Source of the DNA: Carettochelys insculpta | Lineage: Eukaryota > Chordata > Testudines > Carettochelyidae | Length of the DNA stretch: 64,000 nt | Direction of reading: 5' to 3' | Assembly (NCBI RefSeq): GCF_033958435.1 | Contig: NC_134138.1 | Coordinates: 7,142,001-7,206,000 of the forward strand | Shown here: one piece after another, positions 1 through 64,000 of the stretch | Layout: every line of letters begins with the position of its first letter | Numbering within the stretch: the first letter of the stretch is position 1 | Notes under the pieces: model-generated | Database searches by the model: none | Told to the model about the DNA's origin: nothing | Seen by the model: the letters and a program-made list of their open reading frames with translations, nothing else | Position numbers and translations under genes: made by a program

Positions 1-2373
1 GAGGCTGGCTTAGAAGCTGTGGACCTTTTTGCACTTTCAAACACCAATGCAAAATCATCTGTCAGCCTGAGTGCTTCAGAAAGGAACAGGGGAACATATT
101 CTGGGGCATTGTATTTCCCTGCTTGTGAGGCATAATTCTCCAATTATTTTGGCAAAACTTGCCCTCAAAGTATGCCATTTTAGGTTTAAGAGAAGAAAAG
201 TCTTGATTCTTCACTATGCCTAGGCAGAGTTAATTGATGTAACAGCCAGTTGTACTGTGGCTTTGATAACTATTGTGTCCGCTGCAGTTTTCTCCAGCCA
301 GATTATTATAGATAGTATCTACATTAGCAGCCATCTTATGCAGGTGTGTGGGTGGGGTGCAGAGTCCTTTCTCCTTGTTTTTTTGGTTACTTGGAGAGTG
401 CTCATTAGACAGAACTTTGCCTACTGATATTCTAGAGATTTGGGGTAACTGTGCATTTATTGCTCCACCATCCCGCACAACATCTGCTGGAGTCTGCAAA
501 CGGGTGTATTTAAGAATAATAGGACAACGTTATGTTGCAGAAAATGTTCCTGCCCTTGAGATTTTTTAACTGGAATCATATTTCCCCGAGGAAGTGTGAG
601 AAGCCTCATTGCTTAGGTAATTGACAAGTAGACTGAGAACAAGAAAGCCTATTCCTATAATTTATACTGTAGTAGCATCTAGGTCCCTCAGATGTAGATT
701 AGGGCCTCAACCAAAGACCAGGGCTCCATTGTGTTATGTGCTTGCTGTATGGAACTTGTGCAGTGTGTGTAATTTTTAAATGTGTAGTAGGATGCTGATA
801 GCCATGTTCCCCCCCACCCCCTGGGTTGGTGGATAGTGGTGGTTGCTCCATTACAAATGTGCCTTTGATTTAATAACAAGCAGGAGTGCGAACTCTTTTC
901 CTGAGACTACAGAAGAACTCCTGTAGCACTGTCAATAAAAAGATTACCTGACAGCCTAGAAAGGAGAATGAGAATTTATAAAGTATTACCACCAGTGTCT
1001 AGTATTGCTTGTCAAACTTGGAGCAAAATAGAGAGATTTCTCACTCCTCTCCCCTTCCCTGCACTGACTTCATCCTGAGAAGGGTACAAGGGAAGCATTC
1101 TACTTTCCTGTCACTCATGGTTTAGAAAATTAGGTGTTTATTGGAGGCAGAACCAGCATGGTGTTTCAGTTGCAGCACAAGAACTGCTCTCTTCAAAGCA
1201 TGCTGTCAAGAAAGGTGGAAAAGAGCCACTTGATTAGACTGTGTGGATTTAAATCTTCACACAAAATGTTCTCAATTGTATTGCAAAGATTGCGTTATTG
1301 ACTTCTCAGGTAAAACAATATTCACTACCTGTTGGAAATAGAAACTTTCCTTCATTCTGCTAGCTCACGCTTCTATTGTTATCACGCTCAGGCAGGCTGG
1401 GATGCTAATTGGTCACCAGCAGACTTCTTGGCTTGATCTTGCCCTTTTACTGCATCTGAGACTTTCCATTGTTTCTTAGAAACCACCAAGTAGGTAGTTT
1501 GACCAGATGCTTGTCCTCTTTGTAGTGTGTGCTAGTGTGCTGTAGCTTGAAGAGGCAATAGTCAAAGGTAAGTGTGTCAGGATTCTTGGTGTGTGTGTGT
1601 TTATAAGGGATACCTCAGCTGAGCAGTCAGGGTAGTCAGTGAAGATTGCCTTCTTGTATGACTGCGGTTGTGTGGGCTTATTTTCAACACAGCACAGTTA
1701 CAGTATTATAAGGCCCATAAAGCAAATTTTGCAAACAGAATTTGACAACTCTGAGGCTCAATAAGTGTTCTTATGATTTATTCTTTTTCCAAAAGAAAAT
1801 GTGTTTCCATTCAAACCTTGCCCTGTATGCAGTGTTTCCAATTTAACACCATAGCATTATACCAGACTTTGTCTATGCTAGAAAGTTTCTTTGTAATTGT
1901 CCAGTGGAGGTTGTAGCATGGACAAACTCAGATGTTTGTCTCTGTGCCCTCAGTGGGGAACTGCAATGGTTGTGGAATTGAGGCTCCTTATTTTTTAAGT
2001 CAGAAAGGCCCTCCTGAGTGAGGAACCGGGGGTGAAACTGACTGGTCCATTTATACTGTCCAAACAATGAAATACAAAAAGTGACTTGCATGGATCCTGT
2101 TAAATTAGATAGAAACAATTTTCACTTTTGATAAGCTGAAGTAGTCATTATTTGGTATAGGTAAGTATAACCTGATGATGTCCATGATTTCATGCAGTGG
2201 AAGAGAAGTAAATACTTCTACTGTATAGTTCCGGTGAAACACCCAATATTGCAGCATGTAACACTGCAGTGAAACCAGAGCTCAGAATTTAATCCATTTA
2301 AATCAATCTGGGAATATCTCCTCCAGTCTGGAGGAAGTAAAAATTGTCAAGCTAAATGAACTGCTTATGGAAG
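1..2373. other. Unassigned, probably ZC3H3 intron
   Basis: No open frame here resembles a known protein; the short ORFs on both strands have no domain, and no splice-flanked coding block was recognised. Base use is ordinary AT-leaning vertebrate non-coding sequence. I see no clear repeat. Confidence 0.5.
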
Positions 2374-2455
2374 AGAGAGACAAGGTGAGAGAGGTGATAT
2401 CTTTTTATTGGACCAGCTTTTGTCGGTGAGCGAGTTATGCTTTCATGCTTATAGA
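2374..2455. repeat. Penelope-like tail fragment (second subfamily)
   Basis: The stretch reads as a short repeat common in reptile genomes, with an 'attggaccagcttttgt' core followed by a decayed 'gctttc' motif. It resembles in layout the tails of the Penelope-like elements elsewhere in the window. Only one arm is present and no target duplication was found. Assignment rests on pattern memory. Confidence 0.4.
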
Positions 2456-5400
2456 ATTATTTAGCTCCATGTAAACTCATTTCCTCTAAGGAACAGCAGT
2501 TGTTCCAATAAGATAGATTACACCTCACCCACCTCAAGTTGCTGATATCCTGGGACCAACAGGGCTACAGCGGTGCTGTATAAGACTATGGGAGAGAGAT
2601 GCAGAAATCTGAGGTGTCTGTACTGACACCTGGCTGTGGCACATGTGAGCTGTACTGAGCACCAAGTGGTGAGGTGCTACATTAAATTCTGCAGTTTTGT
2701 TCTTTTGTGGCGCTGAATTCTTTTCTAGCTGGAGACTTTGAAACAGCAGCATGTGTGCAGGGTTTGTGTGAATCATTTTTCTCTGGTTGAGTCAAAGTTT
2801 TGTGGTGGCTCCCCTCTTCCCCCCGAATACATTGGCTTGTAGACACAGCTTTGGGATCAGACCTTGCCTGGATGCTCAAGGTGTCGCCCTGCTGAGGCGA
2901 AGTGCCAAGATGACTCTGCCCACCAGTGCATTGATGGAATGCTGTTGGGAGGACTTGAACACCAAGGTCAGCCATCCCAACCGTGAAGTTTAGCACACTG
3001 GACAATGTACCCCAAAGACAGACACACAGCACAGACAGGTTTCTTCCTTGGTTCACCAAGATGCTTTATTAGTGTTTCAAAGTCATTACTGAGGGGTACA
3101 AACTCTTCATGGCCTCTACCTGATTGTCCTTTGGGTTCTCTGTGAGTCAGCACCTTCTTAGCTGTATTCATTGCTCTTCCTGGAACCAGCTGAATGGTTT
3201 CGATCTCTGTCTTCCCAGTATGTTCAGGAGTTGTAAGAAACAACCAGGTCTTTCCTCCATCACCAGAGTAGGTCAGGTGGAGCCTTGAGTGGCTCACTTC
3301 TCCACTCCCTTTCAGAGCTAGCTCCCTCTGTTCCACAAGCTCAGACCTTTTATTTTCAGGTAAAAGGTTACACTTATTTTGGAATCTGTTTTCTGGCCAA
3401 CTCCCTTGAAACTGGGAACCTCCATTCTCATGCAGCATTCTTCTTCCACAGCTTTGCTGTCAGGGCCATATGAACATGTGCACTGGGAAAACAAGAAGTT
3501 TATTTACCAAGCAACTGTCTGGTTCTCTCAAGAGGTCTTTTCCTTGTTTCCAAGGGGCAGCTTGTCCTGTCATATAACTCCCCATATGCTGCTAGATATA
3601 TGCAGTATGTTGCTGAGCTCTGCAAAGATTGAGTCCTTGCCCCCATTGTGTCAGAAGCTATTAAGGGGTTGGTTGGGCCTAATGGTTAGAGTCATGGTAG
3701 GTTGGAGCCAAGGATCAGAATCGGAATCAGGAGTCCAATGCAGAGTACCGGTGAGGTCAGTGTGAGCAGGGCTGGAGCAGGCAAAGGCTTGGGGAATCTG
3801 TTACTATCAGACAGGAGGGAGTTCTGATCCCTGCAGTAACACTGAGTCACTGTTCCGTGTGTGAAGCTTATTTATATACCTTTGGTGAGGATCACCAGAT
3901 CCATTCCTGGCTTGTGGTTTGGTTGGAGCTTGGCACAGAAGTGACTGATCCCCTTACCTTTACTGTAGGATAGCAAAGTTATTTGATCTTGGTCTGTGCT
4001 TTCAGTAGAGGGGATATAAACTCCAAGCTATTTGAACAGTCTGCTTCACGCTCAGAAATGTTCAGCTTTCCATGCTGAAATTTCTTCCTTACCTCCCCTT
4101 TGATTATTTCAAAATAGGCCCCCTGTCCTCAGTTTAGATTTCCTTTCTGTGATTGAGAATTCAGTGTGTCCACTGCAGACCTAAATGGAGAGTACGTTTT
4201 GGACTGGATATTTTCATGCTAGCTGAAGGGTTTGTTTCTTTGCACTGCCAAACCAAAATTTAGTTCTCAGCAAGTCCAATGGAACGACTTTGAAATGACT
4301 CTAGAGCCCACGTTAAATGGAAGCGGACAAGATCATCAAGCACTTGAAATGAAATTAATCCTTCCAACCCCTGGCAGTAGCTGGATCCTAAATGTTGCCC
4401 TGAATTTTTTAGGTGGGAAAGCAGAGTGTACAAAGTGGACTTTTAAGCAGGGCAAAGATTGAATAGATCTTCAGCAGTGTTTGCTCTAGCAATGCCTTTT
4501 GGCTCAGGCAGTTCTCATTGTGGGGTGATCTCTTTGTCTGAATGGTTGTTGATCTCAACTGAGGACAACGGACTTTGGGTTGAAAGTCTGAAGACGTGTT
4601 CAAAATTAAAACTTCTCAAGATCTCCTTCTCTCGCACCTAATACTGCATTCTGCCCTCTTCCGTTCATTTCCTTTGAAGCATCTGGTATAGCCGTGTAGA
4701 AACACAGGCTACTGCAGTAGATGGATCATTGACTACACTGGGTAAATCAAGACCATTCATATGTTCACTTTAGCCTTGCTTATGCTCTGCTTTTCTGACC
4801 TATCTTCTCCAGGGCAACTCCCTGGATGGAAGCAGTGATGAGCACTGAGGTAGTGGTTCAAGCCGCTACTGTCTTGTTGGCCACCAAGTCTTATAATACT
4901 CTGAGTGGGTTTAGAGAACACAGAGGTAAAAACGTGTGCACCCTTGTGCACTAATGCTACCACGAATGGGGGCGCACCAGTGGGCGGGTTTCCAAAAGGC
5001 TGCTAGTACAGCCACTGTGGTGACAGGTGTACGTGACTGTTACAGCATGGCCAATTGAGATGCTGAGACAGTGGCTTTAGTTTTTGCTACATATTCTGTA
5101 AGGTAGGATTTAAACCACTTGGAAGTAAGAACCCTGGACTTGCTCTGAGGCTACGCTAGCCAGTGCACAATGTGGGTTCAATTCCTGTATTCCCTCCACC
5201 AACCCCTACCCCCGACACCTTTTTGTTTTCTCTTTCTTTGTGCACCATATGCACACCTGAAGCAGCACATTCTCTTCCTAACATTACAGCATACTCCAGG
5301 CAGGTATTTAATTTCTACTTCATTCACAGTGGAGCAGCCAAGGCATTCAGTTCTTCCTCTCCTTGATGGTAGCGTTTGGCTCAGAGTTCACTCAGTGGAG

Positions 5401-5689
5401 CATCCATTCCTGAGTCCACCTGGAGAAAGTGGAAGGCGCACATAGCTGATGAGAGTACCCTGAACCAGCAACTTCTGTGCAACATAGAACCCTGCAAATA
5501 GACTTTGTCCTTTTTTTACAGGCCAAGAATATTTTGTCCTGAAATCTTCCCAGAGGGCTGCCACTTCATGATTTCCTTGTGATGACTGTATAAGTTAGCG
5601 CCACGTTGCCTGCAAATCCAGAGCTCCCTAGTATCCACATCTATCTGTCTAGGGAGCTCAATGTGAGGCTAACTGTTTATAAACTCATT
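2456..5689. other. Unassigned intronic sequence
   Basis: No recognised gene. The longest ORF (156 codons, minus strand, 2968-3438) has no domain I recognise, low-complexity composition and no splice-supported context. The stretch near 3660-3780 has the look of a degraded SINE or LTR but cannot be named. Confidence 0.4.
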
Positions 5690-5790
5690 GGAGATTAGGG
5701 CTGGAAGAGAACTCAGGAGGTCATATAGTCCAGCTGCCTGCCTAAAGCAGGACCCAGCTAAATGTTGGACACTCGTTAAGGTAATTATGC
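5690..5790 (-). repeat. CR1 LINE 3' end fragment
   Basis: The text 'ggctggaagagaactcagg' followed by 'aggtcatatagtccag' is the 3' UTR end of chicken-repeat-1 type LINEs read on the minus strand. A better preserved homologue lies at 53571-53640 in the same window. It is 5'-truncated to about 100 bp. Confidence 0.75.
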
Positions 5791-6780
5791 CATTGTCTTG
5801 ATGCTATGGAGTTAATTGAAAGAGTTGGGGTGGCAAGGGGAGAAATCAGCTGTTTCTCGTTTTGTCCTTTGGATTCACAAGTTTGAAAGTCTTTGAAAGC
5901 AGCTTGGGCGCAGCAGTCTGGGATGGAAAAGTGTCCATGAGTGAAGCTGTATACTTTTTCATCTTCCTTTCTATCCATTTTAGGCATTGTAGAGCAATGG
6001 ATAAAAGGGGGAAAGGAAAAAAAAAACCCCACAAAAAGCCACCCACAATAATCTATAGCAACTGTCACCCAGCAAACTACTCCCATTTCATACAGCTAGG
6101 TTAGGTGTCAGCATGCGATCGATGGCTCTTGTACAATAATTATAAAAACTAGCAGGTTGTGTTGCTTGAGTGAGTTTAAGAAGAGTAGGGTCTCAATCTT
6201 TCCTCTAATAGGGCTTTGACAGTGCGCAGTGCAGAGGCTTCGTCTTAGTCTGACAGTGTTGTCATTAAACACCAGGTAGTGTGGAACAACAGAGAACAAA
6301 GATTCTCAGCACAAGGGAACATGCGGTTTTGACAGGAGTTATTTGTCATCACGGAGCTGCCCAAACTCTTCAGTCTGCAATACGGATGGCTGCTTAAAGT
6401 GACTTATTGCCCCTGTCTGTGGCTGCAGTTGTGATTTGATAATCGGTAAATGTTTGTCAAAGATGAATTCCCTACCTGATTCAGTGCTATGCTGGAAAAG
6501 CAAATGAAAAGCACTGTGCAGGAAAACAGATTGGGTGGATTAGGGTGCAGGCAAATGACGACCAAAAACAGGTTTCCCAGCCAAGTTGACCAACTTTCTT
6601 TGGGATATAAAGCTATCAAACTGCAGGATTTCTGCTTCTTGTTCACAATGGGATTGGGCCGTACTCCACACATATAATGTCTTGCAAATCAGTGTGATTT
6701 CTTGTGTTGGGAGAACTGTACTTCTCCAAAAGATGCCTTCTGATTTGCTTCGAAGTTCTCTGGTGTTATATGTTACAGTG

Positions 6781-8310
6781 AAGAACATAAGAATGGCCGT
6801 ACTGGGTCAGACCAAAGGTCCACCTAGCCCAGTACCCTATCTTCCCGCAGTGGCCAATGTGAGATGCCCCAAAGGGAGTGGACAGAACAGGTAATCATCA
6901 AGTGATCCTTTCTCTGACATCCATTTCCAGCCTCTGACAGGCTAGGGATCCCACTCCTACCCATCCTGGCTAATAAGTACTGATGAACCCAGCCTCCCTG
7001 AATTTATCTAGTTCATTTTTGAACCCTGATGAACTCCTGCTCTTCACAACATCCTCTGGCAGGGAGTTAAACATATTGAATGTGTGCTGTGTGAAGAAAA
7101 ACTTCCTTTTGTTTGTTTTAAACCTGTTATCTATTAGGGACCTCTAGTTCTTATGGGAACAAGTAAATAACTTTTCCTTATTCATGTTCTCCGTACCTGT
7201 CATGATTTTATAGACCTCTATCATGTCCCCATTTAGTCCCAGTCTTTTAAACTGTCTTCATCTGGTACCTGTTCCAAACCTCTTATCATTTTTGTTGCCC
7301 TTTCCTGAACCTTTTCTCATGCTGATATATATCTTTGGAGATGAGGAGCCCACATCTATATGAAGTACTCATGATGTGGGCATACTATGGATTTATACAG
7401 AGGAAATAAAATATTCTTTATCTTTTTTAAATGATTCCTAATGTTTGCTCTTCTTTGACTGCTGATGTGCATTGAGTGGATGTTTTCAGAAACCTATCCA
7501 CAATGACTCCAAGATTTCTGTCTTGAGTAAAAGACAAGCAAATTTATTGATTAGGTAATGAGCTTTCATAGGTAAAACCCACTTCAGATTTTCAGATTAT
7601 TTTCTACTCCAATCGGCAAATCTGAAGAAGTGGGTTTTACCCATGAAAGCTCATTACCTAATAAATAAATTTGTCAGTCTTTAAGGTGCTACAGCACTGT
7701 TTGTTTTTTTGTAAAGCTACAGACTAACCCAGCTAGCTGTCTGAGTCTCTCTTGAGTGGTTATAGCTAAATTAATCCTCATCGTTTTGTATGTATAGTTG
7801 GGATCATTTTTTCAAATGTGCAATGCTTTGCACTTATGAGCATTAAAATTCATTGCCATCTCATTGCCCAATCCCCTAGTTTTGTGAGATCCCTTTGAAG
7901 ATCTTCAGACTTTGTTTTTAACTGTATTGAGAAGTTTTAACTCTATTGAGAAGTTTAGTATCAGCAAATTTTGCCACCTGTTTATTCCTCTCTCAAGATC
8001 ATTTCTAAGTATGTTGAAAAGGATTGGTTCCAGCATGGACCCTTGTGGGGCACCACTAGTTCTTTACAGAAACCATGTTGTCTTCTTCCCAAAAATTATG
8101 TTCATTTATTTATCTGACAATTATATTCTTTACTGTAATTTCAACTAATTTGCCCGATACTGATGTTAGAATTACCAATCTGCAATTGGCAGGATCACTT
8201 CTAGAGCCCTTTTAAAATATTGGCGTCACGTTAGCTATCTTCCAATTGTCAGGTACAGGAGATGATTTGAAGGACAGGTTACAAACCACAGTTAATAGTT
8301 CCATTCTAAC
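6781..8310 (-). mobile_element. CR1 LINE, old, 3' part of ORF2 (interrupted)
   Basis: The minus strand carries the 3' half of a CR1 LINE. Its 3' end starts at 'gaacataagaatggccgt' and the match runs through the C-terminal and reverse-transcriptase parts to about 8310. Landmarks seen on the + strand are 'gggtcagaccaaaggtcc', 'cctctatcatgtcccc' and 'tgcccgatactgatgtta', all reverse complements of CR1 ORF2. The reading frame is destroyed by indels, and around 8070 part of the RT region appears deleted. A Penelope hairpin sits inside it at 7529-7749. It is an old relic and cannot be active. Confidence 0.85.
7529..7749. mobile_element. Penelope-derived hairpin element in CR1, with TSD
   Basis: A left arm (roughly 7533-7592) containing 'gagctttcataggtaaaac' is repeated in reverse complement at about 7621-7682. 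The whole is flanked by the direct repeat 'tcttgagt' at 7521-7528 and 7750-7757, which was CR1 sequence before insertion. The arm motif is the same as that lying 3' of the GIY-YIG remnant at 12941-13530, so I class it as a Penelope-like derivative. It has no coding capacity. Confidence 0.75.
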
Positions 8311-9880
8311 CTATGTTTGATCTTGAAGTACCAGAGGCCACTTAACAGCTAGATGGATGCATTCTCTCATGCTTTAAATGCAGTACAGTATTGACCCTCC
8401 CAGTATTTTGGTGCCCTCCCATTCTTCCAGTATGTACAGTAAATATTTAAAAAATTCTTTGGCAAGGAGTAGAGTCCTGAATTGTTTGTTTGCATTGTGC
8501 TAGTCAAAGTTTGGACTCTAGGTACCTTTTAGACATTTTTCTCTGCAAAGTGTTTTTACATGTGTACCCTTCCAGCAAAATTGGATCCATTTTTTTTTAC
8601 TCTCCCTAGATACTTTCATAGCTGTCCACAGCCTTAATCTTTTCTTTAGAAACTTGGATGGGGAGAATGAAAACAACTTTGCAAACCTGCCCTCTTGCAA
8701 TGTGGCTGGAACAGTTGCTTCAAAGTTTTGTTCTATTCGTAGGAGTCTATATAAGATTTTCTGCTGATGCAGGATTCTGTGCAAGGTCTTTTAAATGGCT
8801 AGCTAGGAAAGTTAAAGGCTGGGAAAGATAGTCTGGCCTTCAATTTGATATGCAGTTTTGGGTGTGGGGAATCCCTGATGGATTCAAATTTCTGATCATT
8901 TTATATATCAAAAGGAAAACAGAATTCATTTTGCATCCAACAAATAGGGCTTTCACAGTCATTTGTTTCCAAAATGGAGAGGGCAGGGAGGCAGCGAGAC
9001 TTTCCCCTGTGCTCCCGCCCATGGCCAGTCTCTAAGGCAAGCTCCATGAACCTGTTTGATTATATAGCCAGCGTTTTTCTAGTGTTTGAAATGGGGAAAA
9101 CGATCAAGAGCAGGAAAAGTGGAGTGATTTATTAGACTCATAAAAATTCATACTTTGTTATTCCAGTCATCTTGCATCTGACGCTTGTTAGAACGAGAAC
9201 CCTGGCAGCTCTTGCCGAGTGAGTGGGGGATGGGGGGCATTTATCAAGCTTCGTTCTGCCTCGGCTGCCAGCGCTGTTCTCATTTAGAGAAATGGACTGG
9301 GTTCGTGGAAACACATTAATAATCATTCACTGAAGGAAGGGGAACCCCTCCGACCCCCCGCTTGTTATTATAATAAGGGTTGTGTTTGAACAAGGCCCAA
9401 TGCTCCAGAGCCCCATTCACTCTCTTTAATGGGGCCTTTATTAGAGATGTGGTATTTGGCATGTTAACTGTGACCACCTTTTAGTAATCATAACAGAGGA
9501 GGGGAAAACCACAATCTCTCCTTATCCAGCCATGAGACAGCAGCTTATAGGATCCTTCCTGTTGCGTTGGTCCAGTGCCTCCAGGAGACTTGGGGTCTGT
9601 ATCCCTTTTCTGGCAGGAGCTTGACCTTTATGGTAGTACCTCCAGCTGCATCCCACCAATGTTAACTAATAAACGAGACTGGCTTTCTCAATGACATGTT
9701 TTTCATATACGGGATGAGGCTGCCCTTGTCTCCTGCATGCTGGGCCCCTGACCAGAGGAGGCTGGAGTACATGGTGAGGAGGCCATATGATCGTGCATTC
9801 TGTGGGGGGGGCAATCTGCAGTTCCAGCAGGGACCACTTTAAAAAGTAAAAGCTGCATGGCACAAATTCATTCCCTCTCT
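8311..9880. other. Unassigned intronic sequence, possible conserved non-coding stretch
   Basis: No gene or clear repeat. The stretch 9300-9500 is repeat-free, with dense homeodomain-like TAAT/ATTA words (for example 'cattaataatcattc' and 'cctttattag'), the look of a conserved non-coding element. This is suggestive only. Confidence 0.3.
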
Positions 9881-9897
9881 CCCCCCCCCCCCCCCCC
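9881..9897. repeat. Poly-C tract (17 C)
   Basis: An uninterrupted run of 17 cytosines directly after a CT-rich stretch. Likely polymorphic in length and prone to sequencing error. Confidence 0.95.
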
Positions 9898-10189
9898 GCC
9901 CTCCAGGAGTGAGATCCTGGATCTCCTGATGGCTCCATGCTGGGGTTCTTTTGCAGCCCTAATAACTCATAGTTAGATGTGATTGTGCTTGAGGTTATGC
10001 TCCTTCTGCTAGTCATGCTGTACAGAGAGAAAATGAATTCAAATTCATGGGCTTCCTGTTACCTATTTCCTGCACACCTGGAGAGCAGTGGAGGAGAAAG
10101 TGGCCAGAATGTGGACACGTTTGGGGCATTGTGGGATACCTCTGAAGGTCAATAGACTCTATTTAAAATAACGCTGTTTCCCCACTAGC

Positions 10190-10372
10190 ATTAATGCAAC
10201 CTGTTAAATTTGAACTTGGTGGTATGCTGCCTGAGAAGGGCGGGGCAAGAAAACTGACTTTAGCACACCTTAAAATTGACCTAATGGTATTTCCAGTGAC
10301 GACAGTCACATTATGAGATTGAGCTAAGTGTCTTTAAATGGACTTTGTGTTCTAGTGTAGACAAAGCCTGAG
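10190..10372. repeat. Harbinger-like MITE, right end preserved
   Basis: The right end 'ctagtgtagacaaagcctg' is the reverse complement of the 'ggctttgtctacactag' terminus shared by the copies at 11554, 21656, 41543 and 63200. The left boundary is approximate. No coding sequence. Confidence 0.55.
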
Positions 10373-10379
10373 TTTGTAT

Positions 10380-10475
10380 GCACACAATTTTTAAATGAGG
10401 TGCAACTTGGGTGTACACAAGCCAAATCAGACTTTGAAAAGGGTACAGTAGCCTGGAAAGGTTGAGCTGCTGTTT
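10380..10475 (+). repeat. hAT MITE fragment, 3' portion
   Basis: The stretch 'aatgaggtgcaacttgggtg' to 'ctggaaaggttgagctgctg' matches the last ~90 bp of the fuller hAT-type MITE at 45809-46205. The 5' part is missing. Confidence 0.6.
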
Positions 10476-10549
10476 TAGGGTAAATTTTTGCTGAAGTTAA
10501 CAGTAGATTGTTGGGATTATCATGAATCTTGCTAGGACAGGTAACAGTA

Positions 10550-11192
10550 CAGTAAACCCCTGATACGCATGATTTCAATTTGAGCTTAACTCATGTTAAC
10601 ACAAGTTAAGCACAAGTCAAAATTGTGGGGTTCCTGGGGCTGGGGAGCGCAGCTGCTTTGCCGTCTCCCTGCTCCAGTCCCCGTGTCCCCCAGCTTCTCC
10701 CAGCTGGGGGACAGACGGCTTTGGTGGCATGGCTTCTCCCCGGCTTCCCCCAGCTGGGGGAAGACAGGCAGGCAGCTGTGGCACTGCAGCTTCTCCCTGG
10801 TTTCCCCCAGCTAGGGTTAGCTGGAGAGAAGCCGCACCTGGCTCCCAGAGTGGCAGGGAGCTGGGAACCAGGTGGCAGCCTGGCTTCCAGATCCCCTGGG
10901 CTTGCGAGAGCCTGGAGCCAGGCTGCTGCCTGGTTCCCGGCTCCCTGCCACTTTGGGAGCCAGGAAACTGACCATCTCTGGTGCATTGGTCAGTTTCCTG
11001 GCTCCTGCAAGCCCAGGGGAGCTGGGAGACAGGCTGCCACCTGGTCCACAGGTCCCCTCCACTTGCTGGGGCCAGGAAACTGACCAAGGCTGGTGACCTT
11101 GTCAGCTTCCTGGCTGTCCTGAGTTGTGCGGGAAATTTAACTTACATGGGGGTTGCAGGAACACAAACCCTGCACAAAATGAGGGTCTACTG
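10550..11192. mobile_element. Pogo/Tigger-like MITE with GC-rich core
   Basis: The left end reads TA-CAGTAAACCCC (TA at 10548-10549). The right end is the reverse complement of CAGTAGACCCTC and is followed by TA (11193-11194). A CAGT-initial inverted terminus with TA duplication is typical of pogo/Tigger DNA transposons. The core is GC-rich and built from repeated 'ccaggaaactgacca' units that form hairpins. Long ORFs in several frames are a by-product of this GC richness; none resembles a transposase. Probably non-autonomous. Confidence 0.65.
10960..11001. repeat. Perfect 15-bp hairpin inside the MITE
   Basis: The arm 'ccaggaaactgacca' at 10960-10974 is followed after 12 bases by its exact reverse complement at 10987-11001. 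The same arm recurs directly at 11072-11086. Confidence 0.9.
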
Positions 11193-11553
11193 TAGTAGTG
11201 AGGATGTGGCTGTTTCACCTTCAGCATGAGCTACAGCCCCAGTCTGTATCAGGGTTCCTTGTGGTACTGTGCTGCATCTGCATTCCTATTGTTACCTAGA
11301 TTAAATCTATTGCAGGCCCCCTCCCAGTTAGCTACAGTCATCCTGTCACTTTACAATGATGGCACACCCTTTGTTTCTGTTGCATTTTTGATTCAACTGG
11401 ATTTTAGATATTGGAACTAAAGTTTTAGTCTACAAAATGCTTAAAAAACTAATTTGTGTGTGAGTTGGTAATCTGACTTTCCTGACCACTTCATGGAGAT
11501 TAACTTTTGTATACTGATGCTGTCCTGTTTGTGTTGAGTTAAATCACATGCTG

Positions 11554-11749
11554 AGGCTTGGTCTAGACTAGACAGGTAAGTTTGATTTGGATAAACGACA
11601 TCTACTTTATCTGCAAGCGACTGACCTGTCCCTCTTCACAGAGGGAGGTCAACGTGAGAAACTCTCGTGTCAACCTCCCTTGCAATATTCAGGAGTACAG
11701 GGATTGACTGACTGACCAGGTTGATCTTCCATGTAGTCTAGACGTACCC
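11554..11749. repeat. Harbinger-like MITE
   Basis: Both ends carry an inverted terminus of the form GGCTTGGTCTAGACTA, and TGA stands outside each end. The interior holds a self-complementary stretch around 'gggaggtcaacgtgagaaac'. A TWA 3-bp duplication is typical of PIF/Harbinger elements. No coding sequence. Confidence 0.6.
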
Positions 11750-11754
11750 TGAGG

Positions 11755-12885
11755 GAGAAGCCCAGGCCTGCATGGGAGGTGATCTATTTGGCACCTCTAT
11801 GCTGTGTGGAATTGTTCTCTGTTAGTGCCCACCTGGGTGCTTTCCCAACAAAAGCTAAGTATGGCAGGAAGTAGCATAGATGATTCAGAAGATGAAACTC
11901 CTTCCTCTGAGTGCTTGTTGATCAGGTGGTTGGCATGGTGTTAGAGGATGTTCTGCTGGTGGAAGGCTTTTTTTAAATGAGAAAAACAGTCAGAGTTCCT
12001 GCTCACTTGCAGTCATGAAAGATTCCATGGCTCTTTTGGGGGAGAGTAGGAGCCCTGATACAGTTGGAATTCAGGTGATCCCATTCTCTCCCCTATGGTT
12101 TAATTGGATAAATTTTTTTGCTACTTGACCTAAACAGCTGGGTAGTGCTGTTGTGTGTTTTTTTGCATTCAAGTGTCTTTCTTTGTGGATCAGTTTTAAA
12201 GCACTATGGGTTTCTTCTACACGAAACTTAAACCATTGTTGCAAAATAAGTGCATTTCTGAAAACAGTTTCCTGTTAATGGCTTTTCAGAGGCTAACCTA
12301 GCCATACTGCTGTTGAGATTTGGGTGTACATCTAGATGTTTGATAGAATATTTCTGAAATAACTGCAACTGTGACTAGAGAAGTTAACTCATCTAGGCTG
12401 CATGACCCAGAAGAGTAGTGGGAATGAATGAACAGAAGTGGTGTGAGACTGTAAGCAAAGACACATCCACAGTGGATGGAGGCTTAGCGTGCAGTGTGTA
12501 ATGTATAAGGTGCTGCCGATTGGTGTGTAATGGGCCACCAGTCATCAGTAAAGATCTGTGTGAATTAAATCAGTGTTAGCCCTTTGAGGACCAAAAGACA
12601 TACATCAAGTATCTTCAGAAGTATGTGCAAGATTTACATGCCTAATTTAGCATGATGAAAAAGTACTGCAACAGTCCAGTCCAGTGACATGTTGCTCAGA
12701 CAACTAGAGGAATATTGATTAGTATGCTATGGCAGCAGATCTTCAATTTTTTCATTCTGCAGTCTGCTTTGTGAGCCATGGCCTTGGCTGGAATATATTG
12801 GTGCATCTCCACTCCAGTCATGAAATGACACTGACTTACACCAGCTGAGGATTTGGAACTATGAGTCACAGTTTGTCAGAAGAGA
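11755..12885. other. Unassigned intronic sequence
   Basis: No gene, splice-bounded coding block or clear repeat recognised. Confidence 0.45.
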
Positions 12886-12886
12886 C

Positions 12887-12938
12887 CAGCAAGTCATCTA
12901 GTCTGACCTCTACAAGGCAGCAGCTAGTGCCTGCACAC
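12887..12938 (-). repeat. CR1/L3-type 3' fragment
   Basis: The stretch 'aagtcatctagtctgacctc' is a typical 3' end fragment of a CR1-group LINE. It abuts the Penelope element that follows. Confidence 0.45.
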
Positions 12939-12940
12939 TT

Positions 12941-13530
12941 AACTCAAAAACAATAAGAAGTCATGTGGCACCTTATAGACTAACAGATATTTTGGAGCAT
13001 AAGTTTTTGTGGGCAAAGATCCACTTCATCAGATGCGTGAGTTGGGGGGTTTCAGAGGAGGATTTAAAGAGGGGATCTTAGTAAAGGGGAGGGCGGGAGC
13101 TGACAATGTCTATTCAGTCAGGGTGGATATGACCCATTATCGGCAGTTAATGTGGAGTGTGAACATCAAGAGAGGAGAAATAGTCAATTCAGTTAGAGGG
13201 GATGTGGCCCATTGTCAGTTGGTAATGTGGAGGTGTGAACATCAAAAGCAGAGAAACTACTTTTGTAATATGCCAGCCACTCCCAGTCTCTGTTAAATCC
13301 TTGGTTGATGGAGTCAAATTTGCAAATGAATTGCAGCTCTGAAATTTCTCTCTGCATTACATTTTTGAATTTTTTTGTTGTAGGACTGCTACTTTTAAAT
13401 CTGTTACTGAGTGTCCAGAGAGATTGAAGTGTTCGCCTACAGATTTTTGTATGTTACCATTCCTGATGTCTGATTTATGTCCGTTTATTCTTTTACGTAG
13501 AGACTGTCCAGTTTGGCCACTGTAAATGTA
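12941..13530 (-). mobile_element. Penelope-like element 3' end with GIY-YIG endonuclease remnant
   Basis: Read on the minus strand, about 13525 to 13290 encodes the C-terminal part of a GIY-YIG endonuclease of the Penelope-like type. Visible blocks are GQTGQSLRKRINGHKSDI and then EHFNLSGHS, the family's R...H and H...H signature. The frame is broken after roughly 70 codons. Penelope elements encode an RT fused to this nuclease; the RT part is absent, so the copy is 5'-truncated. The 3' side (12950-13035) carries the 'ttatagactaacagatattt' arm shared by the short hairpin elements. This links those hairpins to Penelope elements. Confidence 0.75.
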
Positions 13531-13541
13531 TTGGAGAGATA

Positions 13542-13707
13542 GCCAAGTTAGTCTGTATCTTAAAATACAACAAGAAGTCCTGTGACAACTTGTAGACTAA
13601 CAGATATTTTGGAGCCTACATAAGCTTTCGTGGACAAAGACCCTCATCTGACAAAGCGGATCTGTGCCCACAAAAAGCTTATGTTCCAAAATATCTGTTC
13701 GTCTAAT
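13542..13707. repeat. Penelope-derived hairpin element
   Basis: A left arm with 'gactaacagatattttggag' is followed after about 80 bases by its inverted copy ('ccaaaatatctgttcg'). It sits at the edge of the longer Penelope 3' end just upstream. Target duplication unclear. Confidence 0.65.
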
Positions 13708-14240
13708 GTAAAAGGAGTGCTATTCTCAGTGTGTTGAAAACTTTAACATGTTCCATCATCCTCTTTACTAATGAGATAGCATGTATGTAATAGCGTATAG
13801 GCTGCTACCCACAGTTAGCTGAAATAACCAGAACTGTGTTAGATCTCCAGTAGCAGACAAACGTAGAAATAGGAGATTCCATAGACAGATGTCTATCTTG
13901 TACTTACATGTAGACAGAACACAGATGGGGAGAGGTGGTTGCAAGGGGGAGGCTGGGGAGGTTGGAGAGATGATTAAACAATGGGTGGACTAATCACAAA
14001 AACAGATTTGAAAGACGGATTAAATAAATCTCTTACTAACTTCCTCATGGTGAAAATGTACATCAAGACTCTTTCACTCAGGTGGCCTATACGCAGAAGA
14101 ACTCAATTGGGTAGCTGAGTTAAAGAAAGTAGTATGCTGATCTAGTTCTTTCTGTTCAACCCTTGTCTGGTTTTTGCCCTATTCTACCCGGAGTTGCATT
14201 TTCTGAACATGAGTTTGTTGAATTAGTTCTCGTGTATGCC
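13708..14240. other. Unassigned intronic sequence
   Basis: No gene or clear repeat recognised. Confidence 0.45.
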
Positions 14241-14252
14241 ATCTCTAATGGT

Positions 14253-14417
14253 GACAAGTATTAGAGAAGTAGCCGAGTTAGTCTGTATCTTCAAAAACAA
14301 CAAGAAGTCCTGTGGCACCTTATAGACAAACAGATAGTTTGGAGCGTAAGCTTTTGTGCGCAAAGACCTGCTTCATCAGATGCAACTGTTATCTGTTACT
14401 CTATTAGGTGCCACAGG
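14253..14417. mobile_element. Penelope-derived hairpin element with perfect 12-bp TSD
   Basis: It is flanked by 'atctctaatggt' at 14241-14252 and again at 14418-14429. The interior has the usual 'gtctgtatcttcaaaaac', 'gactaac/gacaaac' and 'gcaaagacctgcttcatcag' segments. Its right arm is degraded and ends in 'ctattaggtgccacagg'. The exact duplication shows insertion by a target-duplicating mechanism. Confidence 0.8.
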
Positions 14418-14429
14418 ATCTCTAATGGT

Positions 14430-15365
14430 ATAAACAAGGCTGAACAGACATGGTGACGCTATAGGCATATACTGGGAAGCAGATTGAGAGATGATGTTTG
14501 GTTGGTGGCTTGTCCCTCCTGGATTTCATACGAAGGGAACACATGCTCCTGCTTGTTTTATGAAGAGGTGGACTATCCATAGTCTCCTTTTAAGGTAGCC
14601 TTGCATAGATACCTTAGTATCGCCTTCTGCTGAACTGTTAGCTTTGAGATCAGGATGGACTGAAGGGAGAAAATACCGTGTGAGTTTACTCTTCACCAAG
14701 GCCAGACCTACCAACATTGCTAGTCAGACGCTGAGTTAACAATGCTGGCTGTTCACAGGTGGCATTTGGTTATTATTTTTCAGGTATGTTTTGTATTATT
14801 CTGGTTCCATTGACATCTATTATTTCTGTCTCCTTTTCCCATACTTTACACTGCTTCCTGTCAACTTTTCCTCACAGACTGCTGTCACTCTGCTTTTCTA
14901 GATCCATTCCAGGTATCCGTTTAGCTATTCCTAATAGTCTGGAACTGCCTGGTTCCAATGTGTCTGTCCACTTCTTGGGAAGGTTGCTCCAAGCCTTTGA
15001 TTTGGAGTTTGAATAGAAGGGGTGGGGGGAGAGATGCTATTGCTTCCCTTATAATACTGTACCAAGAGCTTTGTTACTGTCAAATACTCTATCTTGGTTT
15101 TTAATAATCCAAATGCAGGCACTGTAATGACATTTTTTATTCAGCTCCTGAGCATTATTCTATTAGCCTGCATTAGCCCTTATATTGATGGCTGGAGATG
15201 TTTCATATGTGGCTGCATTTTGCAGAGAATATTTGAGGTATAGTAGATGTGAGACTGTTAGCTCCTGTGAGCTCCAATACACCCCTATTTATATGCCACT
15301 TTTTTGTGTAGTGTCTTTTGTGCAAACTTAATTATAACTACACACACAAAATAGTGGAGTGTAAA
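14430..15365. other. Unassigned intronic sequence
   Basis: No recognised gene or repeat; the short ORFs have no domain. Confidence 0.45.
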
Positions 15366-15369
15366 TTAG

Positions 15370-16140
15370 CTGTTACCACTTAAGCATGTCTTGGAGTCAT
15401 TGTGGATAGTTCTCTGAAAATATCCACTCAGTTTGCAGTAGCAGTTAAAAAAAATCAAAGCTGGGAATCATTAAAAAATTGATAAGACTGAAAATATCAC
15501 ATTGCCTCTACATACATCTATGTTATGCCCATGTCTTTAACACTGCATGCAGACCCAATTGACGCATCTCTAAAAAGTTATGTTTGAATTGGAAAAGTTA
15601 CAGAAAAAGATGACAAAAATTATTATGGGTTCTGGAACTGCTTCTGGCTAAGGAGAGATTAATAAGACTAGGATTTTTCAGGTTGGAAAAGAGACCATGA
15701 CAAGGGGATATGATAGAGGACTATATAGGCATGACAGGTGTGTAAAAAGTGAATAAAGAGGAATTATTTACTCCTCATAACATGAGAAACAGGGGTCACC
15801 CAATCAAGTTAATAGGGAGCAGATTTAGAGCAAAGAAAAGGAACTATTTTTTCACATAACACAGTCAGCCTGTGGAGTTCTGTGAGAAGATGTGAAAGAC
15901 AAAACTATGAAAGGGATAAAAAAAGAACTAGATCTGTTCTCCATAAATGTATCTATCAATGGCTGTTAGCTAAGATGAGCAAATCCCCTAGCTTCTACTT
16001 GCCAGCACTTGGGAATGAGCAACAGGGAAATAGATCATCTGATGCTTACTGGTTCTGGTCATTCCCTCTGAAGCATCTGGCACTGGCCACTGCTGGAAGA
16101 GAGCATACTGGGCTCGTCCAACTCAGTTTAGTTGTTCTTT
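15370..16140 (+). mobile_element. CR1 LINE, + strand, degraded C-terminal ORF2 and 3' UTR
   Basis: The + strand carries degraded homologues of the CR1 ORF2 C-terminus. An early 'gagtcattgtggatagttc' (family: ..GVIVD..) leads into 'gacaaaaattattatggg', then into a 3' UTR with 'ttccctctgaagcatctggc' and 'catactgggct'. The frame is destroyed. This copy has the same orientation as ZC3H3, opposite to most CR1 pieces here. Subfamily not assigned. Confidence 0.7.
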
Positions 16141-16144
16141 TGCA

Positions 16145-17280
16145 AGCAGTCTCCTAAAGTTCGTCAGAGTTCAAGGGACACTGTCCACTCAATTGTATGA
16201 GGTTAAGCAATTTTAAGAAAAAAACCAAAAACCTCCTGATAGAGCATTGGGTAATATACCACTCTTGCATGAATCCAGATTGTATTACAGTTCTGTCTAG
16301 TTACTCTAAGTTAAAATAACAATTCTGTCAAAAACTTGACGGTGATTAGGCTGCTGGTGTGCTGAGACACTGCTGGCCTATATTGTCTTGTTTGTTTGTA
16401 CTTTCCCCATCTTTCTGTATCCATGTATCCATCTTCAGTTTAGTTTGTAAACTAGTTAGACTTTCTGTTCTGTGTTTCTGCACTGACTAGCAAGCTAGGG
16501 GTATGATCTTTGACTGAAGTTGCCTTTATATTACAGCATTATGAATAATAAAATCTTGATTCAGTGGTGATGTTTATGGAATTTTTGTTTTAAGCAACTG
16601 AGTGACTAAATGGCAAAGCAGAACAGTGAAACGGACCCCCACCCCTCACACGAGTGAGCTGTCATGTACACACTGAATACATCGAGAATGTTGTTACTAA
16701 TCGCTTGCATTTCTAGTGACTTTAAGTGTTTCTAGTAACTGTGGCATATGTATAATAGTTTCAGGCAGAAGTTTGATCCTCACCCCCCAAGTTAATACTA
16801 GTGAAAGTGAAATAGACAAGGAGAGAAGACTTTATTTTTCAGGTGGGAATTGAAATGGAGTGAAGGGCTGAAGAAATGAATATACTGTGATGGCAAGAGA
16901 ATTCAGTGGAGGGTTTTTGCACACACTGTGAGTAGAGAGAGGGTGGAGAAACAGGCCAGAAGTAGACACACAATCAAGAGAGGAGAAGAGTGATCTGGCA
17001 AAGGCCGCTAGCAGGCATTTTTAAAAACAGACCAGTTTTCAACTGGATTCTGAAATGAGCAGCTTCTCAGTAGAAGTAATTGATGTGCCACTTGGAAAGA
17101 TTAGGATCCCCATGGTTGTCAGGTAAGAATTGCAATGAAATTTCATTAAGATGTCCTTTTATATTGTGATTTTACTTAACCACTGCTGCCCTGTTTTAAT
17201 TCCACACTTCAAAGAAATTTGTTGCCAAAACATCTAAAGGAAAAGCCCCCTGATTTGAAGCTGTTTTTGTCTGTTTCTAG
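16145..17280. other. Unassigned intronic sequence
   Basis: No gene, exon or clear repeat recognised. Confidence 0.45.
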
Positions 17281-17282
17281 AT

Positions 17283-17405
17283 CTGCAGGTGTGGATCTGC
17301 TCCATAAAAGCTCATCATATAATATATTATTTTGTTAGTCTTTAAAGTGCTACGTGGCTGCTTTTTTGTTTTGTGAAGATACAGACTAAGACAGCTACAT
17401 CTCTG
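17283..17405. repeat. Penelope-derived tail, single arm
   Basis: 'aaaagctcatcatataatat', 'ttgttagtctttaaagtgct' and 'gatacagactaagac' are the one-arm tail also seen at 40251-40373. The inverted partner arm is missing. Confidence 0.65.
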
Positions 17406-18030
17406 TAACTTTTCCAGAAGTAGTATTGCTTAGTCTGTGCCCTGCAGCTAGGAAAATGTGATTTTCTTTTCCAGTTTTTTAAAACTTGGCAATAAATACA
17501 TTTAAGGATGTTGCACTTGTTCCAGGAAGATGGACATTATTACCATCATAGTTTTGGACTGGGGAGGGAAGGGCTGGCAATCTTACTGATACGAAAAAGT
17601 GCAGCGTCTTAAAATTAATAGACTTTTCTCAAATCCCTCAGTGAGTCATGACGGTTAATTTTCCTGCCATTCCAAAGCAAGGGGAGATGGGCCCTGCAAG
17701 GTGAGAGACCATAACAGAACTTTGCAAATCTGTTGCAAAATAATTAAAGCAATCAAAAACTTTTTTGAAAGAATCAGATGTTCCCTTTTGTCTATTGCTT
17801 TGGCTGAATCTGTTAGCGCTCATGCTCAGTCTTTCACATCTTGCTCATTGGTTCATATCCTGCCCAGCTGGTGGTGATCAATACAGTTTTGCTTTGCTTT
17901 GGTGGACTATGAGAGATGAGTGAGTTAGTCTCAGCCCAGCTCCTTGTACTTGGTTGTTTGAAGAGCTAAATTGCAGTTGCCATTGTCTGTCTAGACAATG
18001 TCACGTGATTCTCCATTGTGTTCTGGTAGC

Positions 18031-19057
18031 TGCGTTGGCCTCCTGGAGGTGTTCTTCCCCCTCCAGGTCAGTGGGTGGCCACTCCGCCCCACTGCCATGG
18101 GTACCAAAACAAACCCCCATGTCAATAGTTCTTTGGTCCCCCCCTTGCCTCAGGTGGGTGAGACGCAACAGTTCAGAAGCCCAGCCTTACTTCAGGTGGG
18201 CGCTGGGGAAATTAACTCCAGTCCATGGTCCTATTCCCAGTAACAGAGTCTGGCCCCTGGTCCAGTGTGGGGCAGCAAACAAACTAACAGTCTCAGAAGG
18301 CCCTACCTCAGGGCAGGGCAGCCAACAAACAGTCTGATTGTCTCCTTACTCAGGAGAATGCAGGCACTTCGCAGAGTCGGGGGGAGACTGCCACCTGGTA
18401 GGTGGGGTGGCAGGGGTGTGGGGAGAACACACGAGCCCACCCACTCAGCTGCATCCTGGTCCAAGGCCCTGGTTGCAACAGAGCTGTCTGCTGCAAGGCG
18501 TCAGCGGGGATCCAGACCGCAACACACTGACCCACTGACCTTTTAAGGGTCCTCACTATTCCCTGGGCCACTTCCATTCTCCCCTTCAGCACATACATGG
18601 GCGTTCAGTTGGGCCCTCAGAGGCTCAAGGGGTTCCTGGACTGGAAGGGTTGCGGTGATCCCATCCAGGCCTCTGCGGCTTGCAAGTCCCGCTGCCTCAG
18701 GTTCACTCAGGGTACAGGCCAGGGTATGAGGTTACAGCTTCTCCTCAGGGTCAGGTGTGTCCTCCAGGGCTTCACAAGATTCAGGGATCAGATGGGGACC
18801 TGGTGGGGGTCCAGTCTAGTCTAGTTTGCTGCTCTCAGCAGGTTCTCAGCCTCCCAGGCTGGGAGCACAGAGTCAAACTCTGGCTCCTCTGGAGCCTGGG
18901 TGTGAATGAGGCCTCAGCTGGGCTTTTATAGCCCTGGCCCCACCTCCTGACTTCTGGTCAGGTGACTGGGAGGGGCCAGGCTCAATCTAAAATGGCTCCC
19001 AGAAGGGTTCCTCTGCCTCTGGGTCAGGGCGCGGCCACTCCTAAAATTTCTAGCACA
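18031..19057 (-). repeat. Candidate solo LTR (minus strand)
   Basis: This GC-rich block begins with TG and ends with CA (as TG...CA on either strand). It is flanked by near-identical 'gtagc' (18026-18030) and 'gtagt' (19058-19062). On the minus strand a TATAAAA box lies at about 18924-18930 within a 'gggctataaaagccc' context, about 125 bp from the would-be LTR start. Internal short repeats such as 'cagggcagggcagccaac' also fit an LTR. No polyadenylation signal or internal retroviral region was found. The alternatives are a different GC-rich repeat or chance boundaries. Confidence 0.4.
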
Positions 19058-19062
19058 GTAGT

Positions 19063-20175
19063 TTTCCTGTGAGTGGCAAGGTGTTCATAATTTCAGCATT
19101 TTCAGCACCTAAAGAATTACTGCTTGATGAGCTGCTGATAGCTTGGGTTGTCTGTAAACAATGGGGACAGATTCCCTCCTTGTTTCTTTTAGTCACAAGG
19201 TCAGGAAACCCATTTGTAAAACTTAAGTAGCAAATATAATTTAACAGCTAGGTGCACTTCATGTCAACAGTTTACGTGGATTTAATACCTTTGCTATGAA
19301 AATGGGTATTTCTCTCAGAACTTGCTAGATGCTACTGCTGTCTTGCCACTGCATTGCCACATCTCATAAGTTGCACTAGATTCAACTGCCTGGGGTCCAT
19401 TCAACTATAGGAATTAGTGTAGAAGATTTGGTATTAATTCCCCAAATGTCTCCTTTTGAAATTTGATTGCCTTGCTAAGCAAATGTTGGATGATGGTATG
19501 TGAAGTCTAGTAAGACATTTGAGCTGTAAAGCCAATGGTACTGTTGTCCTTTGTGTCTGAAGAGAACCCCTGCATGGGAGTCTCAGGTAAAGTACCTTTA
19601 ATCATTTGGATTTATTTCCTATTAAACAGCAGTTTGTGATCATAAACTATCGATTACACTCTGGCATAAGTAGCAGTCTCTCTTGAAAGAGCTCAGAGCT
19701 GAATGAGTGTGAAAATTAAATTCCCCTCTTAAACCAAAGGATGGTCCTTTTAGAAACAGATTCCAGTAGCAATATAATTAACCTCTTGCTGTGCCATTCT
19801 GTGAGAGCATATTGAACATACTCAGTGATAATCATCCTGTAATACTCAGTGTCTACTTTCACGCTGAATTCGTAACAGTATTACAGTAATCCCAAATCTT
19901 TTTGTTAACTCCAGGGATTTGGCCAACTTGGTAACCAGAACAAAAGACATTCAAGATCTGCAGTTCAGCATTTATGTTTTGCAGATTTTGTGGTATAAAT
20001 TAAGCCATCAAGAGAATTTGGAGTTGGTTGGGATAGGAGCTCTGACAACCTTGAATCAAGTTACTGTATAAATCAGTCCCTGTGTTTTGGTTACAGTCTA
20101 ATATGATCAGCATTGGAATTTTGTGGTTCTGATGTAATCTGGAAATGCAAGGACACTTTTAATGCCATAGGGTGC
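19063..20175. other. Unassigned intronic sequence
   Basis: No gene, exon or clear repeat recognised. Confidence 0.45.
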
Positions 20176-20187
20176 AGTCCTATTATT

Positions 20188-20421
20188 CAGTATTGGGGGG
20201 GTAGCTGAGTTAGTCTGTATCTTTAAAAACAACAAGAAGTCCTGTGGCACCTTTATAGACTAACAGATATTTTGGAGCATAAGCTTTCATGGGCAGAGAC
20301 CCCCTTCGTCAGGTGCATGAGTTGAACCCTGACACCTGAGGAAGCAGGTCTTTGCCCACAAAAGCTTATGTTCCAAAATATCTGTTTGTCTATAAGGTGT
20401 CACGGGACTTCTTGTTGTTTT
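20188..20421. mobile_element. Penelope-derived hairpin element with 12-bp TSD
   Basis: It is flanked by 'agtcctattatt' (20176-20187) and 'agtcccattatt' (20422-20433), one mismatch in 12. The left arm with 'acaacaagaagtcctgtggc' is mirrored at the right end by 'cacgggacttcttgttgt', so the two halves are near-perfect inverted copies around a short centre near 20320. This is the cleanest full-length hairpin copy in the window. Confidence 0.8.
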
Positions 20422-20960
20422 AGTCCCATTATTGTGTGTACCAATGATTCTTGTCTTTTTAGCTGTCAAAATCCCCTTTTGCAATGGATCTGAGGATTGG
20501 CATCCCTCATGTACTCCTCTCTTCTTTTTGAGGCTCCATGGGCTCAGTCCCTGTTCCCCTACTTTTGCACTTTTTTCCCCTCTCTTGTCCCTTTTTCCTC
20601 TGACATTTTTGTAGTGTTCTTCCTGTTCTTTACTCCTGTGTTACTTCCCTGTTCTGTTACTTATCATGCCCCAGAGAACCACTTCCTGTGCATGGGCTCT
20701 CCTGAGGTGGCTTTGTGATATGAAGTCATATGTGGTCTGGGAGCGGAATTGATCACGGTGGGAACAGAGGAAAAACTTGTGCCTGGTGGCAGATGTCTGT
20801 GCCTGTGGGCTTCTGAGAATGGAGTTTTTTGTAGGTGACTAAGAGGTATTTTAATTTTGTCCACCTATAACTTTGATAGCCAAGACGCACAATATGATTT
20901 TACTTCACAAAAAGATAGGCTCAGATTTTCTTATTGGGAGGTCACAGCAGATACTTGGGT

Positions 20961-21470
20961 GCTCAAAAAGTAATACAAAAACAGGCAGTCCTTAAGCATC
21001 TTAAAGACTAGCAATTTTATTTATTAGATAATGAACTTTCTTGGGTAAGACCCACTTCAGCTTTGGAGGAGATAATAAGAATCTAGAGTTTATGTAGTTG
21101 GGAGAAAGGAGTGGAAGGAGGAAGAGAAGGAAAAAAAAGAAGGTGATGGGGTGGTAGTAGAAGTCACCTGTCATTAATAGGACCTGTGGAAGAAGTAAAG
21201 TAGGTGGGATGGGTCCCACTCCTGCCAATACACAACATGGGGAAATTGCCCTTGTAATGCATCAGAAAGGTGAGATCTCTGTGAAGACCCAGGTTAAACG
21301 TGTCAAATTTGCAAATGTATTTCCATTCAGATGTCCCCTCTGTAATCTTGTGGTAAAATCATTTTGTAGGAGAATGGCTACTTTCAGTTCCTTTATTGAA
21401 TGTCCAGGGAGATTAAAGTGTTCATCCATAGGTTTATGTATATTGTAATTCCTGGCCCCTCTGAGACAAA
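20961..21470 (-). mobile_element. Penelope-like element 3' end with GIY-YIG remnant (second copy)
   Basis: On the minus strand, about 21460-21290 encodes a second decayed GIY-YIG C-terminus: the block EHFNLPGHSIKELKVAI is readable and parallels the copy at 12941-13530. The 3' side carries a tail arm with 'gggtaagacccacttcag' at about 21042-21060. The arm differs in detail from the 12.9-kb copy, so two subfamilies are present. The RT domain is missing; the copy is dead. Confidence 0.7.
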
Positions 21471-21655
21471 AAAAAGTAGCAGATGGAGCTTGTTATAAGG
21501 GCTGTTGCAGGCCCTGCGCATGCTATGCTGTTTTGGTTTATTGACCTGTCGGGTAGATGGGGGTGAAATGGTGCTGCACACACACCAGTGTTATTCTGCA
21601 GACCCCAGCTGCTTTTTTAGCTCCTGTCTCTCTTCAGCTTTCAGCTGCAGTTTTT

Positions 21656-21955
21656 GAGGCCTGCTCTACGCTACCGTGGGCCATTAATGTAAGTCATGCA
21701 ACTTCAGCTACATGAATAGCATAGCTGAAGTCGACATATTTAGCCTCTGTGTACTACGGTGTCTTCACTGCAGTGAGTCAGTGACAACTGCTCGCCCATC
21801 AACTTCACCTGCACTTCTTGTTCTGATGGAATATGGGAGTCGACAGGAGAATGCTCAGTGCTTGATTTATTGTGTCTATATTAGATACACTAAATTGACC
21901 CTACTGGATTGGTTGCTGCCCGTCGATCTGGCAGGTAGTGTAGACATGCCTCGAG
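21656..21955. repeat. Harbinger-like MITE
   Basis: The ends are 'ggcctgctctacgctacc' and 'ggtagtgtagacatgcc', an inverted pair. The interior contains long self-complementary stretches such as 'agctgaagtcgac' and its relatives. No coding sequence. Confidence 0.6.
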
Positions 21956-21959
21956 AGAG

Positions 21960-22390
21960 CCCAAACGGTTCCAAGTCATGGCTTAGCGTTACTGGTTCCT
22001 GATAATTCAGTGTCCATTGCTACAAAGCATGAGCCAAGGGGACAGCTAGCAGTCATGATTGTAGTCCTCGCTCATCAATTCAGCTGCAGCTGTTTGCTGA
22101 GAGCAGAATGTTTTTTTGTGTACTCCTATAAACCAACAGGCCCTAAAGTCTACGCTGTTTACATGTGAGATAGTGAGTTTTAAATGAAAAAATACAGAAA
22201 TGCTGTTTCTTTTTAAAGTCCTTGGACTGTTCTGCTAAATAGTTTGTTTTGAGAGAAGGTAATTGTATAAAAAGATTTAATGGGTATTTTTAAGTAAGAT
22301 ACTGCGATTTTGCAAAGTTGAAGTGCTTTGCCAACATTAATCATCACAGAACTGGTAGCAAGGAGAGAGCTGACAATCATCCCTCTTTTG
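21960..22390. other. Unassigned intronic sequence
   Basis: No gene or clear repeat recognised. Confidence 0.45.
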
Positions 22391-22392
22391 CC

Positions 22393-22500
22393 GTGGAGAA
22401 AATAAAAGGTAGAAAGGAAATCCACATCAGAGCTAGGATTTAGAAACCCAGAGTTCCTAGCTCCCAGACCTGTGCAAGTACTACCAGAGCACATCTCTCT
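22393..22500 (-). repeat. MIR/CORE-like SINE relic
   Basis: The 'aacccagagttcctagctcc' core followed by 'ccagacctgtgcaagtacta' matches the antisense pattern of amniote MIR-type SINEs. Confidence 0.55.
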
Positions 22501-22780
22501 TGAAGTGAAGTTATGCTGGGTCATGCAGTGCCGTTCTCCTGTAACAGACACTATTCAGGTTACGGGTTGTGTCGTGTCTCTCGCTTAGTGGGGATTTTAG
22601 GCTGACTTCTGCACTGTGTCATGTGGATGTCAACACAGTAGTTTAATCCTTTGGGGTATCTGAAGCACCATACGTTAGCTAAGGAGGAAGTTAGTTTAAG
22701 AGGGAGAGTCAGATCTGGTTAAGCCAGTAAGCCTGTGGAATTGCTGGTAAATACTCCAGACTGCTGCAGAAACTTTGAAT

Positions 22781-22792
22781 ATCATCATCCAT

Positions 22793-22824
<32 letters not shown>

Positions 22825-22826
22825 GC
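22781..22826. repeat. Compound ATC/CAG microsatellite
   Basis: (ATC)n with one interruption at 22781-22803 passes directly into (CAG)n at about 22803-22826. On the minus strand this lies at the 3' edge of the LINE fragment 22840-23640, where trinucleotide tails are common. Confidence 0.9.
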
Positions 22827-22839
22827 CACCATGGGCTCA

Positions 22840-23640
22840 GCGCCTGTTCGTGTCTGATGGCTCCCTCACTATTTCCTTCCATCTCCCTGGTCTTGCTCTC
22901 ACTGTGATACCTCTCTGTATCTTCATACTGCTCCTCTAACCATTTTGTCTTATCCTTTCTGGACTCTTTCCTTTCCTCATTGCATTTCAGTCTATAGTGC
23001 TGTTCCTTCCTTTCGGAAACATCGCTTCTGATCTTCAACGCTTTTTTCTCTTGGATCAACTTCAGCGTCTCCTGCGTAATCCACTTCTTATTGATCTTCT
23101 CTTCTTCTGGAACAGCTTGCTCAATTGCTTCTTCTATCGCTGTGGCTATCCTTTTGGCTCCCTTATCTAGGTCTTTGTGCCTGCATTCCTGATCTTCTCT
23201 TCTAGTGCTGCTCTGTACGCATTACCTATTTCTTCTTCGCCTAGCCATGTATCTTCTTTTCGTAAGCTGTTTTATACTTAATCTCTTGAGTTTCATCTTG
23301 ATGTTCGCAATCACTAGACTGTGGTACGAATCTATATCCACTCCTTGGAAAGTTTGGCACTGCTGTACTGATGTTACCCATCTTGGTCTTATCAAGACCA
23401 TATCTAGCATGTTCTTGGATTTCCCTTCATTCGATTGCCATGTCCACTTCCTACAGTCCTTTTGTTGGACTATCATGTTGCAGATCACCACTTTGTGCTC
23501 CAAAGCAAAGGCAAATAGCAATGTCTCGCCTCGTTCATTTTTCTCCATATCCAAACCTTCCCATGACTCTCTCCTAACCTTTGTTATCTGTTCATCTTTA
23601 AATATGCACTACCTCTACTATGCAGGTTTTTACTTATTCC
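22840..23640 (-). pseudogene. LINE endonuclease-domain fragment
   Basis: The minus strand carries the C-terminal half of an apurinic-like (APE) LINE endonuclease and the linker after it. At 23554-23222 the frame shows NERGETLLFAFALEH, then RKWTWQS, the N-x-x-D block (KNMLDMVL) and W. The final catalytic signature, usually SDH, reads SYH, so the nuclease would be inactive. At 23059-22850 a charged KERKE-type linker follows in another frame. A trinucleotide microsatellite terminates it. It is 5'- and 3'-incomplete and contains frameshifts. The family is related to APE-bearing LINEs of fish and reptiles; the clade is not assigned. Confidence 0.65.
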
Positions 23641-23811
23641 ATGCTTGTTCAATCTCAAGCCAGTGATGGAAGCACAAACATTTAGAGGAGTAATCCATGT
23701 TGTTCTAAAGCTCCTTATGACCTTCACTTATGTGGTCTGCCTTCCACAGGGGGAACAGCATCGGAGCTTAGTTCTTATTCTTGCTTTTGGTCACCCTGGT
23801 GAGGCGGGAAT

Positions 23812-23985
23812 GTCCTGTTACCTCCCCAATTTTCAGAGGACAGTTGAGGCACAGAGAGAGTAACAGACTTCCTAATGGTTGGAAAACAAGACCGTGGTGG
23901 AGCAGGGAACTGAATCTGGCCTTGAGTCCAAGACTAACACCTTTACTGCTAGACCATCCTGCCAGGCATCTGATGATACCTGCCA
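23812..23985 (-). repeat. MIR/CORE-like SINE relic
   Basis: 'ttacctccccaattttcaga', 'ttgaggcacagagagagtaa' and 'gctagaccatcctgcc' are the classic MIR-type core read antisense. Confidence 0.7.
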
Positions 23986-23989
23986 GAGG

Positions 23990-25073
23990 AGTTGTTGGTG
24001 AGTTGTGATACCACCCCAAGTTTGATGTTAGTTTCCTAAAGCAAGCTGTTGGCACTCACTGATCCAGGTATGCCAGTTCATGCACAAGCTGTTGAGATGA
24101 GCAAACAGTCATTTGCCAATGGAAAAGTTGTGGTTGGTACTTGAGAGGTTTTGGAGAATTGGTAGTAAAGGTAAAGCTGCCTCCTAGCCTGCGATTTTTT
24201 TCAGGCAGATTTTCATCTGAAGCAAATATTTCTAAAGGGTTGTAGTCTAATAAAGTTGAATGAGAGCCTATAAGAGTTCTGGCTTTTAAAGTGCTGGAAT
24301 ATTAGCTATCTCGGTCTGCATTTCCAGTCTTCTCATAAAGCAGGCCTATGCTTCCTAGTGAAACATTGTCACCCTTTTTCCAGGTGTACAGCTAAGCAAT
24401 CACAGATCACTTAAACATGAGCCATCTGACATAATCTTACATTATGTAGTCCAGAGGGTTGGTATCACACTTGTGCCTCTTTGCAAGGTCCCTCATATAT
24501 TATGCAAAAATTGTTATAAATAACAATTTTCCATCATCATATTCACTGTGCAAAACACTCTCTTATTCAATTTACAGCATATCTGGGGGAATTGTTTGAG
24601 ATCCTTTATGAGGCAATTCTTGACTAGATAGCAAATTCTAAAGGCTTCTAAGGTTGAAGAGCTAAGTGCGTATTTTGAAAATGCAGAGGGAGAGACCCTT
24701 ACAGTCTGTGGGCCGGTAACAGGCTCTTCAATATTTAGCAAGTCTCCAGCTTGCAGCTGTGATGAGTGATATTGTCTGTTCTGAAATGTTCATATTGGAC
24801 AGTTCATTTCTGCCCCAATAGGTATTGGAAAACAGGAGGAAAACTGATTTAAAATTATGAAAGATCCTTCCCTGTTCTTTGCTCAGTATGTGAGGTACAA
24901 AAAATGTTCAGCATACTTGCCTTTGTACATAGTTCTTCCAAGGCTGTCTGGTTGCAGAATCCCTGAAATTCTTCAGGTAATTTCAGGTACGTAGGAAAGA
25001 GACAAAGAGTCAATCTGGGTGTGTTTGAATTGCAAAAACAAAACCCTGCAGCAGTGAGTCTCAGGTATATCTA
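23990..25073. other. Unassigned intronic sequence
   Basis: No gene, exon or clear repeat recognised. Confidence 0.45.
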
Positions 25074-25075
25074 TA

Positions 25076-25685
25076 CAGTAAACCCTCAATTTACGCAGAG
25101 ATTGCATCCTGGGTAACCTCCACGTAAATCAAATTTTGCATGATTTTTGGGGGGGGGGAGGGGGAGGGGAAGATATCCTGGGAATTCTCCTGGCTGGGGG
25201 AAGCAGGCGGCTGGAGCCTTTGCTTCAGCCAGCGGCTCCGGCTACCCCTGCAGGCAGATCGGGGCTGGGTTGAGGCAGGGAAGGCACCTCCTTGCTCTAG
25301 CTGCCCACCATGGAGAGCAGCTGTGGCATCCCTGCTGCCTCCTAGCCATGCCACAGCTTGGCCCCGGGGCTGCTTGGGTGATAGCAGCTCCAGCCACGGT
25401 GCTGGAGCCGTGGGCTGCTTCAGCTGTGCCATGGCTTGGCCCTGGGGCCGCTCAGGCACTGGCAGCTCCAGCCATGGCCCTGGAGCCCTGGGCAGCTCCA
25501 GCTGTGCCTGGCCCTCTCCACCCCCAGGGTTGTAGTGCCAGGCAGCCACAAGGCACAAGCTGCCTCCTAAGGAGCTCCTGAGCTGGCGGGCAGTGAGGGC
25601 GTAAGTGGAGAGGTGGGCTATTGGGAAGTAGGGTCCCCCCGGACTCGACTCACATTAATGTGAAAACGCATAAGGCAAGTCCGCG
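25076..25685. mobile_element. Pogo/Tigger-like MITE, right end lost
   Basis: The left end TA-CAGTAAACCCTC matches the 10550 element, followed by a GC-rich core after a G-rich run at 25149-25170. No right terminus in the CAGT form was found; the right flank runs into the Harbinger-like MITE. ORFs of 130-155 codons in three frames arise from GC richness. Confidence 0.55.
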
Positions 25686-25955
25686 CAGTGTTGATGCTGG
25701 GGAGAATCGATCTTCTGTGGTTTGGTTTAGTACGTCTACTCTGGGAGTGCTAAATCAAATGCTGTGGGCGCCCTCATTGACTTAGGTACTCCTGGCAGTG
25801 TGTGGAGGAAGGGAAGTTGACAGCAGAGATTTTCCCATCGACTTCCTGCTGTGTGGAAGGCAGAGAAGGTCGACCTAAGGTATGTCAGCTCCAGCTACGC
25901 TATTCTTGTAGCTGAAGTTGTGCATCTTAGGTAGACTTTTTCCCCTAGGGTAAAC
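25686..25955. repeat. Harbinger-like MITE, degraded
   Basis: 'gaatcgatcttctgtggttt', 'cccatcgacttcctgctgt' and 'aaggtcgacctaaggtatgt' are the interior of the MITE family seen at 21656-21955, in the opposite orientation. The termini are weak. Confidence 0.5.
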
Positions 25956-26287
25956 CAAGTGTCAGATCCCAGGTCTACAGACTCAGGCTTATATTACCAT
26001 GCTGGCAGCCATGTGGACCTTCTGCTCAGGCTCTGAGACCCACCCCCCTCAGGACCCAAGCTGGAATGTAGACATGGCTGTGCAGAGCTGTATTGTGAAT
26101 CCTAGGAGCCCAATCTGTAGATTTAGACTGACATGGCAGGGTAGGTGTTCTTTGGTCTTTTGGTAGTGGAAATTGAGGCTTCCACTACTTCCCCATGAGA
26201 CTGTTCCTCATCTAAGAAATTATATCCTTATATTCAGCTATACAGTTTCCTTTGGTCAGTCTCATCCCCTTCCTTGTAGTTATAACT

Positions 26288-26618
26288 CAGAGTTCAGCGA
26301 CCCCGAGCATGGGTGCCAAGACTGGCATGTGAACCGATTTTCATTGGTATGTGAGGTGGGAGCTCAGCCCCAGCCCTCCTCCCCCATGCAGCCAGGAGCT
26401 TGCTCGATGCCATGCTGCTAGTGGATTAACAAAAGACCCGTCAGTGCTACCAACCACCACCTCAGTGGTAAAGCTCTGCATCTTTATTAATTTATTAATG
26501 AAGCTGTTGTAAGTAGGACTTCTGGTGACTTTAAAAAGTATCACTCGCACTCGGCCCGTACATTGACATCAAAAGGTCAAATTTGGGCGCACTGCCTCAG
26601 AAAGGTTGCTGACCCCTG
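26288..26618. mobile_element. hAT MITE with perfect 8-bp TSD
   Basis: The direct repeat TTATAACT stands at 26280-26287 and 26619-26626. The left end starts CAGAGTTCAGCGACC and the right end, reverse-complemented, starts CAGGGGTCAGCAACC; 12 of 15 positions agree. An 8-bp duplication with CAG-initial inverted repeats is the hAT signature. At 331 bp with no transposase it is non-autonomous. Confidence 0.85.
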
Positions 26619-26626
26619 TTATAACT

Positions 26627-27435
26627 TCTTATACTACCATAAATAAATTCTCCCTTTGTGTTGGTTAGACAGTTACCTTGTCTCCTTTTTGATCCTTCCA
26701 TAGCTGAACAGTATTTACTGCTTTCATCTTGTATCATAAACTTGCAAGTCCCTTATATCATATTTTGTGGCTGTTCTCTGAATTCCTTTCTGTCTGTCTT
26801 TCTGGTATGGCACTGTTTAGAGCTGAATGTAGGCTTCGAGGCATGGCTTCACTGGGAAGTTATAAAAAGGGACAGTTGGTTGCTTGTTCTGTGCCTTGAT
26901 GCCTTTTTGCATGCAGGCTGAACTTTCATTAGCTTCTTTTGCTGCCAAATTGTGGAAAATCCTGCTGAGTCTTCTACCTCAATAATGCAGAATTCTGCAG
27001 ATCATTAACATTGCATTTACCAGCTGTACAGTGCAAGACAACTTCTTAGCCTGTTTTGCAGGTGTGCTTGCAAATGAGAATATATATGTATGATCTGTGG
27101 ATCCTTTGAGAATGCAAGGCGAACAGGTGTTACTTGAATGGTTATGCAACAGCAGTCAGTCAAGTAGAAATTTTAGATAAAATCTGGACTTAGGTGCCCC
27201 CTCCCATGCTTTAGAAGGAGGTACAGCACATACTCAGGAGTAAACTCAAGCTTGCCTAAGGTTTTCTTCTCTGCCACAATCCCATGCCAGAAGGTATGTG
27301 ACAGCTTCTGAAGAACGGAACTGGTAGGACACCACGCTTGTGATTGCTGTTAAGACAGGATAATGTGGGAAATGTGTGCCCAAGACCTACCTCTGCCACT
27401 TAAGAAATCAGCCAGTCACTAATGGGTTTAGGGCA
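26627..27435. other. Unassigned intronic sequence
   Basis: No gene or clear repeat recognised. Confidence 0.45.
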
Positions 27436-27850
27436 GTGGTGGGCTCCATCTGCAGCCCATGAACCCTCTGGCTGCCTCCTTGCCCCCGTGTGCCTCTCAT
27501 GCACTGCGGCACCAAAGCCCGATGCTTCCTATACCTCCCTCTCCCTCCCAATCCTTTTATTTTGATGGAGCTGTGAATTGCCTAATTTGCACTCTGTCCC
27601 TGCTCCTTCCCTCCCTCCCTGAACTAGAACACTGCTAACAGCTGAGGGAGGGGAAGGAGGGAGGGCTGAGCCTGAATCAGGTGATTTGCCACTTTTCCAA
27701 AAGTGCTTGGAGGGAGGGGGAGGAACAGGTGAATGGGAGCTCTGGTGTAAACGAGAGGAGTATGAGGGAGAAGGGTAGATGCAGGGAGGGGTGGAGGTGG
27801 AACCTGCCCACTGAGGTGAAGGAAGGCCACTGACGCAGCCTGTTCAGCTT
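27436..27850. repeat. Possible hAT-like MITE, one end only
   Basis: It begins 'cagtggtgggctccatctgc', a hAT-type start common in reptile genomes, and is followed by a purine/GC-rich body. No partner terminus or duplication was found. Confidence 0.35.
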
Positions 27851-28560
27851 CGTGGTTGCCAATGCCTCATTGAGGGGCAATTGGGAAGAGCTGGTACTTT
27901 ATATATGCATTGTTATTGGTGGGGGGAGCAAGAACTTGAAACATTAATTATATCTGTGTGTATTCCTCTCCCCCACATTTTATTCATCACCGCTTGTTTT
28001 ATGTAGTGGGCTGTTTGGTACAGAGAAAGTATCTTTGGGTGCATTTGTATAGGGGCTAGTACAATAAGTCTTTCTGGTGCTACCATGTATAATATTAAAT
28101 TACCATAGTTATGAAAAAAATGTCCAGCATGGAAAGAAACCCCAGTTGCCTTCACTAGGCGGAGTGTGATTAAAAAAGGTCTATTTTTGGCACCGAGGGA
28201 GCAAAGAATTCAGACTGGGAGTAGCATTGGGGGAACAAACAATGAATTTGAGGGCCCAGCTACATGGATGAGTAATGCATTCTTTGGTGGGGAGGGGGTA
28301 ATTTCTAAAGCACCCTAATGTGCTGCCATGAATTGGTCCATGTAATTCTTGCTTGTGTTCACTGGTGCAGGGGTTGCAGATTTTAGCCAGGCTTGGGCTT
28401 AGGTAGCAGTCTCTGCCTCACACTCCTTCCCTGCCAACAGAGTAACTTTTTGAAAAATTAGAGCCATGGTGTGGCTGCCAACAATAAACAACCCCCAAAA
28501 GACCTGGGAGGGTTTGGGGCAATGCCTTTTGCTCCCAGTGCAGTTGGATAATTTGTACAG
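27851..28560. other. Unassigned intronic sequence
   Basis: No gene recognised; the last part may be the 3' UTR of the minus-strand LINE that follows. Confidence 0.4.
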
Positions 28561-28616
28561 GTATTGTAGGTAGTCCATCATGTCCGACAATGACGTCTTG
28601 AGCTTGCACAGGCTCA

Positions 28617-29915
28617 TCAGTTGTGGACTCGCATGTGGCAGAGGAGTCCAAGCTTTGAACAGCATGGGTGTTCACAGTGAGGGCAAGGGAATTGTTCTGG
28701 CTCTGTTGGTGAGGCTGCTGCTGTTGCTTTCTTCCTCTCACAAGCATCAATGAGGTGTACGCGTCGCTGCTCTTCAAAGTTGTCATACGCGTGTTGTATG
28801 AGAGCACGCCAGCCTGTTTGGTCTTTTGCATGCTGCTCTAGCTGATCTGGTTTTAAACCAGCATGAGTAATGTTGGCCTTCAAGCAGTCTTTATACCTCT
28901 TGCAAGGCCTACCCTGATTCCTTTTGCCCTGAGAGAGTTCACCATAGAGGAGTTGCTCAGGGATACTTGACTCCTCCATTCTTATCACATGCCCTGTCCA
29001 GTGAAGCTGGGCTTTCAGAATCATGGCTTTGATGCTCGAGGTTCCTGCTCTGTCCAGGACTTCCAGATTCGTAACTCTGTCCTGCCATCGAATGTGCAGT
29101 ATTGACCTCAGGCTGCATGTGTGAAAGTGCTCCAGCAGTTTTATATGTTTTCTGTACAAGGTCCAGGTTTCACAGCCATGCAGGAGACCGGTGAGGACTA
29201 CAGCCTTGTACGCTTTCAGTTTAGTGGACTGTCACATATTGTGTCGATTCAACACTTGTGCTCTCAGACGTCCTAGTGCCCACCTGGCCTGGCAGATTCT
29301 GGCGTTGATTTCTTTGTCAAGGGACCCATCAGTGGCTATCACGCTGCAGAGGTACTTGAACTCCTCTACGGTTTTTAACTCTTTTTCTTCAGTAAAGATT
29401 GAACTGGGGAGAACAGCAGATCCTGGAGCAGGTTGAAACAGTACCTTGGTCTTTCCTAGGCTGATGGTCAAACCAAAGAGGCGAGTGGCATCAGCACATT
29501 TGTTGACGATGAGCTGGAGATCAGATTCCTTGTGTGCCATAAGTGCGCAGTCATCAGCAAAAAGGGCTTCAAGGATGATCCTCTCAAGCATCTTGGTTTT
29601 AGCAATCAGACAACGAAGGTCGAAAAGTGACCCATCAAGTCTGTATTTTATGTAGACTCCATGGTCCAGGTCCCTAACTGCATGGCTGAGGACGCACATG
29701 AAAAAGTGGTTGAATAATACTGGGACCAGCACGCACCCTTGCTCCACACCATTGGATATCTCAAATGGATCTGAGGACTCGCCATTTGAAAGAACAAAGC
29801 CAGTCATGTCGTTGTGGAACAGGCATATGAGGTTGACGAATCTTCTCGGGCAGTCAAGTTTTGACAGGATAATCCACAGGGTTCTCTGTACTGCCTTAAG
29901 AAAGGGCTGACTGTA
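28617..29915 (-). pseudogene. LINE reverse transcriptase fragment with C-terminal C2H2 finger
   Basis: The minus strand, read from 29915 downwards, encodes the palm of a LINE reverse transcriptase. First comes the G-x-x-QGC block (EQGCVLVPVLFN), then the catalytic FADD (LFADDCALMAH) near 29700-29560, then the thumb (SLGKTKV, FKYL). After an interruption at about 29232-29160 a second open block (29159-28617, 180 codons) holds the post-RT region with RWQDRVTNLEVLDRA and LHWTGHVIRM. It ends in a C2H2-like finger, CPHCEHPCCSKLGLLCHMRVH. The start upstream of the QGC block is truncated at about 29915. At least one frame change separates the two blocks, so it is not functional as it stands. The clade cannot be named with certainty. 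Confidence 0.75.
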
Positions 29916-30965
29916 GGGGGCTCCCTACTAATTGCCCTGCCTGATCTAGCAAGGATGTGGGTGGGGAGACGCAGGTGGGAGAGTCTGGTGCCTGGCTGTC
30001 CTGTGCTGTGTCCCCATCTGTTCCAGTCTTTTCCTACCTTATGAGTACAATACCTTCAGGGTGGAGGAGAGGGCGGACTTCCAGCAAACCCTATGAGAGG
30101 GATGTTATGGGATTGAAACTGACTTCAGAAAACATTTCCTTTTGTAATAAAAGCATAGTTTTAAACAAAATATAAAAGGTTTCCAGATGCTGACGTGTGA
30201 ATCTGGAGGTGTGCAGAGGGGCCAGAGTCCAATCCTCTAGAAACAGCATCACTGGTCAAGGGGTGTGAGCGTGCGTGCAGGAGCTCACTGCTGAAGCACA
30301 GAGATCCAGGCTAGTCCCAGGTAGAGACCGTACTGAGTTATGCACTCAGATAATACAACAGGGGGGTCTAAGGTGGACAGATATAGTTCAAACATGAACT
30401 TCTGCACCTAGTTAGTTCCCCAGCTCTGGAGCATTTGTGTTGACTCATGTGAAGAGATGCTCCCATATCTCAGCCTTGTCCTTCCAATATTGTCTTTCCA
30501 TCTGGCACATTTCCAAAGGAGATCTCTTGTATGGGGATTTTATTCTATACTTTAACTTAGAAGGAGAGATTTTGAGTCTTACAGCGTGTAGTGATAGAGA
30601 CATAATAGAAGCCTCATTTTAGTATTTTCTCTTGTGGTTACTTCCCAGGTAATATACATTCATACTCATGCAGTAAACATTTTTAGTTATTCCCTTATTC
30701 GCTTTGTGGCCCTAATCCAGCACTAAGGAATTCAGTGGGAGTAGAATCAGAGCTCAGATCAGTAACTATAGAGCCCTACAAGTCTATGGATATCAACAGG
30801 TATCTGCATCTCTGGATGTCAACGTGGATATCTCTGGCTCAATTTTGTGGATGCAATTTTTTTTATTTGGACAGGGCTCTGAATATCTATGGTGTAATAT
30901 GCTTGTTCCTCTGTTTGCTTGGTAACGGGCTGCCTTTGTTAAAAACTGTAGCCACACTAGAATTG
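29916..30965. other. Unassigned intronic sequence
   Basis: No gene or clear repeat recognised. Confidence 0.45.
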
Positions 30966-30980
30966 TTGTTGGTTTCCTGT

Positions 30981-31110
30981 ATCAGAGAGGTAGCCGTGTT
31001 AGTCTGTAGCTTTGAGAACAACAAGAAGTCTTGTGGCACCTTTATAGACTAACAGATCGAAAGCTTATGCTCCAAAACATCTGTTAGTCTATAAGGTGCC
31101 ACAAGACTTC
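30981..31110. mobile_element. Short Penelope hairpin with 14-bp TSD
   Basis: It is flanked by 'tgttggtttcctgt' (30967-30980) and 'tgttggtttcatgt' (31111-31124). The arms are near-perfect inverted copies: 'cttgtggcacctttatagac' on the left, 'gtctataaggtgccacaag' on the right. The loop is only a few bases, so almost the whole element could fold into one stem. Confidence 0.8.
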
Positions 31111-31319
31111 TGTTGGTTTCATGTCTCCTGTCCCGCCCCCGACTGACATGTTTTCTGTGAGAGATTTGTAGAAGCCTCTTAGGGTAATGGTAATTCATCC
31201 TTCTTTCCAGCGATTCCCCCTAAGACCTGAACAGCTATAGTCATGCCACCTTTGCTGTTCATTGCCCTCGAGGGCTCCCCTATCCTGATCTTAGTTCCAA
31301 AATAAACACTTCAGCTTTT

Positions 31320-31394
31320 CACAGAGAGGTAGCTGTGTTAGTGTGTATTTTCACAAAAAAGCAGTCGTGTAGCACTTAAAGACTAACAAAATAA
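31320..31394. repeat. Left half of a Penelope hairpin split by the DIRS element
   Basis: It starts after 'acttcagctttt' (31308-31319) and reads 'gagaggtagctgtgttagtg' then 'gtagcacttaaagactaac'. Its continuation lies on the far side of the DIRS element at 37488-37568. Confidence 0.8.
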
Positions 31395-31397
31395 TTT
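31395..31397. other. Left TTT junction of the DIRS insertion
   Basis: TTT stands here and again at 37485-37487. The uninterrupted hairpin family reads 'aataatttattagg' at this point, so the target had one TTT. The complement AAA stands at the junction point of the internal complementary region (37159-37161). Confidence 0.75.
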
Positions 31398-31560
31398 CTT
31401 CTTCGAGTGTCCCCGTGGGTGCTCCACATTAGGTGTCGGGCTCGCCGGGCGCCGCAGATCGGATCTTCCAAGCAGTTTCTGCCGGACCGCGCATGCGCCG
31501 GTGCGCACCGCTCCCTTGCACGCTCCTGGCCACGTGCGCGATCCGGTCCCCGCCAGTTCC
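31398..31560 (+). repeat. DIRS left inverted terminal repeat
   Basis: From 'cttcttcgag' to 'ccccgccagttcc' this is the reverse complement of 37292-37458, with about half a dozen differences. It is CpG-rich. In DIRS elements this region holds the promoter; no TATA box is evident here. Confidence 0.9.
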
Positions 31561-31873
31561 TCTTAACCGCTGTCGGCTGCAGACGGAATCCGACTAGTCT
31601 ACGGCCAAGTTAGCGTATTCAATGGTTTTAACTGTTTTTCTTTAAAGTTTCCAAGTTCTTAGGCTACTGTTAAGTTAGCCAGTTGTTATTTTCAAAAAAA
31701 AAAGAAACAACAAGCGGGACGGCATTCAGTCCAGTCCTAGTAACAAGCGGAGCACCGGAGGCCAGGAGCCTAGGGCCATTAGCCCTCCTGCCGCGGCAGG
31801 CTATCGGAGAGGGGGAAAACAGCACAGAGAAGGTGCTCAAGTACCCCATTAACAACTGAAAGACTCACCAACA

Positions 31874-34107
31874 ATGTCCTATTCAGGATTCAAGGAATGT
31901 GAGTCTTGCTGAGAGGCAATGCCAGCGTCTGATGGGCACAGTCACTGCATAAGGTGCCTGGGGGAGTCCCATGTCACGCAGAAATGCTCCTTCTGTGTAA
32001 AATTAACAGCCAGAGCAAGGAAGGAAAGGGAGATGCGGCTTGAAATGCTGCTCTTTGACAAGGCCCTCCAGCCAGACGTGCCGGAGCGGCCGCAGCAGGA
32101 GGGACCCTCTGGGGCCCATAAAAGGGAAAGCCGCCTCCCTCACCCCATCAGCGCAAAAACGGAGGAAAATCTCCCCAGCCCGATCCCTGCCGGCAGCAAC
32201 ACCGAGCGGGACGGGAGGAGCGCACAGCCCCAGCCGCAGCAACAGCTGATCGGCGGCGGCACGGAGAGCCACGTGGAGGCGGCTCAGCCTCCGATAATCA
32301 AACAGCCGCCCCGCACCGCAGGCAGGGCAGCGGCTAAACAAGCGCCGGTACCGGCGGCACCACAAGCAGCGGCACCGACCCCGGGGAACCGGCAGTGCAG
32401 AGCGCGCAGGCACGCAGCCTGCAGGCACCGGAGGACACCGCCCGTGCGGCACCGCCCATAAGCCTGCCGAGCACGGTGCGGACGGGGCCGAGATCCCCTA
32501 CACGTCAGGGGGCTGAGCTGCTCTCTCAAGGGAGGGGGAAGGCTGCACACAAAACAAGGCACCACAGCCCCTCTTCAGACAGGGCTGCAGAGTTGCTTTC
32601 TCTCAGCCCTCCGCTCATGCTGCAGACTCCGACTAGGAGGCAGGGGTCCCCCCTAGCCTACCTGGAGCCCCCGTCTCCATTTTTACAACCAGCCTCGCCC
32701 TGGCTGGGACCACCTTCACCCTTCCTGGGGTTTGAGCCGCTGGAGTACTATCACAAATCGCTCTCTCCAGTGTCCCAGGTCTCTCGACGATCTCGCTCCC
32801 CCAGACGCAGAGGGTATGCACCAAGGGAGTGGTCTAGGTCACCTTCCCAAGAGCAGTGCCCATGCTGCCACGGTCGCCCCTATCATGCGGGGCATAGACA
32901 CCACCTGCAGTCTACCAGGGAAAGATCCCCACAGACGGTCCCGTATCCCCGAGGGCAATCGCGAACGGGGACAGAGACTCGAGTATCTCAGGGGGAACTG
33001 GTTATGGAACCCCGAGATTTTTCCCTTGCAAGCTTCCAGCGAGCGGATGTACCATCACCAACAGGAACCGGAAGGGTCCAGAGAGGTGTACCCTAGTGGT
33101 TCCTCGCTCTCCTCCCCGGACGAGGCTACGGCCCCGGGAGATGTCCATCCTCCGGACGATCTCAAACAGTTCCAAGAGCTGTTTTATGAGGGTGGCCTTC
33201 ACGCATGGCATCCAGACAGCAAAGGTGCAAGAGAAACACCATAAGCTCCTCAAAAATCTGAGACCTCCGGCCTCCTCCAAAATAGCAATACCGCTTGATG
33301 ACGCAACCTTGGAGTCCGCCACTATGATATGGCAGACTCCTGCGACTATTCCGCCTGTCCACAAGAGAGCGGGTAAAAAAAAAAAAAAAAATACTTCGTG
33401 CCCACAAAGGGCATGGAGTTCCTGTTCAGCCACCCACGACCAAATTCCTTGGTGGTGGAGTGGTCGCAACACGGGGGAACAGACAAACATGCCAAGAAGC
33501 TAGAGCTGTTCGGCAGAAAGGTCTACTCCTCCTCCACTCTACTGTTGCGAATGGCAAATTACGCAACGCATCTAGCGAACCATAATTTCGACAACCACAC
33601 TAGGTTAACCTCCCTCATGGACTCGCTTCCAGAGGGCAAGAAACCAGTGCTCAAGGCCATCATACAAGAAGGCTACGCGGCCTCGAGGACGGGAGTTCAG
33701 ATCGCCCTGGATGTTGCGGACACAGCAGCATGCTCCACAGCTACGGCAGTGGTGATGCGAAGGGAGTCCTGGCTCCAGACTCCGGGTATACCGAGGGCCT
33801 GCAAACAAAGATAGTCGATCTTCCCTTCGACTCGCAGAAGCTGTTTGCTGAATCAACTGACTTGGTCCTTCATTCCAGTAGAGATTCAAGAGCCACACTT
33901 AGGACCCTGGGGATTTACACCCCTCCATACAGAAAGAAAAAGTACTACCCTCAACAAAGACGGTACCAGTACCAGCAACAGCGTCCCCAGTACCACAGGG
34001 GTTACGAGCAAGGGCGACATCAACAGCACCAGCAATACAGAACTCCCAGGCAACGTTCCCAACAGAGCCGTGCGTCCTCGGGGCAGGGCCAAAGGCCACA
34101 AGTTTGA
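31874..34107 (+). pseudogene. DIRS gag-like ORF, frameshifted
   Basis: The likely start is ATG at 31874, followed after 12 codons by a TGA at 31910-31912. A second ATG at 31919 opens the rest. Near its N-terminus is CIRCLGESHVTQKCSFC, a C-x2-C-x4-H-x4-C-x2-C zinc-binding pattern typical of vertebrate DIRS gag. A proline/arginine-rich middle follows, then a conserved alpha-helical block (GIQTAKVQEKHHKLL onwards; EFLFSHPRPNSLVVEW), then a QY/RQ-rich basic tail ending at 34107. Continuity requires about five frame changes, near 32400-32460, 33050, 33190, 33380 and 33790. The one at 33380 coincides with a 17-A tract. Role by family: packaging of element RNA. The copy is dead. Confidence 0.8.
33375..33391 (+). 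repeat. A17 homopolymer at a gag frameshift
   Basis: Seventeen consecutive A follow 'gagagcgggt'. The upstream block reads frame 0 up to a lysine run; the downstream block (FVPTKGMEFLF) reads frame 2. Expansion of a lysine-coding A run is the simplest cause of this frame change. Confidence 0.85.
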
Positions 34108-34149
34108 CACACAGATCCAGGGCTGCGCCATCACTACCATCGCACAAGG

Positions 34150-36052
34150 TCATCCGAAGCGGTTATTCCACCATCGCCTCCAACCATTCTTAACCAGTGG
34201 CAAAGGATCACCACAGACAAATGGGTGCTGGAGATCATAGCCACGGGGTACGCCGTCCCCTTCCAGTCGCTCCCACCGCCACGACCTCCACCCAGGCCCC
34301 ACCTCCAGGAGGCCTCCCATGTAGCGAGGCTCAAGCAGGAGGTAGACCATCTCATGCTTATAGGGGCAGTGGAAAGAGTGCCGGAGCAACTGCAAGGGAG
34401 AGGGTTCTACTCGAGGTACTTCCTCACGGGGAAAAAGACAGGAGGCTGGAGGTCCATCTTAAATTTTCGAGGCCTCAACCGGTACCTGCACAAGCAACGC
34501 TTTCGGATGATCACAATCGCCTCCATCCTTACGGCACTAGACGATGGAGATTGGTTCGCAGCCCTCGACTTACAAGATGCGTATTTTCACATAACTATTC
34601 ATCCGGCTCACCTATGATTCCTCTGGTTTTCACGGTAGGCAAAGAACATTTTCAATACAAGGTCCTACCGTTTGGCCTCTCCTCGGCCCCCAGAGTCTTC
34701 ACCAAGACCTTGGCAGTGGTGTCAGCCTACCTGCACAGACAGGGGGTATTTATATTCCAGTATCTGGATGACTGCCTACTCAAAGGGGCCTCGAAGGAGG
34801 AGGTACTACGCATGATATGCGTCACAGCAGGCACGTTCTCTTCGCTCGGCCTGGTTATCAATCTGACAAAATCAAAGATAGACCCCACACAGGACATAGA
34901 GTTTGTAGGGGCACGCATAAATTCTATTACAGCGAGAGCGTATCTACCAGAGACACGCTTTCGGGCCATCGGCTCCCTCGTGCAAGTCTTCACCTTCAGC
35001 CCTACGGTGCTGGTTCTGACGTGCTTACAGCTGCTGGGCCACATGGCAGCAGCGACGTTCGTAGAACAGAACGCCAGGTTACACATGCGCAGCATGCAGC
35101 ACTGGCTGGCGAGCGTATACAAACCAGCAGCGCACACTGTTCACAGGGTGGTGTCGCCCACAACAGAGGTGCGCAAATCCCTGCAATGGTGGGTAAACCC
35201 CGAGAACCTGCTAACAGGGGTACCCTTCCACCAACCACACATATTGGTTTTTTCTTACTACAGATGCCTCCCTCATAGGGTGGGGAGCACACGTGGGCGA
35301 AGAGGTGACGCAAGGGCTGTGGTCCTCCACGGAGTAGTCACTGCACACAAATATACTGGAGCTCAGAGCAGTGTTCAACGCCTGCAGACACTTTCGAGAC
35401 CATATAAAAGGCAAAGTAGTCGGGATCAGTACAGACAATACCTCCACCATGTTTTATATAAATCGGCAAGGAGGAGCTCGGTCCCGTGCCTTATGTGCGG
35501 AAGCAGTCCGGTTGTGGAACTGCTGCATCGCCAACAATATAACCTTGAAAGCCGCATACTTACCAGGCGCTCACAATGTGAAGGCAGACCAGCTGAGCAG
35601 GCGTTTCGCACTCACGCACGAGTGGCAGATCCGTCCCGATCTGCTGCGACCGATTTTTCACGCATGGGGTTTTTCGCCAGATAGACCTGTTTGCTACTCA
35701 GCACAACAAGAAGTGCCCACGATTCTGCTCCAGGGCAGGACTGGGACGGGGGTCCCTGAGGGACGCCTTCGCGATCTCATGGAGGGGCCCCCTGCTTTAC
35801 GCTTTCCCTCCCACAGTGCTCATCCACAAAGTGTTGCAGAAAGCCTGGAGGGAAGGAGCCTGAATGATCCCGATAGTCCCAACGTGGGATCGACAGCAAT
35901 GGTTCCCCCTACTCCTGCGCATGTCGGACCGGCCACCGATGCCCCTTCCGGTGGCGCCGGATCTGCTCACGCAAGCCCAGGGGTCCGTAGTGCATCCGCA
36001 CCCCCAAGGCCTGCGACTACAAACGTGGTTAATCCATGGCTCAGCTCCCTAG
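34150..36052 (+). pseudogene. DIRS pol: reverse transcriptase, RNase H and C-terminal domain
   Basis: RT begins before 34225 in frame 1. It shows GFYSRYFLT and GGWRSILNFRGLN (fingers), then ALDLQDAYFHI (catalytic block A) up to a stop at 34617. It resumes in frame 0 with LPFGLSSAPRVFTK and the second catalytic block FQYLDDCLL. RNase H follows in frame 1 with its acidic residues visible as TTDAS (near 35255), ELRA and STDNT. A TAG falls between the first two, at about 35336. A final block in frame 2 (about 35690-36052), corresponding to the methyltransferase-like end of DIRS pol, is cut by a TGA at 35862. Role by family: copying RNA to DNA and degrading the RNA strand. Confidence 0.85.
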
Positions 36053-37079
36053 AGAGCACATGTACGGAGGAAGTGCAGCAAGTCCTAGAAAGTAGCAGGA
36101 GGACTTCCACCAGGAAGACCTACAAGCAGAAATGGACTCGCTTTACGGCATGGTGTTCTACCAAACAGCGAGCCCCCCTTTCGGTGCCTATGGCTGTGAT
36201 ATTAGAGTATTTACTGGACCTCAAGAGAGGACGACTCTCACTATCCTCATTTAAGGTCCACCTTGCCGCCATTTTGGCGTTCAGACACGAAGAGGAAGGG
36301 CACACGGTGTTCGCCCATCCCATGGTTACCAGGTTCCTCAAAGGGCTGGTAAACCTATACCCCCCTCGGAAACTGCTTCCACCTTCGTGGAACTTGGACC
36401 TGGTGCTTAATGCGAAAACGGGACCACCGTTCGAGCCTTTGGCCACGGTTTCCCTCCGCCTCCTTATGATAAAGACGACCTTTCTTCTCGCAATCACGTC
36501 AGCTCGCAGGGTGAGCGAGCTTGCGGCAGTTATGGCAACGCCACCCTGCGCTGTTTTTTCCAAGGAGGCGGTAACCATACGGCTGCATCCAGCCTTTGTT
36601 CCTAAAGTTTCTTCTGAGTTTCATACTAACGAACCTATCGTTTACCCTCATTTTATCCAAAGCCTCATAACTCTAACAAAGAGGCGCGCCTACACCTCCT
36701 GGACGTGAGGAGGCGCTAGCTTTCTATATAGACAGGACCAAGTCCTTCCGGAGAACGGATAGACTCCTAGTCTCTATCGCTCCCAAATGAAAAGGAGAAT
36801 GTCTCTCTTCGCAGAGAATCTCGAAGCACATCGTATCTTGCATAAAAATGTGCTACAAACTCAAAAAGACTCCTTTACTGGCCATGCCCAGGGCTCATTC
36901 CACTAGGGCGGTGGCGGCATCAACAGCCTTTTTTCAAGGGCGTTGCGCTAAAAGACATTTGCAGAGCGGCGACCTGGTCATCCTGTGACACCTTCGCCAA
37001 ACATTACGCCCTTCACAGGGTATTCCAAGAGGATACCCGTCTCTCGGCAGCGGTCCTCTCGGGGACAAGCTGCACGTAA
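35899..37079 (+). pseudogene. DIRS tyrosine recombinase, frameshifted
   Basis: A frame 1 ATG at 35899 lies inside pol, so the two genes overlap in different frames by about 150 bp. The recombinase N-terminal region (TRKTYKQKWTRFTAWC) and the box I arginine context (LAITSARRVSELAAVM) are open until a TGA at 36706-36708. Downstream, after frame changes and a further TGA near 36787, the H-x-x-R box HSTRAVAAS is readable. The C-terminus (FAKHYALHRVF, with a plausible nucleophile Tyr) ends at TAA 37077-37079. Role by family: inserting the circular DNA copy by strand exchange at a short homology. Without the frame changes all main catalytic landmarks would be present; in this copy the C-terminal half is disconnected. 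Confidence 0.85.
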
Positions 37080-37120
37080 TCCGATTACCCACCTCCTATC
37101 TTGGGTTACTGCTGGGTAGT

Positions 37121-37221
37121 CACCTAATGTGGAGCACCCACGGGGACGCTCGAAGAAGAAAGAAAAGTTACTCACCGTAGTAACGGTGGTTCTTCGAGAT
37201 GTGTCCCCGTGGGTGCTCCAC
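37121..37221 (+). repeat. DIRS internal complementary region (circle junction)
   Basis: 37121-37158 is the reverse complement of the left end of the element with one difference. 37162-37221 is the reverse complement of the right end with two differences. AAA at 37159-37161 joins them. In DIRS elements this region is the template that lets the ends be restored and circularised. Confidence 0.9.
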
Positions 37222-37291
37222 TACCCGCCCATCCTCCCCGCTCCGGATCTCTGTTTAGTGTTTTGCAGGAGCATCCGAGGTGGTTGGTCAA

Positions 37292-37484
37292 GGAACTGGC
37301 GGGGACCGGATCGCGCACGTGGCCAGGAGCGCGCAAGGGAGCGGCGCGCACCGGCGCACGTGCGGTCCGGCAGAAACTGCTTGGAAGATCCGATCTGCGG
37401 CGCCGGGCGAGCCCGACACCTAATGTGGAGCACCCACGGGGACACATCTCGAAGAACCACCGTTACTACGCTGAGTAACCTTTC
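37292..37484 (+). repeat. DIRS right inverted terminal repeat with terminal extension
   Basis: 37292-37458 is the inverted partner of the left repeat. 37459-37484 is an extra ~26-bp terminal extension absent at the left end but present in the internal complementary region. Such unequal ends are known for DIRS elements. Confidence 0.9.
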
Positions 37485-37487
37485 TTT

Positions 37488-37568
37488 ATTAGGCGATAAG
37501 CTTTGAAGAAGTGGGTCTGCCCCATGAAAGCTCATCACTTAATAAAAAATTTTGTTAATTAAAGTGGT
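37488..37568. repeat. Right half of the split Penelope hairpin
   Basis: It reads 'attaggcgataagc' and then the inverted arm 'gggtctgccccatgaaagc'. It is followed by 'actttagctttt' at 37569-37580, which matches 31308-31319 at 11 of 12 positions. The two halves and their duplication show one older insertion split by the DIRS element. Confidence 0.8.
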
Positions 37569-37599
37569 ACTTTAGCTTTTGTTTATTGCCCACTTTTAA

Positions 37600-38745
37600 T
37601 AACTTCTTGGTTCATTTTGGTGCCTGTATTTCCTGACTATCTTGACAGCAGTTCTTTCTGCTTTCAATGTGCAAGCCTCCATGGCCATGCGTGGGATCCA
37701 CAGTTCCTCTGTTTCCATTGTGTCTCGTCTTTGACTCTTAAATGTTGGAGCATTTCCTTGCAAAGCCCAACTGGCCACTTGGTCCTTGCATCCTTTCTTC
37801 ACAAAGGAACTGCAATCTGTTTTCTCAGGGAATCCCAGCTCCTGGACTTCATCCTTGTAGGGTGCTCATTTGGTCACTTCATTCTTCTCACTTTTCGGAA
37901 CTTTGGATTTACCCTGCCAGTTTAGCTGATTAGCTAATCCATCCCAACAATGGCTCCTAGTTTACTGTCTTTCCCTATTTACCATGCTTGATTATTGCTA
38001 CTCTGGGCATGTGCTAATGATATTCTATCTCTAGAGAAATAACACAGTAAACTGAACGAAGATCTGCAGAAATAAACAGCAAAGGATGGTGTGTTATTAT
38101 CATCCAGTCATACATATTGACTGTCTTTCGGTGCAGCTCTTGTGTGATTGTAGGCATAAGAAATTTTGCATCTGGGAATTAGGAAGTTTTTTCTGGCTCC
38201 TCCGCTCAACAGTAATCTTCAGCAGACTATGGAGTGTGCTCCCCAAGGAAGAAACAGAAGCTTCATTTGTTGGTTGAATGAAAATTGTGTTGATAAAATT
38301 GCTGAAAAATGTAGAAAAGAATCCTGGTTTGGCTGGGAGACAGGCTGGACTGGCTAATGTCTTTCCTGCCTCTGATTTCTGTGGTAGCTGTGGAAAAGCA
38401 AAATTTAAATGGTTGGAACCTTTGAAATAAAAGGTACTGTATAAATCAGAGGGAGATTTTTTTTTCTATTTTCACTTGAATTGGAGAGGACATAAGTCTT
38501 TCAAGATGAAGCCATGTGTGTGTTTGAACATACAATTCCATTCTAAGAAATTGCGGTTTTAGACAAATAATCCTATTTGGCACTTTGTATAAAAAGTTGG
38601 CCTCTCCCCTCATTTGCAGTTTTATTTTAGCAGTTTTTTAATTGGGGGGAGGATTAAAACAAATGAAAATTAATGATGGTTGGAGACTCTGGAAGATGAA
38701 TGAACATTATTAGCATTGAGAACAACAAGAAGTCTTGTTAAGACA
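37600..38745. other. Unassigned intronic sequence
   Basis: No gene, splice-bounded coding block or clear repeat. Confidence 0.45.
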
Positions 38746-38751
38746 AAGGAT

Positions 38752-38925
38752 GCAGAGTCTGAGTTCTGTTCCTGGCTCTACCTCTGACTACTCCCTATGT
38801 GATCTTAGGAAATGTTATTTATTTTCTCTCCTCTGCTCAGGTTTCTCATCTACGAAAAGGGGATCATGCTTTCTAGCTTTCGTGAGTGTTGTGTGTCTGA
38901 ACAAATGCCCAGACATTCTTAGAAT
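38752..38925 (+). repeat. MIR/CORE-like SINE relic
   Basis: The sense-strand order 'gagttctgttcctggctcta', 'tgtgatcttaggaaatg' and 'tttctcatctacgaaaaggg' is the MIR-type 5'-to-core pattern. Confidence 0.7.
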
Positions 38926-38929
38926 GTGC

Positions 38930-40095
38930 TAGGAAAGTGCAGAGTGTGTGGTTGTCCAGCTTAACCCCAGAGGTTTGTCACCTGCATATTACAGCATTTC
39001 AACATCTTCCTAAAAGGCTGAGTCGAAAGAGTGGCGTGCTTTGGATCTTTGATTCCATCAGCTCATAAGGAACCTTCAGAAGGCTGCCTGCATGTGTATC
39101 ACTTTAAGACTTTTATGGCAATAAGATGCCATGGTGAAGGTCAGCCGTAAGGTGTATAAGTTTCCACACCAATTTTTTTCCTTCCTCTTTTCCGCTTCTC
39201 CTTGGGTGTGGTTGGTGTGAATTGTTCACGGGGGAGGCATGTCTCCCTGTAAAACCACCACTCAGCAATGCACAGAGCACTCTGGTGTTCATGAGCTGTG
39301 AGCCCTGGCTGATAAATGGTGCTCATATCCCATTCAAATATGATGCAAGCAGTTTTTTTGTAGTTTGTCTTCCATTGCGGTAGTAAAGTTTTTAATTAGG
39401 AAAGCTAATGAGATCGATTAGTCATTAGAACTGACCTCTGGATCTCTGCAAGGAGTGTGCATGTGTGTGCTGGGCTGATAACGGGAGACGCTGGGGCATT
39501 GTTTGTAATAAAAGCGTAAAGTGTTTGATTTGAGTGAAATGTGCCACAGGGAATACATCATGCGGCGAAAAAAAATTACAACCCGGGGAGCCTGTAATGA
39601 AGGGAATTAAACCAACATCCTATCTAAATAACATGATTATCTACACAAAACCTCTCAGCTAGGAAGTAATAATAGAAAACTGAGCTGCTTGGGAGAGTCT
39701 TTCAGAACATGGTTAATGCCAGAGGTTCACGCACAGGCAGTATCAGAAGAGCAGCTACTGAATGCGACATCCAATTACTGCTGTGGAATAGAGTTTACCA
39801 GGCGCCAGTCTGTCTGTGTTGTGGGAATGCTGGGGAGGGAGAACTGAAAGCAACAACAATTTGGGACCTCTACTTCTTACATCACTTGTAAGTGCATAGC
39901 AGTCAGGGATGTCAGGCGGGAGTTTGATTGGCTACCTGACTGATTAACAGCGTAGGGTTTGTGAAGGTACAAAAACCAAACCAAACCAAAACAAAACAAA
40001 AAAAAAAGGTCAGTGTATGACTAATTCCTAATTTAAATAATTGCATAAGGTCAGAACTTAAGTAAAGAGTCTGCTAATGTTTAGCTGATATTCAA
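38930..40095. other. Unassigned, possible conserved non-coding stretch
   Basis: No gene or clear repeat. 39350-39700 is repeat-free with many ATTA/TAAT words ('ttaattaggaaagctaatg'), the look of a conserved regulatory stretch; not provable here. Confidence 0.3.
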
Positions 40096-40098
40096 ATA

Positions 40099-40552
40099 CG
40101 GGTTGAACCTCTCTAATCCAGAACTCTCCTGGCCGGCAAACTCTGGCATGATTTTGGTTAGCTAGATGACCGCTTATCATGGGTGTGGCTGTGTTTCCCA
40201 TGGTCCCATAAAATTTGTTTGCAGCCACCAGTCCTGGTTCTCAGTATTCCAGATCCGAAGAAGTAGGTCTGTCCCACGAAAGCTCATCCCCTAATAAATT
40301 ATTGTGTTAGTCTTTACAGTGCTACCGGACTGCTTTTTTGTTTTGTGAAGGTACAGACTAACATGACTACCTCTCTGAGTGTTCTGTGCTGTTATTTAGC
40401 TGTAATTTACCCCTAAATGTCTTCTAAGAGCCCAGTAAGCAGTGGAAGTGTTGGTAATGTGCTAGAAAATATTGACTTTCCATAGTCCAGCAAATTCTCT
40501 TGTCCAGTACCAGTCGGCTCCCAAGAGTGCTGAGTGAGAGAGGTTCAACCTA
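40099..40552. mobile_element. MITE with GGTTGAACCTCTCT termini, interrupted
   Basis: The left end 'ggttgaacctctctaatcc' (from 40101) and the right end 'gagagaggttcaacct' (to 40551) are inverted copies, with TA close outside both. The interior is interrupted by a Penelope tail at 40251-40373. TA-flanked and without transposase, it is a non-autonomous DNA transposon, probably Tc1/mariner-group. Confidence 0.75.
40251..40373. mobile_element. Penelope tail inserted in the MITE
   Basis: It has the usual motifs 'ggtctgtcccacgaaagctc' and 'ggtacagactaacatgac'. An imperfect 12-bp repeat flanks it: 'tctcagtattcc' (40239-40250) and 'tctgagtgttct' (40374-40385), 9 of 12. It is a one-arm copy. Confidence 0.65.
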
Positions 40553-40624
40553 TATTAAAGCAGCATGTTCAGGTAAATTCCTACAGAGATCTGTACAGGT
40601 GAGGAAACGTGTGAAATTTTAGAA

Positions 40625-40720
40625 ACAGGGCATAGTCTAACGGTTGGCAGGGGGAAACTGGGACCCAGGAGTCCTGGGTTGTCTTCACATCTTTGCCACT
40701 GCATTTCTGCAGGAATTCTT
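40625..40720 (+). repeat. MIR-like SINE 5' relic
   Basis: 'gcatagtctaacggttggca' and 'tgggacccaggagtcctggg' match the tRNA-like start of MIR-type SINEs. Confidence 0.5.
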
Positions 40721-40724
40721 TATA

Positions 40725-41540
40725 GCTATTAGGATCCATAAAGACTTGACTGAAAAGTGAAGTTTTTTTAATTAAATCTAGGAATATCAAATGTGTAGAG
40801 TGGTCTGAACAACTTACATTTCCCTTCTTAAAGGACAGCAGCAGAACCACTTTTCAGGGTGAATCTTGGCAATATTAGGTGCTTTGCCAGAAACATGGCA
40901 TCATGTGAACTGTGGATGATATTGTTTGAGGCTGTTTATTTTTTAGTTCCACCTTTGGACTTTCTTCTAGGGGATAGCAAAACATATGAATTCCTGGTAT
41001 CGCTAGAGCTCTCTTTGGGGACTCTCTGTGGGTGTACGTTCCTCTACTTGTTCTGAAATAGTCGGACTCGTGATAATTTAGATCTGTTTGATAGAGTTTT
41101 GCAGAGTTAGATGGTGAAGAGGCAGAAAAGAGTTTTTGTAGGTGGCTGGCTGGTCAAGCACCTGTTGAATTGATATTGTTAATGGTGGATTAGAGCACCC
41201 AAGTCTTGGATAGGCATTTTTCAGTTCTGATTTATATCAAAATAAACAAAATAAAGAGGTGTTCCATGAACAAAACAGCCTGACCCTGGGTATGGCCCAG
41301 TAGTACATGTTTTGTGTTACAGCAGGTCTCAAAATGTGTAAAGTGTTGTACAAGCACACAAAATGAGTCTGTCATTGCTCAGAGGAGCTCAGTCATTTTA
41401 AAAAAGTTCAGTGTGGGGAAACTTCGGTAAACATGTTGTTTAGCTGAGAAACTGTTCAGCTTCTGTCCTGGGCTTTCACTCTGCCATTCCTCTGGCGTTA
41501 GTGGTGCGGACACTTGCAAAATTACAGGATCTTTCTTCCA
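40725..41540. other. Unassigned intronic sequence
   Basis: No gene or clear repeat recognised. Confidence 0.45.
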
Positions 41541-41542
41541 TA

Positions 41543-41960
41543 GGTCTTGTCTACACTAGGGAAATTTTGTAACTACAGAACTTTGCTGACCCCAGTGTAG
41601 CTGTGTCATGTCAGACCCGCTGTGATCAAGGAGAGATGAGATAATGAAGATGCCATGGCCACACTAGCTCCTGCTTTTGGAAGGGCTGTGGTAATGTGGC
41701 ACTTTGGAATATGCTAATGAGGTGCTTCCAGGAATATGCAACACCTCATTAGCATAATGGTAGCCACACACCCTTAGAAACTGCTAGTTTCGAAATGCAT
41801 GCCACCCGCATAGCCAAGGGCCTTGAAATGACCCCCCACCCACTGGATTTTGAAAGCCCATTCTTCCCAAAACCAGATACCATATTACCATAGCCCTTTG
41901 GAAAGGAGGGGCTAGCTGGCCACGGCCCATGGGATCTGTCTGTGCTAGTGCTCCCAGGAT
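41543..41960. repeat. Harbinger-like MITE, possibly two copies in tandem
   Basis: The left part starts 'ggtcttgtctacactaggg'. From about 41660 a second related element begins with 'cacactagctcctgcttttg' and contains the palindrome 'gcacctcat..atgaggtgc' around 41720-41755. The right boundary is uncertain. Confidence 0.5.
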
Positions 41961-42539
41961 ACCTAACACTAGTAGAATTGAAGCGATGTCTGCAGTGATG
42001 TGAAATTTTTACAAAATACCCTGGGAGTTCCCCACTGGCTGCAGTCTGGTATTTAACAATCACTCACACTCGAAGTTTTTTGTTTTTGAGCTATTCCAGC
42101 CCCTTGTTCCTTGATGTAGAAGTCTGTGGATACAAGCATTTCCAACCCAGTCAGTTCAGAAAGATAACCAGCGCAAAGCAGAAAGTAAGAGAGAATGAAG
42201 GGCAATGGTGGGAGTATTCTGATTTACAGAATTGAGGGTTTTTTGTTTTTTTTTTTAAATAGAATGATTTTAGTACAAATCACTAGCAGCTCTTTGAACT
42301 GCTGGCTTTAACTTCCTGGCTTTTGTGGGTATTTAATACTTAACATTAACTTAATGTACCCTTTTTGGCATTTAATATACTGTAGAGCACTGCAGCTTTT
42401 ATTAATGTTTGCTAATAATTGCAGACAGCGTTATTTCTGTAGGTCTTCCTATAGCAGAATCCTGCTGTCCTGTAAAGCATTAGAATGTGTTTTGTGCTGA
42501 GCCAATTTATTAACATAACAGCACATAAGATTATTTCAG

Positions 42540-42640
42540 TGCATTTATTATTAATTATTTACAGAGTGATAACAAGTAAAGGCCCCAATGAGGACTCGAG
42601 GCCCCTTTGTGCTCAGCCCTGTACAAACATATACCAAAAT
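42540..42640 (-). repeat. SINE/LINE 3'-tail relic (ATT-rich end)
   Basis: 'ttattattaattatttacag' followed by 'aggccccaatgagga' and 'gccctgtacaaacatatacc' is a widespread amniote relic. The same family occurs at 49995 (+) and 52440 (-). Confidence 0.5.
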
Positions 42641-42644
42641 CCTT

Positions 42645-44670
42645 AAGTCTTTGGACCCAAAATCTGTTTCTTTGCCATCAGGTTTTCTTCAGAAGCTGAA
42701 TCGTGCAACCTTGAATCGCTGCATTTGTTGTATTTTAAAAGTGTTTGTTCTGAATATTTTTTTAATGTAAAACCTACATATAACTCTAAAAGCTGCTAGT
42801 AGTGGAAAGGAAACTGGTAGATTAATGTTTTTGTCCTAATTGTGTGTGCTCCAGTATGGATACATGTGCTGACAAATTTGACTTGCTTTATTTATACTGA
42901 GTCCTTTTCATATTGCCATGACGTTACAGAATGATTACACAGGACAAAGTTTAAGTTCTTGATATTCCTAAAAATTTCTCTTCAAACTGTGATCATCTTT
43001 TCCTTCTATAATTTACGGGGAGAGTTGATATCTTAATTTTTATTAAGCTCTCCAGAGAAATTTTGCATCATAGCACATTCTGTTGCTTATCCCACGTGTC
43101 AAAGATTTTTTTTTAACGTTTGACTGAATCTGGGATAGGAGATTCATGTGGCAAACGCTATTTTGCCCTACAGAGCCTAAGAGAGATACTGAGTTGCTGA
43201 ATTTGAATTAACTCTCAGACCAAACTGCTAAATGAACTAGAAAAATGAGTGCCTATGTAATCCACACACCTATGTGTGGTTAACTGTCCCATGTAGTGGC
43301 ACCTAAACCATTTCCCAGAGAAGGAATGAGTGTCCTTTACAGCCTAAGCTGAGCAGCAGCTGGCCTTTAGCTTAAGCTGTAGAGGTGCCTGTACTAAGCT
43401 CCGGAGGTCCAAGGCTCGAGTCTGCCTGTGGGCAGTTACAAGTAATTAACTAGTATTTTAGCTCTGATGCAAGACGGCACAGAAGCCATTGCTGTTGCAC
43501 TCTGCCTGCGATAGTTCTCAGCACTGATGCAGTTGTTGGCATATGGTTTTGCGTCTGCAGTGATAGCTCTAAATCCCTAGCACCCTTGTTATTACCACAC
43601 GTTAAACTTAGTGGGCAGCACATGTCCCAGCTCTCCCAAGGAAGAACACATTGGGCAAATGCAAAAATGGGGTCTGATTTTCCCCTCTCCATCTTGCAGT
43701 TGTTTTAATTAGAAGCTCTCCAAGAAAATCAGACAGCCCTTTAAATCCGTTATAAAACCAGAAGACTTAGTCTCAGCATGTAGTGTCAGCTTTAATTATC
43801 TGGGCAGTTATAGCTGTATGTTATAAAAGCCAGGCAATTAGATGCATTCCTTAAAGCTGTGAAAAAAGATTGCTAGCTATCAAGGAGAGGAAAAACAGAG
43901 TCAAACGTATAACTGTTAATTGCACAAAGCATTCAGCATTAGAAACTGGCTTGTAGATCATCTTGCAAAATATTATGAAAATGGAAATGATTAAATATAT
44001 AAATCTGTTCAGAATGTAGATGTCAGGGATAAAGGTGTATTTTCTAAATGTGCTTGTCTCAAAAGACCATTGTGCGGTAGGCAGGCTCTAATATCTGTGC
44101 TCCTTTAAGATTGCAGTGGGGGAAATGTCTGCTTCAGTCGGTAGTGTGCAGTGATGTAACCAAACATAAAAATGTTTTCTTCCTGTCCAACTGGACCTGT
44201 CACAGCTCCTCTCTCGAGCAGATGTGGCTAACCTGTTCTATACTTCTGGCTAACTAGCTGTGTCCTTCAGACTTTGTGCACTCATGAGCCTCTGAAACTT
44301 AGAACCTCTTGTCCAGTAGCAGTACCTAGGCTATGTGAACTTAATGAGAATTGACTGTCAGTAAGTAGTAATAGCAACAGACAGTATTACACTTTGTCCA
44401 GTTGCTACCTTGGACAGAAACTTTTGAACACCCCCATAATACAGCTGAATGTATTCTGCCATACATGTGTGTATATGCATGCTTGGTGGGGAATTACTTT
44501 CTGACCCAATTAGGGATCATAAGTAACTGATAAGCTCTCCTTAATCTCAACTAGAAGTCACTCTTCTCTGCACATTACAAACTAGTTATGTAGGTAGCTC
44601 TCCTTTTCCCATTCTTAAATTCTCGCTGTTAGAATGCATGTGGTTTTCAGTGTTCTTCTGATCACTTTTT
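42645..44670. other. Unassigned, intron upstream of the exon
   Basis: No coding block recognised. It ends in the pyrimidine-rich acceptor 'acttttttccag' of the next feature. Confidence 0.5.
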
Positions 44671-44675
44671 TCCAG

Positions 44676-44832
44676 GGTCCAGTTTGCACTTTCTAAGGAG
44701 CCCTGTGGCTAATAAAGTTGTACAGACTCGCTATCGGATAGTGAAAAAGCACGTGGCCTCGCCTTCTTGTTCATCGTCATTCTTCAGCATTCCTGTCCCA
44801 AGCTGGAAGACAAGGCGACTTGTGACATCCAG
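44676..44832 (+). CDS. ZC3H3: Internal exon of ZC3H3 (CCCH zinc-finger protein 3)
   Basis: A 157-bp open block is framed by a strong acceptor (polypyrimidine tract then 'ccag' ending at 44675) and a consensus donor (CAG/gtaatg at 44833). Read from 44678 it encodes 51 codons without a stop and leaves AG for a split codon. Residues NKVVQTRYRIVKK and PSWKTRRL match the region of vertebrate ZC3H3 N-terminal to its CCCH fingers (human: TRYRIVKK... PSWRARRL). ZC3H3/Smicl is a nuclear CCCH protein linked to mRNA 3'-end formation and export and to Smad signalling. This exon itself has no finger. The match is from memory, not a search. The exact 5' boundary could instead be the 'gtccag' at 44682. Neighbouring exons were not found in the window. 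Confidence 0.78.
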
Positions 44833-45800
44833 GTAATGTTTCTGGCTGTAGTATTTGATTGTCAACAGATACATGCTCTTTAAGAAGTCTATGAACAGCT
44901 GTATGGATTGCAGAACTCGTTATTTTACTATTACATGGTAATCACAGGGTAACTTTAATATGTTGTTTGTTTTAGCAGGTTCTGTGTGCAATACACTGAT
45001 TTAAATGTAGAATTTTAATAATATTCACATTAGCTTCAGTTAGACTGGTGACAGCTTTCCACAGTCGTGTGAGCTGCTTCATATTTATTCCCATCTTGAA
45101 AAATTGTTCTCACACAGCAGTTAGATAACCTGTAAGGGAGCTGGAGAACTATGTTATGATTCTCTGTAGAAATGAGTGAAGGAAGTCTGCATCTTTTGGG
45201 ACTGTGGAGGGTCTCTGGACGATAGCTCCGGACACTTTCCAATGTTGTTAGTCCTCAGAGCCGGAAGGCCCACTGCCAGTCATTACAGTGATTTAAAAAA
45301 TAGTCCTCCTCTCTCCTCCCTTTGCTGCAAACATTGAATCTATATACTTCGAACAATATTGTTCAAGCATCCTCTTTCTGGAAGCGCTTAAGCCAAACTC
45401 TGCGAGATCCTCTGTAGATCAAAGTGACACCTAATATGGGGATCTGCGTACCCCATATTTGCTTATCATGTGGTGTCCTACACTGTGCTCTGAAGTGTCT
45501 GGAACAGGCCATTCTCAGAAACAGGTTACTGAAGTAGATAGGTCTGGGGTCTGCTCCTGACTGTCATTTCTTCTGTCCTGTTGTGATTAAGACCTAAACT
45601 TTCTGAAGAAGGAGCAAAGATCAGTACTGAAAGATTGTGAAATCCTTTTTTCCTCTCCTTTTCTGCCTTCTCATCTAAGGGAAAAGCTAGAGTAGTAGAT
45701 GTTAAGAGCAAGTGCAAGGCTACCAGTCTCAAAGTTCAAGAGTCAGGGCTTTGTTTTATGTGCTGGTTATGACCAGGGGAAAGATTATAACTTGATTTTC
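44833..45800. other. Unassigned intron downstream of the ZC3H3 exon
   Basis: It begins with the donor 'gtaatg'. No second exon or clear repeat. Confidence 0.5.
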
Positions 45801-45808
45801 ATTTAAAA

Positions 45809-46205
45809 CAGGGTTTCTCCACCAGGGATGTGTGTACCCTTGGGGATACACCGAGGTCTTCTGGGGGTACATTGACTCATCTGGATATTTGCGTAATTTT
45901 ATAATAGGCTACATTAAAAACACTAGTAAAGTCTATACAATCTACAAGTTTCTTCAGACGGTGACTTGTTTCTACAGCTTCATATGCCTTATGTTGAAAT
46001 ATAAGTACAGTATTTCTAATTCCAATTCATTTATTTGATAACAAGGTGGTAGAAAGTCAGCAAGTTTTCAGTAGTAGTCTTCTGTGATATTTCTGCATGT
46101 TTTTGTAAGTAAGTAGTTTTTAAGTGAGGTGTAACTTGGTGGCGTGCAAAACAAATCTGACTCCTGCAAAAGTTATTTTAATCTGGGAAGGTTGAATGGC
46201 ACTTG
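45809..46205 (+). mobile_element. hAT-type MITE, near full length
   Basis: It starts 'cagggtttctccaccaggga' and ends 'ggttgaatggcacttg', a degraded inverted pair (family ends CAGTGGTTCTCAACC). Flanking octamers 'atttaaaa' and 'tttcaaaa' agree at 6 of 8. The 3' part recurs at 10380-10475. Confidence 0.65.
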
Positions 46206-46229
46206 TTTCAAAACCTCAGATTACTTTAA

Positions 46230-46320
46230 GACCATGTTCCTCAGCTGGTGGTATGTGTACCCTTAGGGTACATGAAGAGTCTGGCAGTGCTTATTTAAAA
46301 AAAAAAGGGGGGGGGTGGTT
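46230..46320 (+). repeat. Second hAT MITE fragment
   Basis: 'ctcagctggtggtatgtgta' and 'cccttagggtacatgaagag' parallel the first 80 bp of the neighbouring hAT element. It is 3'-truncated at an A/G-rich run. Confidence 0.55.
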
Positions 46321-46324
46321 TGAG

Positions 46325-47105
46325 AGACATGGATTTAAAACATAATTTGACTCTCCTGTAGCATCAATAAAACTAAACTAGCTAACCTGAAATTTCACAC
46401 ATGCTGTTCTGAGAGTGGAGAACTGCTTTTGGAAAGTTTGGGGCTTAATCACACAAGGCATGGGGAAGTAGGAAGGGTTAGAAATAACATATCACATTTT
46501 TTCAAAGGCTGCTTAACTTTTTTTGGCCAGTAATTACCTCAAAGAATGCGTAGCCGAGATCCTGCCAGTTTGTTTATGCTCTTGCCCTTGGTGTCCAGGA
46601 GCTTCTGTTATCACCAGTGGTCCCTTTTGGTGAACTCATGCACATGAGCCCCTGTAAACAACATACCTCCATGTCCTCTCTCAGTTGGTATCAAGAGATC
46701 CTTGAGTCACACCCTTCACTGGGGAACACACCCAATTTTACATTCTGGTCTACAAAGTAATCTTGAATTTCATGGGAGGTATCTAATGAGCCATGGACCC
46801 ACCTTCAATTCACCTTCCTTTTATAAGCCAGATATACCAACCCTTTGTGTTTAGTTGTTCACAAACAGATCAAGTACTGGTTCTTCCTGCCCCACCCACT
46901 GCATTGCTTTTTCCATCAAGGTATTTTTGTATGGTTCATATTTTGTCTTCTGTATAGAATCCACAAATACCCACAACTATCATTCTATGATGATAAGTCA
47001 TACAGTCAAATGAGTCCTTGTGTTACTTCTAGATTAGTCCAATTAGAACATCTCTTATTTGCAGTTTGAAGAGGATCTGTGAACTTGCAAATGCATTAGG
47101 CTAAA
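46325..47105. other. Unassigned intronic sequence
   Basis: No gene or clear repeat recognised. Confidence 0.45.
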
Positions 47106-47110
47106 ATCTC

Positions 47111-47280
47111 AGGGTCCGTCTGTACTAGAAACAGTGCAGTAGCATAACTTTGGTGTAGACAGTTGCTGTAGTGGTGGAAAGGATTCTTCTTTTACTGTAG
47201 GAAATCCACCTTTTTGAGGGATGTTTAGTTTTGACAGGAAAACTGTTACATCTGCCTAGCAGTATCTACATCAGGGCTTA
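47111..47280. repeat. Harbinger-like MITE, degraded
   Basis: The left end 'agggtccgtctgtactag' and the right end 'agtatctacatcagggctta' form a weak inverted pair of the family at 21656-21955. Confidence 0.45.
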
Positions 47281-47284
47281 GGAG

Positions 47285-48810
47285 GCTTGACTAAAGCGGG
47301 CAGGGTGTGAAACTTTTCATACCTTTGAATGATGTGGTTAAGCTGACTCACCTGTAAACCAGGCCTTCAGTTTCTTTGCATCTCACAGGTTCGTAATTTG
47401 TTGATAGTGGTGGCTATTTGCATGTAAATGATGGTTAATTCCTGATAGCTCATTTTCTGTTTGATTCTGCTCTGAAATCGTAGTATTAAATCTGTCAAAC
47501 TCTGATCAGTGTTATGGATGTAGACCCAGGGATGGGAGCTTGAGGGCCAGATGAAAAGGCCCGATGGGCTGAGTGTAGTTTGCCTGCCCTGTGCAGACAC
47601 TAGTACTGGCAGTAGCTGTATAGTGAGGGAGGAGCAAGGTATTAAAGCACTGTTGAATCATAACAGAGAGGACAGGACAAATGGTGTCAGAACAAACTGT
47701 TCAGGATAAATTAATTTCAGGTGTGCTCCAGTGTTAAATGTAAATTGCTCAAGTTAAGGCCAGACATTTTGTTGTTATGGGATTAAATTGCTAGCTTCTG
47801 TTGGGAGCTGTCAAAACTAGCAAGGGCTCCATAAACTGGGTGTCCACTGTAACCTTGCTGTTCACATAGCAGTTTGTCAGGTCATTTTGTGCACCTGCGG
47901 CGGACTTGTTTGCACTGACCACATGACCCTAGAGGTGAATGGCTATAAGCCAGGAAAGTTTGCTCTTAATCAGTGCAAGTACATCCCTTCCAGTCTGGAA
48001 GTTGCCCCACCTTGTATCTCGAGTTAGGCATAGAGAGTGTGCCTCACGCTGAACAAGCAATATGGATCAAACTGTGGTTTTTATTTAAACCCATAGAGAA
48101 GAACTTACCTTGGTTGAAACAGTTGCTGCTTTGTGGTAGGGCTGTTCCTGTTCAAATGACCATTCTCCCTGCCCAGTGATCCGAAAGCCTGAGCAAAGAT
48201 TAACTTGTTTTATTTCTACTCTTTTGTGACCATAAAAGTTCTGTCAAGGGCCTGGATAATACTGCCTCTTCAGTGTCTCTGCTTTCAGTATTTCTCTAAG
48301 GATGCCCTGGAAAGCGCTGTATTCATCAGATTTCATAACTTGCCCAATTTTATGAGGGGTGGTGATGGGATTTGCATTCTGCAAGTGCTACTGAAATGAC
48401 TTTCAGAGCCAGTGGAATGGAGGGTGTTGTGTGATGGTCCAACCCTGCTGTATGGAGTATTGTCATATTGTGTACACAAAGTTTGATATATGAATGTGAC
48501 TATCGAGCAATTCAGGATGTGGAGGGGCAACCCTAAAGAAAGAGGAAGGTTACTTGTACTGATACCAAGGTTTGCAGGGAAAATAAAGCTTCTGCTCTTT
48601 GGTAATTTGAGTGCTGTAAAATTTGAAGTGGGGAAGTATAAATCACTGATGTTACTGAGGTGGGCAGAACGAGGCTTAGAATGGGAAGCTGGCTTCAACT
48701 GTCATGGTGGAGAAACAAGTGCCTCCTCAATTTGATTTTGTTTGGGTTCTCATGACCTTCTTATTACTATGCAGTCTGGACAGCTAATTGATGGAGCATC
48801 TGACTAAGAC
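47285..48810. other. Unassigned intronic sequence
   Basis: No gene, exon or clear repeat recognised. Confidence 0.45.
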
Positions 48811-48811
48811 A

Positions 48812-49185
48812 GCGGTGTCCAATGGGAATTCAAAGATCGCCACACTTGTGGTTGTCATTTTTCGATATTCACCACATTATTTGCCTCTCCCAGAGTCAGG
48901 CTCTTGAGACAGGCACCTCCAGCCCCGCCATTCTAATTCTATGCTGGCCACTCACCAGAGCAGCTAGGGCCACCACTGCTGGGGCTGCTATGTGCTTCTC
49001 CCAGCAAGCAGTGGCGCACATGCACAGAGTGGGAGGATGACACTCCCCCCTGCATGTGGCTCTGAGGAGGAGCTGCATTTAAAGGCTCCAAGAGCTGCAG
49101 GTTAGCCACCCCCTCTTCATCACAATATAGTGTCCTATTCGCCGTATGTGGTGAGTGGCAAACATATTTGGCCCCATGGGACAAA
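48812..49185. repeat. hAT-like MITE, unconfirmed ends
   Basis: It begins 'cagcggtgtccaatgggaat'. 'ttcgatattcaccac' near the left is roughly mirrored by 'gtatgtggtgagtggc' near the right. No clear target duplication. Confidence 0.4.
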
Positions 49186-49189
49186 AGAG

Positions 49190-49990
49190 GAGGGTCCTTG
49201 TGTTTTAAAATGGGGGAGATGAGGGGCTAGAGCCAGTAATAAAGAGACCATGGAGTCACACCATCAGTCTTAACTGAACAGAACAGTCATTTCATGCAGC
49301 AGTAATCAGATCATTCCGTTGTGATTGGATGAGAGCTTCCTCTTGTAGAATCATTTTACACTTATTAATATTTGACTTCATTAAATTGTGTGGTTTAGAT
49401 CTTATGACTCTTTCATACAGATCTCAGTAAAATGTCATCAGCAAATTAAAACAATTATATTTTAAAGAAGTGATAAAATCTCTCACTCAGTCTTGCTGTT
49501 ACCTTCATTGTGCATGATCAGTCATACTGGCCATCAACTGGAAGGACTTGGCAAATGCTTTTTCTGTAGTTCTGACATTTGTCTTTACATGCCATTGTTC
49601 ATGACATGCTCCCGGACATGGAACCGAAAGAAAATTATTAGGCTGGGAGCTGGTATCTTGGAGGAAGGAGAAGGAAAGAGCCGATGTTCAGGTTGTTACA
49701 AACTGCACTGAATGAAGCGCTGGAGACATCTTTAGCAGGGAGCCATCCTGCACTGTTAGAGGAAGAATGTTCTATGGATTAAGTGAGTGGATTTCTTCCA
49801 TTTCTAGTTTTGCTAGTCCAGTGACTTCTTTTCAGTCACATATAATCTTGACCCACTCTTAAAAAAGAGTCCATTTGAGGAAGGTGTAGTCCAGAACCAC
49901 TGAAAAATCTGCCTGATGCTGCATGGCAGTGACGACTGTTTTCCTCTGCATGAAAGGTAATCTCTCTGCTTCACTCATTGTGTGGTACTT
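49190..49990. other. Unassigned intronic sequence
   Basis: No gene or clear repeat recognised. Confidence 0.45.
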
Positions 49991-49994
49991 TGGT

Positions 49995-50105
49995 TTAGTG
50001 GATTACAAGCTTTTGGGGGCAGGGGCCCTGTGTTTGTACAGCTCCTAGGTCAGGGGAGCCCTGATACTGATTGAGCCATGGCATGCTGTTGTAATGTATT
50101 AAGTA
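49995..50105 (+). repeat. SINE/LINE 3'-tail relic
   Basis: 'caagcttttgggggcagggg', 'ctgtgtttgtacagctccta' and 'gggagccctgatactgattg' are the sense orientation of the relic family also seen at 42540 and 52440. Confidence 0.6.
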
Positions 50106-50109
50106 ACAT

Positions 50110-52105
50110 TTACACACTAACTAACACAACCCAACTTGAGCACCAGTGGTGCTGACAATAAGCCCATCTTGACGCAGTGGAATCTCCGGTATGTTTGACT
50201 GCTGATGCATAGCAGCAAGTGGGGGCCAGAGGATGCTTATGCTGCGATAATGGCCAGCTTTTTGTGTTTGGCGACAGAGGTTAGATTTAGCACATGCACG
50301 CATTGCCCCCCTTCAGATGAATTTGCAGCTTGTTTGTTGAGTGGCTAAGCAGTTGTGATTTAGTAACCTTTTAGCTCTTCCTTTTGATAGGTTCCTGAGA
50401 ACTGTAAACATTCTTTAATGTTGGTTGGGCATTGAGCTGCAGTGCTGTAAAGCAGTGTCTTAAATGCAGCACTGGGTGTACGTGGCTGCTGCCCTTGTAG
50501 CACCTAGGGATAGGGAAGTTCTAGCTGTTAAAATCCAGATTGTTCAGGGCCTGTCTGGGATGGGCAATGTTCTGCCACAATCCGTTTGATTTATATGGTG
50601 CTTTAATGGACTTCAGTTAGGGCCACGTCTGTGATCCGCTGAATGATCTGTAAAGCTCGACTCTGCAGACAGTATTGCTGTGCTTCTGCAGGGGAAACGA
50701 CCCAGCAGTTTGCAGCATGGGTTGGATCCGTAGCATTAGCAGGTTGCAGGCAAGCCCCATAAAGCAGCTATGCAGAGCCAGAAGACAGATGTGTCTCTTG
50801 GGATTCGGGGGGTGCGCTTGGGGAGCGTGTGTGCGCTGCTGCTCATCCACAGGCACCCCGAGCTAATTCCTCAGTGATTGGTTGCTTTCTCCCCTTATTG
50901 CAAGATTGCATTAAACTTTGCCCCACCGCTGACTTTTCTGCAGGCGATAGATGGGAGTATATTTTAAATTAATTTTACTGCACTTTTTGTAATATTTTTG
51001 TTTTAAATAGATTTATAAGCAACTTGGGTGCTATTTCTATAAATTTATGAAGATAATTTTCACTCTCTTGATAAGGTTAAATTTACACCTGCTATTTCCA
51101 TATTAATTCACATTGCTAAGTGGATCTAATTTTCTTCCGTTCTTCTATCTAGTGAGCATGGCCTTTCCTAATGCAATTTCCCCCTCACTAAATCACTGTG
51201 ATCAGGAGTCATGATCGAGTTAAATTAACTTAAATTAATTTACTTAATAAGAGCTCCAGATCATTGTGAATGAGGTTAAGATTTATTGATTTTTCTTTTC
51301 ATTCCTCCCCCTAATCTTTCTGTTTCACAGAGGTGAGTTTTGGCAAAGCTGTGGTTTCTCTCTTACATTTCATTTTCCCACATCAGTGTTGCATGTGGTC
51401 ATAGTGTGAATCATACAGTGTCATCATAACTCTGTCCAGAGCCTCCTCCGGCCGTGGATGAGCTTGAAGAACTGGTGATGATGCCGGTGACATGTACAGC
51501 CATAAGTCCTTATAAGCAACTACTTCAAATAGCAAGTTATTTGGGGTAATTCATTTTGTCAGCTGCTCTACTGCAGCCTCTTTCAAGGAGGTCTTGCTTT
51601 CACTCTGGTTCATAGCTTGATTAATGGTGGGTTACTTGCCTGGACTCCTCTGATTCTGCCCTGAGAATAACAGAAGATCTTTCAGCTTGTCTCCCCAGTG
51701 CTGGAGGAGGAATAAGCCTTTCTCCTCTTTTGTGGAACGTACCAGAGAGGGCACCGATTCCCTTGCTGGAGAGGGGGGCACTGGAGTGCATCTTGCTCAG
51801 TGCTTGTGGATAGAGAGAACAAATGGGGGAATGCTGCCTGGTGTTAAAGACAGGAGTTTTTTCCCTTGCCCTACCTGCCTCCTTTCCTGAAATCAGACTC
51901 TTTTTTGTGCCTGCCTGGATTAAAAAAAAGACTGAGTGGGGATTTCATAAGTCTTCAAATGTATTCAGGCCAGTTAATCTGCAGCCAGGGGTTAGCTATT
52001 AAGAAAGTCTTTCTATTTGATGATAGGGCTCTTCAGTCTAGCAGAGAGAGGTCTAACTAACACAATTTCAGGTTGGAAGTTGAAACTAGACAAACTGAGC
52101 CTGGA
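50110..52105. other. Unassigned; AT-rich, possible conserved non-coding stretch at 50940-51300
   Basis: No gene. 50940-51300 is repeat-free and rich in TTAATTA/AATTTA words, the look of a conserved regulatory stretch. Speculative. Confidence 0.3.
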
Positions 52106-52129
52106 AATAAGGTGTCAGTTTTGAACAGT

Positions 52130-52330
52130 GATGGCAACTAACCATTGGATCAGTTTATCAAGGGCTGTGCTGGAATCTCCATCACTGGCATCTTTTAAAT
52201 AAAGGTTGGATTTATTTTATTTTTTTTAAAGAGATCTGGGCTAGCTCATACAGGGGTTGTTTTGGAGATGTTCCAAAGCCTGTGGTCTATGGGAGGTCAG
52301 CCTTGCTGACTGCAGTGGTCCATTCTGGCT
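52130..52330 (+). repeat. CR1-type LINE 3' fragment
   Basis: 'ccattggatcagtttatcaa', 'gaatctccatcactggcatc' and 'aggtcagccttgctgact' are the C-terminus and 3' UTR of a CR1/L3-type LINE on the + strand. Confidence 0.65.
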
Positions 52331-52439
52331 GTAGGGAGCTGGGAGTCTGTGGTGTTAACCCTAAACCACATGCAAACTTTATACCTGTGCTGCAGCAACT
52401 GCTTATGCTAGGTACAGCCATTAATGAAATGTGCAGTCA

Positions 52440-52690
52440 TAATTATAATTATTGCTAGAGTGCTTCATTATGCTGCTGACGTTAATTTGTATTGCAGGAG
52501 TAGCCAGGAGCCTGTCATGGAGCCGGGCTTCCGTGCTTTGGACAGGCATTAAACAAAGACGACAACTGGCCCAAAGAGCTTACACTGTAACTTACAAGAT
52601 GAGGCAACAGGTAGATGCAGACACGGGAGTACAAGAAAACAGAAATATCTTATTTATTTGTCAGCCTGATAGGCAGTGGATGTAGTTCAT
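52440..52690 (-). repeat. SINE/LINE relic with 'ccaaagagcttac' core
   Basis: 'gagcctgtcatggagccggg', 'cccaaagagcttacactg' and 'gaggcaacaggtagatgcag' mark the widespread amniote relic. The 77-codon ORF and the GT after 'caacag' make it look like an exon, but the family is repetitive. Confidence 0.6.
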
Positions 52691-52699
52691 CAGCTGCCT

Positions 52700-53340
52700 A
52701 ATTGGTGTTAAGTTTTTGTAGGAATCCTGTCAAAAGAAAGTTTGAGGGCTCCTAAAAACTGTGATATAATGCAGTCATGGTTCTCTCTAACTGTACTATT
52801 CCTGTTGTTGGGTTTTAAGAGCAGGTTAAGCACACATCAGTCACAAGTGGTCTGTGTTTACATGGGTCTGCCTCAGAGTATGGGGATGGACTTGGTGACT
52901 TCTCGAGGTCCCTCCCAGCCCTGTGTTTCTGTGATTCTAGAACTGTTTTTGCTGTGTGCTGTCTACAACACTTACGGAAAAACAGATTCTGTCCTAAAGA
53001 GCTGTCAGACTAGGTTACAACAGAACACAGCAGGTGGGTGACACAAACAAATGGGAACTGGAGGTGGAGAAATGAGGAAGCTGTAAAACAAGCCTATCTT
53101 AGCACAGTGAGCATTAGTCATAGCTTGCCACCTGCCTGGCAACGGTCAGCTGGTACTGATTTGTAGGTCTCAGGCAGAGCTTAGCATTCAGGACTTGGAG
53201 AGGGAAGGGAAGAGACTTTGCAACTGTTCTTCACATACATGTAATATTTGTGCACTCAAGCTGTTGACTTTTGGAAGGCTTTGACATTCACCCTGGAAAA
53301 CGGTGCTAAAGAATCAGTGCAGCATACAAAGCAACGTAAC
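52700..53340. other. Unassigned intronic sequence
   Basis: No gene or clear repeat recognised. Confidence 0.45.
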
Positions 53341-53347
53341 TAGGGAG

Positions 53348-53530
53348 AGAAGCTATATCTACACTAGAGTATAAATTCAAATCTAAGGCACTTAGCTCGA
53401 TTTTAAATTGTGACTGTTCACACATCAAATAACATTACTCTGACAATTGGAGTGGGATTAACAGGAAGTTCGAATGTAAATGTTTGGATTAATAGTAGTG
53501 TGGAAACAACTTCAGTTTAAACTGGTTTTA
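53348..53530. repeat. Harbinger-like MITE, degraded
   Basis: It begins 'gctatatctacactagag' and has self-complementary AT-rich interior stretches; the right end is weak. Confidence 0.4.
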
Positions 53531-53565
53531 TTGGACCCCAGAGGAGTCCCACATGTATTCCCCAA

Positions 53566-55310
53566 TCATAGACTCATAGGGCTGGAAGGGTCCTCAGGAG
53601 GTCATTTAGTCCAGCCCCCTGCTTCAAGCAGGATCAACCCCCACTAAGTCATCCCAGCCAGGACCTTGTCAAGCCAGGATTTAGAAACCTTGAGGGATGG
53701 AGAATCCACCACCTCTCAAGGCAACACATTCCAGTGCTTCACCACCCTCCTGGTGAAGTAGTTTTTCCTAATATCTAACCTACATCTCTTCCTCTTTATC
53801 TTCAGACCATTACTCCTTGTTCTGCCGTGTGACACAACTGAGAACAGTTTCTCACCCTCCTCTATAGAGCCCCCCTTCAGGAAGTTGAAGGCTGCTATTA
53901 AATCACCCCTCAGTCTTCTCTTCTGTAAACTAAACAAGCCCAAATCCCTCAGCCCCTTAGTGGTCTTGTGCTCCAGCCCCTTAATCATTTTTGTTGCCCT
54001 CTGCTGAACCTGCTCCAGCACATCCACATCCTTTTTATACTGGGGGGCCCAAAACTGGACACAGTATTCCAGATGTGGCCTCACCAGTGCCAAATAGAGG
54101 GGGACAACCACTCTTCTAGGTCTACTCAAAATGCTCCTCCTAATACACCCTAGTATGGTGTTCCTGGCTATAAGGACACACTGTTTACTCATATGCAGCC
54201 TTTCATCCATCAACCCCTAGGTCCCTTTCCATCATGCTGCTGCTGAGCCAGTCGGTCCCCAGCCTATAACAATGATTAGGATTCTTCCGCTCCAGGTGCA
54301 GGACTCTACACTTCTCCTTGTTGAACCGCATCAGATTCCTTTTGGCCCAATCCTCCAATTTATCCAGGTCACTCTGAATTCTCTCTCTACCCTCCAACAT
54401 ATCTATCTCTCCTCGTAGTTTTGTGTCATCTGCAAGCTTGCCAAGGGTGCAACTCAGTCCCTCATCCAGGTCATTGATAAAGATGTTGAACAATACTGGC
54501 CCCAGAACCAAGCCTTGTGGCACTCCGCTTGAAACTGACTGCCATCCAGATATTGAGCCATTGACCACTACCTGTTGGGCCTGACCGTCAAGCCAGCTTT
54601 CTGTCCATTTTATAGTCGAAGGATCCAATCCATATTTCCTTAACTTATGGGCAAGAATGTTGTTGGAGACTGTATTAAAAGCTTTGCTGAAGTCAAGGTA
54701 TATCAGATCCACTGACGTCCGCATGTCCACAGAGTCTGTTACCTCGTCATAGAAGCTAATCAGTTTGATTGGGCAGGACTTGTCACCGGTGAATCCATGT
54801 TGACTACTTTTGATCACTTTCCCCTCTTCCAAGTGCTCCAAAATGGATTCCTTGAGGAACCCCTCCATTATTTTCCCAGGGATTGAGGTAAGGCTGACTG
54901 GTCTATAGTTCTCTGGATTGTCCGTCTTTCCTTTTTTAAAGATGGGCACTACATTTGCCTTTTTCCAATCATCCGGGATGTCTCCTGATCTCCAAGAATC
55001 TTCAAAGATTATGGCCAAAGGTTCGGCAACGACATCTGCCAGTTCCCTCAGTACCCTTGGGTGCATTAAATCCAGACCCATTGATTTGTGTATATCTAGT
55101 TTTTCTAAGCAGCTCTTAACTCGTTCCTTCCCCACAGATGGCTGCCCTCCACCCTCCCATACTGCATTGTCTAGGACCATCATGTGGGAGTTGACTTTGT
55201 CTGTGAAGACTGAGGTGAAAAAAGCATTGAGCACATAACTTTTCGTACATCATCTGTCACTAGATTACCTCTCTCATCCAGTGCCCCACAGTTGTCCGTT
55301 CTGGCTGGCT
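53566..55310 (-). mobile_element. CR1 LINE with long open reverse transcriptase
   Basis: The minus strand holds the 3' half of CR1 ORF2. A 343-codon open block (55234-54203) carries the pre-RT helix (SCLEKLDIHKSMGLD), PIFKKG and PENYRPVSLTSI, the YLDFSKAFNTV block (catalytic Asp), SGVPQGLVLGPVLFN and the second catalytic block LADDTKL (usually FADD). One frame change at about 54210 leads into a 165-codon block (54213-53716) with the C-terminal [25 protein letters not shown] and KRRLRGDLI landmarks. The 3' UTR ends near 53571 with the CR1 octamer-like 'tagactcatag'. The 5' endonuclease half is missing at about 55310. It is younger than the other CR1 pieces here, but truncated and frameshifted. 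Confidence 0.9.
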
Positions 55311-55314
55311 GCAT

Positions 55315-55670
55315 CTCCGATGCTCTCCAGGTATGCAGATAACAGGAAGCCCACAAACTTGCATGGTATCAGGAATGGGAATTCATATTCCTTCTGACCA
55401 GTCTCCCTCCTGCAACAACCTTCACCCCCCGCCCAGTGCAGCAAAGATACTGCTTGTCAGTATTTGTTGGTAGATTTCTCCTTGTACCCAGCTGCTTTCT
55501 CCTACATGATTGATTGGAGGGTTGTGACATCGTAGTTCACTGTGGCTATGACTAATGAAGTCAGAGATGTGCTTGAGAGATCCGGCTCTGCCTATCTAGC
55601 TCTTGCAATCTAAGCTTTAGGTCTGCCATGATACTACCTTCTCTATTTTGTTTGATGCTCTCTCTCAAGT
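55315..55670. other. Unassigned intronic sequence
   Basis: No gene or clear repeat recognised. Confidence 0.45.
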
Positions 55671-55671
55671 A

Positions 55672-55865
55672 GTAAAGTAGGGTCTCAACATTCACGAAAG
55701 TTCCGTGTTCAGAACCCTTGCGAATGTTGATTTTTGTGAATATGGGGCCCCGGAGCCCTGGGGAAGTGGCAGCTGCCGGCACTCCTCCCTGGAGCCCTGG
55801 GGAAGTGGCATTCATGAAAAATTGAGTTCGTGGATATCACACTTGCAAATGTCGAGACCTTACTG
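55672..55865. mobile_element. Short pogo/Tigger-like MITE
   Basis: The right end read inwards is TA-CAGTAAGGTCTCGACATT; the left end is a close match ('agtagggtctcaacatt'). The interior has a 'ggagccctggggaagtggca' direct repeat (about 55748 and 55791). Under 200 bp, no coding potential. Confidence 0.65.
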
Positions 55866-55880
55866 TACTGTGCTTTTAAA

Positions 55881-55893
55881 CCCCCCCCCCCCC
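55881..55893. repeat. Poly-C tract (13 C) then AC repeat
   Basis: Thirteen C followed by a short ACACACAC run directly after the MITE. Confidence 0.9.
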
Positions 55894-55899
55894 ACACAC

Positions 55900-56340
55900 A
55901 CAGTGCGTGGGTGTGTGGGATGCCCTTCCAAAGTCTAGTCTGCCAGCTGCTCTGGTCTCTCCCATTTCAGATCTCACATGTGCAGCTTTGCCTACAAAAA
56001 ATGCATGTTTCCACCTTGTCCTGCCCTGTGTTAAACTGGGTAACCATATTACCTTTACAATGTATGTCCTTCGCTTCTGGTGTATGTTGTATCCAATGTT
56101 CCCTCTAATTTTTTCCATCCGTCTGCAGAATAAATTCTGTCATGTGTCCCAAGGCTCGTGCAGATGTGTGCCACCAGTAGGAGCATATGCAGCCAGCTGT
56201 AGGTGCTCTTCTAATCAGCTGGGTGGCATTTACATTTCTCCTGGGTGGATGCCCAAGCACTTAGCTGACAGGGAACGCTTGTTGTGTCCTCCCTTCTCTG
56301 TCAAGTCCCCTGTTTAGGTTGTAGGAGCTGCTCATGGAAC
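55900..56340. other. Unassigned intronic sequence
   Basis: The 136-codon + ORF (55907-56317) has no recognised domain. No clear repeat. Confidence 0.4.
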
Positions 56341-56344
56341 TCTG

Positions 56345-56462
56345 TTTCATGTCTGAAGCAATTTAACCAAGGTAACACGGTGAATCTGTGGCAGAGCTTG
56401 GAAACAAATCCATGTCTCTTGAGTCCCAGTCCTGTGCTCTGCCCACTGGCTGACATTGCCTG
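56345..56462 (-). repeat. MIR/CORE-like SINE relic
   Basis: 'aaccaaggtaacacggtgaa', 'tctgtggcagagcttggaaa' and 'gagtcccagtcctgtgctct' are the antisense MIR-type core. Confidence 0.7.
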
Positions 56463-56464
56463 GT

Positions 56465-57110
56465 AATGCAAAATAATAATAATGTAGGTGGTCTGGCAGT
56501 GCAGTTCTGTGGCTGAACTGCTTCACCAGCGACACCATTGCTATGTGTTGCTCGAAAAAGGTGATCTTAGTCTAGCTAATTTCCTGCCATCCCCCTAGGG
56601 TAGAAGTCTTAAAGGGTCACATCTTTCCAGCATTACCCCTGTGCTCATTTGGCACTTGGCAGAATTGGTGTTTTGTCCCTGGAGATTCTTCTAACCACCA
56701 AGGAGCGATACTTTTTGCTGACATTTCTCCAGTCCTGTTACGAGCTTCTCCGGAGGAGTGAAATTGTCGTTTGCCTTTTTGAAATTGTTGTTACCACCCT
56801 ATTGGAAAGGTCAGGTTCTCCTTTGCTGTAATGGAAATAAATGGCTGTTGCACACTTTCATAGACTGGTGAGTGGAACTGGAGAACACTGGCGATTAAAA
56901 AGTAACGCAGTCGCTGCTTTGTTGCGTGAGTTGTGCTTTTCCCCGTGAGCTGGGACATGCATATTAATTCTTGGCTTATTAGATGCCAGCTCAGCCTTCA
57001 GGTGGTTGAGACTCAAGTGAGTTGAATTCTTGTATTTCAAGATGCCATGTCTCATGCTTTCTGTTGTTGAATGTCTGCACTGCCTTCGCATGCCGATAGA
57101 TCTAATTTAT
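56465..57110. other. Unassigned intronic sequence
   Basis: No gene or clear repeat recognised. Confidence 0.45.
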
Positions 57111-57114
57111 GCAA

Positions 57115-57320
57115 AATGGACAACTGCTAGGGGTCAGTGTAACATACTGAATTGGTGCTCAGGAGATATTGATTCTATTCCTGCCTCTCCCGCTGGCCTG
57201 GAAGACGACCTTGGGCAGGTCACCTCTCCTCTCTGCCTCAGTTTCTTCAGCCATAGAATGGGAATAATGACACTGACCTCCTTTTGAAGCTTTGAGATCT
57301 CCTGATGAAAGTTGCTAGAT
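57115..57320 (+). repeat. MIR/CORE-like SINE relic, well preserved
   Basis: 'gaccttgggcaggtcacctc', 'ctgcctcagtttcttcagcc' and 'atagaatgggaataatgac' form the standard sense MIR-type core. Confidence 0.8.
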
Positions 57321-57324
57321 AAGA

Positions 57325-58150
57325 GCATGGATGCCTTGCCTTGAACACAAAGGCCACATCTAAATGCTTGCTAGTTTATGAGCATTTTAGACCCTAAAAC
57401 TTGATCTTTATATCTGTTATGTGCTTTTACTTGTCTAACTTGATAAATAACATATTGTCTTATATAGTGCCTTCACTCTGAGGAAGTTGGTTTTCATTGC
57501 AAACATTAATGAATTTGTCCTTTCATCCTGTCTGTAAGAAAGCTCAGGATTAGCCTGATTTTATTGAGGCACATGGGCTGAGGGCGTCACCCAAGATTAC
57601 ACAGTGTGTCTGTGATAGTGTTTAGGAGACTAGCTCAGCTTTCCCAACTACCTATTTTGTGATGTAGCTGCAAGAGATAAAATTTTCAGTCACCTGAGTG
57701 ACACAGGAATGTAAACATCATCACATCATTGGAATTCACAGAAGGCCATTCTAGATTGCTAACTGCTTGTTAATTTGCTGTAAATACTCACATTTGATTA
57801 GTTTAGACTAAACTTAACAGTTGCAGAGAAAGGGAAATGCCAGTGGTACCATATGAGACATGCTTTAGGCCCTGTCTTACTGTTTGTCATTCAAGGTTAA
57901 TTTTTCCTTGATTTGTATTACCAGCATTGGATTACAGTCTGATCCCCAGTGTAGCAGGGAATTAATGGTGAACGGTTTTAGGAGATCACTAGTATGTGGG
58001 ATGAAGAAGTACAATGAACTATTTATCAAGACACAGATGGGTGAGACAAAATATTTTAAAAATGTATCTTCTGCAAGAAAAATAAATAAAAGCAGCTAGG
58101 GCTGCTAGGCAGTGAGAAGAACCCTATAAATAAGGTATTGACTAAAATTA
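57325..58150. other. Unassigned intronic sequence
   Basis: No gene or clear repeat recognised. Confidence 0.45.
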
Positions 58151-58156
58151 GCTAAA

Positions 58157-58445
58157 GCAGTGGTCCCCATACGGTAGGGGCAGAGGGCCTGGAGCATCAT
58201 TTTGGGAGTCATGTGGTGGAGCCCAGGCCACACCTCAGAGAGGATGGGGAGGGAGCACCATGCTTGCAGCGCTGCTCTGCCTGCAGCTCAGCTCTACTCA
58301 TATTCCCCCTTTGGCCCCAGCCCAGCTCTGCCCTTATTCTGACTCTACTTCTGGTCCCAACTCTTCCCGCAGCCCCAGTTCTGACCCCAGATCCATATTG
58401 GGCCCAAACTGCTTTGCTGAGGATGTTGTGGCTGTGCAGTGATGG
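58157..58445. repeat. hAT-like MITE, left end only
   Basis: It begins 'cagtggtccccatacggtag', then has a GC- and CCAG-rich body ('gccccagcccagctctg') typical of a turtle MITE family. The right end is not recognised. Confidence 0.5.
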
Positions 58446-58789
58446 GGGTGGGGGACTGGGTGAACAGATTCTGTTAATGGAAAGTGTGTGCATGGGGGAA
58501 TGGCTGAAAACATTTGCATTTTGCTATACTATAGGAATACAAAATGCAAACTTAAATCAAAGCATCTGTTAAGAATTTTAGAGGATTATGGAAATTACCA
58601 TATGCATTTACCACACGTTGACAGTTATTTTGAGAACTCCGGCAAAACTGCGGAGGTAGGAAAAGAAAAGCAAATTTGGTAGTGAAAATGGAAAAGAAAA
58701 GTAATCCTGTTAGCTAATGTGCTATAAAGCCAGCTTCTCTCTCATAAAATTGGGACAATGAAATGAAGAGCTGTATATTTACAGCATGT

Positions 58790-59110
58790 AAAATGTAATG
58801 CTTTTTTAGAGCACCACATACTTAACCTGTGGAACTCATTGATGCAATATATTGAATTTAAGGTTTTACAGATTTGAAAGTGGATTAAAAAAGTATGGAA
58901 TTGAGAACATCCACAGTTGCATTACATGTGTCTTTATAAGAAATATACATCCCCTTGCTTCAGAGTCCAAATAACCACTAAAGTGATAGTCATTAAGAAG
59001 TAATTTCATTCAAGGGCAGGTTATTCTGGAATCGTTTATTATAGGGATTATTGCCCCCTTTATCACAAGCAGCTGGTACTGGCTGTTGTCATAGACTATA
59101 ATAATCTATG
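58790..59110 (+). repeat. CR1/L3-type LINE 3' relic
   Basis: 'cttaacctgtggaactcattg' and 'agtggattaaaaaag' lead to 'tattgccccctttatcacaa' and 'agctggtactggctgttgtc', the 3' end pattern of CR1-group LINEs. Confidence 0.5.
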
Positions 59111-59114
59111 GACC

Positions 59115-59810
59115 ATTCGTTTGATCCAGTCTGGAAATTCATGTAGTCTTAAAATAATTATATGGATATCAATTGCGAGAACCAATAATTGTCTATAAGA
59201 TAGTGGAAATGGGACAAATAAGCAACATTAGTTTATAAAGAATAGATATTTACAGGTGAGTGTTGTTGCTCTTAAGGATAGAATTATAAAACAATGTCGG
59301 AAGGGAAAGCAGTGGGCAACGTATTTTGAGTTTTAGTGAAGCCTTTGTTACTGAGACTCTGAAAATATTCTAATATTAACTAAAATTGACTAAGCTACCA
59401 CGTCTATTATTTGAACTGAAAACTGGCAGAAGAACCATAACCAATGGGTGATAAACTACAATATACCAAGTTGAGATGGGTGTCTGGTGGGTGGGGTACC
59501 TTAAATTTTACAGGAACAATGAAATTAAATTTCAACATCTATTGAATATCAACCTAAACTACTTTAAATGAGTTCTATGAGGCTGGGGAATCATCTGCCT
59601 CAGGGAAGTGGGGAAGCCTTATCACTTGACACATGTTTTAAAACTAGATTTAGCATAACAGCAGCAGATACACTGTATAGGTGAGCGTGCTGTGTTTGAC
59701 TGGAAGGTAGGGCATCCTGCACTTCAGTGAATGTCTCTGTAGGTAATCTCTGTGGTGAACTGGCTGGCTCAACAAGAAAAAATATTTCCAAACTAACATC
59801 CCTTAAAGTA
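59115..59810. other. Unassigned intronic sequence
   Basis: No gene or clear repeat recognised. Confidence 0.45.
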
Positions 59811-59815
59811 TTTGA

Positions 59816-60435
59816 GCATAAGAGTGGCTAGGGTGGATCAGACCAAAGGCCTATCTAGCCTAGGGATACCATCCCTGCTCATTGTGGTGGGCAACTGTTG
59901 ATGGACCAGTCTCTGTGAATTTATGTAGTTCTTTTTGGAAACTTTTATATACATATGCACACCTCTCATAGAGCTGGAAGGTACCTTGAGAGGTCATTAA
60001 GTCCAGTCTCCTGCCCTCTTGGTTGGACCAAGCACCCTCCCTGACAGATTTTTTAAAAATCTATTTCCCCCAGGGTTCCTAAATGGCCTCCTTAAGGAAC
60101 TCACAACCCTGGGTTAACAAGGCCACCACTCAAATCACCGAGCTGTCCCTCCCCAGGTCTTGGCTTCACAATGTCCTCTGGCAAAGAGTTCCACAGGTTG
60201 ACCGCACATGTGAAGAAATATTTCCTTTTGTTTGTTTTAAACCCACTGTGTAATAATTTCATTTGGTGAACCCCAGCTCTTGTTATGAGGAGTACATAAC
60301 GCTACCTTAGTCACTCTCTGCATGGAATCATTATTTTATAGACCAGTGCCCTTAGTCAACTCTTGTCCAAGCTGAAAAGTCTCATTCTTAATCTCTCCTC
60401 ATCTGGAAGCTATTCCATGCTCTTAGTTTATGAAG
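59816..60435 (-). mobile_element. CR1 LINE 3' end split by a second CR1
   Basis: The left piece (59816-59945) reads 'gggtggatcagaccaaaggc' to 'gaatttatgtagttcttttt'. The right piece (60150-60435) resumes with 'cttcacaatgtcctctggca' and 'ttccttttgtttgttttaaa'. Both fit one CR1 of the 6781-8310 type. The inner piece belongs to another copy. Confidence 0.8.
59955..60150 (-). mobile_element. Inner CR1 3' fragment
   Basis: 'tagagctggaaggtaccttg', 'aggtcattaagtccagtctc' and 'ggaccaagcaccctccctga' are the 3' UTR of a different CR1 subfamily, lying inside an older CR1. Confidence 0.75.
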
Positions 60436-60439
60436 GATA

Positions 60440-61650
60440 TGGTTTAGCCCTGTTTCTCTCTGCCAGGGCTGAATCCCCACCCTTCATAGTTACTTTTGGG
60501 ATGGATACCATGCGGTTGGCTTGTAAACTGACCCAGCAGCACAGGCTGAGAATTCCAATTTGCAGTAAGCTTAGTGAGTGGAACTGAGGGGCAGCATGGT
60601 ACCAAGTTTCTTTTCTGTGCAAAATGTACCTTTTTGTGTAGTGTTGGAACCCATTACTAACAAGTACATATAGTGTGTATCAGCTGCGGATGATCTTCTC
60701 TCCATTCTCAACCAGAATGACTCAAGAAATATAAAGGAGAAGAATTGGCTGGAGGCAAATAGGTTACAAATAATTATTTCTTTCTGCTGTTAGCTAGTCA
60801 GTGCTCATGTGTCTTCTCAAACGCACCTTTTGGAGAAGCTAGTTGAAGTGTCCTCTCGTCCACACATGTTTCTGTGAGCTATGCAGAGCGCAGCATGGAA
60901 CAGAGATCCCTCAATTTTTAAACCATGCTGCTTGTTTCTACTGATTCCCTCTGTGTAAATGCATCTGGTGTCTCATGTCCGTGCCATCTCAGCCACACAA
61001 AGCTAGGAAATGAAAAGAGAAGACTTAACACATTTTCCTTCCCGAATTGTTGGACAAAAGTGTAAGGCACTGGTCTATGTTGCTGCTACTCTGCCACTTT
61101 CAAGAGGACCTTTAGTCCTGATACAGTGAAATGCTTTGTTACGGGGCAGACACATTCAGTGACACCAGACGTGCCAGTGTGTGGGTTGATTCCTGAAGTC
61201 CTGGATTGTAACTGCTATGAATTTGATTCTGGATCATAATGCTGCACTGTGAATGGAAGGGATTTGGATTTCTGTGGTGCAGCAAAGTCATTTGTGCCAT
61301 CTTCATGGTGTCAGACTAGACTGATTCGAATGCAGTTGCATATATTCTGAGGTGTTGCCTTAGTGTGTTTGTCCTCAGCAGAAGTCTGTCTCTTTCCCTC
61401 AGTCCTCAACAGCTCTCTGAAATGTGTGAGCCTTTGTTGGAGTGGGCAGTGAAAGCCCAGACCAGCAAATCTGCCAGTAGACTCCCATGTGCCAGCCCAT
61501 AGTGCTAACCAGGCCAGCCCTGTGGCTAACATGCTGTAGTTTTTAAAAAGGTGTGCATGTGTAATGCTTACTTGGAGACAATGAGATGAGCAAGTTGATG
61601 CTATTTTTCTCTGAATTCTCCTAGATTTTGTCAGTTTTAATCAAGGTTAT
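60440..61650. other. Unassigned intronic sequence
   Basis: No gene, exon or clear repeat recognised. Confidence 0.45.
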
Positions 61651-61657
61651 ATGATTT

Positions 61658-61835
61658 CAGAGGGGTGGCCATGTTACTCTGTAGCCTCACAAATAATAAG
61701 CAGTCGTGTGGTACCTTAAAGACCCACAAGTTTATTAGGTCATGAATTGAAGAAGGGGCTCTTACCCATGAAAGCTCATGACCTAATAAATTTGTTAGTC
61801 TGTAAGGTGCTATAGGACTGCTTTTTATTTGTAAG
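61658..61835. mobile_element. Penelope-derived hairpin element
   Basis: The arm 'acaagtttattaggtcatga' (about 61726) is mirrored by 'tcatgacctaataaatttgt' (about 61776), around a centre 'attgaagaaggggctcttac'. Target duplication not clear. Confidence 0.7.
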
Positions 61836-61839
61836 TTTA

Positions 61840-63195
61840 TACATTGCCTTTCGTGTAGGTTTTTATAGCCTGTCTGAATGTAGTAGTTTGTTAAATCCTT
61901 CTCAGGCATGACCTGCACCCTTGCCTTGGCTAGTGGGAGATACCCATATAATTTCAGTGGGACAGTGCCAATCACATGCCAGAATTCCTGGTGTTTTCTT
62001 AAACCCCAGCAAAACCCCAAGAAACAGCAGCACCACTTATATTTTAGGATGATCAGTCATCTCCTAATCATTTGACTTAGAAGAATTAGTGAATTTGATT
62101 ATTTTTGTGTTCTTGTTAACCGAGAGAGATGCATATGGTTCTCTCCTTTCAGGTACTCATGCTGCCCTTTACCTTTCTGACTGTGAGTCCCCTCCTGACT
62201 TTGGTCTGTATTACAGAACTGTGCAATCAAAAGTTGGAGGACTAGGAGTTAATTTATCAAGATGTGAAGTTATTAGTTCTTCCCCCGCCCCCCTTTCTCC
62301 ACCATCCCCACCATCCAAAAGCTTTCTGTGCATTAATCTGAAAAGGACTTGAAATGTGACTAATGTCCTTAAAGTTCCTGTCAATTTTTTTCTTCCCAAT
62401 TTCATTTGACATAAAAGTGAGAAGTAAACAGGAACCCTGTGTTTAAGCAGATAACTTGGAAAGCCTTTTCCATCACATTTAAAAAATGGCCATGTCATGG
62501 ATTCTGCAAATTGGTGGGTTCTGTTTTGTTTTATTTTTTTGTCTGTGTGGTAAATTTTCTTTCAATAATCTCTACGTGGTTTTATGAGGTTTAAGGATAA
62601 GATTTTTTTGAAGGGATGTTAAACCATTCTCAAAAATGACATCTCATTACAGTGAAATTCATCTGCTGAGATTGGAGACATTATAGGCAGGAGGAAACTC
62701 AGCCTCCAGTTTAAAATTATGATTTTTTTCTATAGGAAGTACTTTTAAATCTTTTTAATGAGGATGGCATGAGATACACAACCCCTTATTGTTTCTGAGA
62801 AGTCCTGACATCTGCCCTAACATAATCCATTTTCTGTTAGCTACTAGTTAGAGGCTTTAAAAACAATGTAGTCTCTTTTTGGCAAAGCTATGCATTAATC
62901 TTTCATGTGCTCCATGATTCCCCTCCCCTGGAATATGAGAGACTTTATAGTGCTCCATCTTATTTTCCAGTTGATAATCTGGGTGCTTGTCCTGACTTTC
63001 TTTAGCATGTTGTGAAGTGTTGGATTCCTGCACATTTACTGTGTCAAGTGGGGTGGTGAAATGGCAGTATAGGATCCATCAGGGCACAAATACCCATCAC
63101 TTCCTCTCTCTGGTGAAGAGTCCCTGGACCCGCTCACAGCCCAGTTCCTGAAACGATCAACTCAAGGTCAATCCTCTGGGGTTCTGTTTCGTGCA
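61840..63195. other. Unassigned intronic sequence
   Basis: No gene, exon or clear repeat recognised. Confidence 0.45.
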
Positions 63196-63199
63196 CCTA

Positions 63200-63426
63200 G
63201 TGGGGATGCGTGAAAGCGACCTATCGGGGTCAGCAGTCAACCCTGCTACTCCTTGCTATGGCCAGGACCAAGGGAGGTCAGCGGGAGAAACTCTCCCGTT
63301 GACCTTCCTCAGTGAGGACAGCCAGGTAAATAGATTGCAGATAAGTCGATTCTAGCTATGCAATTGCTGTAGCTAGAATTACATGTCTGCTATCGATTTA
63401 CCTGCCTAGTGTAGACAAACCCTTAG
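63200..63426. repeat. Harbinger-like MITE
   Basis: The right end 'ctagtgtagacaaaccctta' is the family terminus in reverse. The interior has the self-complementary pair 'ctagctatgcaattgctgtagctag' in split form. The left end 'gcacctagtggggatgcg' is weak. Confidence 0.5.
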
Positions 63427-63429
63427 TCA

Positions 63430-64000
63430 CCGTTGCACAGAGCAAACCGGGGGGAGGAATGTGCATCTTTGCCCCGCATTTATATTTTGGATTATTTTTA
63501 TTCAATAAAGAAATGAGGGGAACAGTACCAGTGCTAGCACAATCGTAATTTCCCAGCCACTGCTCTGTAGATGTACACCCCTCCAGCCATGCGTAAAATG
63601 TCTTTTTGCTCTCTCCGTAGCACTGGCTTGTGGTGATGCTTGCCCATGGCCACAGGCTGCTAGTTGACACTGATTCTGGTCTGCCTGGGGAGAGGACTCC
63701 CCTCCCTTCAATTTCCTCTTCCTTTAGGAGGCAGCCGTAGTAATTGAGCTCTACTTTGGAGGAACTAATGAAAACAAAATAAAAATGGGATTCAGAGGTT
63801 AACTACCAGCTTTAAATGCATATGAAAATACTTAAGAATAATGGGATTTTCTTTTTTAATTTTGGTTAATGGAGTAGTAGATTTTTGAATTGATTCTATT
63901 AAAAATAAAACTGTCAGTTTCAAACCTGGGGAGGCAATTATGGGTTATTTAGTTGATAGGGGATTGTGTTAATCTTGGATCATTCCTTCCATGTGCATCC
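63430..64000. other. Unassigned, to end of window
   Basis: No gene or clear repeat recognised. Confidence 0.45.

Follow-up and report, generated by a model that had tools for sequence, protein, structure and literature searches.

A DIRS1-like retrotransposon lineage in Carettochelys insculpta that probably spread using tyrosine recombinase provided in trans

A DIRS1-like tyrosine-recombinase (YR) retrotransposon of ∼6.1 kb lies at positions 31396–37487 of the window (the whole 64-kb stretch of Carettochelys insculpta DNA analyzed here) and runs from a TT at 31396–31397 to a TT at 37486–37487. The element is a DIRS-type YR retrotransposon, and as such is of a known kind. Sequence comparison with copies picked for resembling the window suggests that the window copy is probably an old, non-autonomous member of a lineage that lost its YR and kept inserting with YR provided in trans. 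The interest lies in this long-lived YR-less lineage, the element type being otherwise known.

Structure of the element

All features are given on the plus strand. The left and right inverted terminal repeats (ITRs), at 31396–31561 and 37291–37456, form inverted pair I1 with arms of 166 nt that are 94% complementary. An inverted-repeat comparison placed an internal complementary region (ICR) at 37121–37221, near the 3′ end of the element. On the left, 37121–37161 is complementary to the left end over 41 nt (98%); on the right, 37156–37221 is complementary to the right end over 66 nt (95%). The two parts overlap at the junction, such that the ICR corresponds to the two ends joined together, with a junction reading TTT. 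The available part of PMC3266345 defines an ICR in these terms, as a 3′ region complementary to both ends whose parts overlap at the junction. Past the right ITR, inverted pair I2 extends beyond I1 into a right extension (37457–37485) that pairs with the ICR only, and this is followed by the second TT (37486–37487) and then by flanking DNA. Ends at 31398 and 37484 had been proposed in a first-pass annotation of this DNA, within 1–3 bases of those determined here. Neither long terminal direct repeats nor split direct repeats were found in the element, the longest direct repeats being of 40 and 32 nt and products of the ITRs and ICR. No further pieces of the element were found elsewhere in the 64-kb window (blastn, 1e-5).

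The coding blocks occur in the expected order, namely gag, reverse transcriptase (RT), RNase H-like, putative methyltransferase (MT) and YR. As judged from ORFs and motif placement, gag, pol and YR of the window copy are spread over several reading frames. A gag-like N-terminal CCHC zinc knuckle (C-x2-C-x4-H-x4-C) is present at 31946–31987, and residues 31–144 of the frame at 33377–33811 form a LAP2alpha-like gag block (33467–33808; Pfam PF11560, E 3.5e-4, 20.5 bits, under the Pfam cut-off of 25). The RT core (34564–34917) is matched by RVT_1 in two frames, with E values of 0.0034 and 2.1e-12, the latter above the cut-off. It includes a motif A-like stretch at 34564–34593 and, in a different frame, YLDD at 34758–34781. 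RNase H-like blocks follow the RT in a single frame at 35260–35601 (RT_RNaseH, E 0.1), and the C-terminal pol block after RNase H, at 35678–35926, is assigned as a putative methyltransferase from its place and residues (Dam, E 0.096, 12.8 bits). Both profile scores are under their cut-offs, and the two labels are putative ones supported by order and motifs.

The YR (36094–37013) was recognized by profiles and motifs in three frames. One carries the core-binding part and the Arg block (36490–36522), a second the HSTR block (H-x-x-R, 36890–36922) and a third the Tyr block (36987–37013). Phage_int_SAM_4, which represents the YR core-binding part, scored E 7.8e-4, under its Pfam cut-off, and a profile built from 16 related database proteins matches Cre-type recombinases (engineered Tre, 5.9e-5; Cre, 0.002). 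Indels private to the window copy are located near 33373, 34190 and 35248. Of five copies compared, the window copy is the only one whose A run at 33373–33395 is longer, by 11 bases.

The ITRs, the ICR, the domain order and the RVT_1 match bear out the earlier assignment of the element as a DIRS tyrosine-recombinase retrotransposon. In the domain search by HMM that had been proposed along with it, RVT_1 scored above its cut-off and RT_RNaseH and Phage_int_SAM_4 below theirs. Its description as structurally complete holds for the anatomy and fails for the genes, given the scattered frames of gag, pol and YR.

Integration sites

The window element interrupts a SINE, of which one part forms the left flank (31320–31395) and the remainder the right flank (37488–37570). 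When joined, the flanks match other SINE copies, the best match in the window being at 40341–40279 (90%); one match also lies in L038. The single base before the left TT, designated “x”, is T31395 in the window.

All 19 left ends that could be compared begin TT-CTTCTTC (L011 and L015 are outside this set, the left end being absent from their pieces), and x varies freely among them (A in 6, C in 4, G in 7 and T in 2). Right ends read CTTTC-TT, and the next base, “y”, is T in 20 of 21 and C in one (L018). The extra T at the right end belongs to the element and not to the target. Unoccupied target sites were recognized as matches to the joined flanks. For L017, all eight relative loci are gapless at the joint, with exactly two T in seven of them. 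All four empty sites are gapless for L028, as are four of six for the window SINE, where two in-window SINE copies have a 4-base gap beside the joint. Those of L012 are ambiguous, being gapless in two of four. Note that among the 40 places scored with a joined-flank query from six copies, L017's repeat alone was represented. The empty sites of L017, L028 and the window SINE show that insertion leaves no target duplication and that the bases shared by target and element are TT only. The TT is thus the core common to both, and would be the crossover site.

According to the available text of PMC3266345, the published DIRS model has insertion at a 3-bp sequence identical to the junction. We did not find targets identical to the TTT junction as a rule, as x is T in only 2 of 19 copies and the empty sites of L017 share TT. 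This mismatch concerns a detail of the model and is no bar to DIRS1-like membership, since table 3 of PMC3266345, in the part available, already lists NTT starts and ends unlike the junction. DIRS integration has so far been known mainly from models. Young copies with alike ends, fixed ICR junctions and empty sites provide a natural record of it, in which the base preceding the TT at the left end varies with the target, TT is shared and there is no duplication.

Copies in the genome and shared lesions

Three probes (ITR, right end and RT) each matched 40 of 40 scored places in the turtle genome, the window's own included, at identities of 96–100% (ITR) and 97–100% (right end and RT). With each of three probes matching at every scored place, the element is not a product of chance, and the many copies with the same ends predicted at the outset do exist. 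First-look candidates numbered 1,445, 3,431 and 4,035 for the ITR, right-end and RT probes, respectively; these are mostly unscored, and copy numbers depend on them. We retrieved 20 copies chosen by their right ends and, for 12 chosen by their RT, the YR part, along with two YR-open copies and several smaller loci. Similarity to the window was the basis on which all copies were picked, and two of the YR lesions fall within the right-end probe, so that the 12 chosen by RT serve as a less biased check. Flanks differ among the fetched copies, which are therefore real separate insertions. What appeared to be a tandem element with two right ends at C6:103575675-103577308 was rejected as such, as this locus (L067, C6:103574800-103577600) is a DIRS copy inserted at TT within the YR region of a second one. 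The left flank of L014 (1–904) is a DIRS fragment ending at the insertion point, and its right flank is not DIRS.

Lesions were compared between 33 copies (21 chosen by right end, including the window, and 12 by RT) and four YR-open loci. The first YR frame lesion is present in all 33 copies and the second in 32, with L019 having a lesion of different length at the same place. A nearby second insertion in L057 makes the second lesion a multiple of three, leaving the first as the one that breaks its frame. The third lesion is found in 26 of 33; three copies have a longer one and L010, L020, L056 and L057 have none. Three further YR lesions are found in 24, 14 and 13 of the 33. In the tree of the 3′ part, L010 and L020, the copies in it that lack the third lesion, branch closest to the YR-open copies, and YR lesions thus nest by subfamily. 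To judge from these alignments, the YR gene was apparently already broken in the ancestor shared by all sampled window-like copies. The lesions are common to copies with distinct flanks, so loss of YR apparently came before the spread of the lineage.

The RT is also damaged. The frame lesion of the window near 34.6 kb is common to 4 of 21 copies, and others have lesions of different length there. Thirteen of the 20 fetched copies (L012–L014, L017, L018, L021–L028) are without about 80 nt of RT near 34.6 kb and about 0.5 kb near 33.7–34.2 kb, the latter loss falling at the gag-pol boundary. A repeated gag stretch occurs in many of these RT-reduced copies.

A codon test covered YR sites at which the youngest subfamily has a fixed difference from the remaining broken copies; 8 of 20 fall at third positions, no excess. 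This test has little power; the corresponding values are 3 of 10 for D versus A/C and 11 of 20 (p 0.055) for shared variants in six YR-open copies.

A probable exchange of the 5′ half

Relatedness changes sharply near 33.1–33.2 kb when the window, L016, L019 and L024 are compared with L065 and L066. Upstream of the change, the 5′ halves of C and B copies differ from the window by 7–19%; downstream, differences are mostly 1–5% for C. A tree of 32540–33180 separates the window and the YR-open copies from the C and B copies by a branch of 0.079 (support 100). The same split in a tree of 34690–36300 is only 0.0013 long (support 86). We considered a recombinant origin for the window's own subfamily and dropped it, as the long branch lies on the C/B 5′ half. 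Given that branch of 0.079, compared with 0.0013 in the 3′ part, the C and B subfamilies more likely hold the exchanged 5′ half.

Age from repeat divergence

The left and right ITRs of the window copy differ at 5 of 154 positions and the ICR and the ends at 3 of 102, for a total of 8 of 256. At published turtle rates per site and year of 8.43e-10 (Pelodiscus) or 4.77e-10 (Chelonia), as quoted in the available part of PMC4263362, insertion would date roughly to 18–33 Myr ago (18.5 or 32.8 Myr). For these counts base x was dropped from all copies, and one site each in L019 and L024 was counted twice. L017 and L018 each have two mismatches beyond the 62-nt ICR part used elsewhere, which were not counted.

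Seven of 19 copies with both ends show no ITR or ICR-versus-end differences, and all seven fall in the most reduced subfamily. L009 and L020 are the only ones of the 19 with more differences than the window. Terminal tree branches of 0.8–1.4% correspond to about 9–30 Myr, again roughly. Most ITR and ICR differences occur in a single copy, and the data fit a model in which each end is remade in every round from the other end and the ICR. The first-pass annotation had read the window copy as a fairly recent insertion despite its broken ORFs. The recent date is not borne out, as the copy has 8 of 256 repeat differences and an age of roughly 18–33 Myr where 7 of 19 copies show none. As several of its frame lesions are common to other copies, the lineage is better read as already broken before the window copy inserted.

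YR-open relatives and mobilization in trans

The same genome contains copies that share these ends and have an open YR gene. In a search with the open YR protein P0003, 116 of 125 scored places (out of 20,416 candidates) are stop-free within the match, with open frames of up to 1,088 residues; these are the best matches to an open protein and hence biased to open copies. Among the 40 scored ITR places, at least six lie ∼4.8 kb upstream of a YR-open place in the same orientation (C21, C16, C3, C2, C5 and C18, compared by hand). At the right end, four YR-open loci show 93.6–96.1% identity to the window copy; over the leftmost 1.6 kb, seven ITR loci, including two that are YR-open, show 93.5–95.9%. 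Two whole YR-open copies also have breaks in pol, and for this reason neither is claimed to be autonomous.

We infer that the YR, and for one subfamily the RT, came from YR-open relatives. The order of steps in the cycle is that of the published DIRS model, as applied here by inference. The element would be transcribed and then reverse-transcribed by RT from related copies. The two ends would pair on the ICR and be closed into a circle, and YR supplied in trans would join the TTT junction of the circle to a genomic TT, with no target duplication. After loss of the YR gene in the common ancestor, the lineage could have continued to insert in this manner while gathering more YR lesions.

A broader proposal, to which we give an even chance, is that the YR-less lineage persisted and amplified for tens of Myr in one turtle. 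It would have lost YR first, next had its original 5′ half replaced by a divergent one through exchange, and lastly shed part of RT, with only the ends and ICR kept intact. On this view the ends and ICR would suffice for mobility, with crossover at a 2-bp TT, and the lineage would be a trans-mobilized class of DIRS. Subfamilies that lose YR and then RT and retain their termini may indicate which parts must stay in cis. Neither “non-autonomous DIRS” nor “nonautonomous DIRS” occurs in the open-access papers searched; this is no proof of novelty, as most subscription papers and the Repbase Reports are outside the scope of that search.

Alternative explanations

A first alternative, that an autonomous DIRS copy decayed after a fairly recent insertion, has in its favor that every domain and repeat is present in order and that the window has private changes such as the three indels described above. 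Its YR lesions nevertheless recur at other sites, one in all 33 sampled copies and another in 32 of them, and its repeats differ at 8 of 256 positions. For the YR gene, the common lesions refute such decay unless they were spread by gene conversion, and overall we consider this account improbable. Insertion of intact copies followed by spread of the lesions through conversion is itself only slightly less improbable. The numerous near-identical copies would provide for it, and the mosaic 5′ and 3′ halves are a sign that sequence was exchanged within the family at some stage. Lesions that nest with the tree of copies argue against it, as do the youngest copies, those with no ITR or ICR differences, which all have these lesions; every sampled copy would need to have been converted soon after insertion.

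Two further accounts have still less to recommend them. If the broken YR were still produced, by frameshifting or from pieces, then the lineage would be self-sufficient, and the window does retain all YR catalytic blocks, albeit in three frames. We regard this as very improbable in light of the multiple frame changes in one domain, which are more numerous in the younger subfamily, and of the 13 of 20 copies without ∼80 nt of RT and ∼0.5 kb upstream. Least probable is membership in another group, either of YR elements (PAT-like or Ngaro) or of LTR retrotransposons. Such elements have partly the same set of enzymes, but inverted ends and an ICR in an element without an LTR or split direct repeats point away from them. 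Our preferred reading remains an old, non-autonomous lineage mobilized by YR provided in trans.

Comparison with known elements

AcDIRS1 and AcDIRS2 from Anolis carolinensis, as described in the available part of PMC3266345 (Piednoel 2011), are similar to the turtle element in length (5.9–6.0 kb versus 6.1 kb), in the two ICR parts (39–40 and 58–60 nt versus 41 and about 62) and in the right extension (26–28 nt versus about 29–31). According to the same text, the junction of AcDIRS2 is TTT/AAA and its YR and pol overlap over a long stretch, as in YR-open turtle copies. Unlike the Anolis elements as presented there, the window copy has a YR broken by inherited lesions, and the base preceding TT varies within one turtle family. 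DIRS-like families of Xenopus share a LAP2alpha-type ORF1, RT-RH with MT, a YR ORF, an ICR and a terminal TTT, with ITRs of about 120 bp compared with 166 nt in the turtle, in the portion of PMC9210276 available. Xenopus protein relatives of the turtle element are about 34% identical to it. DIRS1-like repeats of Chrysemys and Pelodiscus are alike in their LAP2alpha-like gag, ITRs and high copy number in turtles; the available portion of PMC4495291 (Abascal 2015) describes no trans-mobilized YR-less lineage among them.

Related YR proteins are also encoded by gene models of Carettochelys insculpta. LOC142024640, LOC142013107 and LOC142012530 have open frames and are 64–89% identical to the window frame, and these annotated “uncharacterized proteins” are DIRS recombinases. 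Another database protein, P0024, resembles this DIRS element and is filed under a bacterial MAG (Candidatus Thiodiazotropha, with a bivalve-host name); it may represent host DNA in the bin.
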